Assembly: GCF_021631985.1 (NCBI RefSeq)
Contig: NZ_CP070225.1
Location: 7,874,001 to 7,938,000 of the forward strand
Source of the DNA: Sandaracinus amylolyticus
GTDB lineage: Bacteria; Myxococcota_A; Polyangia; Polyangiales; Sandaracinaceae
Direction: 5' to 3'
Length of the DNA: 64,000 bases
The position numbers and the translations under genes are program-made. Positions 1 to 64,000 of this stretch are shown piece by piece. The notes under the pieces were generated by a model. The model was not told the DNA's origin. It searched no databases and saw only the letters and a list, made by a program, of their open reading frames with translations. Numbering within the stretch: position 1 is the first letter of the stretch; each line of letters begins with the position of its first letter.

Positions 1-17
1 TCCTCCACCCTGGCGAC

Positions 18-371
18 ATGGACGTGGGAACCGTGATCGCCGCGATCGCCGATCCGACGCGCCGCGCGATCCTCGAGTCGGTGCGCCACGGGCCGCGCTC
101 GGTCGGCGACATCGCGACCGACTTCGACGTCAGCCGCCCCGCGGTCTCGCAGCACCTGCGCGTGCTCGTCGACGCGCAGCTCGTCAGGCCGCAGCGCAGC
201 GGCCGACACAACTTCTACGGGCTCGATCTGCGTGGGCTGACGCTGCTGCGCAGCTACATCGAGGGCTACTGGGACGACGTGCTCACCGCGTTCCAGAACG
301 CCGCGATCGCCGAGTCCGAGTCCGCTTCGCGCGCGCCCGCGCCGCGCACACGCGCGCCGAAGCGGCGCTGA
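18..371 (+). CDS. ArsR-family winged-helix regulator
   Basis: This 117-residue protein is a small winged-helix repressor. The N-terminal ADPTRRAILE motif (about residues 11-20) and the recognition-helix segment SRPAVSQHLRVL (about 39-50) are classic for ArsR regulators. The metal-binding ELCVCDL motif of true arsenic or metal sensors is absent, so it probably belongs to the metal-independent branch usually paired with SRPBCC (AHSA1) genes. Such a gene follows 23 bp downstream on the same strand. The last 20 residues are a basic Ala/Pro/Arg tail of low complexity. Confident as a regulator; the ligand is unknown. Confidence 0.9.
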   Translation: MDVGTVIAAIADPTRRAILESVRHGPRSVGDIATDFDVSRPAVSQHLRVLVDAQLVRPQRSGRHNFYGLDLRGLTLLRSYIEGYWDDVLTAFQNAAIAESESASRAPAPRTRAPKRR

Positions 372-394
372 TCTCGCTGGAGGATCCGTCACGC

Positions 395-886
395 ATGTCG
401 TTGCCCCCGCTCCGTCGATCCGTGGACGTGCCGCTCGCCCTCGACGCGGCGTTCGATCTCTTCGTGCGACGGCTGCCCGAGTGGTGGCCGCTCCGCACGC
501 GCTCGGTGGGCCTCGAGCGCGCGCGCTCGTGCCACGTCGAGGCACACGTCGGCGGTCGTCTCTACGAGCGCTCCGACACCGGCGACGAGTCCGACTGGGG
601 GCGGTTCCGCGTGCTCGAAGTGCCGTCGCGTGCGGTGTTCTCGTGGCATCCCGGTGCGCCCGAGACCGCCGCGACCGAGGTCGAGGTCCGCTTCACGCCG
701 ATCGGCGACACGTCGACGCGCGTCGAGCTCGAGCACCGCCAGTGGGAGCGGCTCGGCGCGCGCGCATCGTTCGTGCGCGGTCTCTTCGAGGGTGGCTGGG
801 GCCCCGTGCTCGCGCGCTTCGAGGCGCTCGCGCGCGGCGAGCACGAGCTGCCGCCGGTCGAAGGCCCGGGCTGCGTCCAGCGCTGA
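395..886 (+). CDS. SRPBCC / AHSA1-like domain protein
   Basis: The 163-residue product has the START-like (SRPBCC) pattern. An N-terminal strand with VPLALDAAFDLF is followed by a WWPL segment, a central GGRLYER strand, a W-GRF-VLEV-P strand, a FSWHPG segment and a C-terminal GWGPVLARFE helix. Members bind hydrophobic ligands or act as Aha1-type proteins. The start lies 23 bp after the ArsR gene, so the two are probably cotranscribed. This is a common regulator/SRPBCC cassette, and it recurs at 3922-4709. The ligand cannot be inferred. Confidence 0.85.
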   Translation: MSLPPLRRSVDVPLALDAAFDLFVRRLPEWWPLRTRSVGLERARSCHVEAHVGGRLYERSDTGDESDWGRFRVLEVPSRAVFSWHPGAPETAATEVEVRFTPIGDTSTRVELEHRQWERLGARASFVRGLFEGGWGPVLARFEALARGEHELPPVEGPGCVQR

Positions 887-898
887 TCGCGCGAGCGC

Positions 899-1765
899 TC
901 AGCGGCGCCGCGCGCCCACGAACGCGATCGTCGATCCGATGCTCGCGACGATCGCCCAGAGCGGCGCGACCGCGGTCCACGCGAGCGCGATCAGCGCGAC
1001 CCGCGTGGCTCCGTCGAGCCCACCGTCGCGCGCGCCGCGCAGGCCGACCGGGCCCACGATGGGCTCGGTGCCGTCGTGATCGTCGGGCGCGACCGACGAG
1101 ATCAGGTTGCGCCACAGCCCGATCACCGCGCGCGCCGACACCGCGATCGCCTCGCCCACGCCGACGGCGCGACGCTCCGATCGCGCGCGCACCCCGATCA
1201 CCGCACGATCGCCGATCGAGAGGGGCACCAGCGAGAGCTCGTGCGGCGAGCCACCACGGGTCACCACGATCGGCGTCTCGATCCCACCGCGCGTGCGCAC
1301 CGCGTCGATGAGCGACGCGAGATTGTCGATCGCTCGCCCGTCGACCGACTCGATCACGTCACCGGGCGCGATCCCCGCGGCGTGCGCCGGCGATCCCTCC
1401 TCGACGAACCCCACGACCAGCGGCGGCCCGGGGTCGACTTCTTCCGCGCCGCGCGCGACCACCGCGATCACGAGGATCGCGGCGGGCAGGAGCAACATCG
1501 CGATCGGTCCCGCCGCGAGCGCGGCGATCGCGCGGCCGAGCCCGCCCCGCACCTCGACGATGCGGGCCGAGACCCACACCGGCAGCGGCCTGATCTCGAT
1601 CGCGCCGGGCTCGCGATCGCGCGGCCCGATGCGCGGCCCGGTGCCCAGCACGAGGCGCGCCTTCACCCCGAGCACCGCGGCAGCGCCACGCTGCGCGAGC
1701 GCGCCGACGAGCGAGAGGACGATCGCGGACAGCACGAGGCCGAGCACGGCGCGAGCGTACGCCAT
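899..1765 (-). CDS. M50B/RseP-like PDZ membrane protein lacking the protease motif
   Basis: This 288-residue integral membrane protein has the layout of a short site-2 protease: an N-terminal TM helix (about 6-24), a second TM helix preceded by AALAAGPIAM (about 84-105), one PDZ domain (about 115-185, with GSPAHAAGIAPGDVIESVDG) and a C-terminal hydrophobic segment. When it is laid against RseP from memory, the stretch where RseP has HEFGH reads GALAQ, and the C-terminal LDGG motif is also missing. It is therefore predicted to be a non-proteolytic relative. I chose the internal ATG at 1765 because it places the TM helix directly at the N-terminus. It is convergent with the SRPBCC gene. Confidence 0.75.
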   Translation of the reverse strand: MAYARAVLGLVLSAIVLSLVGALAQRGAAAVLGVKARLVLGTGPRIGPRDREPGAIEIRPLPVWVSARIVEVRGGLGRAIAALAAGPIAMLLLPAAILVIAVVARGAEEVDPGPPLVVGFVEEGSPAHAAGIAPGDVIESVDGRAIDNLASLIDAVRTRGGIETPIVVTRGGSPHELSLVPLSIGDRAVIGVRARSERRAVGVGEAIAVSARAVIGLWRNLISSVAPDDHDGTEPIVGPVGLRGARDGGLDGATRVALIALAWTAVAPLWAIVASIGSTIAFVGARRR

Positions 1766-1896
1766 GCGGAGCGCGATGCATCGGCGCTTCGGTGATCCAC
1801 GATGGCGACGGACGTGCACGCTGGAGCGCGTCTGCGCGCCCGAAACGTGCATCTGCGTCGTTGACCCGCGCGCGCGTGTGGTTCACGCCAAGGCTC

Positions 1897-2886
1897 ATGA
1901 CGCGCGTGCTTTCACTGCTGTGCTGCGTGCTCCTCCTCTCGGCGTGCGGCGACGACGACGGCGCCACGCTCCCCGACGCATCGGTCGCGATCGACGCCGG
2001 CCACGATGGCGGGGCCCCCGATGCCGGCGCATCCGACGCGGGCAGCGACGCCGGAGGATGCGGCGTGCGCGTGACCGCGACGATCGGGCCCGAGGGCGGC
2101 ACCCTCGCGCACTGCGACGGAGCGTCGCTCGTGGTCCCCCCCGGCGCGATGTCGAGCGCGGCCGAGCTCTCGATCGAGCGCGTGGCGAGCCCGCTCGCTC
2201 CCGTCTCGCCCTACGTGCTCGCGGGCCCCGCGTTCACCTTCGACGCGCCCGGCGTGCTCTTCTCCGACTCGGTCGACGTCGTGCTCCCCCACGACGGCGG
2301 CCAGCGCATGGAGATGGCGGTGCAGGGCGAGGAGGAGTGGATCTTCTTCGAGTCGTGCGAGGTCACCGAGACCACCATCTCGCAGAGCTTCCGCGCGCTC
2401 GGCACGTTCGTCGCGCTGCACGATCCCACGCCCTACCCCGAGCGCCTCACCGGCCTCGGCGAGGGCCGCATCGACTTCACGTTCGGCGGCATCGACGACG
2501 AGATCGACGTCGACCCCGAGGGCCACGCGATCGACGAAGATCCCGGCGAGGGCCGCACGCTCACGCTGCTCTTCCGGCGCAGCGCCGAGAGCCTCGTGCA
2601 GGTCGATCTGCGCTTCACGATCTCGCCCGAGGGCGAGGTGACGCCGGCGCAGATCCAGCACTACGACGGCAGCGTCGGCGAGATCTGGAGCGCGGACGTG
2701 TTCGCGTGGCCGGACGATCTCGCGGTGACGATCACCCGCGACGAGGCGGGCGCGATCGAGGGCACCGTCGACGCGACGCTGCACTACGGCCCCGACCAGA
2801 CGCGCCCGTTCACCGCGACGTTCAGCGCGCGCTCCGAGCTCTATCGCTACCCGCCCGAGCGCGCCTGCGAGCTCCCGGAGGGATGA
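1897..2886 (+). CDS. Lipoprotein with ZU5-like domain
   Basis: A 329-residue secreted lipoprotein. The signal peptide ends in the lipobox LSAC (Cys about 17) and is followed by GDDDG and an Asp/Ala/Gly linker to about residue 52. The next segment has the ZU5 pattern: IGPEGGTL, then LVVPPGAMSSAAELSIERV. The rest is acidic and beta-rich without a recognised domain. The ATG at 1897 was chosen because it sits at the start of the hydrophobic leader; longer starts would add a basic extension. It is divergent from the pseudo-protease gene with about 130 bp between them. Likely surface exposed; function unknown. Confidence 0.8.
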   Translation: MTRVLSLLCCVLLLSACGDDDGATLPDASVAIDAGHDGGAPDAGASDAGSDAGGCGVRVTATIGPEGGTLAHCDGASLVVPPGAMSSAAELSIERVASPLAPVSPYVLAGPAFTFDAPGVLFSDSVDVVLPHDGGQRMEMAVQGEEEWIFFESCEVTETTISQSFRALGTFVALHDPTPYPERLTGLGEGRIDFTFGGIDDEIDVDPEGHAIDEDPGEGRTLTLLFRRSAESLVQVDLRFTISPEGEVTPAQIQHYDGSVGEIWSADVFAWPDDLAVTITRDEAGAIEGTVDATLHYGPDQTRPFTATFSARSELYRYPPERACELPEG

Positions 2887-2895
2887 GTCCCGGTC

Positions 2896-2921
2896 GGCGA
2901 GCCGATTCTGCGACAGTCGAT
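2896..2921. repeat. 3' end fragment of the dispersed hairpin repeat
   Basis: About 26 bp that match the 3' end of the single repeat copy at 10669-10757. Both read GCGAGCCGATTCTG, then (with one extra base here) GACA and TCGAT. The fragment here runs up to and includes the start of the following XRE gene, whereas the 10.7 kb copy abuts a stop codon. No 5' half of the repeat is visible upstream. Confidence 0.55.
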
Positions 2922-3918
2922 GACCGCCGAGCGCACCTCGACGCCCTTCGATGCACGCACCGCGAGCGCGGAGATCGTGCGCGCCCTTCGAGGCGCACGT
3001 TCTCAGCGCGCGCTCTCGGCGCGGCTCGGCTATCGCGTCAACGTGCTGACCGGGTGGGAGTCGGGGAAGCGCGCTCCGCCCGCGCACGAGGTGCTTCGTC
3101 TCGCGCGCCGCGTGGGTCGTGATCTGCGCGTGGCGCTCGTCGCGTTCGACGCGCGCCTCGACGCCGTGATCGGTGCGCGCGAGCCCGCAGGGCCCGAGCT
3201 CGTCGCGTCGATCCTCCGCACGCTGATCGACGAGCGCACCCACACCGAGATCGCACGCGCGCTCGGCGAGACGCGCACCACCGTCGCGCGCTGGGCCCTC
3301 GGCCGCACCGCGCCGCGCTTCGGCGATCTCCTGCGCATCGTCGATCTCACGACCCATCGGCTCGTCGACTTCATCGCGTGCTTCGCCGATCCCGCGGCGA
3401 TCCCCGCGGTCGCGCACGAGCACGCCCGCATCGAGGCCCAGCGCGCGCTGCTCCGCGAAGATCCCGCGTTCGCGGTGGTGCTCCCGGTGCTCACGCTGCG
3501 CGACTACCGAAGGCTCGCGCGCCATCGCGAGGGATGGATCGCGAAGCGCGTCGGCATCGACGTCGCGCAGGAGCGACGCGCGCTCGAGCTGCTCGAGGCG
3601 GCGGGCGCGATCCGCCGGCATCGCGGCAAGTGGGAGGTGCTGCACGATCGGCGCGTCGACGTGCGGCACGATCGCGCGACGGTCGCGCGCCTGCAGCAAC
3701 ACTGGGCGCAAGTCGCCGCGGATCGCACCGCGCGGGTGCCCGGTGACGTCACGCGCTTCCACCTCGTGTCGGTCGCGGAGTCCGATCTCGAGACGCTGCG
3801 GCGCGGGCTCGCCGAGCTCTACGAGCGGCTCGACGCGACGCTCGCCGGCACCCGCGATCCCGAGCGCGTCGTGCTGGTCGGCGTGATGCTGCAGGTGCTC
3901 GACCGCGCGCCGACCTGA
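2920..3918 (+). CDS. XRE-family HTH regulator with DUF4423-like C-terminus
   Basis: A 332-residue predicted transcription factor. Residues 14-65 form an XRE-type helix-turn-helix (ALSARLGYRVNVLTGWESGKR). A second HTH-like segment lies at about 95-130 (HTEIARALGETRTTVARWALG). The C-terminal half (about 150-330), with FAVVLPVLTLRDYRR, KRVGIDVAQERRALELLEAAG and a terminal SVAESDLETLRRGLAELYERL, resembles the DUF4423 domain of TIGR02147-type regulators from myxobacteria and relatives. That match is from memory. The start lies 33 bp after the lipoprotein gene, so it may be the distal gene of the same transcript. Confidence 0.75.
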   Translation: MTAERTSTPFDARTASAEIVRALRGARSQRALSARLGYRVNVLTGWESGKRAPPAHEVLRLARRVGRDLRVALVAFDARLDAVIGAREPAGPELVASILRTLIDERTHTEIARALGETRTTVARWALGRTAPRFGDLLRIVDLTTHRLVDFIACFADPAAIPAVAHEHARIEAQRALLREDPAFAVVLPVLTLRDYRRLARHREGWIAKRVGIDVAQERRALELLEAAGAIRRHRGKWEVLHDRRVDVRHDRATVARLQQHWAQVAADRTARVPGDVTRFHLVSVAESDLETLRRGLAELYERLDATLAGTRDPERVVLVGVMLQVLDRAPT

Positions 3919-3921
3919 TCG

Positions 3922-4377
3922 TCACGCACCGTCGAGCATCGCGACCAGGTGATCGAGCCCGATCTCGGTGCCGCGGCGGCGCTCTTCGAGATCACCGTGT
4001 CCGTCGAAGAACACGACCTGCTCGGTGAAGCGCATCGTCGTCTTCGTGCCCGAGGGCGAGAGCTCCACCGTGACCAGCGACGCCGAGATGCGCGCATCGC
4101 CCACCCGCATCTCGTACGCGTAGACGATCCGCTCGAGCGGCACGATGTCGAGATAGCGCGCGCGGAACGCGTGCACGACTCCGTCGGGCCGCTGCACGTC
4201 GCGGATCTCCGCGCCGTCGATCCGGAAGTCGAGGCGATCCTCGATCAGCTTCCAGTCGTCGTGGCACGACATCCAGCGTCGCTTCTTCTCGGGGTCCGAC
4301 CACGCCGCGAACGCACGTGCCGGCGACGCGGCGAGCACGCGCTCGATCACGAACGTCGAATGATCCGCCGATCTCAT
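3922..4377 (-). CDS. SRPBCC / AHSA1-like domain protein
   Basis: A 151-residue START-like protein: FVIERVLAASPARAFAAWSDPEKKRRW at the N-terminus, a central FRIDGAEIRD strand, an IVYAYEM strand, and the typical TTMRFTEQVVFFDGHGD segment before the C-terminal helix. The GTEIGLDHL-AML ending is characteristic of the AHSA1/ATPase-activator family. Its ATG overlaps the stop codon of the upstream ArsR gene (ATGA), so translation is coupled. It is the last gene of a gst-arsR-SRPBCC operon. Confidence 0.88.
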   Translation of the reverse strand: MRSADHSTFVIERVLAASPARAFAAWSDPEKKRRWMSCHDDWKLIEDRLDFRIDGAEIRDVQRPDGVVHAFRARYLDIVPLERIVYAYEMRVGDARISASLVTVELSPSGTKTTMRFTEQVVFFDGHGDLEERRRGTEIGLDHLVAMLDGA

Positions 4378-4709
4378 GACTCCTCGTCTTCCTCCGCGAG
4401 CATCCGATCGAGGCGATCGAAGCACGCGTTCCAGGCATCGCGACGCTGCGCGACCCAACGATCGATCGCCGCGAGCGCATCGGGCTGCAGCCGATAGGTA
4501 CGCACGCGCCCGGTCTTCTCCGAGCGCACCACGCCACCGTCCTCGAGGACCTTGAGGTGCTTGAGCACCGAGGGCAGCGCCATCGTGAGCGGCGCGGCGA
4601 GCTCGGTGACCGAGGCCGGGCCGCGGCTCAGTCGCTCGACCATGCCGAGCCGAGTGGGATCTCCGAGCGCGTGGAAGGTGCGCTCGAGCGCGATGGTCTC
4701 CTGCCTCAT
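4374..4709 (-). CDS. ArsR-family winged-helix regulator
   Basis: A 111-residue regulator with FHALGDPTRLGMVERLSRG at the start and a recognition helix in LPSVLKHLKVLEDGGVV. The wing has SEKTGRVRTYRL. No metal-binding cysteine motif is visible, as is usual in ArsR proteins that sit next to AHSA1 genes. It is the middle gene of an operon and overlaps both neighbours by 4 bp (ATGA on each side). That arrangement points to a single coupled unit with the GST and SRPBCC genes, probably autorepressed. Confidence 0.9.
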   Translation of the reverse strand: MRQETIALERTFHALGDPTRLGMVERLSRGPASVTELAAPLTMALPSVLKHLKVLEDGGVVRSEKTGRVRTYRLQPDALAAIDRWVAQRRDAWNACFDRLDRMLAEEDEES

Positions 4710-5395
4710 CCGCACGCCGCCATCAGGCGCGCCGGGATCTGATCGCGCAGCGGGAAATGCACGAGATAGGGCTTGGCCTCGCGCAGCACGCGCGCGAACG
4801 AGGGACGCTCCAGCAAGCGCTCGAGGTACGCGGCCGCGCGCGGGTGCGTGCCGGTGAACGGCACCGCGATCTCCGCGTAGAAGAGCGCGGGCGCGGCGGC
4901 GCAGTCGGCGATGCCGAACGTGTCGCCCGCGGCCCAGGTGCGCGAGGCCATGCGCCGCTCGAGCAGATCGTACGCGGTGCGCAGCATCGCCTTCGCGTCC
5001 TCGACCCCGATCGGATCGCGTCCGTCGCTCGGGCGGAGTCGATCGAGCACGATCTTCTGCATCGGCGCGCTCACGTAGAGATCGAAGAACCGATCCCACA
5101 GGCGCGCGTCGAGCGCGACGTCGGGATCGCTCGGCACCAGCGATCGCGCAGCGCGGTGATGCAGCGCGAGGTGCTCGATGATGATCGTCGTCTCGGGCAC
5201 GACGCGCTCGCCATCACGAAGCACCGGGAACTTTCCCACCGGCCAGAGCGTGATCATCTCGGCGCTCGATTCGGGATCGGCGAGGTCGACGTAGCGCGGC
5301 TCGAAGTCCACGCCACTCTCGTAGAGCGCGATCAGCACCTTGTGACAGAACGCGGCGAGCGGGTGGTAGTAGAGGATCGGACGTTGGTTAGCCAT
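4706..5395 (-). CDS. Glutathione S-transferase family protein
   Basis: A 229-residue cytosolic GST-like enzyme. The N-terminal thioredoxin-fold domain (about 1-85) carries YYHPLAAFCHKVLIAL, the VGKFPVL segment with the conserved cis-proline, and PETTIIIEHL, the glutathione gamma-glutamyl contact region. The helical C-terminal domain contains AAGDTFGIADCAAAPALF, the N-capping/hydrophobic-staple motif typical of GSTs. Substrate unknown. It is the first gene of the operon with the ArsR regulator and SRPBCC gene, which suggests an inducible detoxification or modification unit. Confidence 0.88.
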   Translation of the reverse strand: MANQRPILYYHPLAAFCHKVLIALYESGVDFEPRYVDLADPESSAEMITLWPVGKFPVLRDGERVVPETTIIIEHLALHHRAARSLVPSDPDVALDARLWDRFFDLYVSAPMQKIVLDRLRPSDGRDPIGVEDAKAMLRTAYDLLERRMASRTWAAGDTFGIADCAAAPALFYAEIAVPFTGTHPRAAAYLERLLERPSFARVLREAKPYLVHFPLRDQIPARLMAACG

Positions 5396-5438
5396 ACGGC
5401 TTACTATTCTCTGGCGCCCACGTCTGCAAGCGAAATCG

Positions 5439-5816
5439 GGACACGACAGGAGTGCTCGCGAAGCAGCCGGCGGACGGGAGTGCCCGTCTCGGGCACGGAC
5501 GGCAGCTGGCTGCGCAGCGAGCCGTTGAATTCAGGACACGACAGGAGTGCTCGCGAAGCAGCCGGCGGACGGGAGTGCCCGTCTCGGGCACGGACGGCAG
5601 CTGGCTGCGCAGCGAGCCGTTGAATTCAGGACACGACAGGAGTGCTCGCGAAGCAGCCGGCGGACGGGAGTGCCCGTCTCGGGCACGGACGGCAGCTGGC
5701 TGCGCAGCGAGCCGTTGAATTCAGGACACGACAGGAGTGCTCGCGAAGCAGCCGGCGGACGGGAGTGCCCGTCTCGGGCACGGACGGCAGCTGGCTGCGC
5801 AGCGAGCCGTTGAATT
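5439..5816. repeat. Four tandem copies of a 95-bp hairpin repeat
   Basis: Four nearly identical 95-bp units start at 5439, 5534, 5629 and 5724. Each unit can fold into a long hairpin with nested arms: GCTCGC with GCGAGC, GCAGCC with GGCTGC, and an inner GTGCCCG-TCT-CGGGCAC stem. The units are head to tail with no unique spacers. The array fills the gap between the divergent GST gene and the TPR gene and ends about 14 bp before the TPR start codon. Edges and architecture match the arrays at 6769 and 10669. Open reading through each copy gives only artefactual peptides. Confidence 0.95.
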
Positions 5817-5829
5817 GGGAGGAAGACCA

Positions 5830-6762
5830 GTGGCGGAGCAGGAGCTCGAGGCGATCACGGCGCAGTGGGACCGCGGAGATCACGACGGTGCGCTCGCCGC
5901 GCTCGACGCGCTGATCGCGAGGCACGGAGAGAGCGTCGCGCGGCTGCACCAGCGCGGCGCGTGGCTCGCCGCGTCGGGCCGGCACGAAGCCGCGCTCGCC
6001 GCGTTCCGCCGCTCGATCGCGATCGCGCCCTCGTACCCCGATCACTACAACGCAGGCAACGCGCTGCTCGCGCTCGGTCGACCCGACGACGCGATCGCGC
6101 AGTACGACGCGAGCCTCGCGCTCCACGCCCGCCATCCCGAGGCCCACACGAACCGAGGGATCGCGCTCTTCCAGAGCCGCCGCCACGACGAGGCACGCGC
6201 CGCGTTCGGCGCCGCGCTCGCGATCGATCGCGACTTCGTCCCGGCGCTGCGCTGCACCGCGATCCTCGAGCGACACCTCGGCCGCATGGACGCGAGCGAG
6301 GCGCTCTTCCGGCGCATCACCACGCTGCGCCCGCGCGATCTCGGCGCCGCGCTCGACCTCGCCGACTGCCTCGCCGCGCTGCCGCCGAGCAACGAGCTCG
6401 ACATCACGCCGCGAGGCCGCACCTGGCGCGCGATCGAGGCCGCACGCGCGGCCCGCGAGCTCGCGCCCGACGATCCGCGCCCGCTCCGGCTCGAGGCGCG
6501 CGTGCTCGCGCGCGCGATGCACGTGAACGTGTCGTTCTCCATCGCGCGCGTTCGCCCCGACGGAACGCTGGCCTTCGAGCTCGAGCGCGGGCCGCTGCGC
6601 ACCGCCTCGTTCTTCGACGAGCAGGTCGCGCTCTGCGAAGCGGCGATGGTGCGCTTCCCCGAGGACGCGACGTTCCCCCGGCTCCTCGGCGACGCCTACG
6701 ACCTCGTCGATCGCATCGAGGACGCGAAGCGGATGTGGCAGCGCGCGAGCGAGCTCGAGTGA
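5830..6762 (+). CDS. Tetratricopeptide repeat protein
   Basis: A 310-residue cytoplasmic protein built largely of TPR units, at roughly residues 20-50, 52-84, 86-118, 120-150 and beyond. Typical repeat signatures are ALAAFRRSIAIAPSYPDHYNAGNAL, ALGRPDDAIAQYDASLAL and HPEAHTNRGIALF. It lacks a signal peptide. I chose the GTG at 5830 because GGGAGGAA lies 6-13 bp upstream; any earlier start would translate the 95-bp repeat. The gene is boxed between two different tandem hairpin-repeat arrays, which may insulate or stabilise its mRNA. Function unknown; TPRs suggest a protein-interaction role. Confidence 0.82.
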   Translation: MAEQELEAITAQWDRGDHDGALAALDALIARHGESVARLHQRGAWLAASGRHEAALAAFRRSIAIAPSYPDHYNAGNALLALGRPDDAIAQYDASLALHARHPEAHTNRGIALFQSRRHDEARAAFGAALAIDRDFVPALRCTAILERHLGRMDASEALFRRITTLRPRDLGAALDLADCLAALPPSNELDITPRGRTWRAIEAARAARELAPDDPRPLRLEARVLARAMHVNVSFSIARVRPDGTLAFELERGPLRTASFFDEQVALCEAAMVRFPEDATFPRLLGDAYDLVDRIEDAKRMWQRASELE

Positions 6763-6768
6763 TCAGCC

Positions 6769-7082
6769 CAGCGGGAGTGCTCGCTGGTGGAGGGCCCGCA
6801 CGGGAGCGTGCGACGCACGCGGACGGGAGGGCCCTCCGCCTGCGAGCCGAGTTTGGCGCCAGCTGGAGCGCTCGCTGGTGGAGGGCCCGCACGGGAGCGT
6901 GCGACGCACGCGGACGGGAGGGCCCTCCGCCGGCGAGCCGAGTTTGGCGCCAGCGGGAGTGCTCGCTGGTGGAGGGCCCGCACGGGAGCGTGCGACGCAC
7001 GCGGACGGGAGGGCCCTCCGCCGGCGAGCCGAGTTTGGCGCCAACTGGAGCGCTCGCTGGTGGAGGGCCCACCGGCGAGCCG
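6769..7082. repeat. Tandem 91-bp hairpin repeats (three full, one truncated)
   Basis: Full units start at 6769, 6860 and 6951; a fourth, starting at 7042, lacks most of its middle. The 91-bp unit shares the outer GTGCTCGC and GCGAGCCG ends with the 95-bp family but has a different core. An arm GGAGGGCCC pairs with GGGCCCTCC, and an inner GCACG-GGAG-CGTGC hairpin follows. The array lies between the convergent TPR and Fur-family genes, so it could also act as a transcription terminator. It accounts for nearly the whole 336-bp gap. Confidence 0.95.
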
Positions 7083-7098
7083 ATGCTCGGACGCTCTC

Positions 7099-7554
7099 TC
7101 AGCTCTTCTTGCGCGGGTCGACTTCGCTCTCGCTGCCGATCGGCACGCCGTAGAGCTCGAGCCGATGATCGATCAGCCGGAACCCGAGCTGCTCGGCGAC
7201 CTTCTTCTGCAGCGCCTCGATCTCCGGGCTCGTGAACTCGATCACGCGCCCGCTCTGCACGTCGATCAGGTGATCGTGGTGCTCCTCGGGCGCCTCTTCG
7301 TAGCGCGCGCGACCGTCGCCGAAGTCGTGGCGCTCGAGGATGCTCGCCTCCTCGAAGAGCCGCAGCGTGCGGTACACCGTCGCGAGCCCGATGCGCTTGT
7401 CGACCGCGCTCGCACGCGCGTAGACGGTCTCGACGTCCGGATGATCATCCGACTCCGAGAGCACACGCGCGATGGTGCGGCGCTGCTCGGTCATCCGGAG
7501 CCCCTTGTCGATGCAGCGTCGCTCGATTCGCGAGATCGTCGTGTTCGATGACAT
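7099..7554 (-). CDS. Fur-family metal-responsive regulator
   Basis: A 151-residue Fur-superfamily protein. The winged helix (about 10-85) contains RMTEQRRTIARVL, HPDVETVYARA and IGLATVYRTLRLFEEAS. The dimerisation domain has HHDHLID, matching the metal site of Fur, and an IEFTSPEIEALQ segment with a metal-ligand glutamate. The C-terminal CxxC zinc motifs are absent, as in several Fur, Mur and Irr proteins. The ATG at 7554 was preferred over a GTG 12 bp upstream. Whether it senses iron, manganese or zinc cannot be told. Confidence 0.9.
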   Translation of the reverse strand: MSSNTTISRIERRCIDKGLRMTEQRRTIARVLSESDDHPDVETVYARASAVDKRIGLATVYRTLRLFEEASILERHDFGDGRARYEEAPEEHHDHLIDVQSGRVIEFTSPEIEALQKKVAEQLGFRLIDHRLELYGVPIGSESEVDPRKKS

Positions 7555-7653
7555 GTCCCACCGCACGTGACGTGCGAAGGGGGGACCCTACCACGGAATG
7601 CGTGACGCGGCGGGCTCGACCCGCGCACGCGCGCGCGTCAGGCTCGCGCCGCC

Positions 7654-8901
7654 ATGGGCACCGCGATCCTGCTTCGTGGAGCGCGTCGCGAGGGCGGCGC
7701 GCTCGATGCGATCGAGGCCTTCGCGACCTCGCGCGGAGGTGCGTTCGCACCGCTCGCGAGCCGCGCGGAGGACGAGGACGGAAGGCCTCTTCTCGCGCTC
7801 GCGATCCATCCCGCTGCCGAGCCGGTGCGCGTCGTCGATCTCGGGCGCGATCGGATCGTCGTCGAGGCGACGACCGGCACCGCGGGACCGGGCTACCACG
7901 CGCACGTCGCCGAGCTCCTCCACGCTGCGAGCGACGCGCTCGGCATCGTGTGGGATCACGTCGAGGACGAGAGCGGCTACTTCGAGTCGCGCGATCGCCG
8001 GGCGCTCGAGGACGCGACGAAGATCTGGCTCGCGACCACCGCGATGGAGATCCTCGCGCTGCACACGCGCGGCGTGCGCGGCCTGCAGCTCTCGCTGCCG
8101 GAGGGCACGCTCTTCGAGCACGCGGGCGTGCTCGCGACGCCGATGGGGCCGCGCGATCTCGCGTGGATCGAGCGCGTCGCGCGATCGCCCGGCGACGGCA
8201 TCGACGTGTTCCCGTGGTGGCACCCCGGCGAAGGCGCGCAGACGCTGCGCGACGCGGCGATCGCGGCGATGTGGATCGACGTGCGGTGGCGCCCGCCGCT
8301 CCTCGATGCCGAGCGCGCGCTCTTCGAGCGCATCCTCTCGTGGCTCGATCGCGGGCAGACGCTCGCGCCCGATCTCGAGTGGCCGTGGCGCGAGCAGAGC
8401 GAGCTGCTCGAGCGGCTCGGCGAGGACTCGCTGCGCGCGACGCGCGTGCACCTCCGCGCGAGCGCGCTGCCGCCTGCGGCGGCGATCGGCTATCGCCGCA
8501 ACCCGGTGCGCGTGACCCTCTCGGGCGGCTGGTCGATGCGCGTGCCCGGCGAGCTCGCGGAGCGCTGGGAAGAGCGCGGCACCTGGGTCGCGTGGGACGC
8601 GTCGCGCTCGGTGTGGTTCAACTCGCTCGAGGTCGAGGGAACGGCGGGCACCGACGAGACGCTCGCCGCGCTCCCCGAGATCGAGGGCGAAGGCGACCTC
8701 ATGGGCTTCCAGCGCGGTGCGCTGCGCGCGGTCGCGCGCTTCGCCGAGGGCGAAGAAGACGGGCAGCGTCTCGTGCAGCTCCACGCGCACGCCGCGCTCG
8801 GCGCACACGCGGCGTTCGGCACGGTCGTGATCACGAAGGACGAGGATCGCGAGTGGGCGCTCGAGACGTGGAGCTCGCTGGTCCACCTCGACGAGCGTTG
8901 A
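7654..8901 (+). CDS. Hypothetical protein, 415 residues
   Basis: I do not recognise a family. The product is acidic, soluble-looking and without a signal peptide or TM helices. It has a conserved-looking centre with GIDVFPWWHPGEGAQTL and repeated Trp-rich segments, and a C-terminal part ending in VVITKDEDREWALETWSSLVH. Codon usage is strongly GC-biased in the third position, as in neighbouring genes, which supports a real gene. It is divergent from the Fur-family gene (about 100 bp) and ends at a strong hairpin shared with a convergent gene. Confidence 0.7.
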   Translation: MGTAILLRGARREGGALDAIEAFATSRGGAFAPLASRAEDEDGRPLLALAIHPAAEPVRVVDLGRDRIVVEATTGTAGPGYHAHVAELLHAASDALGIVWDHVEDESGYFESRDRRALEDATKIWLATTAMEILALHTRGVRGLQLSLPEGTLFEHAGVLATPMGPRDLAWIERVARSPGDGIDVFPWWHPGEGAQTLRDAAIAAMWIDVRWRPPLLDAERALFERILSWLDRGQTLAPDLEWPWREQSELLERLGEDSLRATRVHLRASALPPAAAIGYRRNPVRVTLSGGWSMRVPGELAERWEERGTWVAWDASRSVWFNSLEVEGTAGTDETLAALPEIEGEGDLMGFQRGALRAVARFAEGEEDGQRLVQLHAHAALGAHAAFGTVVITKDEDREWALETWSSLVHLDER

Positions 8902-8907
8902 GCTTGC

Positions 8908-8955
8908 GGGAGGGGTCTTGGAAGACCCTCCCCCCGACCGGCGGAGCCGGATCGG
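8908..8955. terminator. Bidirectional hairpins between convergent genes
   Basis: Two hairpins follow directly after the stop codon of the 7654-8901 gene. The first pairs GGGAGGGGTCTT with AAGACCCTCCC around a GG loop (one bulge), at 8908-8933. The second pairs CCGACCGGC with GCCGGATCGG around GGA, at 8934-8955, with one unpaired base on the 3' side. There is no T-tract, so termination would be structure-driven. The convergent gene ends at 9027. Confidence 0.6.
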
Positions 8956-9026
8956 GGTCCCCCACCCCAAACGCTGCGCGCGGGGCCCCAGCCCCGCTTG
9001 CTCGTGCTCGCGACGCCGAGCGCCTC

Positions 9027-9422
9027 TCACGCCGCGCGATCGGCCGCGATCTGCTCGCGCAGCCACGCCTCCGCTTCGACGCGGCGCGCGAACACGCGCT
9101 GCGGGTACGGCGGCGGGGCGAGCCAGTTGATCGCGGTGATGATCCCGCGCACCACCGGCGAGTCCGCGACGATCGCGGTCGCGATCACCACCTTCGCGAG
9201 CTTGCGCTCGTTGGTCTTCGCGAACTCGCTCATGCGCTTGCGCTGCAGCGAGGAGAGCCCGGTCGCGCGCATCCCGAGATGCAGCGCGACCTGACGTCCG
9301 CGTGGCCAGCCCGCTTCGCACTTCGCGATCCACTGCTCGAGCTCGGCGTCGGTGATGTCGCCCTCGGGCCACTCGGTCACCACGAGTGGGAACTGCGAGT
9401 CGTCGAAGCGAATCGATGCCAC
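9027..9422 (-). CDS. Small STAS/SpoIIAA-like hypothetical protein
   Basis: A 131-residue soluble protein with an alternating beta/alpha pattern: FPLVVTEWPEGDITDAELEQW, RQVALHLGM, a KVVIATAIVADSPVVRG strand-helix and a final FARRVEAEAWL helix. This resembles the single-domain STAS/SpoIIAA-like proteins common in myxobacteria, which are thought to act as small regulatory or anti-anti-sigma-type partners. The assignment is by pattern only. A similar-sized protein lies at 12975-13400. It lies just downstream of the frameshifted lipoprotein gene on the same strand, 15 bp away. Confidence 0.6.
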   Translation of the reverse strand: MASIRFDDSQFPLVVTEWPEGDITDAELEQWIAKCEAGWPRGRQVALHLGMRATGLSSLQRKRMSEFAKTNERKLAKVVIATAIVADSPVVRGIITAINWLAPPPYPQRVFARRVEAEAWLREQIAADRAA

Positions 9423-9437
9423 AGCCCGAGAACGGTA

Positions 9438-10632
9438 CTACGGCGGCGTGTAGTTGCGCGAGTAGAGCAGCCGCACCGTCTCGAGGATCGCGGCGCTCGG
9501 TCGCCAGAATCCGTACGGATCGTGGGTCGAGAGCCCGTTGCGGCCCAGCAGGAAGTCGCGCACCTGGCTGCGCAGCACCGACTTCATCGGCACGCCCGCG
9601 AACACCGCGTGGATGTGCGGCGCCTGGTTCGACGGCCAGTCGTCGCTGCCGGGCTTGCGGTACCACGCCGCGAACCCGTGGGTGCCGAGGCGCTCGAGCA
9701 GCGCGCGGATCTCGCTCTCGCTCATGTCGCGGGTGCGCAGATCGATCGCCGCGGTGTACGCCATGCCGTCGACGGTTCCGTCGGACGCGTGGAAGCCCGC
9801 CGACGCCGCGGCGTCGCCGATCGTCTGGGTGATGCGATCCGCGGTGATGCCGGCGCAGCGCAGGCGATCCGAGGCCTCGGGATGGATGCCGTAGTGCAGC
9901 AGCGCGCGGTGCGGGCAGTCGGGCCAGCCGGGATCGGTGGGCGTGCCGCGATCTTCGTTGCACGCGTCGGCGGTGCCGGTGGGCGCTTCGTGGCAGCCCT
10001 CCTCACAATCGCTCTGCACGATCCACGTCGCGCCGTCGCAGCCGAGGATGTCGTCGTCGTGATCGGCCGCGAGCGGGACGCGGCACGGCGGGTCGAGCGT
10101 GAGGCCGTGGCGCGCCGCGCTCGCGCCGCACCACGAAGCACTCGCACTCCGGCAGCGCGCACGCCGCGCTCGCGCCGGTCTCGCCGATCTCGCAGCCGTG
10201 CGCGCACGCTTCGCCGGCGCGCCAACCCGATGCGTCGCACGCGAAGACCCGCGCTCCGTCGGCACGCGCGCCGTCGACCACGCAGCCCTCGGCGGCGGCG
10301 CGCGCCGCGACCGAGGCCTCGCAGTACGAGCCCTCGCCGTCGAAGCACGCGCACGCGCTGGGCGGCGCGCTCGCGTCGATCGGATCGGACGCGCCCGCGT
10401 CGTCGTCGCGGGCCGCGTCCTGCACGACTGGGACGGTGGCGTCGACCTCGGTGCTCGGCGCGGTGCCGCAGCCGAGCGCGAGCGCGACGAACGAGCTCGC
10501 GAGCGACGCGCGCTGCGACCACCACACCGCAGCGCCGTGCCTTCGTCGCGCGATCGCCGACCAGGTCTCGATCGCGGGGCGCGCGCTCTCGACGCGCGAT
10601 CCCCGCGATTTTCCTTCGATTCCGAAGTGCAT
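9438..10632 (-). pseudogene. Frameshifted cysteine-rich lipoprotein, possible M15-like domain
   Basis: The N-terminal part (from the ATG at 10632, with AAGG about 6 bp upstream) encodes a lipoprotein leader ending LALGC and a Cys-rich region (CACFDGEGSYC, ACAHGCEIG, ECECFVV). The reading then shifts by one base near 10105-10130. The C-terminal part continues in another frame from HGLTLDPPCRVPLA to the stop at 9438. That part has AYTAAIDLRTRD and APHIHAVFAG, which loosely recall the metal ligands of M15-type peptidoglycan peptidases. A single extra base in a GC-rich run would explain it. A sequencing error cannot be excluded. Confidence 0.6.
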
Positions 10633-10668
10633 GCGGAGCCTTCTCCGCACGCCGCGTGCCGATCGGTC

Positions 10669-10757
10669 CAGCTGGAGTGCTCGCTGGCGGAGGGCCCGCA
10701 CGGGAGCGTGCGCACGCGGACGGGAGGGCTCTGCGCCCGCGAGCCGATTCTGGACAC
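10669..10757. repeat. Single copy of the hairpin repeat
   Basis: One 89-bp copy related to the 91-bp array at 6769. It shares GGAGTGCTCGCTGG at its left end, the GGAGGGCCCGCACGGGAGCGTG core and the GCGAGCCGA right end. The right end then reads TTCTGGACA, closer to the 95-bp family. The copy fills the gap between the VWA lipoprotein stop codon (10762) and the start of the frameshifted gene (10632). Confidence 0.9.
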
Positions 10758-10761
10758 TCGA

Positions 10762-11967
10762 TCAGTCGAGGCGCGGATCGCAGCCCAGCGCGACGTCGAG
10801 CCGCGCGTCGGGATCGGCCTGCACCGTGCGGCACACGTCGGGGCAGAGCGACATCGTGGTGGGCGCGACGGGATCGTCGAAGTACCAGCCGCTCGCGGTG
10901 CACGCGCCCGCGCCGTCGACGCGGGTCAGCTCGGCGCGCACGGCGTCGCCCGAGCGATAGGTCACGCCGATCGCGTCGAGATCGAGGGTCAGGCCCTCCG
11001 GCGGATCCGGCACCTCGAACTCGCACACGACCGGCACGCCCGCGACGACGCCGCGCGCGATGTCCTCGAAGATCACCGTCCAGTCGGTCTCGCACACGCG
11101 CCCCCGACTGCCGCTGGTGCACCCGGCGATCGGTGCGTCGTCGTCGGTGAGGCAGGCCGCGAGGCGCAGGTAGGTCGTGCCGACGTTCGCGAGCGTGTCG
11201 CAGGTCCCGGTGTCCTCGTCCGACCAGTCGGCGGGCGCGTCGCCGTAGAACCCGACGATCGCGTCGTGGATCGTCCGCTCGAACATCCCCGCGGGCTCGA
11301 GGTCGGCGAGCGCGGCGCGGAATTCGTCGGCCGTGTACTCGTCGGCCTCGTCGTCGGTGATCCACAGGAACACCTTCGCGGCCTCGACGCGCAGGAAGTC
11401 GCGGTAGTCGGGGTAGTGCTCGAGCACGAGGTCGGGCGCGTCGTGCGAGCCGACCGACTCGTGGATCGCGAGCAGACGTCCCTCGGGCCCGCTCGCGCAG
11501 TCGGGCTCGCCGGAGCCGAGCGGCTCGGGCACGCACACACCGGTGTCGCCGTCCTCGCGGCTGATGAGCACGACGCGATAGTCGAGCCCGCTCGCCGCGA
11601 TGATCTCGGCGAAGCGGTTGATGTTGCGGCGCACCTCCGCCGCTTCGTCGTCCATGCTGCCCGAGTTGTCGATCACGATGATGATGTCGACCGGGATCGC
11701 CTCGACCGTCGACTCGGCGTTGATCGCGCGGCACGGCCCGGCGTCGGTGCCGTTCGGGCGCATCGCGTCGCCGGTGATCTCGGCGTCGCTCGCGCCGCCG
11801 TCGTCGCGAGGCGCGCACCGGCCCTCGACGCACACCTCACCGGTCTCGCACTCGGTGGCGCTGGTGCATGGATCGCCGCCGGTATCGCCGGAGCAGTCGC
11901 ATCCCGAGACGAGCGCCAGTGAGAGCGTCGTCGTGATCATCGCGCCGATCCAGGGACGTCCGAGCAT
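10762..11967 (-). CDS. VWA-domain lipoprotein
   Basis: A 401-residue lipoprotein. The leader ends LVSGC (Cys about 22) and is followed by a short EGF-like Cys segment CTSATECETGEVCVEGRC. The von Willebrand A domain starts near residue 80, with the MIDAS motif in VIDNSGSM followed by D and E residues, and a later WITDDEADEY segment. The C-terminal half has several paired cysteines. The ATG at 11967 has GGAGG at a good distance, which decided the start. This is a typical myxobacterial surface-adhesion type; the ligand is unknown. Confidence 0.85.
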   Translation of the reverse strand: MLGRPWIGAMITTTLSLALVSGCDCSGDTGGDPCTSATECETGEVCVEGRCAPRDDGGASDAEITGDAMRPNGTDAGPCRAINAESTVEAIPVDIIIVIDNSGSMDDEAAEVRRNINRFAEIIAASGLDYRVVLISREDGDTGVCVPEPLGSGEPDCASGPEGRLLAIHESVGSHDAPDLVLEHYPDYRDFLRVEAAKVFLWITDDEADEYTADEFRAALADLEPAGMFERTIHDAIVGFYGDAPADWSDEDTGTCDTLANVGTTYLRLAACLTDDDAPIAGCTSGSRGRVCETDWTVIFEDIARGVVAGVPVVCEFEVPDPPEGLTLDLDAIGVTYRSGDAVRAELTRVDGAGACTASGWYFDDPVAPTTMSLCPDVCRTVQADPDARLDVALGCDPRLD

Positions 11968-12003
11968 GGCCCACCTCCGGGGGACCACCATATCTCGGGG
12001 ACG

Positions 12004-12927
12004 TCAGGCGCGCAGATCTTCGCCGCGCAGCTGGCGCAGATAGCTGTCGTATCGCTCGGCCGCGATCTCGCCGCGCTCGACCGCGGCGCGCACCGCGCAG
12101 TCGGGCTCGCGATCGTGCACGCAGTCGCCGAACGCGCAGTCGCCGAGGAACGGGCGCAGATCGACGAAGCATCGCGCGAGATCGCGCGGCGGGATCTCGA
12201 ACGACGCGAGCTCGCGGATGCCCGGCGTGTCCGCGACGAATCCGTCGCTCTCGCCCTCGAGCGGATGCAGCTCGGCGACGCGCGTGGTGTGGCGACCCTT
12301 GCGGACCATGTCGCCGATCTCGCCGACCGCGAGCGCGAGCCCGGGCTGCACCGCGTTGAGCATGCTGCTCTTGCCCGCGCCCGAGGGCCCGGTGAGCGCG
12401 GAGATGCGACCCGCGAGGCGCGCGCGCACCGCGTCGACGCCGACGCCTTCCTTCGCGCTGGTGTAGAGCACCGGATAGCCGATGCGCTCGTAGAGCCCGA
12501 AGCGCTCGCGCGCATCGTGCGCCTCGGGCTCGTCCATCTTCGTCGCGACGATCGCGGCCGCGACGTCGTTGTGCTCGGCGACCACGAGGAAACGATCGAC
12601 GAGGCGCGGGTTCATGCGCGGCAGGCTCGCGGAGAACACGAGCAGCACCTGGTCGAGGTTCGCGACGAGCACGTCCTCGATGGCGCGCCCGCGCGACGTG
12701 GGATGCAGCCGCGAGAACTTGGTGCCGCGCGGCTCGACCTCGACGATCACGCCGGTGTCGCCGCTCTTCTCGATGGAGACGAGATCACCGATCACCGCGA
12801 GATCGGTGTCGGCGCGCTCCTTCTTGAGGCGACCGCGCATGCGGCACTCGATGTCGCCCTCGGCGGTGCGCACGCGGAAGAACCCCGCGGTCGCGCGCAG
12901 CACCCGCCCCGTGATCCGATCGCTCAT
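12004..12927 (-). CDS. rsgA: Ribosome small-subunit GTPase RsgA
   Basis: A 307-residue circularly permuted GTPase that matures the 30S subunit. An OB-fold occupies about residues 5-70. The GTPase motifs come in permuted order: G4 ATKMD (128-132), G5 TSAKEG (156-161), G1 GPSGAGKSS (180-188) and G3 DTPG (233-236). The C-terminal zinc knuckle has Cys264, Cys269, His271 and Cys277. The G4 motif has TKMD rather than the usual NKxD, which is seen in some RsgA proteins. Length matches the family. It is monocistronic or transcribed ahead of the VWA gene. Confidence 0.96.
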   Translation of the reverse strand: MSDRITGRVLRATAGFFRVRTAEGDIECRMRGRLKKERADTDLAVIGDLVSIEKSGDTGVIVEVEPRGTKFSRLHPTSRGRAIEDVLVANLDQVLLVFSASLPRMNPRLVDRFLVVAEHNDVAAAIVATKMDEPEAHDARERFGLYERIGYPVLYTSAKEGVGVDAVRARLAGRISALTGPSGAGKSSMLNAVQPGLALAVGEIGDMVRKGRHTTRVAELHPLEGESDGFVADTPGIRELASFEIPPRDLARCFVDLRPFLGDCAFGDCVHDREPDCAVRAAVERGEIAAERYDSYLRQLRGEDLRA

Positions 12928-12974
12928 TCGGCGCGCAGGCTACGAGACGCCGCGTCACGCGGCCATGCCGCGCG

Positions 12975-13400
12975 TCAGCCTCCGAGGAACTTCCGCGCCT
13001 GCGCCTGCTCCGCCGGGGTCAGCGACGGGGCGAGCCACTGCTCCATCGTGCCGACGCTCTCGAACGCCGCACGGTCCATGTTGCCGCCCTCGCGCAGGAG
13101 CCGCTCGAGCTGGATGCCGATGATCGCGCTGGGGTCGAGGAGCACGGCCTGGCGCTCGACCCGGTCGTTGTCGGCCCGGATGATCGCCCGCAGCGACGAC
13201 GCGACGTCGGGCGCGAGCACGCGCATGCCGCGCCAGTCGGTGCACATCACCACCTTGCCCCGAATTCCAGCGAGGATCCGGCCGAAGATCGGCCCGCTCT
13301 GCCGGATGTCCTCCATCGTGATCCGGCCGGTCTGACGGACCTCGATGAGGCGTCCCACGTTGTTCTCGACGGTGATCACGGCGGCAACGACTCCATCCAC
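12975..13400 (-). CDS. Small STAS-like hypothetical protein
   Basis: A 141-residue soluble protein. The order of elements (AVITVENNVGRLIEVRQTGRIT, a long helix IRQSGPIFGRILAGIRG, KVVMCTDWRGM, then SSLRAIIRADN and RQAVLLDPSAIIGIQLERLL) fits a beta/alpha STAS-like fold. Myxobacterial genomes carry many such single-domain proteins of unknown role. The C-terminal PSLTPAEQAQARKFL is a short amphipathic helix. It is transcribed in the same direction as rsgA, 47 bp upstream of it. Confidence 0.65.
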   Translation of the reverse strand: MDGVVAAVITVENNVGRLIEVRQTGRITMEDIRQSGPIFGRILAGIRGKVVMCTDWRGMRVLAPDVASSLRAIIRADNDRVERQAVLLDPSAIIGIQLERLLREGGNMDRAAFESVGTMEQWLAPSLTPAEQAQARKFLGG

Positions 13401-13487
13401 GAACAGGGATGGAGATCATCGCAGAAGTCACCGGTCGCGCGATCCTGCTCGACCCGGGGCGAGGAAATCGTCGCGACGACGACGAGC

Positions 13488-13599
13488 ACTGAACACGCAC
13501 GTTTCGCTAGGGAGTCGAAATCACGTGTTAATTCAGCCATTTACCGTCGATGTTCAGTAGACGCGATCACTGAACGCACAAAACTGGACTCGTGTTCAG
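13488..13599. promoter_or_regulatory. AT-richer intergenic region with repeated TTCAGT elements
   Basis: Between two divergent genes lies a stretch with much lower GC than its surroundings. It holds four copies of a GTTCAGT-type element: ACTGAACACGCAC (13488), TGTTCAGT (13551), ACTGAACGCACA (13569) and GTGTTCAG (13592). The middle two face each other as TTCAGT-N10-ACTGAA, and the outer two point inward. This looks like an operator cluster for the downstream winged-helix gene at 13622 or its divergent neighbour. Confidence 0.55.
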
Positions 13600-13621
13600 G
13601 TGCGCGGGTAGGGTCCGACGC

Positions 13622-13870
13622 ATGGACAAGAACACGATGGTCTCGGTGCTGGTGGCTCTCTTCGACCTCGCGCGCACGAACCGCCCGGCGAACGTCGAGC
13701 GCATCGCGCGTCAGCTCGAGCTCGGCGCGGACGAGACGCGCGCCGCGCTGCGCGGCCTCGAGGCGCGCGGGCTCGCGGACGCGCTGCGCTGCCGGCTCAC
13801 GCTGGTCGGTCTCGCGCTCGCATCGTCGGCGGCGCAGGGTCGCGAGATCCATCTCGCGGCGGCGGCGTGA
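13622..13870 (+). CDS. Small winged-helix protein
   Basis: An 82-residue protein, DNA-binding-like, with a short helix-turn-helix: ALFDLARTNRPANVERIARQLELGADETRAALRGLEARGLADAL, followed by a wing-like CRLTLVGLALA. It resembles the HTH core of MarR/ArsR-like regulators without any effector domain. The ATG at 13622 was chosen because earlier in-frame codons add a basic extension within the regulatory region. It sits directly behind the TTCAGT-repeat region and is likely autoregulated. It ends 4 bp from the stop codon of a convergent gene. Confidence 0.65.
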   Translation: MDKNTMVSVLVALFDLARTNRPANVERIARQLELGADETRAALRGLEARGLADALRCRLTLVGLALASSAAQGREIHLAAAA

Positions 13871-13873
13871 ACG

Positions 13874-14959
13874 TCAGCGCGGCGCGGATCGCACTGCCCA
13901 GCCGAGCTCGGGGCGCACGCGACCGGTCGCGGGATCCTGCCCCACGCCCGCGAAGCCGCCGACGAATTCCATGCGGTGCTCGGTGGCGAGGTATTTCCAC
14001 AGGAAGGGCACACACGAGACCCCGGACGGCAGCGCGTCGGTGGTCGGCCCTCCGCCGAACGACGACGACAATCCCTGCTGCCACGACTCGAGCGACGGAT
14101 TGCGGATCACGACGCGGCTGTCTCCCACGAGGTAGGGCAGCAGCACGTTGATCCAGCCGGTGACGTAAGGACCGCCGGACGCGTCCTTCAGCTTGTAGAG
14201 CGACTGCCAGAACGCGAGGTCGACCTCGCCCTGCGATGCGCGGGTGAATTGCGCGAGGACGGGCGCGAGCGCGCTCGTCCACCACGAGAGATCGAAGCGC
14301 GCGAGCGCGGCGGCACGACGTTCGATCGCGCGCCAGTCGTCGGGCGTCCCGGTCAGCGTGATCTCGGGGATGCCGCACAGCGAGATCAGCTGGTACGCGA
14401 AGTACGGCTGCGCGGCCGCGAGCAGCGCGATCTCGCTCACCGCGCGCGAGGTCGCGTCGGTGGTCGAGAAGTCGCTCACCACGAGCGCGTGGAGATCCCC
14501 GGTGCGCTCCGCGACCTGCGCCGAGAGCGCGGAGAACACCTCGGGCCACGGATTGTCCGTCGCGCCGAGCACGAAGTCGTCGCGCCGCACCGCGAGCGTC
14601 TCGCGCCCTTGGTGCGACACCAGCTGCGCGCGCAGTCGATCCGCGTTGGCCTGCACGTGCATCGCGAAGCCCTGCGCGATGCAGAGCCACACCGAGTCCG
14701 GCGAGAGCTCGAGCGGTCGATGCTCGTCGAACGCCGCGTGCACCGCCGCGACGAACGGATGGATCGCGACGGGATTCTGGACCCACTTCTCGTCGACGAA
14801 GTCGGGTCGATTCTCGAACGCCCGCGCGAGGGGCCACGAAGGCGTCCACCACGCCTCGACGCGCGATCGCAGCAACGACTCGATCGCATCGCGCGCGTCG
14901 ATCGTCGGCAGTGGATCGCGCGCGCGCTCCACGCGGCTCACCGCGAACGTCGTGCTCAT
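13874..14959 (-). CDS. DUF4419 family protein (copy 2)
   Basis: A 361-residue protein with the DUF4419 hallmark HPFVAAVHAAFDEHRPLELSPDSVWLCIAQGF near residues 67-98 and later VVSDFSTTD, ITLTGTPDDW and QFTRASQGEVDLAFW. DUF4419 is found in fungi and scattered bacteria; no biochemical function is established. Roughly three quarters of the residues match the gene immediately upstream (14982-16073), so the two are recent tandem duplicates. No signal peptide is seen. The ATG at 14959 aligns with the N-terminus of the paralogue. Confidence 0.85.
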   Translation of the reverse strand: MSTTFAVSRVERARDPLPTIDARDAIESLLRSRVEAWWTPSWPLARAFENRPDFVDEKWVQNPVAIHPFVAAVHAAFDEHRPLELSPDSVWLCIAQGFAMHVQANADRLRAQLVSHQGRETLAVRRDDFVLGATDNPWPEVFSALSAQVAERTGDLHALVVSDFSTTDATSRAVSEIALLAAAQPYFAYQLISLCGIPEITLTGTPDDWRAIERRAAALARFDLSWWTSALAPVLAQFTRASQGEVDLAFWQSLYKLKDASGGPYVTGWINVLLPYLVGDSRVVIRNPSLESWQQGLSSSFGGGPTTDALPSGVSCVPFLWKYLATEHRMEFVGGFAGVGQDPATGRVRPELGWAVRSAPR

Positions 14960-14981
14960 GACGTTCGATGGTACGCGAGGC

Positions 14982-16073
14982 TCACGGCGCGCGACCGACC
15001 GCCCACCCGAGCTCCGGTCGCACCCGGCCGGTCGTGGGGTCCTGACCGACGCCCGCGAGCCCACCGATGAACTCCATCCGGTGCTCGGTGCCCAGGTACT
15101 TCCAGAGGAAGGGGACGCGGCAGATCCCCGAGGGCAGTCGCTCGGTCGTGGGACCGTAACCGTCACGCCACGCGCAGAGCGCATCGTTGCGCTCCGGTCT
15201 GCCGTCGCGACCGACGAGGTAGGGGAGCAGCACGTTGATCCATCCGGTGACGCGCGGGCCGCCCGACTCGTTCATCAGCTTGTAGAGCGACTGCCAGAAC
15301 GCGACGTCGACGTCGCCCTGCGACGCGCGCGTGAATTGTGCGAGAACGGGCGCGAGCGCATCGGTCCACCACGCGAGGTCGAAGCGCGCGAGCGCGGCGG
15401 CGCAACGCTCGATGGCGCGCCAATCGTCGGGCGTCCCGGTCAGCGTGATGGCGGGGATGCCGCACCGCGTGTGCACCTGGTAGCCGAAGTACGGCTGCAT
15501 CGCGGCGAGCAGCGCGATCTCGCTCGCCGCGCGCGACACGGGATCGGTCGTGGAGAAGTCGCTCACGACGAGGGCGTGGAGCTCGCCGGTGCGCGCCGCG
15601 ACCTGGGCCGACATCGCTGCGAACACCTCGGGCCACGGATTCCGCGGCGAGCCGAGCACGAAGTCGTCGCGCCGCACGATGATCGTCTCGCGCCCTTCGT
15701 GCGAGACCAGCTGCGCGCGAAGCTCGCGCGCGTTCGCCTGCACGTGGGTCGCGAAACCCTGCGCGATGCAGAGCCACACCGCGTCGAGTGAGAGCTCGAG
15801 CGGCCGATGCTGATCGAACGCAGCGTGCACCGCGGCGACGAACGGATGAAACGCGACGTGCTCGTCGCCCTCGTGGGTCCAGCGGCGCTCCAACACGCGC
15901 GCCAGGGGCCACGCTGGGCACCACCAAGCCTCGACCCGTGATCGCAACAGCGACTCGACCGCGTCGCGGGCATCGATCGTGGGAATTGGAAAGCCCGGGC
16001 GCTCCACCGCGCTCACCGCAAACGTGAACGCGACACCCGCAACCGCAGCGACCAGCTCGCGGAGCCGTCCCAT
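14982..16073 (-). CDS. DUF4419 family protein (copy 1)
   Basis: A 363-residue paralogue of the next gene, with the same HPFVAAVHAAFDQHRPLELS, LCIAQGFATHVQAN, SDFSTTDPVSR and PYFGYQVHTRCGIP segments. It ends 22 bp before the start codon of its copy, so both are probably one transcript. The N-terminus is about 15 residues longer and hydrophobic (ELVAAVAGVAFTFAVSAVE), which may be a weak signal or just a start-site artefact. No function is known for DUF4419; the duplication suggests partner or substrate diversification. Confidence 0.83.
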   Translation of the reverse strand: MGRLRELVAAVAGVAFTFAVSAVERPGFPIPTIDARDAVESLLRSRVEAWWCPAWPLARVLERRWTHEGDEHVAFHPFVAAVHAAFDQHRPLELSLDAVWLCIAQGFATHVQANARELRAQLVSHEGRETIIVRRDDFVLGSPRNPWPEVFAAMSAQVAARTGELHALVVSDFSTTDPVSRAASEIALLAAMQPYFGYQVHTRCGIPAITLTGTPDDWRAIERCAAALARFDLAWWTDALAPVLAQFTRASQGDVDVAFWQSLYKLMNESGGPRVTGWINVLLPYLVGRDGRPERNDALCAWRDGYGPTTERLPSGICRVPFLWKYLGTEHRMEFIGGLAGVGQDPTTGRVRPELGWAVGRAP

Positions 16074-16279
16074 TGGCCGCGATGCCCGAAGGGCGAGCCG
16101 GTCCGCGCGTGAAGTCGAGAGCACGCGACGCGTGCTCTCGGCTTCGCGCGCTCTCAGCAACCACCCCCGCCGATCCGCTCTCCACCCCGCGCGGCCGAAG
16201 CCCTACCAGCCGGGGCGCGGGGAGGGGTCTCGCGCGCAGTTCCGCAGGAGCCAACCAGCCTCCGCGAGAGCTGCGCATG

Positions 16280-16314
16280 CTCGATGACGCCGCGCGAAGC
16301 GCCGCGTCATCGAG
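16280..16314. terminator. 35-nt near-perfect hairpin
   Basis: Arms CTCGATGACGC and GCGTCATCGAG pair perfectly. Inside, after a C-C mismatch, GCGC pairs with GCGC around a GAA loop. It lies in the 345-bp gap 16074-16418, downstream of the glycosyltransferase stop (16419, minus strand) and upstream of the DUF4419 pair. It is a likely terminator, though without a T-tract. The rest of that gap holds pyrimidine-rich low-complexity sequence and no gene I can support. Confidence 0.6.
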
Positions 16315-16418
16315 AACCCACCTATCCAGCCGTCACACCCGCAGCAGGACGCCGCTCCGAGGATGTCCGAGCACGAGACCCCTCCCCGCGCCCCTCACCG
16401 AAGCCTCTCCCCGCGCGC

Positions 16419-19400
16419 TCAGTCCCGCGCTCGCTCGCGCACCGGCCCCGCCGCACCCGGCAGATCGGCGCTCACCAACACGAACTTGTTGTCGAGCCGC
16501 TCGTCGGTCACTTCCTCGACCGTCGCTCCGCGCAGCACGCTGCGCAGGTTCGCGAGCCGCTGGTGCTCGAGCAGGAAGTACACGCGCTGTCCGGGATGCG
16601 CGCGCACCCACTCGTTGAGCCGACGGTTGTCGAGATCGACGAACGCGTACACCGCGTTGCCGGTGTAGAAGTTCTCGCCCTTCCAGTTCATCTGCCAGGC
16701 GATCAGCGGCTCGTCCGCGCTGCGTCGTTCCTCGTAGTAGCGACGCACGAGCTCGCGCTGACCCCAGTGCGGCGAGAGATCGACGAGGTACACGTCGAGG
16801 CACCACACCGCGAAGAAGAACGCGACGCCGAAGAACGCACGCAGCGCGACCTGGCGCACGATCGGCAGCGCCGCGATCCCGATCACCACGCCCGCGGTGA
16901 TCGCAAACCCGGTGAGGATCGGCCGGTAGTCGAAGTGCTCCGGCCACGCGCGCTGATAGTTGTAGACGAACAGATGGATCAGTCGCTCGTAGCCGTGCGG
17001 GCGCGCCGACGTCACCCACGACAGATCACGACCCACCATCGCGAGGATCGCCGGCGCCGCGAAGAGCCCCGCGGTCGCCGCCGCCGGCGCCCAGCGCGGC
17101 GTCTCGCCGTCCTCCGCGACCCGATCACGCGGCTCGTCGCGCAGCAGCCACCACGCCGCTGCCGCGAGCGCGATGCCGAGCACGACCAGCGGGATCGTGT
17201 GCTCGCCGAACCACGGATGGCGCAGCACCCAGTCGCGCATCCGGTTCGCGGGCACGTCCTCGGGCACCACGCCCCGAACGTCGCCCCACATCCCCGCGAC
17301 GCCGATCACGATCGGCAGCGGCGCGATCGCCGCGACCACCGTGCCCGCGACCTTCTCGAGGTCGAAGCGCTCGAGATCGCTGCGCGGTCCGAAGAGCGCG
17401 TCCACCGCGATCCCCACCAGCGCGCCCGCCGCGGGCACCGCCGGGAAGATGTAGTGGTGGAACTTCGTGGTCATCCCGCTGAAGAGCACGAACGCGCCGG
17501 TGCCCCAGAGCCCGATGAACGCGAGCAGCTCGGCGCGCCGGTCGCGCGCTTCGGCGTCGGGATCGACCTGCGCCGACGCGACCGAAGGCGCGGGCAACGC
17601 CTCTGCGCTCACGGCCACCGGGGTCGCCGGCGCGAGCTTCATCGCGCCGCGGATCATCTGCACGATGCCGGCGACGATCGCGCCGTAGAACACGACGAAC
17701 CGACCGCCGCCCTCCGCCGCGCTCGCACCGGCGATCGTGAGGCCGATCCCGACCACCGCGATCACCGCGCCGATCAAGATGTCGCGCTGGCCCGCCGCGA
17801 CCTGCGCGGGATCCGCGGGCTTGCTCTCGGGCGCCGGTGCAGGCGCAGGAGCCGGCGGCTGCAGCGGCAGCTCGAGCTCGTCCGCGACGCGCTGCGTGGA
17901 CGCCGACACCGCCGCGCGCGCTCGCTCGCTCTCGCGGGTGCGCGTCGCGATCACGACCCACCCCGCGATCGCCAGCGGCGCGAGCGCGACCCACGGGAAG
18001 AGGCCGTAGCCCAGCTGCTCGAGGAAGTACTCCGCGCTCCCGGTGTCGCCGTGCACGCCCGCGGTCAGGCGGTTGATGTGATCGTGCACCAGCAGGCGAT
18101 CGGTGAAGCCCTGCCCGTGCCGGATGTACATCGCGACGTACCAGGGCAGCCCCACCGTCGCGACGATGAGGATGCCCACTGCGACGCGCAGCTGCCCTTC
18201 GAGCAGCAGATCCCAGCGCCGCGTCGCGATGAGCCAGAAGAGCGCGACCATGCCCGGCAGCGCGAAGCCGGGGATGCCCTTCGCCATGAACGAGAGCGCG
18301 CAGAAGAAGTAGAACGCGACCATCAGGAGCGAGCGCGCGCGGCGCTCGTTCCGCAAGAGCCACACGATCGCCGCGAGCCCCGCGAGCCAGAGCAAGCCCT
18401 GCACGAAGGGCTGCGCGAGGATGCCGTCGAACGCGGGCGCGACCTCGCGCGCCTCGGCGTTGCCGGGGTTCCCCGCGTTGCCCGCCGAGCCGAACATGAA
18501 GCGGTCGCGGTGCCACGCGAACCCGCCGGTCACGAGCGTCACGTTGCGCGTGATCAGCAGCATGATCTGCGGGATGCACGTCATCGCGAGCGCGCCGATC
18601 AGCGCGTGCTGTCCCGAGACCTCGATCGGCCCGAGGCGATAGCGCGTGACCTCGCGATCGGCGGGCGTCGCGATCGCGAGGCCGAGCATGCCCATCGCCA
18701 TCGTCATCGTGCTGACGAAGGGCATGTCGGTGATCGCCTGGTGCGCGAGGAAGAAGAAGTACGGCATCGTCGCGAGCACGAACGCGGCGACGACACCGGC
18801 GCGACGACCGAACCCGCGCGCCACGACGGCGTAGATCGCGAGCAGCGCGCCCATCGTCAGGAAGAAGTGCGGCAGGCGCAGCGCCCACTCGGGATGCGCG
18901 GGGTTCGCGTCGGGATGGAAGTCGACCCCGAGCGCGCTCATCGAGAGCGCCTCGATCCAGAAGATGAAGATCGGCTTCGACCAGAACCAGTCTTCCTGGG
19001 CCCACCACAGGCTGATCCAGTCGTCGCGCGCGAGGATCTCGCGGGCGACCTCGCCGTAGTGGGTCTCCCAGGGATCCCAGAGCCCGTAGGCGCCGAGGAA
19101 CGGCAGCACGATCGCGGCGCCGAGCACGAGCACCAACATCGCGGGGCGACGCAGCGCCGAGAGCGCGAGCGGCACCAGCGCAGCGACGATCGCGATCGGC
19201 AGCGCGTCGACGCCGCCGACCATCGCGCCGAGCACGACGATCACGATCGCGAGCGGCACCGTGATCACCGGCGCGAGGAAGATCGGCTCGCCGTCGCGCG
19301 CCCAGAGCGCGGTCTCGCGCCACGACACCGCGCCGGGCTCGCTCCGCGGCGCGAAGAGCCCGAGCAGATCGAGCAGCCCGAGCGTCGCGACCAGCGTCGT

Positions 19401-19625
19401 GATCATCCCGACGAGCGCGCCGTGCGACACCTGCTCGTGGAACGCCATCAGCGCGAACGTCGCGATGATGCCCACGCCGAAGATCACGCCGCCTCGCACG
19501 CGATGCGACGCGCCGCCGCTCGGCTTCGCAGGCTCGGGCTTCGAGGTGGTCGTCTTGCTCGACTTGCGGCCCTTCGGGCCCTCGCCCGTCGAGCTGCTGC
19601 CCGCTTCGTCGTCGCGCTCGCTCAT
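16419..19625 (-). CDS. ArnT/PMT-like polytopic glycosyltransferase
   Basis: A very large (1068-residue) membrane glycosyltransferase of the GT-C (GT39/GT83-like) type. After a polar N-terminal tail (about 1-40) come many TM helices. The first periplasmic loop carries PWETHYGEVAREILARDDW, equivalent to the catalytic acidic motif of ArnT/PMT enzymes, followed by SKPIFIFWIEA. A Pro/Ala linker (about residue 600) separates two hydrophobic halves, and a soluble C-terminal domain follows. Such enzymes transfer sugars from polyprenyl phosphates to lipid A or proteins. It is about twice the usual length; the extra TM half is unexplained. Substrate unknown. Confidence 0.82.
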   Translation of the reverse strand: MSERDDEAGSSSTGEGPKGRKSSKTTTSKPEPAKPSGGASHRVRGGVIFGVGIIATFALMAFHEQVSHGALVGMITTLVATLGLLDLLGLFAPRSEPGAVSWRETALWARDGEPIFLAPVITVPLAIVIVVLGAMVGGVDALPIAIVAALVPLALSALRRPAMLVLVLGAAIVLPFLGAYGLWDPWETHYGEVAREILARDDWISLWWAQEDWFWSKPIFIFWIEALSMSALGVDFHPDANPAHPEWALRLPHFFLTMGALLAIYAVVARGFGRRAGVVAAFVLATMPYFFFLAHQAITDMPFVSTMTMAMGMLGLAIATPADREVTRYRLGPIEVSGQHALIGALAMTCIPQIMLLITRNVTLVTGGFAWHRDRFMFGSAGNAGNPGNAEAREVAPAFDGILAQPFVQGLLWLAGLAAIVWLLRNERRARSLLMVAFYFFCALSFMAKGIPGFALPGMVALFWLIATRRWDLLLEGQLRVAVGILIVATVGLPWYVAMYIRHGQGFTDRLLVHDHINRLTAGVHGDTGSAEYFLEQLGYGLFPWVALAPLAIAGWVVIATRTRESERARAAVSASTQRVADELELPLQPPAPAPAPAPESKPADPAQVAAGQRDILIGAVIAVVGIGLTIAGASAAEGGGRFVVFYGAIVAGIVQMIRGAMKLAPATPVAVSAEALPAPSVASAQVDPDAEARDRRAELLAFIGLWGTGAFVLFSGMTTKFHHYIFPAVPAAGALVGIAVDALFGPRSDLERFDLEKVAGTVVAAIAPLPIVIGVAGMWGDVRGVVPEDVPANRMRDWVLRHPWFGEHTIPLVVLGIALAAAAWWLLRDEPRDRVAEDGETPRWAPAAATAGLFAAPAILAMVGRDLSWVTSARPHGYERLIHLFVYNYQRAWPEHFDYRPILTGFAITAGVVIGIAALPIVRQVALRAFFGVAFFFAVWCLDVYLVDLSPHWGQRELVRRYYEERRSADEPLIAWQMNWKGENFYTGNAVYAFVDLDNRRLNEWVRAHPGQRVYFLLEHQRLANLRSVLRGATVEEVTDERLDNKFVLVSADLPGAAGPVRERARD

Positions 19626-19731
19626 GCTGGAAAAACCAAGGCGCGGAGCATAGTCGGGTGGTCCAGAAGGGTCCACCAGCGCGCGTTGGGCAGGGTGAGG
19701 CGATCCGCGGCCGCTACAGAAACCGTAGCGC

Positions 19732-20616
19732 TCAGGGAACGCCGAAGGACACTCCGGTCTGCACCGGGACGTGGCTCGACTGATCGATCAACACGCCCGC
19801 GACCACACCGCCGGTCACCAACACCACGCCGACCGCGATCACCCAGAAGAGCGGGTCCTCGAGCACCGAGCCCCCCCCGCTCTGCTGCGTGCCACCGCCC
19901 CCGGCGCCACCGCCGCCCGGCACCGCCACCGCGGCGACGCGGCCCACCGTGCGCGGCTCGAACTCGCTGCCCACCAGCACGACCTGGTTGCCGTACGGAT
20001 CGAGCACCTCGACCCAGTACTCGATGCGATCCGCCGTGTCCGCGCCCGCGAGCGGGGCGAGCACCTCGGACTGCGCCTCGGCCTCGACGTCGGTGAACTG
20101 GACCTGCCCCTCGATGCGCCCGTGCACGCGAACCGTACGCGCCATCTGGAACGGATCGATCAGCGCCACGCGGACCGCGCTCTGCGCGCGCGCGATGCCG
20201 ACCTCGACACCCAGCTGCTCGGGACGCGCGCTCACGATGCCGCGCGCCTCGAGGTACGGCGCGCGAAGACGCGGCGGGACGGTGTCGTCGAGCTGCGCCT
20301 CGGGATCGACCGCGAGCATCCGCTGGAAGAAGTCGCGCGCGCCCTCGGCATCGCCGAGCGCGGCCGCGCTCACGCCGAGCAGCATGTAGATGCGCACCAG
20401 ACGATCGGGCGCGTGACCGCCCGCCTGGAGCGCCGCGCCCGCGTGCTCGAGCGTCTGCTCGAAGTCGACCTCGGTGTACGCCTGCTCCGCGGCCGTGAGC
20501 GGATCGACCGCCTCACCGCCGCCCCGACGGCGACGCTGTGCGTCGGCGCTGCTCGCCGAGATCACCACACCGATCATCAGCGCGAGGGCGACGAACGTAC
20601 GCTGGCTCGCGCGCAT
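19732..20616 (-). CDS. Secreted TPR protein with C-terminal TM anchor
   Basis: A 294-residue protein with a cleavable signal peptide (hydrophobic 8-24, ending ADAQ), an Arg/Gly patch, TPR-like helices (DPLTAAEQAYTEVDFEQTLEHAGAAL, AAALGDAEGARDFFQRMLAVDP), a beta-rich segment and one C-terminal TM helix (DPLFWVIAVGVVLVTGGVVAG). It is the last gene of an overlapping operon with a lipoprotein, a periplasmic binding protein and a Ser/Thr kinase; its ATG overlaps the preceding stop by one base. Such TPR-TM proteins accompany PEGA kinases in myxobacteria. A role in the kinase system is inferred. Confidence 0.8.
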   Translation of the reverse strand: MRASQRTFVALALMIGVVISASSADAQRRRRGGGEAVDPLTAAEQAYTEVDFEQTLEHAGAALQAGGHAPDRLVRIYMLLGVSAAALGDAEGARDFFQRMLAVDPEAQLDDTVPPRLRAPYLEARGIVSARPEQLGVEVGIARAQSAVRVALIDPFQMARTVRVHGRIEGQVQFTDVEAEAQSEVLAPLAGADTADRIEYWVEVLDPYGNQVVLVGSEFEPRTVGRVAAVAVPGGGGAGGGGTQQSGGGSVLEDPLFWVIAVGVVLVTGGVVAGVLIDQSSHVPVQTGVSFGVP

Positions 20617-21110
20617 CACGATCCTCCCGCCGCGCAGAACGACTCGGGCGTGCCCGGTGCGGCGGTCGCCGCCTCGAAGTCCATCGTGGGATGCAGCTGC
20701 ACCTGCACGTCGGGCCCGTCCACGTACACCTCGCCGATGCTGCAGCCCTGCAGGATGCGTCGATTGCCCGCGCTGAAGATCTCGACGACGTACGCGTGCG
20801 GGCCCTGCTCGAACTCGGGCAGCGACATCCCGCCGCGGATCGCGCACACGCTCGTCAGATCGGAGTCGAACACCGGCTCGATCGAGAACGACTGCGTCGG
20901 CAGCTCGTCGAGCAGCTGCGGGCACGCGCCCAGCTGATCCTGCGTCAGCGGGAACACCAGCACCCGCGCCTGCTCGCTGCGCATGAACGCGTCGGTGGTC
21001 GGGAAGTTCACGTCGACCGTCACCGGCGAAGGCGCGCACGCACCGAGCAGGAGCGACGCGATGAGGAGAGATCGTCGTGTCATCGGGGAAGCCGTGGTCT
21101 TACTGCTCAT
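20616..21110 (-). CDS. Small lipoprotein of the kinase operon
   Basis: A 164-residue lipoprotein: twin-Arg-containing leader MTRRSLLIASLLLGAC with the lipobox LGAC, then SPVTVDVNFPTTDAFMRSEQARVLVFPL. The mature part has four or more cysteines and ends LHPTMDFEAATAAPGTPESFC. The start at 21110 was preferred to an internal ATG at 21083 because it forms an ATGA overlap with the upstream gene. No family is recognised. Its place between the binding protein and TPR gene suggests an envelope component of the same system. Confidence 0.75.
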   Translation of the reverse strand: MSSKTTASPMTRRSLLIASLLLGACAPSPVTVDVNFPTTDAFMRSEQARVLVFPLTQDQLGACPQLLDELPTQSFSIEPVFDSDLTSVCAIRGGMSLPEFEQGPHAYVVEIFSAGNRRILQGCSIGEVYVDGPDVQVQLHPTMDFEAATAAPGTPESFCAAGGS

Positions 21111-22372
21111 TCGAGGATGCGCACGCGCTCGAAGGTCTCGCTCGTCGCTTCGAAACGCCAGAGCTCGTATGCGAGCGTCGCGTTGCCCTCGGCGTCGATG
21201 TCGGAGGGACCGGCCGCGCCTTCGTAGTTGATGGGACGTCCCTCGCGGATGAGGCGCAGGCCTTCGGCGAGGCGGCCCGCCTGCACCACCACGCCCGAGG
21301 GATCGTTGAGCTGGAACACGGCGTCGCGGATCGCGATCGGATCTTCGGCGGTGCCCGCCTTCGCGATCGCGAGTAGCACGAGCGCGGCCGCGTCGTAGAT
21401 GGTCGACGAGAATGCGACCGGATCGTTGCCGAACGTCGCGAAGAACTGGTCGCGGAACCGGTTGTACGCGGGCGTCTCGGGGTCGGTGACCGGCGCGGTG
21501 CCGTAGAAGTCGTCGATCAGCGCGGGGTTGCCGACCTCGGTCGCGAAGCCGGGCTGGCGCACGCCGTCGGTGCCGAACCACGTCACGTCGGGCTTCGACG
21601 AGAGCGAGTCCCAGTCACGCATGATGATGCCGGCCGACGCGGGGTATCCGATCAGCGCGATGCAGTCGGGCGGCGGCTGCGCGGAGGCGATCGCCATCAC
21701 CTGGGTCCGGTACGAGCTGAGCTCTTCCATGTACGGCACGCCCGCCGCGGGCGTGACGGTGCCGCCGAGCGCCGTGAAGCGCGCCGACGCCTGCTCCTGG
21801 AACGGACGACCGTAGTCGTTGTCCGCGAAGAGCACGCTGACGTTGCGGCAGCCCTGCGTGTACATCGCCTCGGCGAGCGCGGGCGCCTGGCGATCGTCGG
21901 GCGGCACGGTGCGGAAGAAGAAGCGATTCGCGGGCTCGAGCTCGCGGTTGATCTCGGTGAGGATCGGCGAGGTCGACAGACCGCTCGCGAGCAGCACCTG
22001 CGCGGGGCCGGTGGCTTCTTGATAGACGCGCACCGTCGCGCTCGACGCGGAGTCGCCGATGATCGCGATCACGCCGTCGTCGATCATGCGTTGCGCGACC
22101 GCGACGCCGATGTCGGCGCGGCTCTCGCCGTCCTGGATCATCAGATCGACACGACGCCCCGGGAGCACGCCGCCCGCGGAGTTCACCTCGCGCACCGCGA
22201 GCCGCGCCGAGTCGCGCCAGTCGGGCCCGTCGGCGCCGAGCTCGCCGGAGAGCGGCGCGATCATGCCGATGCGCACGGTCGCCGTGTCGTCGGTGGAGAG
22301 AGTTCGTTCGGGGGCACACCCGAGGAGCGCGAGCAACAGCGTGGCGAACACCACCAGCGATCTCGCGTTCAT
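21107..22372 (-). CDS. Branched-chain amino-acid-type periplasmic binding lipoprotein
   Basis: A 421-residue type-I periplasmic binding protein (Peripla_BP_6, LivJ/K-like) with a lipoprotein leader ending ALLGC. The domain opens with VRIGMIAPLSGELGADGPDWRDSARLAVREVN and contains LMIQDGESRADIGVAVAQRMI, VIAIIGDSASSATV, and VSVLFADNDYGRPFQEQ. No permease or ABC ATPase gene is present anywhere in the window. Instead it overlaps the stop codon of a Ser/Thr kinase by 4 bp. It may therefore be a ligand sensor rather than a transporter subunit. Confidence 0.88.
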   Translation of the reverse strand: MNARSLVVFATLLLALLGCAPERTLSTDDTATVRIGMIAPLSGELGADGPDWRDSARLAVREVNSAGGVLPGRRVDLMIQDGESRADIGVAVAQRMIDDGVIAIIGDSASSATVRVYQEATGPAQVLLASGLSTSPILTEINRELEPANRFFFRTVPPDDRQAPALAEAMYTQGCRNVSVLFADNDYGRPFQEQASARFTALGGTVTPAAGVPYMEELSSYRTQVMAIASAQPPPDCIALIGYPASAGIIMRDWDSLSSKPDVTWFGTDGVRQPGFATEVGNPALIDDFYGTAPVTDPETPAYNRFRDQFFATFGNDPVAFSSTIYDAAALVLLAIAKAGTAEDPIAIRDAVFQLNDPSGVVVQAGRLAEGLRLIREGRPINYEGAAGPSDIDAEGNATLAYELWRFEATSETFERVRILE

Positions 22373-24306
22373 CGCAGGCCCAACCTCCGCGTCGTGGTCT
22401 CACCGGCCCGGATCTCGACCTCGTAGGTCTCGCTGATCCCGGCTTCGTCGTTCACGAGGCGCAGCACGTGGCGACCCGCAGGAAGTCGCACGCGCACCAG
22501 CGGCGTGGTGCCGAGGTCGCGGCCGTTCAACGAGACGTTCGTCCACGGCGAGGTCACGAGCGAGAGGTGGCCCTCCTCGCCCACGCTCGGCGGCGGCGTG
22601 GTGGTCGGCGGCGTCGCGGTGGTGCTGGTCGTCGTGGTCGCCGCGGTCTCGCCGCCGCGTCCCCCGCGGGTGCGGCGCGATCCGCCGCCGCCGCGCGACG
22701 TGGCGGTGCGCGCGGGCTCGTCGGCGGTCTCGGCCTCGACCGGCGGATCGTCGGCGGGAGGCGGCGTGTCGGCGACGACCGGCGCGATCGGATCCGCCGC
22801 GACCGGGACGATCGGATCGGGCGGCGTCGGCGTCGCGATCGGAGGCACCACGACCGCACCGGTCGAATCGCCCGGCGCGGTCTCGTCGTCGCCACCGCGC
22901 GGCAGCACGACCGCCACCGCGACCGCGAGCAGCGCGACCGCGCCGACGACCACGAGCTGCCAGCCGAGCGCGCGCCGCTTCTGCTCGCGCGGCGCCTCCG
23001 CGGGCTGCGCGAACGCGCCCTGCTGCGAAGGCGCCGAGGGCGTGTACTGGCCCGAGGGCGTGTACTGACCCGAGGGGGTGTACTGACCCGAGCCACCGAA
23101 GGGCGCGGGCGTCGGCGTGACGCTCGTGACCCCGGGCGGAAGGCGCGAGGCGGTCGAGGGCGTCATGTGGGCGAACTGCCCCGAGATGCCGGCGTCGGGC
23201 ATGTTCGTGCCGGGCGAGCTCGGATCGACGAGGCGCTGGATCGAGCTCGCCCCGACCTCGATCGAGGCGAGACAGGCCGCGAGCTTCTCCTTGTGCGCCT
23301 TCTGCACTTCCTCGAAGCGCGTGTGCATCAGCTGCGCGATCGTCGCGCGCGTCGGCGCGTTGGGCTGCGTCGCGAGCCAGCGCTCCAGATCGCCGCGGAA
23401 CTCCTTCGCGCTCTGATAACGCGCCGACACGTCGCGCTGCAGCGCGCGCATCACGATGCCGTCGATCTCGGGCGGCACCGCAGGATTGTGGATGCTGGGC
23501 AGTCGAATCTCGCCCTGCAGCGTCTCCTGCAGCGTCGCGAGCTCGTTGACGCTCTTGAACAGACGCCGCGAGGTCAGCGCCTCCCAGAGCACGACGCCCA
23601 TGCTCCAGAGATCGGCGCGCTGATCGACGTTGTTCGTGAGGGCCTGCTCGGGCGCGATGTACGCGTATTTGCCCTTCACCACGCCGGTGCGCGTCTCGAC
23701 GACGTTCGACTCCGCCTTCGCGATGCCGAAGTCGAGCAGCTTCACCACGCCGTTGTAGGTGACGTAGATGTTCTGCGGGCTGACGTCGCGGTGCACCACG
23801 CCGAGCGCGCGGCCTTCGTAGCTCGTGAGGTCGTGCGCGTAGCCGAGCCCGTCGAGCGCGTCGGCGATCATGCGCGCCGCGAGCGGCACCGGCAGCAGCG
23901 TGCCCATCTGGGCGCTCGATCGGAGCAGCCGCTCGAGGCCCTGGCCGTCGAGGTACTCCATCGCGAGGAAGTGGTGGCCCGAGGCCTCGCCCACCTCGAG
24001 GGTCTGCACGCAGTGCGGGTGATCGAGCTGCGCCGCGAGGCGCGCCTCGTCGAGGAACATGTCGATGAAGCCGGGCTCGGCCTCGAGCTGCTGGTGCAGC
24101 CGCTTGAGCACCACGAGCTTCCGGAAGCCGCCCTTGCCCGCCATCACGGCGAGCAGGACCTCCGCCATGCCGCCGTGCCCGAGCTTGCCGATCAGCGTGT
24201 ACTTGCCGAACGGCTGAGGAGGGATCGCCTGCAGCGTGTAGGCTCGCGTCTCTTCCCCGCTGAGGGTGCCCGAGGCGCGGTTCGAACTGGCTCCAGGGCT
24301 CGTCAT
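22369..24306 (-). CDS. Transmembrane Ser/Thr protein kinase with PEGA domain
   Basis: A 645-residue Hanks-type kinase. The kinase domain (about 34-305) has the Gly loop GHGGMAEV, Lys68, Glu87, HRDVSPQN (172-179, catalytic Asp174), DFG at 192-194 and APE. A disordered linker with three GQYTPS repeats (about 410-430) leads to one TM helix (LVVVGAVALLAVAVAVVL). A Pro/Asp- and Arg/Gly-rich stretch follows, and then a PEGA domain (about 575-640, WTNVSLNGRDLGTTPLVRV) outside the membrane. It is the first gene of a four-gene operon with overlapping start/stop codons. It probably transduces an envelope signal. Confidence 0.93.
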   Translation of the reverse strand: MTSPGASSNRASGTLSGEETRAYTLQAIPPQPFGKYTLIGKLGHGGMAEVLLAVMAGKGGFRKLVVLKRLHQQLEAEPGFIDMFLDEARLAAQLDHPHCVQTLEVGEASGHHFLAMEYLDGQGLERLLRSSAQMGTLLPVPLAARMIADALDGLGYAHDLTSYEGRALGVVHRDVSPQNIYVTYNGVVKLLDFGIAKAESNVVETRTGVVKGKYAYIAPEQALTNNVDQRADLWSMGVVLWEALTSRRLFKSVNELATLQETLQGEIRLPSIHNPAVPPEIDGIVMRALQRDVSARYQSAKEFRGDLERWLATQPNAPTRATIAQLMHTRFEEVQKAHKEKLAACLASIEVGASSIQRLVDPSSPGTNMPDAGISGQFAHMTPSTASRLPPGVTSVTPTPAPFGGSGQYTPSGQYTPSGQYTPSAPSQQGAFAQPAEAPREQKRRALGWQLVVVGAVALLAVAVAVVLPRGGDDETAPGDSTGAVVVPPIATPTPPDPIVPVAADPIAPVVADTPPPADDPPVEAETADEPARTATSRGGGGSRRTRGGRGGETAATTTTSTTATPPTTTPPPSVGEEGHLSLVTSPWTNVSLNGRDLGTTPLVRVRLPAGRHVLRLVNDEAGISETYEVEIRAGETTTRRLGLR

Positions 24307-24387
24307 TCCTCCCCGAGTGACGAGTCTCGGATCGCCGACGTTGCCGTGTCAACGTCCGAACGCAGTGTTTTCCAGACCGAACGGCGA

Positions 24388-24425
24388 GTTTCCCAGTACG
24401 AAACGTGCACATCACGTTGGGAAAC
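24388..24425. promoter_or_regulatory. Nested inverted repeat upstream of the kinase operon
   Basis: Outer arms GTTTCCCA and TGGGAAAC (8 bp, perfect) enclose inner arms AACGTG and CACGTT. The element lies 82 bp upstream of the kinase start codon in a locally AT-richer stretch, and a degenerate direct copy (GTTTTCCAGACCGAACG) lies just beside it. It looks like an operator or a structured 5' leader for the kinase operon. Confidence 0.5.
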
Positions 24426-24521
24426 GAGGGGCGTCTTTGCAGCCCGATTGGATCGTCGATGTGCGCTGGGGGCTGGGAGCGACGATTGTTTTCGCGAACA
24501 AGAATGCCAATCGCCGCACCG

Positions 24522-24548
24522 GAGAGTGCCAGTCTGATTGGCACTCTC
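24522..24548. terminator. Hairpin at the 3' end of the amylase gene
   Basis: Perfect 10-bp arms GAGAGTGCCA and TGGCACTCTC flank a 7-nt loop. The right arm touches the stop codon of the amylase gene (stop at 24547-24549, minus strand). It separates the amylase from the divergent upstream region of the kinase operon and probably terminates the ackA-pduL/amylase transcript. Confidence 0.6.
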
Positions 24549-26214
24549 AAGGTGCGAAGAGAACCACCGATTCGCGAGGCGGGATCGCGATCTCCACCGT
24601 TCCGTCGGGCGCGACCTCGAACCTGAGCGCGCCGCCGAGGCGATCCTCGAGCACGGTGCCGGGCGAGAAGCTCGTCGCGACGCGCGCGCTCGACGTCTGC
24701 ACGGGATGGGTGTTGAGCGCGACGAGCACGCGCTCGTCGTCGTGGGCGCGCTCCCACGCGAGCATCCCGGCGTCGGCGGGCGGCGACTCGAGCTCCATGC
24801 CTCCGACCTCGCTCGCGTAGCGCACCACCAGCGCGCCGCGACGCAGCGCGATCGAGCCACGGCGCAGCGCGGCGAGCCGCTGGATCAGCGCGAAGCTCGG
24901 GAGATCTTCGCGGAACCCCGACTCCCACATCACCTCGCGCGCCTCGTGGTGCGAGCGGCCGGAGAACTCCTGCTCGGTCCCGTAGTAGATGCCGGGGATC
25001 GAATCGAGCACGAACATCGCGACCAGCGCTTGATCGACGGCGAACGCGTCGGGCACCTCGGCGCGCACGCGCGGCAGATCGTGGTTGTCGGCGATGGTCA
25101 CCCGCGCCTGCCACGGCGAGAGCCCGATGCCGAAGGGCTGCGGCACGTCGCGGAAGAGCGCGCGGTTCGTCTCGAGCGCGGCGCGCGCGGTGGAGGGCGG
25201 GGCGCCCCCGAGGATCACTCCGTCGATCAGCGTCATCTTCGCGGGGAAGTCGAAGCCCGCGTCGAGCGCGCCTTCCGCGGTGTGGCGCGCGATCTCCGCG
25301 CCGTCGGCCTCGTAGATCTCGCCGAGCAGGAAGAAGCGCCGCTTGCCGTGGGCGTCGAGGCGACGTCGCACTCCGTCGCAGAACGCCTGCCAGAACGGGA
25401 GCTCGACGTGGGGCACCGCGTCGATGCGGAAGCCGTCGACGTCGGTGACGAGCACCCAGTGCACGAACGTCTCGATCATCGCCTCGACGACGTCTTCGCG
25501 CGCGGTGTCGAGATCGCGCAGGCCGGTGGGGAAGTCACCGTAGCGGCGCTCTTCGTAGTCGCCGAGGTCGCCGATGCCGCGCCGATGGAAGTGCTCGCGG
25601 CCGAGCTCGACGATCGCGCCGTCCGCGGCGAAGACGCGCAGGGGCCCGTCGTGCCAGAGGATCGGCGCGTCGTATCCCTCGCGGCGATAGGGCGGCAGGT
25701 CCTCGTCGGGATCGATCGTGCCGTCGTGATCGAGGTCGTACCCGAACACCCGGCCCGCGTGGTTCGTGACGATGTCGACGATCACCACGATGTCGCGGGC
25801 GTGGGCGGCGGCGACCAGCGACTGCAGCTCTTCGAGCGTGCCGAAGCGCGGGTTGTGCGCGGTGAAGTCGCTCGCCCAGTAGCCGTGATAGCCGTCCTCG
25901 CTCTCGATGCGCGGCACGTTGGCGACGATCGGAGAGATCCAGATCGCGCTCATGCCGAGGCGAGCGACGTAGTCGAGGCGCTCCTCGACGCCGCGCCAGT
26001 CGCCGCCCTGCACCCGCGCGAGATCGCCGGGCACCGGTTCGATCCCGTCGGCGTCGTCGTTGCTCGGATCGCCGTTCTCGAAGCGATCGACGAGCACCTG
26101 GTAGATGACGCGATCACGCCAGTCGTCGACGTGGGTCGAGACGCGCGGAGTCGGATCGGGATCACACGCGGCGGCGCAGAGCGCGAGCAGCGCGACGGCA
26201 GATCGCTGGATCAA
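24547..26214 (-). CDS. GH13 alpha-amylase-type lipoprotein
   Basis: A 555-residue glycoside hydrolase of family 13 with a lipoprotein leader ending AAAC (Cys17). The TIM barrel begins DRVIYQVLVDRFENGDP, typical of cyclomaltodextrinase/neopullulanase-like enzymes. Conserved regions are DIVTNHAG (region I), GFRIDAVPHV (nucleophile Asp265), LLGEIYE (acid/base Glu299) and ADNHD (Asp379). The active site looks intact. The TTG start overlaps the stop codon of the acetate kinase fusion gene (TTGA), indicating translational coupling. It should hydrolyse alpha-1,4-glucans at the cell surface or periplasm. Confidence 0.93.
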   Translation of the reverse strand: MIQRSAVALLALCAAACDPDPTPRVSTHVDDWRDRVIYQVLVDRFENGDPSNDDADGIEPVPGDLARVQGGDWRGVEERLDYVARLGMSAIWISPIVANVPRIESEDGYHGYWASDFTAHNPRFGTLEELQSLVAAAHARDIVVIVDIVTNHAGRVFGYDLDHDGTIDPDEDLPPYRREGYDAPILWHDGPLRVFAADGAIVELGREHFHRRGIGDLGDYEERRYGDFPTGLRDLDTAREDVVEAMIETFVHWVLVTDVDGFRIDAVPHVELPFWQAFCDGVRRRLDAHGKRRFFLLGEIYEADGAEIARHTAEGALDAGFDFPAKMTLIDGVILGGAPPSTARAALETNRALFRDVPQPFGIGLSPWQARVTIADNHDLPRVRAEVPDAFAVDQALVAMFVLDSIPGIYYGTEQEFSGRSHHEAREVMWESGFREDLPSFALIQRLAALRRGSIALRRGALVVRYASEVGGMELESPPADAGMLAWERAHDDERVLVALNTHPVQTSSARVATSFSPGTVLEDRLGGALRFEVAPDGTVEIAIPPRESVVLFAP

Positions 26215-28016
26215 CCCTCGCGCGGCTCCTGCACGCCCTCGAACGCGACGACGCTGTCGCTGGTGAGCCCCGCAGCGTTGGCCTCGTCGGTGTCGACGTG
26301 CATGTCGAGCGTGAACTCCGGGTGCACCCGCACGATCACGTCGCCCATCGTCATCTCGCGATCACCGTCGACGCGCACCTTGATGACGTCGCGATCCTGC
26401 ACGCCGAAGTCGCGCGCTTCGTCGGGCGACATGTGCACGTGACGGTGCGCGAGGATCACGCCGCTGGGGATCTCCACCGAGCCCACGGGGCCGCGCAGCG
26501 TGAGGCCGGGCGTGCCCTCGAGCTTGCCCGACTCGCGCAGCGGCGGGCTCACGCCGAGCGTGATGGCGTCGGTGCGCGCCACCTCGACCTGGGTCTGCTT
26601 GCGCAGCGGGTTGATGATCGCGACGCGGCGGACCTCGCCCTTGGGGCCGACGAGATCGACGGTCTCCCGGGTGACGTACTGGCCGGGCTGGGTCACGTCG
26701 CGCTTCTTCGTGAGCTCGTAGCCCGGACCGAAGAGCGCGTCGCAGTCGGCGCGCGAGAGGTGCACGTGGCGCACGCTGACGCCGACCGGGATCGGACGGG
26801 CGCGCACGCTGCGGATGGTCGCGGTCGGACCGACCACGCAGCGCATCACCTCGCGCGCGATAATGCGCTCTTCGTCGGTGCGCACCACGAGCACCTTGGT
26901 GGGGGCGCGGGGCGCGGAGATCTCGACGATGCCGCCGTGATCGGCGGCGCGCTTCGCCTCGTTGGCGCGCTCGTCGAGGGCGACGCCCATGAAGATCAGG
27001 CCCTCGCAGACCTTGCTGCGCACGAGCGCGGAGTTCTCGCCGATGCCGCCGGTGAACACGATCGCGTCGGCGCCGCCGAGCGTCGCGGCGTACGCGCCGA
27101 CGTACTTGCGGAGGCGGTGCACGAACACCTCGATCGCGAGGCGCGCCCGGGGATCGCCGGCTTCCGCGGCGTTCTGGATGTCGCGGAAGTCCGCGCCGAT
27201 GCCCGAGAGACCGGCGAGCCCGGAGCGACGGTTGAGCAGCTCGTCGATGTCGCCCGCGGCCATGCCCTGCTTCGCGAGGAGCATCGGGATCGCGGGATCG
27301 AGATCGCCGGCGCGGGTGCCCATCACCAGGCCCTCGAGGGGCGTCATGCCCATCGAGGTCTCGACCGACACGCCGTGCTCGATCGCGCTGACGCTCGCGC
27401 CGCCGCCGAGGTGACAGGTGATGAGCTTGAGGCGCGAGAGATCGGTCCGGAGGTGCTCGGCGGCCGAGAGCGCCATGTACTGGTGGCTCGGGCCGTGGAA
27501 GCCGTAACGGCGGATGCCCTTCTCGAGATAGAGCTCGTGGGGGATCGCGTAGCTGTAGGCGTGCGGTGGGAGCTGCGCGTGGAACGCGGTGTCGAACACC
27601 GCGACGTGCGGGACCTGGGAGAAGACGGCGCGCGCGGCGCGGATGCCGGCGAGGTTCACCGGGTTGTGGAGCGGCGCGTAGGCGGCGCACTCCTCGATGA
27701 TGCGCTCGGCGCGCTCGTCGACCGGCGTCGGGGTGACCAGCTGCTCGCCGCCGTGCACGACGCGATGACCGACCGCGGCGAGCGCGCTCGGATCGGGCAG
27801 CGGTCCGGCGTCGCGCGTGAGGTGCGCGAGGATCGCGCGCAGCGCGCCGGTGACGTCGCGTCCGTCGATGCGATCGCTGCCGCCCTCGTGGATGTGCGTG
27901 GCGTCCGCGGTGCCGACGCGCTCGACGCGCCCGGCGGCGAGGCGCGCCTCGGTGTCCATCTCGTAGAGGTTGTATTTGACGGAGGTCGATCCGACGTTGA
28001 CGACCAGGACGCGCAT
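26211..28016 (-). CDS. Acetate kinase-PduL phosphotransacylase fusion
   Basis: A 601-residue bifunctional protein. Residues 1-395 are a complete acetate kinase: VLVVNVGSTSVKYNLYEM, HRVVHGGE, FDTAFH (Asp142), RRYGFHGPSHQY, HLGGGASV and FTGGIGENS. Residues about 408-592 form a PduL-type phosphate acyltransferase with the paired metal-binding motifs VRHVHLS (His417, His419) and HRHVHMS (His524, His526, His528), plus INPLRKQTQVEVARTDAI. Together they would convert acetyl-CoA to acetyl phosphate and then to acetate with ATP formation. PduL replaces the usual Pta. No encapsulation peptide or microcompartment genes are nearby. The gene is coupled to a downstream amylase. Confidence 0.95.
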   Translation of the reverse strand: MRVLVVNVGSTSVKYNLYEMDTEARLAAGRVERVGTADATHIHEGGSDRIDGRDVTGALRAILAHLTRDAGPLPDPSALAAVGHRVVHGGEQLVTPTPVDERAERIIEECAAYAPLHNPVNLAGIRAARAVFSQVPHVAVFDTAFHAQLPPHAYSYAIPHELYLEKGIRRYGFHGPSHQYMALSAAEHLRTDLSRLKLITCHLGGGASVSAIEHGVSVETSMGMTPLEGLVMGTRAGDLDPAIPMLLAKQGMAAGDIDELLNRRSGLAGLSGIGADFRDIQNAAEAGDPRARLAIEVFVHRLRKYVGAYAATLGGADAIVFTGGIGENSALVRSKVCEGLIFMGVALDERANEAKRAADHGGIVEISAPRAPTKVLVVRTDEERIIAREVMRCVVGPTATIRSVRARPIPVGVSVRHVHLSRADCDALFGPGYELTKKRDVTQPGQYVTRETVDLVGPKGEVRRVAIINPLRKQTQVEVARTDAITLGVSPPLRESGKLEGTPGLTLRGPVGSVEIPSGVILAHRHVHMSPDEARDFGVQDRDVIKVRVDGDREMTMGDVIVRVHPEFTLDMHVDTDEANAAGLTSDSVVAFEGVQEPREG

Positions 28017-28049
28017 GGCCGGGGATCATAGACGGATCGGCGTCGGCGG

Positions 28050-28239
28050 GGGGCGGGGGTGAGGGGGTCCGGCGCTCGGGTGATCGCGGCTGCCTTTCGA
28101 TGGCCGGTGTGAGCGTCGGGTGGCGGAGGGTCGATCGCGGCGCGCGCGTTGCGCTCTGCCGCGCTCGACCTGATCAGCATGGGGTCGGCGTCGTGGGGCC
28201 CGCGCTCACGAGAGCGCCGGACCCCCTCACCCCCGCCCC
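28050..28239. repeat. Perfect 28-bp inverted repeats bounding 134 bp
   Basis: A 28-bp G-rich arm at 28050-28077 is repeated exactly, in reverse complement, at 28212-28239. The 134 bp between them holds no gene. The structure sits immediately upstream of the ackA-pduL start codon (28016) in the 544-bp gap 28017-28560. It resembles a small non-autonomous mobile element or a very long-stem regulatory hairpin. No target-site duplication is obvious. Confidence 0.8.
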
Positions 28240-28421
28240 GGTACGCTGGGTCTGCCGTCTCGAAAGGTGAGGGCTCGGAGAGCTCGCGACCGATCCGCGC
28301 TGTTCGCGCGGCTCGGACGCTCGCGAGTCGCAGCGCGCGGCAAAGCCGCGCGACTGGAGCCGATTGGTGGGAACGGCAGCGCGCGCCCACGCGCCGCGAC
28401 TGGAGCCGATTGCGTCGGAAG

Positions 28422-28549
28422 CTCCGACTCCAATCGTCTCACTCCCTCCTGCCCCTCCTGCTCTCCTTAGCGGCAAGAACTCCTGCTCTCCTCTGCGAAG
28501 CTCCTGCTCTCCTCAGAGGCAAAAACTCCTGCTCTCCTCAGAGGCTGTG
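28422..28549. repeat. CTCCTGCTCTCCT repeat block, locus 1
   Basis: After CTCCGACTCCA the sequence carries several copies of CTCCTGCTCTCCT(T/C), separated by short AAGAACT or AAAAACT spacers. On the minus strand it reads as repeated GGAGAGCAGGAG directly downstream of the metallophosphoesterase stop codon (28561). It aligns closely with 52295-52388 and more loosely with 31850-31978. The upstream 28335-28420 part holds two direct copies of GACTGGAGCCGATTG. Confidence 0.75.
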
Positions 28550-28560
28550 GGGGTGCGGGC

Positions 28561-29328
28561 TCAGCGCACGGTGGGCATCTCGTCGATGGGCTGGTGCAGG
28601 GGCTCGAGCTCGACGACGTGGAAGCCGGGGTGCTCGGCGTGGAGGCGGCGCATCAACGGGAGCGCGACGTTGTGGACCGGGATGCCGTTCTCGGTGCGCG
28701 ACATCGGCGAGCCGTGGTGCGCATGGCCGTGGAACACGACGTCGACCGGGTACCGATGCAGCGGCTCCTCGAGGCGGCCGCAGCCGCAGTACGCGAAGAT
28801 CTCCGGGGGCTCGCCCTCGACCGTTCCGCGCACCGGCGCGTAGTGCATGATCGCGATGCGACGCTCGGTGCGCAGGCGCTGCAGCGCCGCCTCGAGCTTC
28901 AGCGCTTCGTCGATCGCCTCCTGGACGAACGCCTTGATCATGCGCTCGCCCCACGGGCCGAGCGTGCCGCGGCCGAAGCCACCGACGAAGCCCTTCACGC
29001 CCGCGATGCCGATGCCGTGCACCTCGATCGCGTCGCCGTCGAGGATCTGCACGCCCGCGTCGGTGAGGATCTTCGTGATCTCCTGCTGCGCGCCGCCCTC
29101 GTAGTCGTGATTGCCGAGCACGCCCGCCATCGGCACGCGCGCGACCGCGAGCTCCTTCGCGAGGATGTGGGCCTCCTCGGGCGTGCCGTAGTCCGTGAGG
29201 TCGCCGCAGAGCAGCAACACGTCGGCGTGCTCGTTCACGCGCGAGAGCAGCGGCGCGATCGTGCCCGCGGAGGTCTTGCGGCAGTGCAGATCGCCGACCG
29301 CGGCGATGCGAATGGGGCGTTCCGTCAT
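28561..29328 (-). CDS. Calcineurin-like metallophosphoesterase
   Basis: A 255-residue phosphoesterase with all dinuclear-metal motifs: AAVGDLHCR, LLCGDLTDYG, VLGNHDYE, IAIMHYAPV and FHGHAHHGSP. No signal peptide is present, so it acts in the cytoplasm. The ATG at 29328 is chosen because the strand motif IRIAAVGDLH starts right after it. It is divergent from a nucleotidyltransferase-like gene with about 110 bp between them, a pairing that suggests linked nucleotide chemistry. The physiological substrate is not evident. Confidence 0.92.
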   Translation of the reverse strand: MTERPIRIAAVGDLHCRKTSAGTIAPLLSRVNEHADVLLLCGDLTDYGTPEEAHILAKELAVARVPMAGVLGNHDYEGGAQQEITKILTDAGVQILDGDAIEVHGIGIAGVKGFVGGFGRGTLGPWGERMIKAFVQEAIDEALKLEAALQRLRTERRIAIMHYAPVRGTVEGEPPEIFAYCGCGRLEEPLHRYPVDVVFHGHAHHGSPMSRTENGIPVHNVALPLMRRLHAEHPGFHVVELEPLHQPIDEMPTVR

Positions 29329-29438
29329 GGTCGACGTGCTCCGTGCGCCGCGGACCGGTGCAATGGATGCGCCGAGCTGCCCTCGACGGGCTGGCGCATC
29401 GATTGCTGTTCCAACGTTCCCCACGGAGGAGGAACCCG

Positions 29439-30251
29439 ATGCGCCTCGCGTCCCGCGCCTCGCCCGAGCGTCCGCCCGAGGATCCCGAGCTCGCGTTCTA
29501 CGCGAAGGTGATCCGCACCCTGAACCGCGCGCACGTGCCCTTCCTCGTCGCAGGCGCGGCCGTTCTGCAGCACCACACCGGGCTCTGTCGCGACACCAAG
29601 GATCTCGATCTCTTCATCCACGAGCGCGATCTCGAGCGCGCGCTGAGCACGCTCGAGGCGAACGGGCTCGAGACCGAGGTCGCGTTCCCGCACTGGCTCG
29701 CGAAGGCGCACGAGCACGGGAAGTTCGTCGATCTCATCTACAACTCCGGGAACGGCGCGACGCCGGTCGACGACCTCTGGTTCGAGCACGCGTCGCCGGG
29801 AACGCTGCTGGGCGAGCCGGTCTCGTTCTGCCCGGTCGAGGAGACCATCTGGTCGAAGTCGTTCGTGCAGGAGCGCGAGCGCTACGACGGAGCAGACGTC
29901 GCGCACCTGCTCGCGGCACGCGCGAAGGATCTCGACTGGAAGCGGCTGGTGTGGCGCTACGGACGCTTCTGGCGCGTCCTGCTCTCGCACCTGGTGCTCT
30001 TCGGCTTCATCTACCCCGACCTGGCGCGAAACGTCCCGGACGACGTGATGGACGAGCTGCTCGAGCGGCTGCGGGTGGAGAGGCAGATCGTCACGCGCGA
30101 GCGCTTGTGCCTCGGAACGTTGCTGTCGCGCGAGCAGTACCTGGTCGACATCGAAGCGGGCCGCCGTGACGGACGATTGCCGCCGACCGGTCGCATGCAC
30201 GCGGTCGACGTCGCGGCGTGGACCGCGGCGATCCACCGGAAGGAAGAGTAG
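29439..30251 (+). CDS. Nucleotidyltransferase-fold protein
   Basis: A 270-residue protein with a minimal nucleotidyltransferase signature: LNRAHVPFLVAGAAVLQHHTG followed by RDTKDLDLFIH, where the two aspartates of DLDLF would bind metal, then FVDLIYNSG. The C-terminal half is helical (DVAHLLAARAKDLDWKRL, HLVLFGFIYPD). A strong GGAGGAGG lies just upstream of the ATG at 29439. Relatives include MNT- and AbiEii-like proteins, which can modify tRNA or proteins. No adjacent HEPN partner is seen; instead a metallophosphoesterase is divergently encoded. Confidence 0.75.
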   Translation: MRLASRASPERPPEDPELAFYAKVIRTLNRAHVPFLVAGAAVLQHHTGLCRDTKDLDLFIHERDLERALSTLEANGLETEVAFPHWLAKAHEHGKFVDLIYNSGNGATPVDDLWFEHASPGTLLGEPVSFCPVEETIWSKSFVQERERYDGADVAHLLAARAKDLDWKRLVWRYGRFWRVLLSHLVLFGFIYPDLARNVPDDVMDELLERLRVERQIVTRERLCLGTLLSREQYLVDIEAGRRDGRLPPTGRMHAVDVAAWTAAIHRKEE

Positions 30252-30341
30252 AGGACCGGGGGAACGGCCGGCGGGCGGGAACGTGCCGTCGGCGCAGGGA
30301 GCGTTCGTGCGCCCTGCCCTGCTCCGTGTCATGTCGCGGCC

Positions 30342-31172
30342 GTGTCCGTGTCGCCCGAGCCTTCGCTCCGCGTCGTGTTCGTGCAGCGCGGGTTGCCCGC
30401 CGCGAGCGCGGGCGCCCTGGCGTTCGTCGTCGGCGATCGGCTCGGGCTCGTGACGTTGCTCGGGGTGCGGCGGCTCCTCGACCTCGAGGACGCGTGGCTG
30501 CTCTTCGCGGCCGCGATCGTGAGCGGCGCGATCGCGATGACCCGCGCCCGCGTGCTGCCGTGGATCGGCGCCTGGGCGGTGCTCGCGCTCTACGTGCTGG
30601 TCGCGTTCACGCCGCTCTTCGACGCGCAGTACCGCGCGTGGCTGCTGGAAGAAACGCCGGGTCCGGCCGACGCGATCGTCGTGCTCTCGTCGGACGTGAC
30701 CCGCGCAGGTCGTTTGAGCAGCAACGGTCTGTCGCGCCTGGTCGCCGGGCTCGCGCTCGCGCGCGACGGGCACGCGCCGCTCTTGGTGCGCACCGACCTC
30801 GGGCCCGGCCACGCCGACGACACCGGCGACGCGCGCGAGCTCGCGGAGGGCACGAGCGTGGAGATCGTGCGCGTGGGGCCGGTCGCGAGCACCCGCGACG
30901 AGGCGCTGCGCGTCGACGAGCTCGCGGCCGCGCGTCACCTGCGTCGCGTGATCGTGGTGACCGACGCGATGCACGAGCGCCGCGCCGCCGCGACGTTCCG
31001 CGCGATGGGCCTCGACGTGATCGCGGTGCCGGCGCCGGAGCGCGACTTCTCGATCCCACCGCGCGATCCCGACGATCGCGTGCGCGCGTTCGAGGAATGG
31101 ATCACGGAGCGCGCGGCTTGGACGCTGTACGCGATGCGTGGATGGATCGACGAGGGAGACCAGGCACGATGA
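30342..31172 (+). CDS. DUF218/YdcF-like membrane protein
   Basis: A 276-residue protein with two or three N-terminal TM segments (about 15-90) and a DUF218 (YdcF/ElyC/SanA) domain. The motif GPADAIVVLSSDVTRAGRLSSNGLSRLVAGLALARDG matches the start of that domain, followed by STRDEALRVDELAA and VIVVTDAMHERRAAATFRAMGLDVIAVPAP. ElyC-like proteins influence envelope lipid-carrier metabolism. The GTG at 30342 is the best start available; the upstream ATG at 30331 is out of frame. Its stop overlaps the next ATG (ATGA). Confidence 0.8.
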   Translation: MSVSPEPSLRVVFVQRGLPAASAGALAFVVGDRLGLVTLLGVRRLLDLEDAWLLFAAAIVSGAIAMTRARVLPWIGAWAVLALYVLVAFTPLFDAQYRAWLLEETPGPADAIVVLSSDVTRAGRLSSNGLSRLVAGLALARDGHAPLLVRTDLGPGHADDTGDARELAEGTSVEIVRVGPVASTRDEALRVDELAAARHLRRVIVVTDAMHERRAAATFRAMGLDVIAVPAPERDFSIPPRDPDDRVRAFEEWITERAAWTLYAMRGWIDEGDQAR

Positions 31173-31573
31173 TCGGCGCGATCGAGCTTCGCTGCGCGCA
31201 CTACCTGCTCGCGGTCGGCGCGGAGGATCTCGAGCTCCACGACGACGGCACCTCGACGTGGCGCGCGCTCTTCGCGCTGCTCGCCGACGGAACGCGCGTG
31301 ATCGTGCGCGGCTCGCTGGGTGAGCGCGAGATCGCGGAGCTGGGGACGCGCATCGACGAGCTGCTGCGAGGAGAGCGCGCGGCGGTGAGCTTCCTGACCG
31401 GCGACGGGACGCTCTACGTGGCGCTCGAGCGGCGCAAGGGCGACGAGCTGGGCCTCTTCGTACGGCTCGTGAGCGACGCGTCGCGAGGCGCGTACTCGTG
31501 CGCCGAGACGCGCGCATCACGGGCGCGGGTGGCGCAGCTCGCGCGCGACGCGCTCGGCTTCCCGTACGGTTGA
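31169..31573 (+). CDS. Small hypothetical protein coupled to the DUF218 gene
   Basis: A 134-residue protein with no recognised domain: alternating strands (IELRCAHYLLAVGAEDLELHD, RVIVRGSLGEREIAEL) and a terminal helix RARVAQLARDALGF. No signal peptide or TM segment. The start forms an ATGA overlap with the DUF218 gene, so the two are made together. It ends in a repeat-rich convergent region shared with the amylase gene at 31982. Confidence 0.65.
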   Translation: MIGAIELRCAHYLLAVGAEDLELHDDGTSTWRALFALLADGTRVIVRGSLGEREIAELGTRIDELLRGERAAVSFLTGDGTLYVALERRKGDELGLFVRLVSDASRGAYSCAETRASRARVAQLARDALGFPYG

Positions 31574-31594
31574 GCCCCTCTCAGGAGATGCTCG

Positions 31595-31978
31595 ACTCGA
31601 ATCGGTCCGATGCGCGCCGATCCGAAGATTTTTTGAGGAGAGCAGGAGGGTTAGGAAGGCCACGGCGATCGGCCCGACGCTCGACTCGACTGGGCCCGAT
31701 GCGCTCGATCGAGGTTTTTCTGAAGAGAGCACGAATCGAACGACAGCCAGGATGACTGGCCCGATCCTTCGAATCGCCCCGACTCGTTCGATGGCCTCGA
31801 CTCGATGCAGCCGAGTCGTCAGCAGCAGATATCAGGAAGACACTCCGACGTGGTCTTCCTAACCCTCCTGCTCTCCTTAGAAAAATCCCCTGCTCCATAG
31901 CCAAGATGCGCACAGCGCATATCAGGAAGACCACGTCGACGTGGTCTTCCCGATCACTCCTGCTCTCCTGAGAAGGAG
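31595..31978. repeat. Repeat-rich convergent region, locus 2, with 26-bp palindrome
   Basis: This 408-bp gap between convergent genes (31574-31981) contains no gene. It holds a plus-strand GGAGAGCAGGAGGGTTAGGAAGGCC (31634 on), several GACTCGA/AATCGG motifs, and two direct copies (period 90 bp, from 31829 and 31919) of ATATCAGGAAGAC...GACGTGGTCTTCC...CTCCTGCTCTCCT. The second copy contains a perfect 26-bp palindrome at 31925-31950. The elements could terminate transcription from both sides. They are related to the blocks at 28422 and 52295. Confidence 0.8.
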
Positions 31979-31981
31979 CTC

Positions 31982-34312
31982 CTAGGGGGAGGGCACGTAG
32001 ATGCAGCTCGAGAGCGCCGGCACGCTGCCACCGGTGCAGTTGCCGAGCGCATCGACGTAGCCGCTCGCCGGCGGGGACCACGAGCGCGCGTCGCCGCGGT
32101 TGAGCACCACGTACACGTCCTCCGCGCCCGGATGGGTCACGCGGTACGCCCAGAAATTCGCGTCGACGAGCACGGTCTCGCGACGGCCGCGACGCAGCGC
32201 CTGGTGCTCGGCGCGCGCACGTCCCGCGCGCTGCGCGTTCTGCAGCGAGCGCTGCTCCTCCGCGCTCAGCCCGGTGAAGCGCATGAACGCGCGGTTGTCG
32301 GGGTCCTGCCCGCCGAGCGTGCCGATGTCGTCGCCCTGGTAGAGCATCGGGACGTTGTACGGCGACGTGAAGAGGAACGTCTGTGCGAGCCGCAGTCGCG
32401 CATATCCCTGCGCCGTCGCGCCGCCCGCTTCGGTCAGCGCGCGCCACTGGTCGTGGTTGCCGAAGAAGTTGCCCATGACCGCGCCGGGATAGCCGCCGAC
32501 GCCGCCCATCGTGGGCTGGGGCGAGCGATATGCGCTGTCGTTCCCGATCGCGAAGCCCGCGAGGCTCTGCAGGTTGTCGCCGAACGTCAGCAGCGACGCC
32601 TTCGCGCGGTTGTAATACCCCTCGTCGACCTGGCCCTGCACCATGTCCTCGCGGACGTGGTAGCGCGCCCATCCGCCGAGCGACTCGCCGACCATGTAGA
32701 ACGACGCGGGCTCGAACGGGCGCGCGTGATCGTGCACCGTCGTCTCGACCTGCTCGACGATCGCGGCGCGCAGCTCGCGCGTGAAGACGTCGTCCATGTG
32801 CTTCAGCGCGTCGGCGCGGAAGCCGTCGAAGTCGAACTCCTGGACCATCCAGATCGCGTGCGCGACCACCGCGTCGACGGCCGCGGGATTCCCGCCGTAG
32901 TCGACGTCGGGCATCAGCGACGTGAACCAGCACTCGACGCGAAGACGGTCCCAGTTGTCGTGGCACATCTCGTAGTCGAAGAACCACTCGGGGTGCCGCT
33001 CGTAGATGTTCGCCTCGAATTGCACGTGGTTCGCGACGAAGTCGGGAATCACGCGGATGCCTCGGGCGTGGGCCGCGTTCACCAGCTCGTGCAGCTCCTC
33101 GGGCGTGCCGAACGCAGGCTCGATCGGGTTCGGATACCCGTAGTCGTCGAGGTGCGTGTGGCCCGTCGCGATGGGGTGGTACGAGTGGTAGCTCGAGAAC
33201 TTGCGGGTATCCGCGGGATCGACCGCGGGCTGCGAGCCGTGCGAGTTGAGGATGGGCGAGCTGATCCACAGCGCGTTGATGCCCATGTCGTCGAAGTAGC
33301 CGTCTTCGATGCGCTGGGTGATCCCCGCGAAGTCTCCGCCCTGCCACTGGCTGCGACGATCGGTGACCTGCGCGAGCGTGCCCGCGCTGTTGTCGATGTC
33401 GTTGCCGGGATCGCCGTTGGCGAAGCGGTCGGTGAAGATCTGGTAGACGATGCCGTCGGTCCACGAGAAGCCGGCGTAGCGATAGTCCTCGCCGATCCAG
33501 ATCGGGAGGAAGAGCGGCGTGAGGTTCGCGCCGGTCGTCGTGCGCAGGCGCAGCAGGTAGCTGTACTTGTTGGGTGCGAGATCGCTGCGCGAGATCGTGA
33601 AGGTCTTCGTCTCGGCGTCGTAGGGCAGCTCCACGTCCGCGCCGTTGAGTCGGATCGTGCTTCCTGCGAGGTCGAGCGTCTGCGTGCCGACGTAGGTGAT
33701 CACGACGTCGTAGCCATCCGCCGAGGTCTCGACGCGGTACTCGAGATCACCGACCCGACCTTCGACCGGTCCGGTCGGCACCACGTCGCACACCGAGACG
33801 ACGCTGTTGAACGAGCCGAACGGATCGGGCTCGCGCACGTCGTTCGCGGGATCGAAGATCCACGTCGTCTCGTCGACGATGAACTTGTAGAGGTGACGCC
33901 CGACCGGCTCGACCAGGTGGGTCACGCTCCAGTGCCCGCTGCCGTCGTTCACCAGCTCGAGCGCGCCGGCCTCGGGCGTGCTCGGCCACGTGCCGCTCGC
34001 GTCGGCGAGGAAGCTGCCGCTGAGCCACACGCTCGTCGCGCCGGGACGATCGAGCGTGAACGTGATCTCGTTGCAAGGAGGAGGCGGCGGGCCGGCGTCC
34101 TCCTCGGGCATCGGGACCTCGCCGTCGCCGCACGACGCGTCACCGCTCTGCCCGCCGTCGCCCGCGCAGGATGGCCGGAACGACGGCCCTGGGGACCCAT
34201 CGCGCCGGTAGCCTGGGCCAGCGTCCACGTCGAGCGTCCCGGGGTCGGACGCGCAGGCCGTCGCGACGAGCAGAAGTGAAGCGGTTACTGCGGTGAAACT
34301 GCGGCGCGGCAT
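31982..34312 (-). CDS. GH13 amylase lipoprotein with N-terminal E-set/CBM48-like domain
   Basis: A 776-residue lipoprotein (Cys20). After an Asp/Gly/Pro linker, residues about 80-175 form a carbohydrate-binding E-set domain (TSVWLSGSFLADASGTW, RHLYKFIVDETTWIFDPAN) like AMPK-type CBM48. A second beta domain (about 185-270) precedes the GH13 barrel that begins DGIVYQIFTDRFANGDPGND. Catalytic residues are Asp501 (DGFRADALKH), Glu543 (MVGESLG) and Asp621 (FFGNHDQWR). A C-terminal beta domain ends in a Cys pair. It should act on alpha-glucans outside the cytoplasm. The N-terminal part is longer than in simple amylases. Confidence 0.93.
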   Translation of the reverse strand: MPRRSFTAVTASLLLVATACASDPGTLDVDAGPGYRRDGSPGPSFRPSCAGDGGQSGDASCGDGEVPMPEEDAGPPPPPCNEITFTLDRPGATSVWLSGSFLADASGTWPSTPEAGALELVNDGSGHWSVTHLVEPVGRHLYKFIVDETTWIFDPANDVREPDPFGSFNSVVSVCDVVPTGPVEGRVGDLEYRVETSADGYDVVITYVGTQTLDLAGSTIRLNGADVELPYDAETKTFTISRSDLAPNKYSYLLRLRTTTGANLTPLFLPIWIGEDYRYAGFSWTDGIVYQIFTDRFANGDPGNDIDNSAGTLAQVTDRRSQWQGGDFAGITQRIEDGYFDDMGINALWISSPILNSHGSQPAVDPADTRKFSSYHSYHPIATGHTHLDDYGYPNPIEPAFGTPEELHELVNAAHARGIRVIPDFVANHVQFEANIYERHPEWFFDYEMCHDNWDRLRVECWFTSLMPDVDYGGNPAAVDAVVAHAIWMVQEFDFDGFRADALKHMDDVFTRELRAAIVEQVETTVHDHARPFEPASFYMVGESLGGWARYHVREDMVQGQVDEGYYNRAKASLLTFGDNLQSLAGFAIGNDSAYRSPQPTMGGVGGYPGAVMGNFFGNHDQWRALTEAGGATAQGYARLRLAQTFLFTSPYNVPMLYQGDDIGTLGGQDPDNRAFMRFTGLSAEEQRSLQNAQRAGRARAEHQALRRGRRETVLVDANFWAYRVTHPGAEDVYVVLNRGDARSWSPPASGYVDALGNCTGGSVPALSSCIYVPSP

Positions 34313-34381
34313 GGCGGAATCCTCCCGTCGTTCACGCGGGAGATCAAGACGTCACGCATCGATGGGTGTCGCACTGCCGTA

Positions 34382-34398
34382 CATAGCTTCTAGCTATG
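34382..34398. promoter_or_regulatory. Inverted repeat between divergent amylase and lipoprotein genes
   Basis: Perfect 7-bp arms CATAGCT and AGCTATG around TCT, in an AT-richer part of the 164-bp divergent intergenic region. It is a plausible operator or promoter-proximal site controlling the amylase (start 34312) and/or the lipoprotein gene (start 34477). Confidence 0.4.
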
Positions 34399-34476
34399 GC
34401 TCCGATGGCAAATCGGTATGAGCGCTATGGGACGGCGATCGACAGTCTGACCAGCGACGAAGGAGGTCCGATTTCG

Positions 34477-35946
34477 ATGCACCGACCCCTGCTCTTCGCT
34501 TCTCTCGTGCTCTCGCTGAGTGGCTGTTACGCGAGCGGCGATCGCGACCCAGCGCCCGCCCCCGCGCCCTCGGTCTCGCTCGATCTCGCGTGCGCCCCGG
34601 GCGCGCTCGACGTCGCGTGGGTGAGCGACGATCCCCCGCTGCACGGCAGCTTCCATCCCGTCTCGCTCGACGTCGCGCCGGGTGATGCGCTGCTGATGCG
34701 GCGCAGCGACTTCGGTCACGACGTGCTGCGCATGCGCGATGGATCGGCGATCGCGCTCACCAACGCGCCGCCCACCGACGCGGCGTGGGCGCGCGCGATC
34801 GAGGTCGATCCGACGACGCGCGAGGTGATCGTGCGCGAGCTCGCGACCGGCGCGGTCGTGCACACCATCCCGAGCGGCGCCGCCCCGCGCGAGGCCTGGT
34901 GGGGCGAGACGACCGCGCGGCTGAGCGACGACGGCGCGCGCGCCGTGGTGCTCGACTGCGATCAGTCCGGCGATCGCACGCGCGCGCACCTGCGCGGCAT
35001 CGAGCTCGCGACCGGCGCGATCGTCGACGTGACGCTGCCGTTCGCGTGCAGCGAGCCCTGGCCGCGACACACCGAGCTCCGCGTGATCGCGGGGGGCACG
35101 GCGGCGCTCGTGATCGGGATGCGCGCGCACGGTCCGTCGTGGGTCGGCGAGGTGCGAACGCCCGGGAACGCGATCGCGCGGGTGGATCTGACGCGGGGCG
35201 GAGTGAGCACCGTGATCGCGGTGGGCGACGCGCGGCCCTCGCTCGACCTCGAGCTCGCATTCGACGTGCTCGGCACCGCGATCTCGGACGACGAGCGCGT
35301 GCTCGCGGTCACCGGGCGCGATGGCCTGCTGCGCCGCTTCGACACCACGACGCTCGGGATGATCGGCGAGCCGATCGAGGTCGGGATGGACATCGCGAAC
35401 CCGATCACGTACCTGCCGAGCATCGAGTCGCCGGTCGCGCTCTCGCCGACCGGCGCGTGGCTCGCCCACGTCGACGCGGAGGGCGCGATCGTGGTGCGCG
35501 ACGCGGCGAGCGGCGAGGTCGCGACGCGGCTCGCGCTGCCCTTCGAGGCGCGCGAGGACGTCGCGGCGCTCGGCCCGCCGGTCGCGATGGCGCTGCGCTT
35601 CGTCGACGACGGGCTGGTGGTCGCCGCGTCGAGCGGGGTCGCGCGCTTCGGGTGCGACGGCGAGGTCGCGCCGATCGTGCATCCGGGCGGCGAGCTGACG
35701 CTTCGTGCGAGCGCGCCCGAGGTGGTGCGCACCGGCGCGCCCGCGCGCTTCACGATCGACGTCGAGGGCGCGTCGCTGCCGGTGGTGCGCGCGGTGCGCA
35801 TCGGCGAGAGCACGACCGGCGCGATCGGACGCGACGTCGAGGTGTGGATGCCGAGCCCGGGCGCGACGACGGTGGAGCTCGTGGTCGACGACGGAGCGCG
35901 CACCGCGCGCGCCGAGGCGCGGCTCGAGGTGTTGCCGAGCGAGTGA
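34477..35946 (+). CDS. Large WD40/beta-propeller-like lipoprotein
   Basis: A 489-residue lipoprotein with leader ending LSLSGC. The mature protein is composed of repeated beta blades with patterns such as AISDDERVLAVTGRDGLLRRFDTTTLGMIG and ALSPTGAWLAHVDAEGAIVVRDAASGEV, which read as degenerate WD40 repeats. A C-terminal Ig-like module (LRASAPEVVRTGAPARFTIDV) follows. The ATG at 34477 has AGGAGG upstream. It is divergent from an amylase. Likely a surface-exposed scaffold; the ligand is unknown. Confidence 0.75.
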   Translation: MHRPLLFASLVLSLSGCYASGDRDPAPAPAPSVSLDLACAPGALDVAWVSDDPPLHGSFHPVSLDVAPGDALLMRRSDFGHDVLRMRDGSAIALTNAPPTDAAWARAIEVDPTTREVIVRELATGAVVHTIPSGAAPREAWWGETTARLSDDGARAVVLDCDQSGDRTRAHLRGIELATGAIVDVTLPFACSEPWPRHTELRVIAGGTAALVIGMRAHGPSWVGEVRTPGNAIARVDLTRGGVSTVIAVGDARPSLDLELAFDVLGTAISDDERVLAVTGRDGLLRRFDTTTLGMIGEPIEVGMDIANPITYLPSIESPVALSPTGAWLAHVDAEGAIVVRDAASGEVATRLALPFEAREDVAALGPPVAMALRFVDDGLVVAASSGVARFGCDGEVAPIVHPGGELTLRASAPEVVRTGAPARFTIDVEGASLPVVRAVRIGESTTGAIGRDVEVWMPSPGATTVELVVDDGARTARAEARLEVLPSE

Positions 35947-35999
35947 AGGCGCAGCGTCGGTGATTGACCCGATCGGAGACGGAGGGCCCACTGTCCCAC

Positions 36000-37745
36000 G
36001 TGGCCCTCCGAATCCGTCCGGTCCTGGGTTGGCTCGCCATCGTCGTCACCCTGCTCGCCTGTGGCGACGACGACGGCACGACGAGCGAGCCCGACGCGAG
36101 CGCCCCCCGCGATGCGAGCACACAGGTCGACGCGTCGAGGCCCCTCGAGCCCGACGCGTCGATCGCGCTCGACGGCGCAGTGCCCGGCGACGACGACGGT
36201 GGAGGGATCGTCCCCGGACCGACGTTGCCGCCCTTCTGCGACGCGCTGCCGCCCGCCGATCGCAGCGGCACCTGGGAGTCGTCGCGCGTCTCCTACGACG
36301 ACGAGGGGATGCTGCAGTACGCCAGCGATGCGCAGGGCAACCGCGTGCCGGACTTCGGCTACGCCGGCTATCACTACGGCGGCGTCGCGCTGCCCGAGCT
36401 GCCCGAGGTGGAGCGCGTCGGGCCGGGCGACGGCGACGACACCGCGCGCATCCAGGCCGCGATCGACGAGGTCGCGGATCGACCGCTCGCGGAGCGCGGC
36501 GCGGTGGTGCTCGAGGCGGGCACCTACGAGATCGCGGGCACGCTGCGGATCGAGGAGAGCGGCATCGTGCTGCGCGGCGCGGGCGACGGGAGCGACGCCG
36601 GGAGCAACACGATCCTCCGCGCGACCGGCGACAACCCGCACCAGCGCACCGTGATCGTCGTGGGCAGCAACGCATCGAGCGCGTGGTCGCGACTGCGCAG
36701 CGGGACCACCATCGACGTGACGACGCAGCGCGTGCTGGTCGGCGCTCGGACGATCGAGGTCGAGGACGCGTCGGGCTTCTCGGTGGGCGATCCCGTGGTG
36801 CTCCGCCGTCCTTCGACGTCGGCGTGGATCGGCGCGCTCGGGGGCGGCGGTGGATCGAGCGCGTGGACGCCGGGCGAGATCGATCTCGTGCACCAGCGCT
36901 ACGTGCGAGCGATCGACGGGCGCAACGTGACGCTCGACGTGCCGGTGTTCGACACGCTCGATCGCGCCCACGGCGTCTCGACGCTCTCGGTGGTGGAGGG
37001 GCCCGACGTCGCGCGCGAGGTCGGCGTGGAGTCGCTGCGCATCGACATCCAGACCGCGGGCGGCGAGGACGAGAACCACGCGTGGAGCGCGATCGGCATC
37101 GTCGGCGCCGAGGACGCGTGGGTGCGCGACGTGACCGCGCTGCACTTCGGGTTCGCGGGCGTGCGCGTCACCGCGGCGACCCGGGTGACGGTGCGCGACG
37201 TGCGCGCGATCGAGCCGGTCGCGATCGTGACCGGATCGCGCATGTACAACTTCGCGGTGGAGCGCGGCGCGCAGCAGGTGCTCTTCGAAGACGTCGAGGC
37301 GCAGGGCGGTCGCCACAACTTCGTGTCGAACGGGATCGCCGAGGTCTCGGGCGTGGTGTTCCTGCGCGGTCGCTCGAGCGGCGCGCGCGCATCGAGCGAG
37401 GGCCATCGCCGCTGGTCGCAGGGGCTGCTCTTCGACTCGATCGTGGAGACCTCGCCCGCGACCCAGATCATCGTCGGGCTCTACAACCGCGGCGACTACG
37501 GGACGCTGCACGGCTGGTCGTCGGTGAACTCGGTGCTGTGGCGCTACGACGTGGGCGGGCGGCGCGCGGTCGTGCAGCGCCCGCCGCTCGGACAGAACTA
37601 CGCGATCGGCACGATCGGCACGGTGACCGGCGACGGGCCGTTCGACGGCCCCGCGGGGTTCTTCGAGACCGGCGAGGGCACGCTGCTGCCGGGCTCGCTC
37701 TACGAAGCGCAGCTCTGCGATCGACTGCGCCGCGAGGCGCGTTAG
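36000..37745 (+). CDS. Pectate-lyase-like beta-helix lipoprotein
   Basis: A 581-residue lipoprotein (leader ending TLLAC, then GDDDG and an Asp/Ala-rich linker). From about residue 140 it shows the start of a right-handed beta-helix: GPGDGDDTARIQAAIDEVAD, GAVVLEAGTYEIAGTLRIEESGIVLRGAG, and repeated VRVTAATRVTVRDVRAIEP-type coils. This matches the Pectate_lyase_3 type found in polysaccharide-active proteins, but no catalytic residues can be assigned. The start is uncertain (GTG at 36000 or TTG at 35964). Its TAG shares bases with the TAA of the convergent gene. Confidence 0.75.
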   Translation: MALRIRPVLGWLAIVVTLLACGDDDGTTSEPDASAPRDASTQVDASRPLEPDASIALDGAVPGDDDGGGIVPGPTLPPFCDALPPADRSGTWESSRVSYDDEGMLQYASDAQGNRVPDFGYAGYHYGGVALPELPEVERVGPGDGDDTARIQAAIDEVADRPLAERGAVVLEAGTYEIAGTLRIEESGIVLRGAGDGSDAGSNTILRATGDNPHQRTVIVVGSNASSAWSRLRSGTTIDVTTQRVLVGARTIEVEDASGFSVGDPVVLRRPSTSAWIGALGGGGGSSAWTPGEIDLVHQRYVRAIDGRNVTLDVPVFDTLDRAHGVSTLSVVEGPDVAREVGVESLRIDIQTAGGEDENHAWSAIGIVGAEDAWVRDVTALHFGFAGVRVTAATRVTVRDVRAIEPVAIVTGSRMYNFAVERGAQQVLFEDVEAQGGRHNFVSNGIAEVSGVVFLRGRSSGARASSEGHRRWSQGLLFDSIVETSPATQIIVGLYNRGDYGTLHGWSSVNSVLWRYDVGGRRAVVQRPPLGQNYAIGTIGTVTGDGPFDGPAGFFETGEGTLLPGSLYEAQLCDRLRREAR

Positions 37746-38899
37746 TCGGCGGCGGTCCCGACCTTCAGCAGCAGCGTGCGCGCGTCGGCGCGGACGCACG
37801 CGATGCCGAAGTCCCAGCCTTCGTCCGCGTGGAGCCCGGTCACGCGGAACGAGGCCCACCGGCAGTCGACCGCAGCGTGTGCGATCTGCTCGAGGCCCGC
37901 GTCGGGCGGTGCGCCGCAGCCTTCGGCGAGCAGCCGCCACGCTCGCAGCCGCGAGCCCGCACCGAGACCGCCGCGATCGTAGGGACCTCCGCGCGCGATC
38001 GCCCCGAAGAGGGCGCGCAGCGCGCCCGATGCGGAGAGCTCGACGAGGTCGCGCACCGGCTGCCGTGACCGCGGCGCTCGTCGCACGAGGTCGGCCCATG
38101 CGAGCGCGATCACCTCGCGCGTCGGAGCGAGCGCGCCGTCCGCGATCGACCACGCGCCCGCGACGTCGGAGAGGATCGGCTCGCGCCAGGACGGTGGCAC
38201 CTCGCGCGGCTCGAGCGGACTGCCGAGCACCACCGCGGTCGGCTCGCGCATCGTCGCGGGGAGCGCGACCGTCTCGATGGTGGTCGGTGGGCTCGCGCCC
38301 GCGAGCGACTCGGGCGCCGACCAGGTCCATCCGCCCGGCCATCCGTGCACGACGTCGTGAGGCCGGAGGACGTGATCACCGAGCCCGCGCTCCCAGTCGT
38401 AGAGGAAGAGCGGGAGCCTCGCGAGCGGGTGCGCGAGCGCGCGCCAGTAGGCGGCGATCACGGGATGGCGATCGAGCCGGATGCCGCCGACGACGAGCTC
38501 CTGGATCCAGCACGCGAGCACGTCCGCGGCGCATCCTCCGGTGATCGCCGCGAGGAGCACCTCGAGCGGCTGGAACATCGCGAGGTCGACGGCGCGCTCG
38601 GGGCCGCGACGCGCGCCGAGCGGGCGCGAGAGCAGCGCGAGGCAGGCACGCACATGCTCGATCCCCGGGCGCGTCGCGAGGAGCTGCGTGACGTCGTCGA
38701 GGAGATGCTGGCGGGCTTCGGTGCGCCACCGCAGCGATCGCGTCTCGAGGCGATCGCCCACCGCGAGCAGCGCGGCCGGGCCTCCCTGGTCGAAGAGCGC
38801 GCGCAGCCGATCTCGATGCGCGCTCGAGTCGTAGCGCGAGAAGCCCGCGACGAACGCGCCGACGAGCTCGTCCACGTCGTCGAGATCGTTGGAGCTCAA
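37742..38899 (-). CDS. Hypothetical protein coupled to a membrane protein
   Basis: A 385-residue protein I do not recognise. It is mainly helical in the first half (RDRLRALFDQGGPAALLAVGDRL, HLLDDVTQLLATRPGIEHVRACL) and contains WSAPESLAGASPPTTIETVALPATM and a Trp/Arg-rich C-terminus. No signal peptide. The proposed start is a TTG that overlaps the stop of the upstream membrane-protein gene (TTGA), so translation is coupled; a GTG about 8 codons later is an alternative. Probably a cytosolic partner of that membrane protein. Confidence 0.6.
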   Translation of the reverse strand: MSSNDLDDVDELVGAFVAGFSRYDSSAHRDRLRALFDQGGPAALLAVGDRLETRSLRWRTEARQHLLDDVTQLLATRPGIEHVRACLALLSRPLGARRGPERAVDLAMFQPLEVLLAAITGGCAADVLACWIQELVVGGIRLDRHPVIAAYWRALAHPLARLPLFLYDWERGLGDHVLRPHDVVHGWPGGWTWSAPESLAGASPPTTIETVALPATMREPTAVVLGSPLEPREVPPSWREPILSDVAGAWSIADGALAPTREVIALAWADLVRRAPRSRQPVRDLVELSASGALRALFGAIARGGPYDRGGLGAGSRLRAWRLLAEGCGAPPDAGLEQIAHAAVDCRWASFRVTGLHADEGWDFGIACVRADARTLLLKVGTAAD

Positions 38900-40461
38900 A
38901 CGATCGACACCGCGATCGCGAACGACGTGATCACGAGCAGCGCGCCGATCGCGAGGCCGAGCCACGCGATCGACGGAAACACCGCGCGCACGCGATCGGT
39001 CGCGGCGCGCTGGGGATCGCCCCACACCGCGAGCGCACCCGGGGGCCACGGCGTGTGGGCGTCGCGCAGCGTCACGCCGCCGAGGCGCGCCCCGTTCGTC
39101 CGCAGCACGACCGGCGTGCCCTCGGGCAGCGCGGCGGGCAGCTCGGGATCGAGCGCGACCGCGCGGACGGGCGTGTCGGGGAGCGCGATGCGCAGCGCAC
39201 CTCCGTCGGCCTCGATCCACGCGCCGCCGGCCGCGTGCACGCTGTCGCCGTCGACGCGAACGGGCGCGCTCCGCACCCGCAGCACGCCGTGGACGAGCTC
39301 GCCCTCGCGGCCCGGCTGCACGACCGCGAGCACCTCGCGCATCCGTGCCTGGGCGCCCCCGTTGCGCCCCGCGAACGCGAGGCCGAGCGCGCACGCGAGC
39401 ACGAGCAGCGCGACGACCGAGACGGGCATCCGCTGCTCGAAGCGAGCCCCCATCGTGTCGTCGACGCGGTGCCCCTGGGTGTCGATCACGAGCTCGCACG
39501 ACTCGTAGAAGTCGTCGTTGCCGAGCACGACCACGATCTCCTCGCGCCCGCCGCGCCGCACCCGGTAGGCCGAGGCGCGATCGATCGAGACGTAGGGGCC
39601 GGCGTAGTAACGCTCGGTCGGGCCGCCCACGCGCCCGACGTCGATCCACCGCCAGTCGTACGAGATGCGCACGTCGGTGCCGGGGACCATCCACGGCTCG
39701 CCGTACGTGGGCTCGCCGCCCTCCATCGCGCCGCGCGTGCGCAGCGGGAGCGGCGTGCTCAGCGCGAGCGCGATCGTCGCGATCACCATCCCCAGCGGCA
39801 CGAGCACGAAGCCGCCGAGCCTCGAGAGCGCGCTCGCCATGCGCGCGGGATCGTCGAACGAGACGAGCGCGTCGTCGGCCGCGCGCGCGATCACGCGGAG
39901 GGCCCAGGGCGCGATCAAGATGTCGATCGCGACGCCCACCGGCAGCGCGAGCACCACGAAGACGTCGTCGACGAGCGCGCCGAGGATCGCGAGCGCGAAC
40001 GGAAGCGCACCGAGCGCGCCCAGCATCGCGCCGAGACCGAGGGTGCGGCCCACCCCGAGGTGCGCGGCGGCGCGGACCGCGCGGAGCACGACCGCAGGCC
40101 CTTTGGTGCGCAGCACGAGCGAGGGCGCGAGCACGAACGGTGCGCAGAGCAGCGCCGAGGTCATCGGCGCGAGCAGCGTGACGATCTCGATCGCGAGATC
40201 GTCGTCACCGGCGAGCCGCTCGATCGGATCGACGATCGCGACGCCGAGCGCGACGCCGATCACGACCGCCGGCGCGAGCACGAGGATCGCCGTCCATCCG
40301 GCGCGGATCCGGCGCTCCTGCGCGTCGCCGCGCGGCAGCTCGTGGCCCCACGCGAGCAGCTCGCCCACCCCCGTCGCGAGGATCGGCAGGCCGACGAGGA
40401 ACGGCGAGAACACCAGCCCGAGCGACGTCGCGAGCCACGCGGAGAACGGAGGCGAGCGCAC
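38896..40461 (-). CDS. Polytopic membrane protein with large soluble loop
   Basis: A 521-residue membrane protein with about seven TM helices in the first half (for example LATSLGLVFSPFLVGLPILATG, AILVLAPAVVIGVALGVAIV, GFVLVPLGMVIATIALAL), a beta-rich soluble segment (about 230-330), another TM helix (VSVVALLVLACALGLAFAG), a second beta domain and a C-terminal TM helix. No family recognised. GTG start at 40461. It is divergent from the lipoprotein at 40547 and coupled to the following gene. Envelope function likely, but unspecified. Confidence 0.7.
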   Translation of the reverse strand: MRSPPFSAWLATSLGLVFSPFLVGLPILATGVGELLAWGHELPRGDAQERRIRAGWTAILVLAPAVVIGVALGVAIVDPIERLAGDDDLAIEIVTLLAPMTSALLCAPFVLAPSLVLRTKGPAVVLRAVRAAAHLGVGRTLGLGAMLGALGALPFALAILGALVDDVFVVLALPVGVAIDILIAPWALRVIARAADDALVSFDDPARMASALSRLGGFVLVPLGMVIATIALALSTPLPLRTRGAMEGGEPTYGEPWMVPGTDVRISYDWRWIDVGRVGGPTERYYAGPYVSIDRASAYRVRRGGREEIVVVLGNDDFYESCELVIDTQGHRVDDTMGARFEQRMPVSVVALLVLACALGLAFAGRNGGAQARMREVLAVVQPGREGELVHGVLRVRSAPVRVDGDSVHAAGGAWIEADGGALRIALPDTPVRAVALDPELPAALPEGTPVVLRTNGARLGGVTLRDAHTPWPPGALAVWGDPQRAATDRVRAVFPSIAWLGLAIGALLVITSFAIAVSIV

Positions 40462-40546
40462 GACACGAGGGTAGACGAGCCCTCGCGCGATCGCGACGTG
40501 GACCGTCCGCTTGCCGGGGCGCGCGGTGCCCTCACCCTAGCGGGCG

Positions 40547-42463
40547 ATGTCGCTCCGTCCCTGGCTGCTCTGCGCGCTCTTCGTCACGCTGGTCGGTTGC
40601 CCTGGAGAGGTGGAGTTCGGTGAGCGCTGCGAGCGCACCTCGCAGTGCCCCGAGCCCTACGCGTGCGTGCTCGGACGGTGTCGCTCGGAGTGCGTCGAGC
40701 AGCGCGACTGCCCGCTCGAGGCCGACTGCGTGCTCGTCGACGGTGCGGGGGTCTGCACGCTGCCGCAGGACGCGTGCGAGTTCGACGCGCAGTGCGCGCA
40801 GCCGCTGGTGTGCGGCGACGGGCGCTGCCGCGCGGGGTGCGTGGAGGGCGACGACTGCGTGCGCGGCGCGTCGTGCGAGGTGCGCGGCGGGCGCAACGTC
40901 TGCGTCGCCGCCGAGGTCGCGCCGCCCGACGCCGGCGCGCCCTCCGACGCCGGCACCGATGCGGGCTGGGACGGCGGCACGTCGGGATGCATCGATCCCG
41001 CCGACGGGGTGATCCGCCCGGGGCTCGGCGGCTGGTGCATCGAGAGCAGCGGGCTCGACGATCCCGACGAGCGCGCGGAGGTCGTGTTCGCGGGCGATCG
41101 TCACGCGCTCGAGATCGATCTGCGCGGCGCGCCCGGGGGGAGCTGGGTGCGGGCGTACCAGGAGATCGCGCTCGACGAGAGCGTCTCGCACACCGCGCTG
41201 GTCCCGGAGCTCGAGGTCCAGGGAGGCGCGGCGATCTTCGCGCTCGAGGCGCTCGACGCGAGCGGCGCGGTGCTCGCGCGACGCGCCTACGTGCATGGCG
41301 CCACGCCCGGCGACGACGACGCGTGCGACGCGACCGGACGGACCACGACGCGCTGCGAGCACGTCGCGCGCTACAACGACTACCTGCTCGCGACCGGCGT
41401 GTGGCTCGGAGACATGGGGACCGACGTCTCGCGCGTCGTGCGGGTCCGCCGGACCATCGAGCTCGTGGCGGGCGATGGATCGCAGGCGCGGCTGCTCTCG
41501 ACGGGCTTCGTCGCCGACACGACGCCGTGCCCGATCTCGTGGTGGCGCACCGAGCCCGTGCTCGCGCGCGCGTTCTTCGATCGCCCGGGCTCGCGGCTCG
41601 ATCCGCACCTCGTGTGGGCCGGCGATCTCGGCGCGCCGGTGCACCTCTCGCCGCGAGCGGCGTGCGGCAGCGCGGTCTCGTTCGAGGGCTCGCGCTGGCT
41701 CGAGCGGAGCGCGGCGCTGCCCGAAGACGGACGCGCGACGACCGTCGAGCTGTGGTGGAGCGCCGACGAGAGCTACGGAGGAACGCTGCCGCACGCGCTG
41801 CTGTGGCAGGTCGACGGAGACCTCGGGGTGACGATCGAAGGGCGCCGCCTGCGCGTCACCGCCGGCGCGTGCGGAGGCGATCCCTCGGCGCCCGCGCTCG
41901 AGGTGATCGACGATGCGCATCCGATCGTCGACTTCGAAGCGCGTCCGCAGGAGATCGAGGTGCTCGTCGACCACGCGACGCCGCGGCTCTGTCTCGCGCG
42001 CGAAGGCGTGCGCATCGGGTGTGACGTCACGCCCGCGTGCGCGATGCCGGCGCGTGGCCGGGGCGCGCTGCGGATCGGCGCGGGCGAGTCCGGCGTGCAC
42101 CAGCCCTTCCGGGGCACGATCGACGAGCTGCGGGTCCGCGAGGGCGACGTGAGCCCCGATCCCGCGCGTCGCTCCGGCGCCTGTTTTCTCGACCGCGTCT
42201 GCGCCGCCGGGCAGGAGAGGCGCTGGGTGCGTGACTCGGGCTCGCTCGAGTGCCGGCCGTCGGCCGATTGCGCCACGGTCTCGACGTGCCCCGCGCACGC
42301 GCGCGACTCGAGCGCCGCGTGCGCCGGCACGGGCGAGGATCTCGAGTGTGTGATCGCGACCGACGCCGACTGCTTCACGGTCACCGGGACGTGCGGCGAT
42401 GGGTGCGTGTCCTCCGACCGCTGCCGCGAGTCGATCGCGCCCGAGAGCGCCTGCGGGAGCTAG
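40547..42463 (+). CDS. Cysteine-rich LamG-like lipoprotein
   Basis: A 638-residue lipoprotein (leader ending TLVGC). Residues about 20-120 carry clustered Cys pairs in EGF-like spacing (CERTSQCPEPYACVLGRC, CVEGDDCVRGASC). A linker DAGAPSDAGTDAGWDGG leads to a large beta domain, and residues about 370-540 resemble a LamG/concanavalin-like jelly roll (WLERSAALPEDGRATTVELWWSADESYGG, FRGTIDELRVREGDV). A final Cys-rich tail follows. Probable outer-surface protein. Its stop codon shares the CTAG tetramer with the convergent DCC gene. Confidence 0.8.
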   Translation: MSLRPWLLCALFVTLVGCPGEVEFGERCERTSQCPEPYACVLGRCRSECVEQRDCPLEADCVLVDGAGVCTLPQDACEFDAQCAQPLVCGDGRCRAGCVEGDDCVRGASCEVRGGRNVCVAAEVAPPDAGAPSDAGTDAGWDGGTSGCIDPADGVIRPGLGGWCIESSGLDDPDERAEVVFAGDRHALEIDLRGAPGGSWVRAYQEIALDESVSHTALVPELEVQGGAAIFALEALDASGAVLARRAYVHGATPGDDDACDATGRTTTRCEHVARYNDYLLATGVWLGDMGTDVSRVVRVRRTIELVAGDGSQARLLSTGFVADTTPCPISWWRTEPVLARAFFDRPGSRLDPHLVWAGDLGAPVHLSPRAACGSAVSFEGSRWLERSAALPEDGRATTVELWWSADESYGGTLPHALLWQVDGDLGVTIEGRRLRVTAGACGGDPSAPALEVIDDAHPIVDFEARPQEIEVLVDHATPRLCLAREGVRIGCDVTPACAMPARGRGALRIGAGESGVHQPFRGTIDELRVREGDVSPDPARRSGACFLDRVCAAGQERRWVRDSGSLECRPSADCATVSTCPAHARDSSAACAGTGEDLECVIATDADCFTVTGTCGDGCVSSDRCRESIAPESACGS

Positions 42464-42870
42464 GACAGGAAACGCGCGCGCAGCTCGGGCGTCGGGACGC
42501 GGCACTGCTCGGTGCGGCCGAACCAGCGATATCGATTGCGCGCGATCAATCGGTACACGGCATCGCGCACGAAGCGCGGGACGATCACGAACGCGTAGAG
42601 CGCGGGCCAGAGCCCACCGAGCCGACGCGCGATGCGCAGCGCCGCGGTCGAGTGCTCGTAGATGCGCCCGTCCTCGACCAGCACGACGCTCTCGGGGTCG
42701 CCCGCGGGCGGCGTGCGGCCGTGCTCGCGCAGGAGCGCCGCGGCGCGATCCGACTGCAGCGACGCGAAGTGGAACGTCGCGCGGGGATCGCGATCGACGA
42801 TGAACTGCACCGCGCCGTGGCAGAGGTTGCACACGCCGTCGAAGAGCACGATCGGATGATCGGGGGTCAC
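42460..42870 (-). CDS. DCC (DUF393) thiol-disulfide oxidoreductase-like protein
   Basis: A 136-residue member of the DCC/DUF393 family, named for its N-terminal motif: IVLFDGVCNLCHGAVQFIVDRD, which holds a CxxC in a thioredoxin-like fold. Further on are FHFASLQSDRAAALLREHG, SVVLVEDGRIYEHSTAALRIARRLGG and a hydrophobic segment WPALYAFVIVPRFVRDAVYRLIARNRYRWFG. Function is not established. The GTG at 42870 was chosen so the protein starts just before the first strand; a GTG at 42933 is possible. It is divergent from the methyltransferase gene. Confidence 0.9.
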   Translation of the reverse strand: MTPDHPIVLFDGVCNLCHGAVQFIVDRDPRATFHFASLQSDRAAALLREHGRTPPAGDPESVVLVEDGRIYEHSTAALRIARRLGGLWPALYAFVIVPRFVRDAVYRLIARNRYRWFGRTEQCRVPTPELRARFLS

Positions 42871-42951
42871 GCCCTGCGATCCTGGGGACCCGCGGCGCGG
42901 CTCGCAACACGTCAGTCCGAGACCCGAGGGCACGTCGTGGCCCCCGTGCTA

Positions 42952-43704
42952 ATGCCTGACCCCGTGCCCGAGGCCGCCGTTCCTTCCGCTTCGTATTGGC
43001 TCAGCCGGCTCGACGCCGTCGCGTGGCTGCGCGGCCTGCCGGACGCGTCGGTCGATCTGGTGGTGACCGATCCGCCCTACGAGTCGCTGGAGAAGCACCG
43101 CGCGGTGGGCACCACCACGCGCCTCAAGCACAGCAAGTCGTCGAGCAACGACTGGTTCACGGTCTTCCCCAACGCGCGCTTCGAGGAGCTCTTCCGCGAG
43201 GTGCACCGCGTGATGCGGAAGAACACGCACTTCTATCTCTTCTGCGATCAGGAGACCGCGTTCCACGCCAAGCCCGTCGGAGAGAAGGTCGGCTTCAAGT
43301 TCTGGAAGCCGCTCATCTGGTCGAAGGTGACGATGGGCATGGGGTACCACTACCGCTCGACCTACGAGATGATCCTCTTCTTCGAGAAGGGAAAACGGCG
43401 GCTCAACGATCTCGGGATCTCCGACGTGATCGTCGAGAAGCGGATCCACCGGGGTTATCCCACCGAGAAGCCGGTGCGCGTGAACCGCGTGCTGATCGAG
43501 CAGAGCACGGCGCCCGGCGAGATCGTGATCGATCCGTTCATGGGCACCGGCTCGGCGGGGCTCGCGGCGATCGAGGTCGGCCGTTCGTTCTGGGGCAACG
43601 ACATCAGCGAGAAGGCGATCGCGATCGCCGAGGAACGGCTCGGCGCGAGCGGTGCGGCCCGGCTCGCGACGCCGCCCTTCCCCCGCACGCTCTTGGCGTT
43701 CTGA
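42952..43704 (+). CDS. Site-specific DNA methyltransferase (beta class)
   Basis: A 250-residue amino-methyltransferase. Motif IV is DPPY (residues 40-43), and the SAM-binding motif I is DPFMGTGSAGLAAIEVG near residues 194-210. That order, DPPY before FxGxG with the target-recognition region between, defines the beta class (N6-adenine or N4-cytosine). The middle part has HFYLFCDQETAFHAKPVGEKVGFKFWKPLIWSK and HRGYPTEKPVRVNRVLIEQS, typical of such enzymes. It is followed 26 bp downstream by a PD-(D/E)XK nuclease-like gene, suggesting a restriction-modification pair. The recognition sequence is unknown. Confidence 0.93.
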   Translation: MPDPVPEAAVPSASYWLSRLDAVAWLRGLPDASVDLVVTDPPYESLEKHRAVGTTTRLKHSKSSSNDWFTVFPNARFEELFREVHRVMRKNTHFYLFCDQETAFHAKPVGEKVGFKFWKPLIWSKVTMGMGYHYRSTYEMILFFEKGKRRLNDLGISDVIVEKRIHRGYPTEKPVRVNRVLIEQSTAPGEIVIDPFMGTGSAGLAAIEVGRSFWGNDISEKAIAIAEERLGASGAARLATPPFPRTLLAF

Positions 43705-43730
43705 GCATTGGGTGGTAATCGCGGCGCGCC

Positions 43731-44204
43731 ATGCCGCTCACCGGGACGCAGTACGCGAACCTGATCGCGTCGTACGTGGTGCACAACTTCGGGCACCGCG
43801 GGATCACGGTCTATCGCGAGGTCTATCTCGGCAAGACGATCATCGGGAAGAACCGACGGCTCGACATCTTGATCCTCGAGGAGCAGACGCGCGTCGCGAT
43901 GGGCCTCGAGTGCAAGTACCAGGACACCGCGGGCACCGCCGACGAGAAGATCCCCTACGCGCTCGCCGACCTGGAGCAGCTCGACATGCCGGTGTGCCTC
44001 GTCTACGCGGGCAAGGGCTGGAGCGGCGGGATCCTGCACATGCTGCGCGCCTCGCCGCTCGCAGCGTACTGCGAGCCCGACGGGGAGTCGCTCGCCCCCA
44101 GCGATCAGACGCGCGAGCTCGATGCGGCGCTCGCGATGACGTTCAAGTGGTGGGATCTCGTGGTGCGCGGCAAGACGCCGTTCACGATCGGGAAGAAGGC
44201 ATGA
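43731..44204 (+). CDS. PD-(D/E)XK nuclease-like protein (candidate restriction enzyme)
   Basis: A 157-residue protein with the PD-(D/E)XK core: YREVYLGKTIIGKNRRLDILILEE gives Asp45, and GLECKYQDTAG gives Glu60-x-Lys62, with a leading glutamate at 30 in a helix. It has no other domain. Placement directly behind a beta-class methyltransferase and before a GNAT gene, all on one strand (26-bp gap, then ATGA overlap), supports a type II-like restriction role. An alternative is a homing or repair nuclease. Confidence 0.75.
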   Translation: MPLTGTQYANLIASYVVHNFGHRGITVYREVYLGKTIIGKNRRLDILILEEQTRVAMGLECKYQDTAGTADEKIPYALADLEQLDMPVCLVYAGKGWSGGILHMLRASPLAAYCEPDGESLAPSDQTRELDAALAMTFKWWDLVVRGKTPFTIGKKA

Positions 44205-44812
44205 GCTGGGGCGTCGGCGCGATGCGCGACGGCGAGGGTCGCGCGGCGGGCGAGATGCTCGGACGTGCGTTCGCCGAGAACCCGGTCGCGAAGGCGTGCC
44301 TCTCGTTCTGCGATCGCGAGACGCGGCGGTCGCGGGTGGCGTGGCTCAACCGCGGGCTCGTCGAGGCGGCGCGGCGCGCGGGGACGATCGAGGTCGTGCG
44401 CGAGGGTGATCAGGTCGTGGGCGCGCAGCTCTCGTTCGCGCCCGGCACGTGGCCGCTGCGTGCGAGCGTGTACCCGTGGATGGCCGGGGGCGCGCTCGGG
44501 ACCGGCGTGCGCGGTGCGTGGCGCTACGCGCGCTACGACCACGAGGTGCATCCGTTCCATCCGCGCGAGCCGCACTTCTATCTCTGGGTGCTCGGCGTGG
44601 AGCCGGCGCTCCAGGGACGCGGCGTGGGCAGCGCGCTGCTGCGAGCGTTCTGCGCGCGCGCCGACGCGGCGCGGATGCTGGCGTACCTCGAGACCGATCG
44701 GTGGGAGAGCGTGCTGCTCTATCAGCGACACGGCTTCGAGGTCGCGCAGGAGGTCACGATCCCCGCGCTCGGCGATCTGCGTGCCTGGATGATGCGCCGC
44801 GCGGCCCGCTGA
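44201..44812 (+). CDS. GNAT acetyltransferase
   Basis: A 203-residue N-acetyltransferase. The acetyl-CoA loop is LWVLGVEPALQGRGVGSALLRAFCARADAA, matching the Q/RxxGxG/A signature, and the C-terminal part has LAYLETDRWESVLLYQRHGFEVAQEV, the usual strand-helix that ends GNAT domains. The ATG overlaps the stop of the nuclease gene (ATGA), so translation is coupled to the preceding methyltransferase-nuclease pair. The acceptor is unknown. Confidence 0.9.
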   Translation: MSWGVGAMRDGEGRAAGEMLGRAFAENPVAKACLSFCDRETRRSRVAWLNRGLVEAARRAGTIEVVREGDQVVGAQLSFAPGTWPLRASVYPWMAGGALGTGVRGAWRYARYDHEVHPFHPREPHFYLWVLGVEPALQGRGVGSALLRAFCARADAARMLAYLETDRWESVLLYQRHGFEVAQEVTIPALGDLRAWMMRRAAR

Positions 44813-44849
44813 TTGCGCGATCACGGGTCGGTGCGCACGTGCGGGGGAC

Positions 44850-45695
44850 ATGGGTCTCGCCGGCCACGTCACGCGCGCGGTGACACGCGCGCTCCTGCCC
44901 GCCGCGGAGCAGGAGCGTCTCGCGGGCCTGCAGCTCCACGACGCGGGGCACGGCTGGGATCGGCTGGGCATGCACCCCGACTCGGTGAAGCTCTCGGCCG
45001 CGACCACACGCTTCCTCTACGAGGTCTGGTTCCGCGTCGACTCGCGCGGCGCCGAGGGCATCCCGAGCACGGGTCCGGTGATCCTCGCCGCGAACCACGC
45101 GGGGCTCCTCCCGCTCGACGGCGTGATGCTGTGGGCCGACGTGCTGCGTCACACGAGCCCGCCGCGCGTGGTGCGCATGGTCGCCGACACCTTCGTGCCG
45201 CGACTGCCCTTCGTGGGCACCGCGTTCAGCCGCACCGGTGTGGTCGGGGGCAACCGCGCGACCGTCGATCGTCTGCTCGACGACGGAGAGCTGCTCGGCG
45301 TGTTCCCCGAGGGCGTGCCCGGGATCGCGAAGCCGTCCTCGGAGCGCTACCAGCTGCGCCCGTTCCGCGTGGGCCACGCCGAGCTCGCGATCCAGCACGG
45401 CGCGCCGATCGTGCCGGTCGGCATCGTCGGATCGGAAGAGCAGTGGCCCGAGCTCGCGCGCATCGAGTCGTTCCACCTCTGGGGCGCGCCCTACCTGCCG
45501 ATCCCCGCGACGCCGTTGCCGCTGCCGGTGCGCTACCGCATCCGCTACGGCACGCCGATCGATCCCCGCGCGCGCTTCTCGGCGCGACAAGCCGACGATC
45601 CCGGCGCCGCGCGAGCGCTCGCGCGCGAGGTGCAGGCCGCGGTGCAGGCGCTGATCGATCAGGGCCTCCGCGAGCGAAAGGGGCTCTTCCGATGA
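44850..45695 (+). CDS. LPLAT/PlsC-type acyltransferase
   Basis: A 281-residue acyltransferase with the lysophospholipid acyltransferase signatures: block I NHAGLLPLDGVMLW (NHxxxxD-like), block II FSRTGVVGGNRATV, block III VFPEGVPGI and block IV IVPVGIVGSEEQWP. The first 45 residues are polar (MGLAGHVTRAVTRALLP). It would acylate lysophosphatidic acid or a related glycerolipid in the inner membrane. Its stop overlaps the start of an epimerase-like gene (ATGA). Confidence 0.9.
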   Translation: MGLAGHVTRAVTRALLPAAEQERLAGLQLHDAGHGWDRLGMHPDSVKLSAATTRFLYEVWFRVDSRGAEGIPSTGPVILAANHAGLLPLDGVMLWADVLRHTSPPRVVRMVADTFVPRLPFVGTAFSRTGVVGGNRATVDRLLDDGELLGVFPEGVPGIAKPSSERYQLRPFRVGHAELAIQHGAPIVPVGIVGSEEQWPELARIESFHLWGAPYLPIPATPLPLPVRYRIRYGTPIDPRARFSARQADDPGAARALAREVQAAVQALIDQGLRERKGLFR

Positions 45696-46702
45696 CCGGC
45701 GTGCTGGTGACGGGCGCGACGACTCTCTTCGGTCGCGCGCTGGTCGAGCGCCTGCTCGCGCGGCGCGACGGCACCACGGTGCTCGCGGTCGCCGCGGAGC
45801 GGACGTGGCCCGGCGTGCAGGATCGCCGGCTCCACTACCTGCCGCTCGATCTCACGCGCTCGCGCGACGTGCGCGAGCTCCTCTTCGGGCCGGCGCGCGA
45901 TCTCGCGATCGACGTCGTCGTCCACTCGGCGCACCACCGCAGCGTGCGCGCCAAGGGCCGTCGCGTGCACGCGCTGAACGTCGACGCGACGCGCGAGATG
46001 CTGCAGCTCGCCGAGCGTCATCCGACGATCCGCCGCTTCGTGTACGTCGGCTCCGCGGAGATCTATCGGGTCGACGCCGCGCTCCCCGCGCTGATCGGCG
46101 AGGATCATCCGATCGAGATGAGCCCCGAGATGCCGCAGCGAGTGCGCGACCGCGTCGAGGCGGACCTCACGGTGTGCGTGCGCATGGGGCTCTCACCGCT
46201 CTCGATCGCGGTGCTGCGTCTCGCGGAGACCTTCGCGCCCGAGTGTGGGAGCCAGCTCTTCGACTATCTCTCGTCGCGCGTGTGTTACCGGCCGATCGGG
46301 CACGACCCGATGCTCGACGTGATCTCGATCGAGGACGCGACGCGCGCCACCGAGCTCGCGCTCGCATCGCGCGCCCAGGGCGTGTTCAACGTGCCCGGCG
46401 CCGACGTGCTCCCGCTGAGCGCGGCGATCGCGTACGCGAAGCGCATCGCGATCCCGATCGGGGCATCGCTGATCGGCCCGCTGTACACGGCGCGCGCGCG
46501 GGTGCGCGGCACCGAGTTCGAGTGGTCGCTCAACCGCCGGCGCTTCCGGTGGAGCGGTGTGCTCGACGGCGCGCGCGCGAAGCGCGAGCTGGGGTACCAG
46601 CCGCAGCATCGGGTGCGGTGGACCGCGCCCGCCGACGAGACGACCGAGCCGACGCCGCGCGTGCACGTCGACGACACACTGCGCGCGACGCCGCCGACGT
46701 GA
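45692..46702 (+). CDS. NAD(P)-dependent epimerase/dehydratase-like protein
   Basis: A 336-residue extended short-chain dehydrogenase-like protein. The nucleotide-binding loop is GVLVTGATTLFGRALVERLL, followed by the DLTRSRDV and VVVHSAHHRSVRA strands and RFVYVGSAEIY. The usual catalytic YxxxK is not present at the expected place; the segment reads MPQRVRDRVEADLTV, so catalysis by the classical mechanism is doubtful. Later parts include VISIEDATRATELALA. It is coupled to the acyltransferase (ATGA), suggesting a lipid or glycolipid context. Confidence 0.82.
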   Translation: MTGVLVTGATTLFGRALVERLLARRDGTTVLAVAAERTWPGVQDRRLHYLPLDLTRSRDVRELLFGPARDLAIDVVVHSAHHRSVRAKGRRVHALNVDATREMLQLAERHPTIRRFVYVGSAEIYRVDAALPALIGEDHPIEMSPEMPQRVRDRVEADLTVCVRMGLSPLSIAVLRLAETFAPECGSQLFDYLSSRVCYRPIGHDPMLDVISIEDATRATELALASRAQGVFNVPGADVLPLSAAIAYAKRIAIPIGASLIGPLYTARARVRGTEFEWSLNRRRFRWSGVLDGARAKRELGYQPQHRVRWTAPADETTEPTPRVHVDDTLRATPPT

Positions 46703-46715
46703 CACGATCGCGTGC

Positions 46716-47540
46716 GTGGCCGTCGATCCACGCGACCACCCGCTCGGGGTCCAGGCGATCGAGCTCGTCGAGGGCGAGATCCTCGTCGCGCGCGCGAATT
46801 GGGATCGTCTCGAGGTGCGCGACGAGCACGGTGCGCTGCGCTTCGCCCACGAGATCGCACGACCGGGATGGCTGCTCCGCGAGATGCGGTTCGTCGGGCG
46901 CTCGCTCGCGTGCGCGATCGGGACCGACATCTCGTGCGTCGGGATGCAGCTCTGGGACGTGTCGACCGGTCGCTGCACGGTCGAGCATACCCATCCGGAC
47001 GTCGACGGACCGGCGCTGTACTGGAGCGCGCAGGGCACGTCGCTGCTCCTCGCGCACGTCGGTGATGGCGCGGTGCTCCTCGACGTCGATCGGCAGATCG
47101 AGCTCGTCGCGCCGATGGTGGTCGACGCGCTGTGCGGGGCGCCCTCGCCCGAGCTCGATCGGTTCGCGTTCGGGGGCTGGGAGCGGGTCTCGATCCGCGA
47201 TCGCGATGGGGTCGAGGTGCTCGCGATCCCGAACGAGATCGGTGACATCGACGACATCGCGTGGACGAAGGACGGGCTCCTCGTGGTCGCGCCGGTGCGC
47301 AGTCGCGTCGAGGTGCGCGATGCCCGCGACGGATCGCTGCGCTTCGTCACTGCCGGGCGCGGCCTCCGCACGACGTCGCCGTGCGGGCGCTGGGCCGTGC
47401 TCGATCGCGCGCTGCTCGATCTGCACACGCGCGCCGAGCACCCGCTCGAGCACTCGCACCACGCGACGTTCGATCTCGCGCGCGGCGATCTCGTGCTCGC
47501 CGATACCCAGCGCACCTGGCGCGTCCCGCTGCCGCGCTGA
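46716..47540 (+). CDS. Hypothetical beta-propeller-like protein
   Basis: A 274-residue soluble protein with repeating blade-like strands (ILVARANWDRLEVRDEHGALRFAHEI, LLLAHVGDGAVLLDVDRQIELV, VVAPVRSRVEVRDARDGSLRFV), reminiscent of WD40-type propellers. No signal peptide. The GTG at 46716 gives the shortest sensible N-terminus and lies 13 bp after the epimerase stop. Function unknown; it may be a cytosolic sensor or scaffold. Confidence 0.6.
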   Translation: MAVDPRDHPLGVQAIELVEGEILVARANWDRLEVRDEHGALRFAHEIARPGWLLREMRFVGRSLACAIGTDISCVGMQLWDVSTGRCTVEHTHPDVDGPALYWSAQGTSLLLAHVGDGAVLLDVDRQIELVAPMVVDALCGAPSPELDRFAFGGWERVSIRDRDGVEVLAIPNEIGDIDDIAWTKDGLLVVAPVRSRVEVRDARDGSLRFVTAGRGLRTTSPCGRWAVLDRALLDLHTRAEHPLEHSHHATFDLARGDLVLADTQRTWRVPLPR

Positions 47541-47558
47541 TCGTGCACACTGCGCCGC

Positions 47559-48095
47559 GTGCGCAGGGTGTGGATCGTCGGCTCGTCCGGCGCGGGCAAG
47601 ACGACGCTCGCGCGAACCGTCGCGTCGCGCCTCGAGCTCCCGCACGTCGAGCTCGACGCGATCCATCACCAGGCGGACTGGCGCCCGCTCGCGACGCCCG
47701 AATTCCGCGCGCAGGTCGAGGCACGGCTCGATGCCTCGGATCGTTGGGTCATCTGCGGCCAGTACGTCTCGAAGCTCGGCGATCTGGTGCAGCGGCGCGC
47801 CGACACGATCGTGTGGCTCGACCTGCCGCGCGCGCTGGTGATGCGACGGCTGATCGCACGCAGCCTTCGCCGCGTGATCACGCGCGAAGAGCTGTGGAAC
47901 GGCAACCGCGAGTCGTGGCGCGGGCTCACCAGCGCCGATCCCGAAGAGAACGTCGTGCTCTGGTCGTGGACGCGCTTCGCCGGCGTCCGCGCGCGTTACG
48001 CCGCGCTCTTCGACGAAGCGCCCCCGCACCTCACGCTGCACCGGCTGCGCTCACCGGCGGAGGTCGCGCGCTTCGTGCACGACCTCCGCCTCTGA
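47559..48095 (+). CDS. P-loop nucleotide kinase-like protein
   Basis: A 178-residue kinase-like ATPase. The Walker A motif is GSSGAGKTT near the N-terminus, followed by the nucleotide-acceptor-type helix LARTVASRLELPHVELDAIHHQADW, and a strand ending in a D (TIVWLDLP) that acts as Walker B. The later RLIARSLRRVITREELWNGNRESW resembles the LID region of adenylate-kinase-related (FlaR/topology-modulation) proteins. The substrate is unknown. It follows the hypothetical gene by 18 bp. Confidence 0.85.
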   Translation: MRRVWIVGSSGAGKTTLARTVASRLELPHVELDAIHHQADWRPLATPEFRAQVEARLDASDRWVICGQYVSKLGDLVQRRADTIVWLDLPRALVMRRLIARSLRRVITREELWNGNRESWRGLTSADPEENVVLWSWTRFAGVRARYAALFDEAPPHLTLHRLRSPAEVARFVHDLRL

Positions 48096-48099
48096 TCGA

Positions 48100-48474
48100 T
48101 CAGCGCGTGTGCAGCCCGACGCGGTTGCCCTCGGTGTCGATCACGAACGCGATGGTGCCCAGCGCGCCGATCGACGTCGCGCCCAGCGCGATCGTCCCGC
48201 CCGCCTGCTCGGCGCGCGTGAGCCACGCATCGAGCTCACCGCGCGCATCGAGATAGACCACCGTGCCTCTGCCCGAGGGCGCGTTGTTGGGATCGGCGAC
48301 CAACGTGCCTCCGACGTCGACGTCCTTCGACGACGCGAAGATCGCGTGCGGGACGCCCATGAACACCTCGCGTCGCAGCGTCGTGCCGGTCATCGCCTCG
48401 TAGAAGCGAGCCGCACGATCGATGTCGGCGCAGGGGATCTCGAACCAGGTGAGGACACTCTTCGGATTGCTCAT
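48100..48474 (-). CDS. VOC (glyoxalase/bleomycin-resistance) family protein
   Basis: A 124-residue two-module VOC protein: VLTWFEIPCADIDRAARFYEAMTG opens the first beta-alpha-beta-beta-beta unit, and GTVVYLDARGELDAWLTRAEQAGGTI with IAFVIDTEGNRVGLH closes the second. Members bind a divalent metal and act on small hydrophobic or thiol substrates. It is convergent with the kinase gene, 4 bp apart, and lies 36 bp beyond the histidine kinase stop. Confidence 0.9.
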   Translation of the reverse strand: MSNPKSVLTWFEIPCADIDRAARFYEAMTGTTLRREVFMGVPHAIFASSKDVDVGGTLVADPNNAPSGRGTVVYLDARGELDAWLTRAEQAGGTIALGATSIGALGTIAFVIDTEGNRVGLHTR

Positions 48475-48510
48475 GCGAGCATCGTGGAGCGGGCCTCTGT
48501 CAGCCTTCTG

Positions 48511-49857
48511 TCAGGATTGGCGCGGCGCGACCCGGAACGCGACGCGCGCGCCGCCGCCCTGACGATTCTCCGCCCACGCGCGACCACCGTGGGCCTGCGC
48601 GATGCGCCGCACCAGCGAGAGCCCGAGCCCGAGCGATCCCGCGCTCGCGCCCGCACGCCGCTCGCCGCGATAGAACGGATCGAACACCTTCTCGATCTCG
48701 TCGCCCGCGAACCCCGGCCCCTCGTCGTCGACCGCGAACACCAGGCCGCCCTGTTCTCCGAGCTCGCCGCGTGCGTCGCGCTCGATCACGAGGCGCACCA
48801 CGCCGCCCGCGTGCCGCTTCGCGTTCTCGAGCAGGTTCGCGAGCGCGCGACCGAGCAGCGTCGCATCGCCGTCGAAGGGAACGCTCTCCTCGTCGCTCTC
48901 GAGCAGATCGATCGAGAGCCCGGCGCGCTCGAGCGCGCGCGCCCCGAGATCGAGCGCCTCGAGCGGACGTCGCTCGATCGCGTCGAAGCTGAGGCGCGAG
49001 CTCGCGAGCAGCTCGCCCACCAGATCGTCGATCTCGAGCACCTCGCGCTCGAGCTCGTCGCACGTCTTGGTCCCGAGCGGCTCGCCGCGCTCCGCTCCGT
49101 CGCGCGCGGTCTCGAGCAGGATGCGGATGTGCCCGAGCGGGGTGCGGATCTCGTGGCTCACCGCGGCGAGCAGCTCGCGCTGATCGCGAAGCTGCTTCTC
49201 GATGCGCGTCGCCATGTCGTCGATCGCGTCGGCGAGCACGCCGAGCTCGCCGGTGCGGTGATGCCCGATGCGCACCCGCGATCCGAGCTTGCCGGTGCCC
49301 ACGTCGCGCGCGACCTGCACCACGTGCGAGAGCGGGCGCACGAGGCGTCGCGCGATCACGCCCGACGCCGCCCAGAGCGTGAGACACGCGACGACGACCC
49401 CGAGGATCAGCAACCAACCGGGCCGCGGCTGCGCGCGCTCCGCGCACACCTCGACGTGCCCGACCTCGCGCCCGCCGCGCACTACCGGCGCCTCGAAGCG
49501 GGGATGACGACACTCGCGCGCGCCGAAGCGCGAGAGCTCGTGCCCGCGCGCGTCCTCGAGCACGACCTGCACGTCGAGCTGATCCGACGTGGTCCGCGCG
49601 AGCTCGTCGCGCGCCGCGGGATCGTCCCAGACCACCGCGTACTGGTGGCCGACGAAGTGGCGCAGCCGCTCCCAGTCCTCGTGCCAGCCGCGATAGGGCG
49701 CCGCCGCGAGCGAGAGCACGAGCCACACGCTCGCACCGGTCATCACGATCGACGCGCCGAACCACGCGAAGATGCGGCGATGCAGCTTCGCGCGAACCCA
49801 GTACGTCAGCCCGCGACCGAAGGGCGGCGGCGTGGGCCTGCAGCGTTCCTCACGCAC
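48511..49857 (-). CDS. Sensor histidine kinase (Cpx-like system)
   Basis: A 448-residue sensor kinase. TM1 at about 31-53 and TM2 at 148-167 bound a periplasmic sensor of about 95 residues, which is Cys-, His- and Arg-containing (ECRHPRFEAP, EVCAER). A HAMP domain (168-220), the H-box VSHEIRTPLG (His235), N-box NLLENAKRHAG, the G1 box VDDEGPGF and the G2 region SLGLGLSLVRRIAQAHGG follow. The GTG start overlaps the end of the response-regulator gene by 8 bp. It belongs with a Spy-like periplasmic protein, like the CpxA system. Confidence 0.93.
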   Translation of the reverse strand: MREERCRPTPPPFGRGLTYWVRAKLHRRIFAWFGASIVMTGASVWLVLSLAAAPYRGWHEDWERLRHFVGHQYAVVWDDPAARDELARTTSDQLDVQVVLEDARGHELSRFGARECRHPRFEAPVVRGGREVGHVEVCAERAQPRPGWLLILGVVVACLTLWAASGVIARRLVRPLSHVVQVARDVGTGKLGSRVRIGHHRTGELGVLADAIDDMATRIEKQLRDQRELLAAVSHEIRTPLGHIRILLETARDGAERGEPLGTKTCDELEREVLEIDDLVGELLASSRLSFDAIERRPLEALDLGARALERAGLSIDLLESDEESVPFDGDATLLGRALANLLENAKRHAGGVVRLVIERDARGELGEQGGLVFAVDDEGPGFAGDEIEKVFDPFYRGERRAGASAGSLGLGLSLVRRIAQAHGGRAWAENRQGGGARVAFRVAPRQS

Positions 49858-50548
49858 CGTTCACGCCTTCGCGCGAGAGCACGTAGCCGACGCCGCGCAC
49901 CGTCTTGATGCGCTGCGGCGGATCGTCGCCGAGCTTCTTGCGCAGCCGCGAGATGTGCACGTCCACCGTGCGCTCGCCGACCACGACGTCGTCGCGCCCC
50001 GCCTCGGCGAGCAGCGCGTTGCGCGGGATGACGCGCCCCGCGCGCTTGATCAGCGCGACGAGGATGTCGAACTCGAGCCCGGTGAGCTCGACGACGCGCC
50101 CGTCGACGCTCACCTCGCGGGTGCCGAGATCCGCGCTGATGCCCGCGGCCGAGATGCGCTGATCGCCGGTCTCGGGGCGACCGCGCCGCATCACCGCGCG
50201 CAGTCGCGCGAGCAGCTCGCGGGGCGAGAACGGCTTGGGCACGTAGTCGTCGGCGCCGAGCTCGAGACCGACCACACGATCGGTCTCGTCTCCGCGCGCC
50301 GTCAGCATGATCACCGGCAGCGCGCCCTTCTCGACGCGGATGCGGCGCAGCACCTCGAGCCCGTCCATCTGCGGCATCATCACGTCGAGCAGCACGGCGT
50401 CGTACGCGCCGCTCTGACCTCCACCGAGCGCAGCGAGCCCCTTGGGCCCGTCGGGCGCGTACGCGAGCGTCACTCCGTTCTGCGCGAGATACGTCTCGAG
50501 CAGCTCGAAGAGCCGTCGATCGTCGTCGATCAGGAGCACCCGGATCAT
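49850..50548 (-). CDS. OmpR/PhoB-family response regulator
   Basis: A 232-residue response regulator. The receiver carries LIDDDRRLFELLETYL, the phospho-acceptor Asp55 (AVLLDVMMPQMDGLEVL), Thr in LPVIMLTARG and Lys in VPKPFSPRELLARLRAV. The C-terminal winged helix (about 130-225) has ELTGLEFDILVALIKRAGRVIPRNALL, ERTVDVHISRLRKKLGD and IKTVRGVGYVL. It pairs with the overlapping histidine kinase downstream. Confidence 0.96.
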   Translation of the reverse strand: MIRVLLIDDDRRLFELLETYLAQNGVTLAYAPDGPKGLAALGGGQSGAYDAVLLDVMMPQMDGLEVLRRIRVEKGALPVIMLTARGDETDRVVGLELGADDYVPKPFSPRELLARLRAVMRRGRPETGDQRISAAGISADLGTREVSVDGRVVELTGLEFDILVALIKRAGRVIPRNALLAEAGRDDVVVGERTVDVHISRLRKKLGDDPPQRIKTVRGVGYVLSREGVNGA

Positions 50549-50581
50549 CGGTGGAGGCCCGTGTCGGTCACGCGGTCGATC

Positions 50582-50794
50582 TTACTCGCTGGGCGCCCAG
50601 CGTGCGTCGTGACGCTCACCTTCGTGCACGCGATGCGCGGCGCGCGTGCACACCTCGGCGACGTGCGCCTCGAACGCGGCGCGACGCGCCTCGTGACCGC
50701 GGGCGCAGTGGGCGAGGCTCGCGAACCCGCTCGCGTACCCCGCGACGGTGCCGAACGCGAGCAGACCGATCAGCAGCTTTCGTCCGAAGAACAT
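50582..50794 (-). CDS. Small membrane or secreted protein of the Cpx-like operon
   Basis: A 70-residue protein starting MFFGRKLLIGLLAFGTVAGYASGFASLAHC, with a signal-anchor or signal peptide, followed by a His/Arg-rich polar tail (HEARRAAFEAHVAEVCTRAAHRVHEGERHD). A GGAGAG lies upstream of the ATG. It sits between the Spy-like gene and the response regulator, all on the same strand. It may be a small accessory or metal-binding envelope protein. No family is recognised. Confidence 0.65.
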   Translation of the reverse strand: MFFGRKLLIGLLAFGTVAGYASGFASLAHCARGHEARRAAFEAHVAEVCTRAAHRVHEGERHDARWAPSE

Positions 50795-50826
50795 CGTGAT
50801 CTCTCCTCGTCTCGAAGGTCTCTCGC

Positions 50827-51369
50827 TCACGCCCAGTCGCTGCGGCCGCGGTAGGGCCCGCCGCCGAAGCGACCCCAGCCACCGCCGCCGCCCGCGAGGC
50901 CGCGCTCGATCAGGTCGGCGAGCTGCTTGCGCTGCGTCTCGTCGAGCGCGTCGCTCACGCGGGCGAACGCGCCGACCATCGCCTTGCGCACCTCGCGCAG
51001 CTTCTCGTCGTGGCGCGCGAAGAGCTCGCCCATCTGCACCTCGTCGACGATCCCGGCGCGCAGCGCGGCCGCGATGTCTCGGCGGGTGTCGTCGAGCTCG
51101 GTGCGCAGCGAGCGCGTCGCGCCGAAGATCTCTTCGACCGCCTGCTTGATCACCTTCTCCTGACCGGGCGAGGTGTCGAGGCGCTCGAAGAGGCCGCGCA
51201 TCCAGCCGCCGCCCCAGCCGCCGCGCTGCCAACCACCGCCCCAGCCGTGATGGCCGTGGTGGTGCCAGCCGCGATGGTGATGGCCGAAGCCGCGCCCACA
51301 CCCGCCGCCACCGCGGGCCACCTTCACCAGACCGATCAGACACGCAGTTCCGACCAGGAATCCCAACAT
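50827..51369 (-). CDS. Spy/CpxP-like periplasmic protein with His/Gly-rich region
   Basis: A 180-residue exported protein. The leader (about 1-18, LGFLVGTACLIGLVKVARG) is followed by a His/Gly/Trp-rich segment (HHHRGWHHHGHHGWGGGW), then a helical Spy-like domain: TSPGQEKVIKQAVEEIFGATRSLRTELDDTRRDIAAALRAGIVDEVQMGELFARHDEKLREVRKAMVGAFARVSDALDETQRKQLADLIERG. The DETQRKQLADLI ending matches the LTxxQ-type repeats of CpxP/Spy. It is probably a chaperone or metal-buffering sensor upstream of the two-component system. The His-rich insert suggests transition-metal binding. Confidence 0.85.
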   Translation of the reverse strand: MLGFLVGTACLIGLVKVARGGGGCGRGFGHHHRGWHHHGHHGWGGGWQRGGWGGGWMRGLFERLDTSPGQEKVIKQAVEEIFGATRSLRTELDDTRRDIAAALRAGIVDEVQMGELFARHDEKLREVRKAMVGAFARVSDALDETQRKQLADLIERGLAGGGGGWGRFGGGPYRGRSDWA

Positions 51370-51676
51370 CGTCGCGTCCTCCGTGGGCGGCCACGCACGA
51401 TGCGGGCATCGCCTTCGGAGATCGAAGATGCGGTCCGATGTTTTCGCGAGGGCTCGGGGGGCGGTGAAGAAAGATGAAGCCGGCTCGCCGGTGGGCTCGA
51501 TCGAAACGAGCTCGCGGCACGACGAGCCTGCCGCGCCCACATCGAAGGTGCGGCGCGCGAGCAGCTCGTTCACGTAGCGCGCACGCTGCGTGCTCACGCG
51601 AACAGATCCGGAACAGTCGGTCGGCGCGTCGCATGCTGACATCATGCTGTCAGCAGGGCCGTGTACGACGCGCGGC
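51370..51676. other. Divergent intergenic region without a gene
   Basis: About 307 bp between the Spy-like gene (minus) and the VOC gene (plus). A frame remains open through it on the minus strand, but the encoded sequence is low-complexity and unlike any family, so I do not call a gene. It carries the 51634-51655 inverted repeat and should hold promoters for both flanking genes. Confidence 0.5.
51634..51655. promoter_or_regulatory. Inverted repeat upstream of the VOC gene
   Basis: Perfect 8-bp arms TGCTGACA and TGTCAGCA separated by 6 bp (TCATGC). It ends 22 bp before the ATG of the VOC gene at 51677, where a repressor could block transcription. The symmetry and spacing are typical of a dimeric regulator site. 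Which regulator would bind is unknown. Confidence 0.5.
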
Positions 51677-52078
51677 ATGAACCTCTACTCCGTTCGACTC
51701 ATCGTTCGCGACATCAAGAAGCTCGTGGCCTTCTACGAGGCCGTCACGGCGTTGCCCGCGAGGTGGCTCAACGACGACTTCGCCGAGATCCCTACTCCCG
51801 CGTGCACCCTCGCCATCGGGAGCGAACGCACCGTGAAGCTGTTCGCCGAAGGCGCCGCGAGGCCGGCCGACAACCATACGGCGATCATCGAGTTCCTCGT
51901 CGAGGACGTCGACGCGGCCTTCGCCAGGCTCGGCGGACTCGTCACCGATCTCGTTCAGTCGCCGAAGACCATGCCATGGGGCAATCGCTCACTGCTCTTC
52001 CGCGATCCCGAAGGGAACCTCATCAACCTCTTCGCTCCGGTCACCGACGCGGCGAAGCAGCGGTTCCGCCGACCCTGA
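51677..52078 (+). CDS. VOC family protein
   Basis: A 133-residue VOC protein. The first module is YSVRLIVRDIKKLVAFYEAVTAL, and the second contains AIIEFLVEDVDAAFARLGG and RSLLFRDPEGNLINLFAPV, whose Glu in DPEGN is a likely metal ligand. Similar in size to the VOC protein at 48100-48474 but not a close copy. The ATG at 51677 fits best just behind the inverted repeat. Confidence 0.9.
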   Translation: MNLYSVRLIVRDIKKLVAFYEAVTALPARWLNDDFAEIPTPACTLAIGSERTVKLFAEGAARPADNHTAIIEFLVEDVDAAFARLGGLVTDLVQSPKTMPWGNRSLLFRDPEGNLINLFAPVTDAAKQRFRRP

Positions 52079-52257
52079 AGCCGATCGAGCGGCGCATCGC
52101 GAAGATGCGGGCCGGCTCCGTGTGCCCGCTGCATCGGCACGCCGTCGCCCGACACCAGGTGGGTCAGCGGGCAACCCTTCGAGGTCACCGGCGGCTATGG
52201 CTCTGACGCGCGCCTCGTTCTTCGCGGTTGCGCCGGAAGCTCGCAGGGCTGACCGCC

Positions 52258-52388
52258 CGCAGACGTCTGCGCCTCGAACCTCAGACGTCTGAGGCTCCGA
52301 CTCCAGACGTCTGAGGCTCCTGCCTTTCCTGCTCTCCTGAGCGGAAGATCTCCTGCTCCCCTAGCAGTGATCTCCTGCGCTCCTCGGA
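52258..52388. repeat. AGACGTCT palindromes plus CTCCTGCTCTCCT repeats, locus 3
   Basis: The 313-bp gap 52079-52391 has no gene. It contains three palindromes around AGACGTCT: CGCAGACGTCTGCG (52258-52271), CCTCAGACGTCTGAGG (52279-52294) and CAGACGTCTG (52304-52313). They are followed by CTCCTGCTCTCCT-type repeats up to 52388. From 52295 on, the order CTCCGACTCCA, CGTCT, CTCCTGCC, CCTGCTCTCCT, AGCGG matches the locus at 28422. It lies directly downstream of the minus-strand gene ending at 52392. Confidence 0.75.
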
Positions 52389-52391
52389 GGC

Positions 52392-53072
52392 TCACTCCCA
52401 GTCGGGACGATCTTCGCCGGTGGTCGGCGTCGCGGCGGGCTCGACCGACGACTGCGTCGCCGGCGGCGGCGGCGCCGACGCGGCGGGCGCGGGCGTGTAC
52501 GCGGGCGCGGTGCCGAGCGGCTCGAAGTAGTAGCGGAACCCCGCGCCACCCACGAGGCCGGTGTTGCCGAAGCCCATGACGAAGTCGGACTGCGCGGTGC
52601 CGATGTCGGGATCGTCCGGCCAGATCTGGGTGCCGATGCCGACCTGGAAGTTGATCACACAGTGATCATCGAGGCGGTGCTCGACGCGCAGATCCGCTTC
52701 GATGGTGAACGCGGCGTTCGTGTCGAGCTCGCCACCGACGCTCTGGCTGTCGACGAGCACGCCGATGCGCCCGCCGATCTGCAGGTTCGTCTGGGTCGCG
52801 TCGGTGAGCGTGTAGAACACGCCCGCCGCACCGCCGAACGTCGGCGTGAGCACGCCACCCTCGGGCAGGTTCAGCGAGAGGCCGAGGATGAAGTCGAGCT
52901 CGAGGCGTCCCAGGCCGAGCGAGAGCGCGAAGCCGCTCGGGCCCCCGAGCGAGACGTCGGCGCCGACGCCGAGCCCGTTGACGTCGTAGGCGTGCGCGGT
53001 GCGGGGCGCGAACGAGAGCGCGGCGACGCAGAGCGCGGCGGCCGCCAGGACGCGTGAATTGTTGCGATCCAT
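52392..53072 (-). CDS. Predicted outer-membrane beta-barrel protein
   Basis: A 226-residue exported protein with a clear signal peptide (hydrophobic 8-24, ending TAHA). The mature part is rich in Gly/aromatic amphipathic strands (VGADVSLGGPSGFALSLGLGRLELDFILGLSLNLPEGGVL, GVFYTLTDATQTNLQIGGRIGVLVD) and ends in a Pro/Ala tail. The strand pattern suggests a small outer-membrane barrel of the OprF-N or OMP_b-brl type. No specific family is recognised. The ATG at 53072 is divergent from the GH31 gene by 80 bp. Confidence 0.72.
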   Translation of the reverse strand: MDRNNSRVLAAAALCVAALSFAPRTAHAYDVNGLGVGADVSLGGPSGFALSLGLGRLELDFILGLSLNLPEGGVLTPTFGGAAGVFYTLTDATQTNLQIGGRIGVLVDSQSVGGELDTNAAFTIEADLRVEHRLDDHCVINFQVGIGTQIWPDDPDIGTAQSDFVMGFGNTGLVGGAGFRYYFEPLGTAPAYTPAPAASAPPPPATQSSVEPAATPTTGEDRPDWE

Positions 53073-53152
53073 GAGGTCCTCCGTGGGCGCGACTCTCGCG
53101 GAGCGCGCGGAGAACACCAAGAAAACGGCCGGCTCCGGTACGATCGACCGCG

Positions 53153-55249
53153 ATGCGCGCCGTTCCGCTGCTCTTCGTCCTGTCCTCGATCGCCCTCGCC
53201 GCCTGCGGCGACGACGCCGACCCAGCGCTCCCTCCCGCCGCGTACGACCTGCCCGACGGCACCCACGTCGACGTCGACGGACGCGGCGCGATCACGCTCC
53301 ACGACGCCGCAGGACGCGCCCTCGGCGGCACCGCGGCGGGCGCGTTCCCGACCGTCGCGAGCTTCGAGTCGCGCATCACCATGATCGTCGGGTTCTTCCG
53401 GTTCGTGCGGGTCGGCGAGGAGCGCACCGAAGCGCGTCGCTTCACCGGCAGCGAGCAGCGCGAGGACGGAACGATCGTGCTGCATTGGGAGGGCGATGCG
53501 GGCGTGGACGTGACGCTCGAGATCGCCGTGCACGAGAGCGACGTCGCGACGCGCCTGCGCTGGACCGCGACGACGACCGATGCGCGCGCGAGCGCGCTCG
53601 CCCTGCCCTTCGCGTGCGACGACGACGCGAGCTTCGCGGGGTTCGGCGCGCAGTACGACGACACGAACCAGCGCGGCGATGCGTTCCCGCTCTGGGTGCA
53701 GGAGCAGGGCATCGGGCGCAGCGGCATCGGGCCGATCTCGGGCGACGCGCACTCGACGTACTTCCCGATGCCGTGGTGGATCGACTGGCGCGGCTTCGGT
53801 GTGCTGGTCGACACGCCGGCGCGCACGCTCGTCGATCTCTGTCAGCGCGATGCGCGCGTCGCGTGGGTCGAGGTCGAGGACCTCGCGCCGCTCGACGTGC
53901 TCGTGCTCCACGGACCGCGACCGCGCGACGTGATCCGCCAGCTCGGCGACGAGATCGGGCGCGCGGTGCGGCCGCCCGACTGGGCGTTCTCGCCGTGGAT
54001 CGGCGTGCAGGGCGGGCCCGACGCGGTGCTGGCCGAGGTCGCGGCGCTCGAGGCCGCCGAGGTCCCGTTCTCCGCGGTGTGGGTGCAGGACTGGGTCGGC
54101 GGCGAGTGGCTGACCGAGCGCATCTTCGATCTCAACTATCGCTGGGTCGCGGACACCGAGCGTTATCCCGATCTGCCGGGGCTGGTGCGCACGCTGCGCG
54201 ACGATCACGGCGTCCGCTTCCTCGCGTACGCGAACCCGTTCGTGCGCATGGACCTCGAGCACTTCGCGCCGATGGCGGGAGACGATCTGCTGATCCGCGA
54301 CGAGACCGGCGCGCCCTACGTGTTCCCGTTCGTGCTGAGCCGCGGCACGATGCCCGACTTCACGCGACCCGAAGCCTACGCGTACGTCGAAGAGCACCTG
54401 CGCGCGATGGTCGAGACGCAGGGCTTCGACGGATGGATGAGCGACTTCGGCGAGTGGCTGCCGACCGACGCGGTGCTGCACGACGGAAGCGACGCGCGTC
54501 TCGTGCACAACCTCTATCCCGCGATGTGGCACCGCGCGTCGCGCGAGGTGATGGACACGGTGCGCCCCGACGGCGACTGGGTGCTCTTCACGCGCAGCGG
54601 ATGGACGCGCGATCACGCGCAGCAGCAGATCGTGTGGATCGGCGATCAGGAAGCGGACTGGGAGCCCACCGACGGACTGCCCACCGTGGTGCCCGCGCTG
54701 ATCAACCTCGGTCTCTCGGGCGTGCCCTTCGTGACCCACGACGTCGCGGGCTACAGCGGCGGACCGAGCACGAAGGAGCTCTACATGCGGTGGACCGAGC
54801 TCGCCGCGTTCGGCCCGATCCTGCGCACCCACGAGGGCCTGATGCCGGCGGCGAATTGGTCGTGGGATCGCGACGACGAGACGATCGCGCACTTCCGCCG
54901 CTTCGCGCGGGTGCACGAGGCGCTGGGGCCGGAGATCCGCGCGCTCGCGGACGAAGCGGCGACGAGCTCGCTGCCGATCATCCGCCACCTCGCGCTCGAG
55001 TTCGAAGGCGACGTCGCGAGCCGCGACGTGCACGACGAGTACATGCTCGGCCCGGAGCTGCTCGTCGCGCCGGTGCTCGAAGAAGGCGCGACTTCGCGCA
55101 GCGTGTACCTGCCGCCGGGCCAGTGGTTCCACGTGTGGAGCGGAGAGGCCCACGAGGGTGGTCGCACCATCGAGATCGACGCCCCGCTGGGCGTGCCCCC
55201 GGTCTTCTCGCTGGGCCGCGACCGCGCCGACCTGCGCGCGATCCAGTGA
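53153..55249 (+). CDS. GH31 glycosidase lipoprotein (alpha-glucosidase-like)
   Basis: A 698-residue family GH31 enzyme with a lipoprotein leader ending LAAC (Cys18). The N-terminal beta domain spans about 25-270. The barrel has AVWVQDWVGGEW, the nucleophile Asp431 in DGWMSDFGEWLPTD, the acid/base Asp498 in WIGDQEADW, and HDVAGYSGG. The WMxDFGE form and neighbouring segments recall YihQ-type enzymes, but the Trp that contacts the sulfonate in YihQ (from memory, RxxW) is not conserved. An alpha-glucosidase or other alpha-glycosidase is more likely than a sulfoquinovosidase. Confidence 0.92.
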   Translation: MRAVPLLFVLSSIALAACGDDADPALPPAAYDLPDGTHVDVDGRGAITLHDAAGRALGGTAAGAFPTVASFESRITMIVGFFRFVRVGEERTEARRFTGSEQREDGTIVLHWEGDAGVDVTLEIAVHESDVATRLRWTATTTDARASALALPFACDDDASFAGFGAQYDDTNQRGDAFPLWVQEQGIGRSGIGPISGDAHSTYFPMPWWIDWRGFGVLVDTPARTLVDLCQRDARVAWVEVEDLAPLDVLVLHGPRPRDVIRQLGDEIGRAVRPPDWAFSPWIGVQGGPDAVLAEVAALEAAEVPFSAVWVQDWVGGEWLTERIFDLNYRWVADTERYPDLPGLVRTLRDDHGVRFLAYANPFVRMDLEHFAPMAGDDLLIRDETGAPYVFPFVLSRGTMPDFTRPEAYAYVEEHLRAMVETQGFDGWMSDFGEWLPTDAVLHDGSDARLVHNLYPAMWHRASREVMDTVRPDGDWVLFTRSGWTRDHAQQQIVWIGDQEADWEPTDGLPTVVPALINLGLSGVPFVTHDVAGYSGGPSTKELYMRWTELAAFGPILRTHEGLMPAANWSWDRDDETIAHFRRFARVHEALGPEIRALADEAATSSLPIIRHLALEFEGDVASRDVHDEYMLGPELLVAPVLEEGATSRSVYLPPGQWFHVWSGEAHEGGRTIEIDAPLGVPPVFSLGRDRADLRAIQ

Positions 55250-55300
55250 TCGGCGCACCTCGGTTCGAGCACGCAAGGCGCCGTGGTGTTCCCGCGCTCT

Positions 55301-55729
55301 TCAGCGGGTCGGAGGAGGCGGACGGCTGCTGGCTCGATCGCGATGGGCGCTCGCGAAGCGGGCCGCGACGTCGCGCAGATCGTTCAGGTCGAACGGCTTC
55401 GACAACGACGCGTCGACCTCGAGCCGCTTCGCGACCTCGGTGCGCGAGTACGCCGCGCTGATCAGCGCGATCTTCGGCATTGCGTCGCCCTTGAACGCCG
55501 CGCGCAGCGCGAAGAGCAGCTCTTCGCCGTCCATGTGGGGCATCATCAGATCGACGAGCACGAGGCACGGCCTCACGCGCTTCGCGATCTCCAGCGCCTG
55601 TCGGGGATCGGTCGTCGCCTCGACGAGCCATCCTGCGTGCTCGAGCACCTTCCGGGCGAGCGTGACCACGTCTGCGTCGTCGTCGACGACGAGAATCGGA
55701 CAGCGCTCCGCGGGAGGTACTCGGTTCAC
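55301..55729 (-). CDS. Single-domain response regulator coupled to tatC
   Basis: A 142-residue receiver-only protein: CPILVVDDDADVVTLARKVLEHAG, phospho-acceptor Asp60 in CLVLVDLMMPHMDGEELL, and ALISAAYSR with a downstream Lys in LSKPFDLNDLRDVAARF. There is no output domain, so it works by protein-protein contact or as a phosphate sink. The GTG start overlaps the tatC stop (GTGA), so it is translationally coupled to the tat genes. That coupling is unusual; a link to Tat export or to a separate sensor kinase is inferred only. Confidence 0.9.
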   Translation of the reverse strand: MNRVPPAERCPILVVDDDADVVTLARKVLEHAGWLVEATTDPRQALEIAKRVRPCLVLVDLMMPHMDGEELLFALRAAFKGDAMPKIALISAAYSRTEVAKRLEVDASLSKPFDLNDLRDVAARFASAHRDRASSRPPPPTR

Positions 55730-56595
55730 TCCACCTCGTCGTCGTCCGCGGCCGCGGCCGACTCCACGGCCGGCGGCGGCGGCTTCGGGCCGAACAGCCA
55801 GGCGAGGAAGATGGACACGAAGTAGAGCAGGACCAACGGCACCAGCATCATCAGCTGCGAGCCGACGTCCGGAGGCGTGAGCAGCGCGGCGATCACCGCG
55901 GAGATCACGATCCACCACCGCGCGAAGCCGAGCAGCTGCTTCCAGTTCACGATCCCCGCGAACGCGAGGAACGTGATCACCACCGGGACCTCGAACGTGA
56001 TGCCGAACGCGAGGAGCATCCGCACCGAGAAGTCGAGGTACTCCGACATCATCAGCGTGGGCTGGATGCGCAGCTCGGAGTCCGGGAGCATCCCCGCGAA
56101 GCCGAGGAACGTCTCGAACGCGGCGGGGAAGACGACGAGGTACCCGAAGAACGAGCCGCCCACGAAGAAGACCGTCGAGGCGAGCACGAAGGGCAGCGCG
56201 AGGCGCTTCTCGCTGCGATAGAGCCCCGGCGCGATGAACTGCCAGAGCTGCCAGAACAGCCACGGACTGCCGAAGATCAGCCCGCACACGAAGGCGATCT
56301 TCATGTACGCGACGAAGGGATCGATCGGGTTCGCGAAGTGCAGCTGGGGATCGCCGAGCCCGAGCTGACGCCACGCCTGCACCAGCGGGCGCGTGAGCAG
56401 ATCGAGGATCTTCTCCTTGAACGCCCACGCGACGGCGACACCCGGGATCAGGCCCCAGAGCGCCTTGACGAGCCGGTTGCGGAGCTCGCCGAGGTGCTCG
56501 AAGAACGTCATCTCGACGTCGTCCTCGGGGTCCGACCCGTCGGCGGCCTTCTTCGCGTTCTCCTCGAGCTGCGCCGTCTTCGCGGGCTTGCCCAT
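55726..56595 (-). CDS. tatC: Twin-arginine translocase subunit TatC
   Basis: A 289-residue TatC. It starts with a charged tail and DDVEMTFFEHLGELRNRLVKAL, the conserved N-terminal twin-Arg-signal contact with Glu, and has six TM helices (for example VCGLIFGSPWLFWQLWQFIAPGLY, FVLASTVFFVGGSFFGYLVVFPAAFETFL, IVISAVIAALLTPPDVGSQLMMLVPLVLLYFVSIFLAW). The Pro-Asp loop LTPPDVGSQ is typical. The C-terminal tail is Pro/Asp-rich. Its start overlaps the TatB stop by one base. It forms the Tat receptor with TatB. Confidence 0.97.
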   Translation of the reverse strand: MGKPAKTAQLEENAKKAADGSDPEDDVEMTFFEHLGELRNRLVKALWGLIPGVAVAWAFKEKILDLLTRPLVQAWRQLGLGDPQLHFANPIDPFVAYMKIAFVCGLIFGSPWLFWQLWQFIAPGLYRSEKRLALPFVLASTVFFVGGSFFGYLVVFPAAFETFLGFAGMLPDSELRIQPTLMMSEYLDFSVRMLLAFGITFEVPVVITFLAFAGIVNWKQLLGFARWWIVISAVIAALLTPPDVGSQLMMLVPLVLLYFVSIFLAWLFGPKPPPPAVESAAAADDDEVE

Positions 56596-57179
56596 CACGC
56601 CTTCGCCTTGATCGCCGCGAGCGTCGCGGCATCGGTGTCGATCGGCTTCTCGGCGCGGGTCTCGGGGATCGCCGGCTTCGACGTGAGCCCGTGCTGGATC
56701 TCCGAGAGATCGACGCCGTCGAGCGGCATCTCCATCGTGCGCTGCTTGTACGTGAGCCCGCGCGCACCGGGCGACGACGCGACGGCGGGCACCGGCGCGA
56801 CCGGCTCCTCGTCGAGCGGAGGCGGCGGCGCGTGCGCCGAGACCATCGGCTTGGCGGGCACGGTGCTCGACGACGGGACGGTGCCCGACGAGACCGGCGC
56901 CGCGACCGCCGAGGCCGCGGGGGCGACCGGCTTGGGCGGCGCGGGCTTCTGGCTCATCGCGAGCAGCTTCTGCTTCCGCAGCTCCGCGAGCTCTCGCAGC
57001 TCCTCGTCGCGCAGCAGATCGTCGATGCCGGTGCTCGCACGGATCTCGTTCGCGGCGCGCCGGAACTGCCGATACGTCTTCGCCACGGTCTTGACCATCG
57101 TGGGGAGCTTGTCGGGCCCGACCGCGATGAGGATCAACACCGCGATCACGACCATCTCGCCGAACCCGATTCCGAACAT
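56595..57179 (-). CDS. tatB: Sec-independent translocase protein TatB
   Basis: A 194-residue TatB. The single N-terminal TM helix (MFGIGFGEMVVIAVLILIAVGP) with the conserved Glu, then the hinge GPDKLPTMVKTVAKTYRQFRRAANEI, is diagnostic. A long Ala/Pro-rich, low-complexity middle leads to a short helical C-terminus. The ATG at 57179 begins exactly at the TM helix. It is cotranscribed with tatC and the receiver gene. No tatA was found in this window. Confidence 0.93.
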   Translation of the reverse strand: MFGIGFGEMVVIAVLILIAVGPDKLPTMVKTVAKTYRQFRRAANEIRASTGIDDLLRDEELRELAELRKQKLLAMSQKPAPPKPVAPAASAVAAPVSSGTVPSSSTVPAKPMVSAHAPPPPLDEEPVAPVPAVASSPGARGLTYKQRTMEMPLDGVDLSEIQHGLTSKPAIPETRAEKPIDTDAATLAAIKAKA

Positions 57180-57254
57180 GGCGGAGGCCACGGTGTAGCA
57201 GAATTCGGCTCTCTCGCGGAGCTTTCCGGCCCTGCCCTGCCCAGATGCGCAGAC

Positions 57255-57779
57255 CTACGTGGTGTCCCCGGCGGCGACACCGCGGGTGAACGCGAGCGCT
57301 TCCTGGGGGCTCGCCGCGAGGCGGACCCAGGCCGCGATCGTGCGGGCTCGTTCGCGCGCGGTCTCGGGCGCGAGCGGAGGTCGAGTGCGGCGCTCGATGC
57401 GCTCGGCGATCGCGAGCTCGAGATCCGCGGAGCGGGGATCGAGACCTCGGGCGAGGGCCTGCACCAGCGGGCTCGCGCGCACCGCGCGGACGACGCGCGT
57501 GCGCTCCGCGGCCGAGCCCGGCGTGGTGTCGAGCAGCGCGCGGCCCTCGCGGGTGATCGCGTGACGTCGCGCGCCCTCGCGCGTCGCCCATCCGAGCGCG
57601 CGTGCAGCCGCGAGCTGGTAGTGGGCGTGCCGTCGCGCCATGCCCGCGTGGGTCGCGACGTCGTCGCCGGTCGACGGTCCGCGCGCGAGCACCTCGATCG
57701 TCGCGCGGATGCGGCCGAGCTTCGTCGCGGCCTGAGGCACGTCGGCCGAGGGAACGGCGGCGTCGTCGTGGCTCGGCAT
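57255..57779 (-). CDS. Winged-helix-like hypothetical protein
   Basis: A 174-residue soluble protein with a helix-turn-helix-like N-terminal half: TKLGRIRATIEVLARGPSTGDDVATHAGMARRHAHYQLAAARALGWATREG. This resembles winged-helix DNA-binding units. The C-terminal half is helical and Arg-rich (ERARTIAAWVRLAAS). It lies upstream of the tat genes on the same strand, 75 bp before tatB. A regulatory role is possible; the target is unknown. Confidence 0.65.
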   Translation of the reverse strand: MPSHDDAAVPSADVPQAATKLGRIRATIEVLARGPSTGDDVATHAGMARRHAHYQLAAARALGWATREGARRHAITREGRALLDTTPGSAAERTRVVRAVRASPLVQALARGLDPRSADLELAIAERIERRTRPPLAPETARERARTIAAWVRLAASPQEALAFTRGVAAGDTT

Positions 57780-57828
57780 CGCAGGCGGTGATGGTAGATC
57801 CGCGGGCGCGTGGCATCATCGATCGCGC

Positions 57829-58527
57829 GTGGCGTACCGCGACGAGAACGAGGCGTTGCGGGCGCGCATCGAGCAGCTCGAGCGCGAGAACGACGAGCTG
57901 CGTCGCGAGCGCGCGCAGCTCCGCGCGCCGCTGCGGACGACCACGACCGGCGAGCGATTGCTCGGTGCGCCGCTGGTGCTGATCGAAGAGCGCGAGATCG
58001 AGGGCGCGCTCCCGGCGAGCGCGCACGAGGAGGTCCTCGAGACGCTGCGCGCCGCGTTCGGCGCGATCGGAGACGCGCAGTCGGTCGGGCAGACCCTGAC
58101 GTGGCGTCTCGGTCCACCGGCCGGACAGCGCATCGTCGAGGTGATCGTGACCTCGCGCGAGGGACGCACTCGGGTGCGCGTGCTCGAGCGACTGGGCGGC
58201 CTCGCGGGCGGGCTCTTCGGCGGGATCGTCGGAGGCGCGGGCGCGGGCGGTGCGGCGGTGATCGCGCCGCTGCTCGCGCTGGTCGATCCGGTGCTCGCGT
58301 TCGTGTCGGTGCCGCTGTGGATCGCCGCGGTGCACACGTTGGTGCGCGCCGGCTACGAGAGCTCCGCGAACGCGCGGGCGAGAGAGCTCGACGGGCTCAC
58401 GAAGGAGCTCGAGCGCGTGGTGCGGCACCGCGTCGCGCAGGACGGACCGAGGGTGCGCGTCGACGCCACCGAGCGGGACGACGAGGCCGAGCAGGCGCGC
58501 ACCGCCGGAGCACGTCGCGCGACCTGA
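57829..58527 (+). CDS. Coiled-coil membrane-associated hypothetical protein
   Basis: A 232-residue protein. Residues 4-35 are a strong coiled coil (ENEALRARIEQLERENDELRRERAQLR). A beta-containing domain follows, then two hydrophobic segments (GGLAGGLFGGIVGGAGAGGAAVI, LLALVDPVLAFVSVPLWIAAVHTL) and a charged helical tail. No family is recognised. GTG start at 57829. It is divergent from the winged-helix gene by about 50 bp and is followed by an HPF-like gene. Confidence 0.65.
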   Translation: MAYRDENEALRARIEQLERENDELRRERAQLRAPLRTTTTGERLLGAPLVLIEEREIEGALPASAHEEVLETLRAAFGAIGDAQSVGQTLTWRLGPPAGQRIVEVIVTSREGRTRVRVLERLGGLAGGLFGGIVGGAGAGGAAVIAPLLALVDPVLAFVSVPLWIAAVHTLVRAGYESSANARARELDGLTKELERVVRHRVAQDGPRVRVDATERDDEAEQARTAGARRAT

Positions 58528-58572
58528 CGAGGATCACGCGTCCGAGCCGCGCGGTTGCGACCCGTCCACGCG

Positions 58573-58593
58573 CGCATACCTCCCGGGTATGCG
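58573..58593 (+). promoter_or_regulatory. Hairpin that contains the hpf-like start codon
   Basis: Perfect 8-bp arms CGCATACC and GGTATGCG flank TCCCG. The right arm contains the ATG at 58589, while a second ATG lies just outside at 58595. No Shine-Dalgarno is visible before the first ATG. In RNA the first start codon would be sequestered, so translation may be conditional or may use the second ATG. Confidence 0.55.
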
Positions 58594-58918
58594 AATGCCT
58601 GTGCAGATCCACTTCCGCGACATGGATGCATCGGAGGCGATGGAGTCGGTGCTCCGCGAGAAGCTCGAGGCGGTCACGCAGCTCGAGCCGCGTGCGACGT
58701 CGTGCCACGTGGTGATCGAGCCCACCGACAAGCGGCACCGTCACGGCACGATCCACCGCATCACGGTGCGGCTCGCCGTGCCGGGTGACGAGCTCGTCGT
58801 GAGCCGCGAGAGCGGCGAGGATCACTCGCACGAGGATCCTTACGTCGCGCTGCGCGATGCGTGCGACGCGCTGCGCCGCCAGGTCGTCGAGCGCAATCGC
58901 ATGCGCCGCGGCGACTGA
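58589..58918 (+). CDS. HPF/RaiA-like ribosome hibernation factor
   Basis: A 109-residue protein of the sigma-54-modulation/HPF family: PVQIHFRDMDASEAMESVLREKLEAVTQLEPRATSCHVVIEPTDKRHRHGTIHRITVRLAVPGDELVVSRE, a beta-alpha-beta-beta-beta-alpha core. A final helix DPYVALRDACDALRRQVVERNR completes it. It is a short form without the long C-terminal dimerisation domain. HPF-type proteins bind the 30S decoding region and promote 100S or hibernating ribosomes. The start could be 58589 or 58595. Confidence 0.88.
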   Translation: MRMPVQIHFRDMDASEAMESVLREKLEAVTQLEPRATSCHVVIEPTDKRHRHGTIHRITVRLAVPGDELVVSRESGEDHSHEDPYVALRDACDALRRQVVERNRMRRGD

Positions 58919-58994
58919 CTGATTCGTCGATCCCGCGCGGCCCGCCCCGCCCACGCACCATCCCTCCGCGGCACGTGGGCGAGGCGGCGGCGAG

Positions 58995-59028
58995 GGAGAT
59001 CACGCCCAGGGGGGCTGGCGTGATCTCC
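58995..59028. terminator. 12-bp-stem hairpin between convergent genes
   Basis: Perfect arms GGAGATCACGCC (58995-59006) and GGCGTGATCTCC (59017-59028) with a 10-nt G-rich loop. It lies midway between the hpf-like gene (ends 58918) and the coiled-coil lipoprotein gene (ends 59098, minus), so it probably terminates both. Confidence 0.7.
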
Positions 59029-59097
59029 GCGCGCGGCTCCGTGGAGTCACGAGCGTCGGGGGGGGGCGGCGACTGCTCGCGCGAACGGAGCCGGTGC

Positions 59098-59436
59098 TCA
59101 CTCGGCGATCGGGCGGTCTTCCTCGTAGCGCTGCAGGTTGCGCTCGCGCTCCTCGACGCCCTCTTCCGCCTGCTCGAGGCGCTGCTCTTCCATCTCGTGC
59201 TGCTGCTCGAGCGCCTCTTCACGCTGCTGGAGCTCGCGGTCGAGCTGCTGCTGCTGGGTGTCGAGCTGCTGCTCGCGCTGCTCGCGCTCCTGCTCGAGCT
59301 GCTGCTCCTGGGCCTCCATGCGCTGGTCGAGCGCCTCCTCTTGCTCGTCCATCGCGTTCTCGCGCGGCGTCTCGCACGCCGGCAGCGCGCCGAGCGCGAG
59401 GCCCGCGAGGATTCCGATCATGAGGTGCTTCCGCAT
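59098..59436 (-). CDS. Coiled-coil lipoprotein
   Basis: A 112-residue lipoprotein. The leader (RKHLMIGILAGLALGALPAC) ends in the lipobox LPAC. The rest, after ETPRENAMD, is almost all Glu/Gln/Arg in heptad-like order (DEQEEALDQRMEAQEQQLEQEREQREQQLDTQQQQL and onward), that is, a continuous coiled coil of about 75 residues. Resembles periplasmic Lpp-like or spacer proteins anchored to the outer membrane. No specific family. Confidence 0.82.
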   Translation of the reverse strand: MRKHLMIGILAGLALGALPACETPRENAMDEQEEALDQRMEAQEQQLEQEREQREQQLDTQQQQLDRELQQREEALEQQHEMEEQRLEQAEEGVEERERNLQRYEEDRPIAE

Positions 59437-59641
59437 TCTTGGTTCTCTCCTCTCCGTACGGTCCCGGGAGGAGCAACCGCGATGCCGACACCGTCGATCC
59501 GAGCCCACGGCGCGGAGATCGTCTCGTCGTGCGTGTCGCCAGCGCTCGGATGTCGCGCCGAGGTGCAGGCAATCGCGTCCAGGAGCGCCTTGGCGTGAGG
59601 CGTCGTGACGCGCGCAACGGTCTCACCGTCGCGCGGACGAG

Positions 59642-59673
59642 ACGTTCGAGCACGGCACGCCGGGCTCGAACGT
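59642..59673. terminator. 10-bp inverted repeat after the MYXO-CTERM gene
   Basis: Perfect arms ACGTTCGAGC (59642-59651) and GCTCGAACGT (59664-59673) with a 12-nt loop, only 3 bp beyond the stop codon (59677-59679, minus strand) of the MYXO-CTERM lipoprotein gene. Probable terminator for that gene. Confidence 0.65.
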
Positions 59674-59676
59674 GCG

Positions 59677-61224
59677 TCAGGCGCGACGCCGGCGGATCGC
59701 GAGGCCGAGCGCCACGACCGCGAACGCGAGCGCGAAGTGCGAGCGCGACGCGCCGTGCCCGACGCTGCAGCCGCCGGAGATCATGCGCGGGCCGTCATCG
59801 CCGGGGCCGCCGTCGTCGCCGGGGCCGCCGTCGTCGCCGGGACCTTCGCAGTCGATCGCGTCCTCGCCGTCGCAGTCCTGATCGACTCCGTCGTCGCAGA
59901 TCTCGTCGGCGCCGGGGTGCACGTCGGCATCGTCGGGCGCGCAGTCGTCGGACGCGTAGCCGTCGCCGTCGTCGTCGGTCGGCGGCGCGCTGCAGGCGCC
60001 CGCGGCGCAGCCGAGCTCGCAGGTCTCGCGGAACACCATGCCGCGCTCGCAGCGCACACGATCGCTGCCCTCGCAGCTCCACGCATCGCCGATCCCCTCG
60101 GGGCACGGCGGAGGCGCGGTCGAGGTCACGCGGATCTGGAGCTGCGCATCGACGGGACCGCCGCTCTCGCTGAACCACGCGACGCCCTCGCGCACGAGGT
60201 TGAAGAACTGCGGGTAGTCACCCGCCGCTTCGGGCGCGCGCACGCTGAACACGAAGCGACCGGTGCCGCCGGGCGGGACCTCGCGATCGATCGTCGCGGC
60301 GCGGTTCGGCGCGATCCAGTCGTCGGCGGCGATCGGGCTGGCGACGTCGCGCGGCTCGGTGGTGCCGAGGAAGACCTCGCCCGGACGCCACGTCTGCGCG
60401 CCGGTGTTGCGCATCTCGAGGTAGCCCATCTGCGCGGTGCCGGCCTCGAGCGGGAACGGATCGCGCGCGAGCGGGAAGCTCTGCGAGACGTACGCGGCGC
60501 CCCAGTCGCGCGTCGTCACCCAGAAGTCGGCGCCCATCTCGTTGTAGACGCCGGTCGTGTTGTCCCGGTAGTGCGCGTAGCGCTGCGAGAAGCACGAGTA
60601 GCTGGGGGCGCAGCCGTTGTAGTAGTGGGTGACGGTGCGGATCCAGGGATCCCAGCGATCGTTGCCGATGCGCACGCCGTTCATCCACGCGATCGCCTGC
60701 GCGCGGTTCTCGACGCCGGGCACGTACGCCGAGCGGACCACCATGTTCGCGACGAAGTCGACCGCCGCCTGGGTGTTGCCGGCGATCGAGAGGATGCGAT
60801 TGCCCTCGCGCGCGAGGGTCTGCTCGAACGTGCCGGCGTCGAACTGGAACATGCCGAGCCCGCCCTGACGGTCGGCGCACGGTCCGTCGCCCGCGCCCGC
60901 GACGACCGGGCCGCCGCCGCAGTCGCTGCTGTTCGGGCCCTGGCAGGCCCAGGTGAGCTCGCGCCAGCAGTGGCTCATGCGGGTCTCGGCATCGGCGATG
61001 CCCGCGAGCAGCCATCCCTGCTCCATGCCCGCGCCGAACGCGGCGTCGCGGATCTGCCCGGCGCGCACCCGACGCTCGGCGGCGGTGAGATCGGCGGAGA
61101 CGACCCCGACCTCGCCCGGCTCGTCCATGAGCATGCCCATCGGCGCGGCAGGCTCGTTCTGCATGCAGGCTGGCAGCAGCAGCGAGAGCGCAGTGAGGCA
61201 GACGAACGCAGCGCGGCGCATCAT
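59677..61224 (-). CDS. Lipoprotein with lysozyme-like region, FW-type Ig domain and MYXO-CTERM
   Basis: A 515-residue surface protein. The leader ends LLPAC. Residues about 50-215 look like a lysozyme-type catalytic region (AGIADAETRMSHCWREL, RQGGLGMFQFDAGTFEQTL), which is a weak match. Residues about 250-345 resemble the NBR1/FW Ig-like domain (RNTGAQTWRPGEVFLGT, VPPGGTGRFVFSVRAPEAAGDYPQFFNLVREGVAWF). A Cys-rich segment and a MopE-like metal-binding stretch (DDCAPDDADVHPGADEICDDGVDQDCDGEDA) follow. The protein ends in a MYXO-CTERM signal: GCSVGH, a TM helix and RRRRA. It thus has both lipid and C-terminal anchoring signals. Confidence 0.85.
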   Translation of the reverse strand: MMRRAAFVCLTALSLLLPACMQNEPAAPMGMLMDEPGEVGVVSADLTAAERRVRAGQIRDAAFGAGMEQGWLLAGIADAETRMSHCWRELTWACQGPNSSDCGGGPVVAGAGDGPCADRQGGLGMFQFDAGTFEQTLAREGNRILSIAGNTQAAVDFVANMVVRSAYVPGVENRAQAIAWMNGVRIGNDRWDPWIRTVTHYYNGCAPSYSCFSQRYAHYRDNTTGVYNEMGADFWVTTRDWGAAYVSQSFPLARDPFPLEAGTAQMGYLEMRNTGAQTWRPGEVFLGTTEPRDVASPIAADDWIAPNRAATIDREVPPGGTGRFVFSVRAPEAAGDYPQFFNLVREGVAWFSESGGPVDAQLQIRVTSTAPPPCPEGIGDAWSCEGSDRVRCERGMVFRETCELGCAAGACSAPPTDDDGDGYASDDCAPDDADVHPGADEICDDGVDQDCDGEDAIDCEGPGDDGGPGDDGGPGDDGPRMISGGCSVGHGASRSHFALAFAVVALGLAIRRRRA

Positions 61225-61444
61225 GCCCCGCTGCGTTTACAAGCCACGTGCCTGCGCGGTGGGCCCCGCGGAGCGCGAAGAGTGCGGCGTGGGGATCGCG
61301 CGAGCGTGCGGGTTTGGCCGGGATGCGCGGAATTCGCGGGGGAAGTGGTGGTCGGAATCTGGACGGTCGGAGGGCGGGCCGAGCACGCGGGTTCGCACTG
61401 GCCGGCACGTCGAAGCGGAGCTCGTCGGGTATTATCCTTCGATC

Positions 61445-61879
61445 ATGGCGTTCCCGTTCGACTTCGCTGCGCAGAACGAGCTCGGCCGCATCGCGCTCGC
61501 CGTCGAAGCGAAGGCTCTGACGGGAACGAGTGACAGGTGGGCACGCGAGCTGCGAGACATGATCGCGACCCGTTCGAGCGTGCTCGAGTCGAGCGCCTTC
61601 CTGCTGGTGACCCCGGATCGACTCTACGTGTGGCCCGCAGGCGCGTCGAACGACACCGCGCCGACGACGGTGGACGCCGGCGCGGTGCTCGGTAGCTACC
61701 TGTCGCGTGCGGGAGTCCGCGGGGACCGTCGAATCGATCCGCGCGTGTTCGAAGACATCGTCGGATGGTGGCTACAGGACCTCGCGACCGGCGTCGCCGA
61801 GCCGTCGCATGGCGCCGAGATCGAGCCGATTGCGAAAGCAGTTCGTGGCACCCGTGTCATCGCCGAGCGCGCGGCGTGA
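61445..61879 (+). CDS. PD-(D/E)XK-like hypothetical protein
   Basis: A 144-residue soluble protein with AAQNELGRIALAVEAKALTGTSDRWARELRDMI near the N-terminus. The glutamate at 12 and the VEAKA element (Glu21-x-Lys23) resemble a PD-(D/E)XK nuclease core, and FLLVTPDRLYVWP follows as the next strand. The first acidic residue is closer than usual, so the match is moderate. Its stop overlaps the start of a PIN-domain gene (GTGA), forming a coupled two-gene unit. No homologue is recognised for certain. Confidence 0.6.
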   Translation: MAFPFDFAAQNELGRIALAVEAKALTGTSDRWARELRDMIATRSSVLESSAFLLVTPDRLYVWPAGASNDTAPTTVDAGAVLGSYLSRAGVRGDRRIDPRVFEDIVGWWLQDLATGVAEPSHGAEIEPIAKAVRGTRVIAERAA

Positions 61880-62481
61880 GGGTCTACGCCGAGACGAACT
61901 TTGTGCTCGAGATGGTGCTCGAGCAGGGCGAGGTGCTCGAGGCGACCGCGCTGGTCGAGCTCGCCGAGCGACGATCGATTGCGCTCGTACTTCCCTCCGC
62001 CGCGCTGTTCGAGACCTACGACACCGTGCACCGGCGCCGAACCGAGCGACGCGCTCTCGTGAAGAGGATCGAGGACGAACTGCTGCAGGTCGGTCGATCC
62101 TTGTCGATGGCGAGCGAAGCGTCTCAGCTGCGCGGCACGCTCGTGCGCGCCGATGCGCTGGTGACCCAGCGTTTCGAGGACGTCCGGCAGCGCCTGCTCG
62201 CAATCGTCGACTGGATTCCGCTGGACCACGCGGTCTTCGATGAGGCGTGTAGGCTCGAGATCGCTCACGGGCTCGGTACGCCGGACGCCATCATGCTCGC
62301 GAGCGTGCTGCTCCACGCACGAGCAGCGGGCGGGGAAGCCATCTTCGTGACGAAGAACCCACGCGACTTCGACACACCCGACGTGCGCAGCGCGTTGAGC
62401 GCAGTCCGTTGCGCTCCGCTGTTCAAGATCGCGGCGGCGCACGCGAGAGTCACTGCCACGGCGGCTACCGTGACGCGCTGA
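61876..62481 (+). CDS. PIN-domain ribonuclease-like protein
   Basis: A 201-residue PIN-domain protein. The acidic residues are in the usual places: YAETNFVLE (Glu6), LPSAALFETY (Glu46), GTPDAIMLASVLL (Asp) and FVTKNPRDF (Asn/Asp). The first acidic position is a glutamate (ETN) rather than the commoner DTN, a known PIN variant. The GTG start overlaps the stop of the preceding PD-(D/E)XK-like gene. It is longer than VapC toxins (about 130 residues), so a plain toxin-antitoxin toxin is less likely. RNA or single-strand cleavage is expected from the family. Confidence 0.75.
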   Translation: MRVYAETNFVLEMVLEQGEVLEATALVELAERRSIALVLPSAALFETYDTVHRRRTERRALVKRIEDELLQVGRSLSMASEASQLRGTLVRADALVTQRFEDVRQRLLAIVDWIPLDHAVFDEACRLEIAHGLGTPDAIMLASVLLHARAAGGEAIFVTKNPRDFDTPDVRSALSAVRCAPLFKIAAAHARVTATAATVTR

Positions 62482-62501
62482 GGCACACGCTTCTTCGAGG
62501 A

Positions 62502-63125
62502 TCACGCCGCGATGATCTCATCGTCGGGCGGCGGGCCCTCGAGCGTCAGCTGCGCCGCGTCCTGCAGCGCGTAGGCGTGGGCGAGGCCGAAGACCCAGAT
62601 CGGCGCGGTGAGGATGAGGAGGCCCGGGCCGGGGGTCACGATCGCGTGCAGCACGACGAAGAGCAGGCCCGAGAGGTGGTGCAGCACCGACCACACGACC
62701 GCGCCCTCGGCGAGATCGACGACCTCGCGATCGCGACGCAGCACGAAGTACGCGATGCACGCGAGCGCGAGCCCGAGGAAGAAGCCGCTCGATCCGGTGA
62801 CCACCAGGCCGACCCCGGTGACCACCCCGATGAGCCCGACTCCGTCGGTCATCGCGCCGACGCAGAGCATCATCGGCGCGAACACGAGGCTCGTGAGCAC
62901 CGACCACACCATCCCGATCCCCGCGGTCCACGTGATCGGCGACGGAGTGCCTCGCGGCACCTCGCGGCTCACGCGCGACTCGCGATACGCGCCGCGGCCG
63001 AGCCGCAACGCAGGGCCCGGGACGCTGCCCCATCGCGCGGCGAACCGGACGGACCAGTACGCGGTCGCGACGACGGCGACCATCGCGATGCCGAGCACGA
63101 AAAGGGCGTACAGCACGAGTCCCAT
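62502..63125 (-). CDS. Integral membrane hypothetical protein (paralogue 2)
   Basis: A 207-residue protein with about six TM helices (LVLYALFVLGIAMVAVVATAYW, IGMVWSVLTSLVFAPMMLCVGAM, GLVVTGSSGFFLGLALACIAYFV, HHLSGLLFVVLHAIV). It shares its layout and several motifs (G-G-VW/MVWS--TSLVFAP, HH--GLLFVVLHA, GLAHAYAL) with the next gene. No known family is recognised. It is convergent with the PIN gene, 20 bp apart. Confidence 0.65.
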   Translation of the reverse strand: MGLVLYALFVLGIAMVAVVATAYWSVRFAARWGSVPGPALRLGRGAYRESRVSREVPRGTPSPITWTAGIGMVWSVLTSLVFAPMMLCVGAMTDGVGLIGVVTGVGLVVTGSSGFFLGLALACIAYFVLRRDREVVDLAEGAVVWSVLHHLSGLLFVVLHAIVTPGPGLLILTAPIWVFGLAHAYALQDAAQLTLEGPPPDDEIIAA

Positions 63126-63158
63126 GCTCGCTCTCCATGAGCGCGCGGCACGCGCGCG

Positions 63159-63839
63159 TCAGAGGGGCGATCGATCTCCGATCGCGAGGATCGCCGCGCT
63201 CTCGGACGAGGCATCTTCGTCGTCGCGCTCGCAACGCTGCACGCGCGCCACGATCCGCGAGACGCGCCCCAGCGACCACGCGTGCACGAGGCCGATCGCG
63301 CAGGGCACCGCGACGATGGCGACGATGCGCGCATCGTCCTCGTGCACCGCGAAGAGCACGAACGAGAGGAGCACCATCGCGTGGTGCAGCGAGGACCACG
63401 TCGCGACGGAGAGCGCGCGCTCGTCGGCGTCGGGCTCGCGCTCGAGAAGCGCGCGCGAGGCACGCACCAGCGAAGGACCGAGCGCGAACGCGGCGACCGC
63501 GGTGGCGAAGACGCCGAGGCCCGAGAGCGTGAGGAGGATCTGCCGCACCGGATCGTGACGCGCGGGCGCGAGCAGGAAGACGAGGCCGCTCGGCGCGAAG
63601 ACGAGCGTCGTGAGGAAGCCCCACACGCAGCCGGTGCCCGCGACGAGCACGACCGAGAGCGGGACGGGACGAGGCGCGTGGCTGCGCACGAGCGCGCGGC
63701 GATAGGGGCCCACACCGACGAGCGCGGCAGGACGCGACACGCGCCCCCAGCGGTCGCGCGCGCGCCACGCCCACCACGCGGTGAGCACCGCACCGATCAT
63801 CGCGGACAAGAGCGCGATGCGGGCGAGGAGCTCGGCCAT
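63159..63839 (-). CDS. Integral membrane hypothetical protein (paralogue 1)
   Basis: A 226-residue membrane protein of about six TM helices (IALLSAMIGAVLTAWWAWRA, VLVAGTGCVWGFLTTLVFAP, LLTLSGLGVFATAVAAFALG, HHAMVLLSFVLFAVHEDDA, IVAIVAVPCAIGLVHAWSLG). It matches the gene at 62502 in order and in the GCVWGFLTTLVFAP and HHAMVLLSFVLFA segments, with 33 bp between. They are probably a tandem duplicate pair in one transcript. Function unknown. Confidence 0.65.
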   Translation of the reverse strand: MAELLARIALLSAMIGAVLTAWWAWRARDRWGRVSRPAALVGVGPYRRALVRSHAPRPVPLSVVLVAGTGCVWGFLTTLVFAPSGLVFLLAPARHDPVRQILLTLSGLGVFATAVAAFALGPSLVRASRALLEREPDADERALSVATWSSLHHAMVLLSFVLFAVHEDDARIVAIVAVPCAIGLVHAWSLGRVSRIVARVQRCERDDEDASSESAAILAIGDRSPL

Positions 63840-63872
63840 CTCCGTCGCTATTGCGCGCCCCGTGCCGACCGT

Positions 63873-64000
63873 TCAGCGAAGCACGCGCGACATCAGGAGC
63901 TCGTCCACGTACACATCGGGACCGCGTCGGATCGCCCCGAGCTCTCGGCCGTACACCACGAACCCGTGGCGCTCGTAGAGCCGCAGCGCCCGCACGTTGT
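63873..64000 (-). CDS. Partial GNAT acetyltransferase (C-terminus)
   Basis: The window ends inside a gene. The translated C-terminal 42 residues (NVRALRLYERHGFVVYGREL then AIRRGPDVYVDELLMSRVLR) contain the typical GNAT ending, where a strand and helix follow the acetyl-CoA loop (LYERHGF). The N-terminal part with the binding loop is outside the window. It lies upstream of the membrane-protein pair on the same strand. Confidence 0.8.
   Translation of the reverse strand, partial: NVRALRLYERHGFVVYGRELGAIRRGPDVYVDELLMSRVLR

Follow-up and report, generated by a model that had tools for sequence, protein, structure and literature searches.

An acetate kinase fused to a PduL phosphotransacylase in Sandaracinus amylolyticus, a widespread architecture in Myxococcota

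The locus described here raises the question of whether a single polypeptide carries both consecutive steps between acetyl-CoA and acetate, with PduL in the place of Pta, and what follows from their being joined. Such a protein, an acetate kinase (Ack) fused to a PduL phosphotransacylase, had been proposed in a first-pass annotation of the window, the whole 64,000-nucleotide stretch of Sandaracinus amylolyticus DNA under analysis; the single reading frame and both domain assignments are borne out. The open reading frame runs from ATG to TGA through 601 codons with no internal stop. That a frameshift or an assembly artefact has merged two adjacent genes is extremely improbable. Independent genomes carry full-length homologues, at 98% identity within the genus, 82% in another family and 66–68% in others, which excludes a joining artefact, and the recurrence of the architecture in 80 genomes of Myxococcota, and in other phyla, refutes this explanation. 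The features of the gene and its downstream neighbour are:

26211..28016, minus strand: fusion gene, acetate kinase–PduL phosphotransacylase, 601 aa (uninterrupted ORF, Pfam and NCBIfam matches, full-length homologues)
26832..28016, minus strand: acetate kinase domain, residues 1–395 (Pfam, motifs, fold match to 1g99)
26799..26831, minus strand: interdomain linker, residues 396–406, predicted to be disordered (pLDDT <50)
26214..26795, minus strand: PduL domain, residues 408–601 (Pfam, zinc ligands, fold match to 5cuo_A)
24547..26214, minus strand: GH13 alpha-amylase-like gene with an apparent lipoprotein signal and a TTG start, downstream of the fusion

The N-terminal half matches PF00871 over residues 3–388 (431.6 bits against a Pfam cut-off of 22) and the ackA model TIGR00016 of NCBIfam (423.9 against 293.4), and its closest solved structures are the acetate kinases 2iir, 1g99 and 1tuu. 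The kinase motifs read NVGSTSVK (PHOSPHATE1), HLGGGAS (PHOSPHATE2) and GGIGEN (ADENOSINE). The fold and active site are like those of the M. thermophila acetate kinase (MtACK; 1G99/1TUU), to which the kinase half is 47% identical. In particular, the MtACK catalytic residues N7, S10, S12, K14, R91, H123, D148, H180, R241 and E384 are all identical in the fusion, which in its own numbering retains R85, H117, D142, H174, R235 and E382. Residues V87, L116 and P226 correspond to MtACK V93, L122 and P232, which have been named as determinants of the acetate pocket (PMC4390882). Overall, 20 of the 21 MtACK positions checked are identical, and the annotated motif set stands with a single departure: Asn211 of PHOSPHATE2 is replaced by Gly205. 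MtACK is a standalone enzyme with Pta as its partner and has Asn211, whereas the window protein is fused to PduL and has the glycine. The residues present suggest that the kinase half is likely to be an active enzyme. It could be slowed by Gly205, since an Asn211Ala substitution lowers the specific activity of MtACK approximately 6-fold, to 145 compared with 883 for the wild type (PMC4390882).

The C-terminal half matches PF06130 over residues 410–584 (245.9 bits against a Pfam cut-off of 25) and the phosphate propanoyltransferase model NF011652 of NCBIfam (253.8 against 209). In a phmmer alignment with the R. palustris PduL (5CUO), residues H48, H50, E109 and H157, H159, H204 correspond to H417, H419, E478 and H526, H528, H573 of the fusion, so that both zinc sites (H, H, E and H, H, H) are complete. 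The phosphate-binding residues Ser127 and Arg103 correspond to S496 and R472; the residue roles are as given in the description in PMC4784909. The PduL histidine motifs noted in the annotation are therefore confirmed, and loss of metal ligands, which would have undermined the assignment, is ruled out by this alignment, with all six kept. The same HHEHHH set is found in 43 of 43 aligned fusion rows. The predicted PduL part and the R. palustris structure share approximately 49% identity in the structural alignment, with an rmsd of 0.8; the R. palustris enzyme is standalone, microcompartment-associated and without a kinase, while that of the window is kinase-fused.

The fusion is very probably bifunctional and cytosolic, catalysing the reversible conversion of acetyl-CoA, Pi and ADP to acetate, CoA and ATP, and serves as the genome's only phosphotransacylase, standing in for Pta. 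In the mechanism that the conserved residues point to, the C-terminal di-zinc PduL, whose metal- and phosphate-binding residues are present, would convert acetyl-CoA to acetyl phosphate (the acyl group may be acetyl or propanoyl). The acetyl phosphate would then phosphorylate ADP at the N-terminal acetate kinase, or the reaction would run in reverse for acetate activation. The short flexible tether would fix a 1:1 stoichiometry and may raise the local concentration of acetyl phosphate.

The composition of the host genome (10.96 Mb, two contigs) agrees with the proposed replacement of Pta by PduL, which is well supported. No Pta is found in the genome: TIGR00651 has no match, and the sole PF01515 match, considered as a possible hidden Pta, is identified as PlsX. 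The fusion is the only PF06130 match. A bona fide Acs is encoded separately. The annotation had also remarked on the lack of microcompartment shell genes and of an encapsulation peptide, and this is the case: the shell protein families PF00936 and PF03319 have no match across the 10.96 Mb, in searches whose controls matched, and the window protein has no encapsulation peptide because its PduL domain is internal, following the kinase. A second AckA, standalone and 360 aa long, is encoded at C1:5737193 among phosphoketolase and FBP-aldolase genes; it would probably consume acetyl phosphate produced by phosphoketolase, and the gene neighbourhood suggests that the two kinases serve different sources of acetyl phosphate. 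This second AckA is short and divergent, and the cluster with phosphoketolase and a class II FBP aldolase (L134:4977-6062 and L134:6785-9280; C1 ~5.737–5.742 Mb) has a LOG-like open frame in between.

The TTG start of the GH13 gene overlaps the stop of the fusion by 4 bases, and the two genes are probably co-transcribed; a scan for promoters and terminators found none. The GH13 gene adjoins the fusion only within the genus (the relative is G178, a single contig of 10,327,335 bases) and is absent around the 82% identical fusion. Since the neighbourhood is not kept beyond the genus, a metabolic link between the fusion and the amylase was rejected, and no functional connection is seen. A second GH13 amylase-like gene lies nearby (window 31982-34312, minus strand), and a Ser/Thr protein kinase with a C-terminal PEGA domain is encoded at 22369-24306 (minus strand).

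The annotation implied that the Ack-PduL architecture is rare, which is not the case. Ack is matched at an E threshold of 1e-30 in 154 of the 284 genomes of Myxococcota sampled, and in 80 of these the match spans both domains. PF06130 is found in 84 genomes and is fused to Ack in the same 80; of the four others, G189 appears to hold a fusion split between contigs, G270 a fragment, and G265 and G077 weak partial matches. A clear extra standalone PduL copy occurs once (G203:C391). With 80 of 84 PF06130 genomes carrying the fusion, the PduL of Myxococcota is essentially an Ack-fused enzyme, and the fusion is its normal form. Of the 80 genomes with the fusion, 10 also encode a true Pta (TIGR00651 above cut-off), compared with 33 of the 74 that have only unfused Ack (Fisher p 1.1e-5, kinship ignored). 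The ten genomes with both count against the reading of the fusion as a stand-in for Pta. Taken over all genomes the contrast disappears (10/80 against 34/204, p 0.47, not significant), and a general exclusion of Pta was rejected; the contrast is therefore read as a replacement of Pta in its role as the partner of Ack, and not as an overall avoidance of Pta.

When genome contigs were searched with the PduL half, Ack-PduL fusions were also found in Bacteroidota, Planctomycetota, Verrucomicrobiota, Nitrospirota, Chloroflexota, Elusimicrobiota, Desulfobacterota and Rhodocyclales, and standalone PduL in Bacillota. The reverse order, PduL-Ack, is found in Brevibacillus migulae (L058:5016-6749), apparently a separate and independent fusion. 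In the Ack tree, the fusions of Ack-PduL order make up one side of a branch (93/89) and fall into three strongly supported groups: that of the window (8 rows), a Myxococcota/Bacteroidota group (27) and a group with an additional N-terminal domain (30). The only row labelled as unfused within the last group is L117, which is cut at a contig end. A quick PduL tree had suggested an independent fusion in the window's clade; a single fused clade, when imposed as a constraint, is likelier, and the PduL domain gives no grounds to reject it (p-AU 0.79). The two domain trees are consistent with long co-inheritance. A single origin of the Ack-PduL-order fusions is suggested tentatively, since the unfused Ack rows in the tree are nearly all from Myxococcota.

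The additional domain is a cyclic-nucleotide-binding (CNB) domain, PF00027, which precedes the kinase and scores 41–67 bits against a cut-off of 27.5. These CNB-Ack-PduL proteins of ~770 aa occur in several phyla, including some Myxococcota (L010, L011). They form a sister clade (e.g. L041, L050, L065) that shares the Ack-PduL order and the side of the branch with the window protein; they differ in the extra ~150 aa of PF00027, which has no match in the window protein, where the sequence begins at the kinase motif. The loci include, among others:

L041:3285-5588, CNB-Ack-PduL
L050:3279-5600, CNB-Ack-PduL
L042:3255-5570, CNB-Ack-PduL
L043:3288-5603, CNB-Ack-PduL
L069:2480-4774, CNB-Ack-PduL
L040:3249-5594, CNB-Ack-PduL

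In the Rhodocyclales branch the kinase loops are changed: PHOSPHATE1, NxGSSSxK, becomes NxG[IVL]xQIH in all members of this type (L042, L044, L045, L046, L047, L048, L056, L057, L061, L063, L082, L083 and L086), with its Asn further replaced by Asp in L046 and L057, while PHOSPHATE2 reads HLGIG and ADENOSINE GDIGET. The PduL zinc ligands are all kept in the aligned members L042, L045 and L063. Altered kinase loops beside intact PduL ligands suggest a kinase half of altered or lost catalysis that may be ligand-controlled, and the CNB-Ack-PduL proteins are candidates for a second-messenger-controlled acetate pathway. Odd phosphate loops are also seen in Nitrospirota (L043/L097) and Anaerolineae (L060), and Rhodocyclus purpureus has two tandem CNB-Ack-PduL genes (L046:603-3101 and L046:3105-5576). 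No published description of this family was found among the open-access papers searched.

These relatives bear on how the window protein should be read. It could be chiefly a phosphotransacylase, with a weak or regulatory kinase half that acts as an acetyl-phosphate-binding, kinase-like domain. The glycine in place of the PHOSPHATE2 Asn, in the HLGGGAS motif common to all aligned rows of the window's clade, and the degenerate kinase loops of some CNB-bearing relatives in which every PduL ligand is kept, lend this reading some weight; however, the whole of PHOSPHATE1 and the six residues from R85 to E382 listed above are intact in the window protein, and a kinase half of this kind appears improbable.

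The bifunctional enzyme could instead hand acetyl phosphate made by PduL straight to the active site of the kinase, with little released, if the two domains are held in a fixed arrangement or lie within an oligomer. The fused enzymes catalyse consecutive steps, fusions arose in both domain orders, and the stretch separating the domain cores is short and of narrow range (12–19 residues among aligned fusions of Ack-PduL order). The AlphaFold2 monomer, built on a 25-row alignment, has a mean pLDDT of 85.8 and a pTM of 0.66. Foldseek aligns its kinase part with 1g99 (TM 0.93 by target length) and its PduL part with 5cuo_A (TM 0.97 by target length, rmsd 0.8). The low confidence of the linker and the pTM mean that no interface between the domains is confidently predicted; the model depicts two ordinary folds joined by a loose linker. 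A sealed channel is not supported by this model of a single chain, which speaks neither for nor against channelling; acetate kinases form homodimers and PduL assembles into oligomers. Weighing these points, direct channelling is possible but rather unlikely.

Neither the fusion nor the channelling idea is new, as both were published in 2016. Erbilgin et al. (PMC4784909) noted multidomain proteins, for the most part annotated as Acks, that bear the PduL signature and have no encapsulation peptide; they suggested that these PduL-Ack proteins may take the place of Pta, and that joining the two enzymes may favour channelling. By that paper's description, they have the same two domains in one frame and lack an encapsulation peptide, as does the window protein, and no difference between them was found. 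Added here are the verification of the active sites, the absence of Pta and shell proteins at genome level, the frequency across the phylum, trees for both domains and a sister group that carries the CNB domain.

In Myxococcota, PduL as a rule comes fused to Ack; the architecture is no oddity, and it leads to the CNB-bearing sister family. We consider it a doubtful but conceivable extension that two acetyl-phosphate pools are kept apart in this organism, one supplied from acetyl-CoA through the tethered PduL-Ack and the other from sugar phosphates through phosphoketolase and AckA, and that the multi-phylum family includes, in its CNB members, a single-protein acetate pathway under second-messenger control. 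Acetyl phosphate is not only a metabolite but also acetylates proteins and acts in signalling, and the fusion offers a clean natural test of whether joining consecutive enzymes of an overflow, ATP-yielding route matters.
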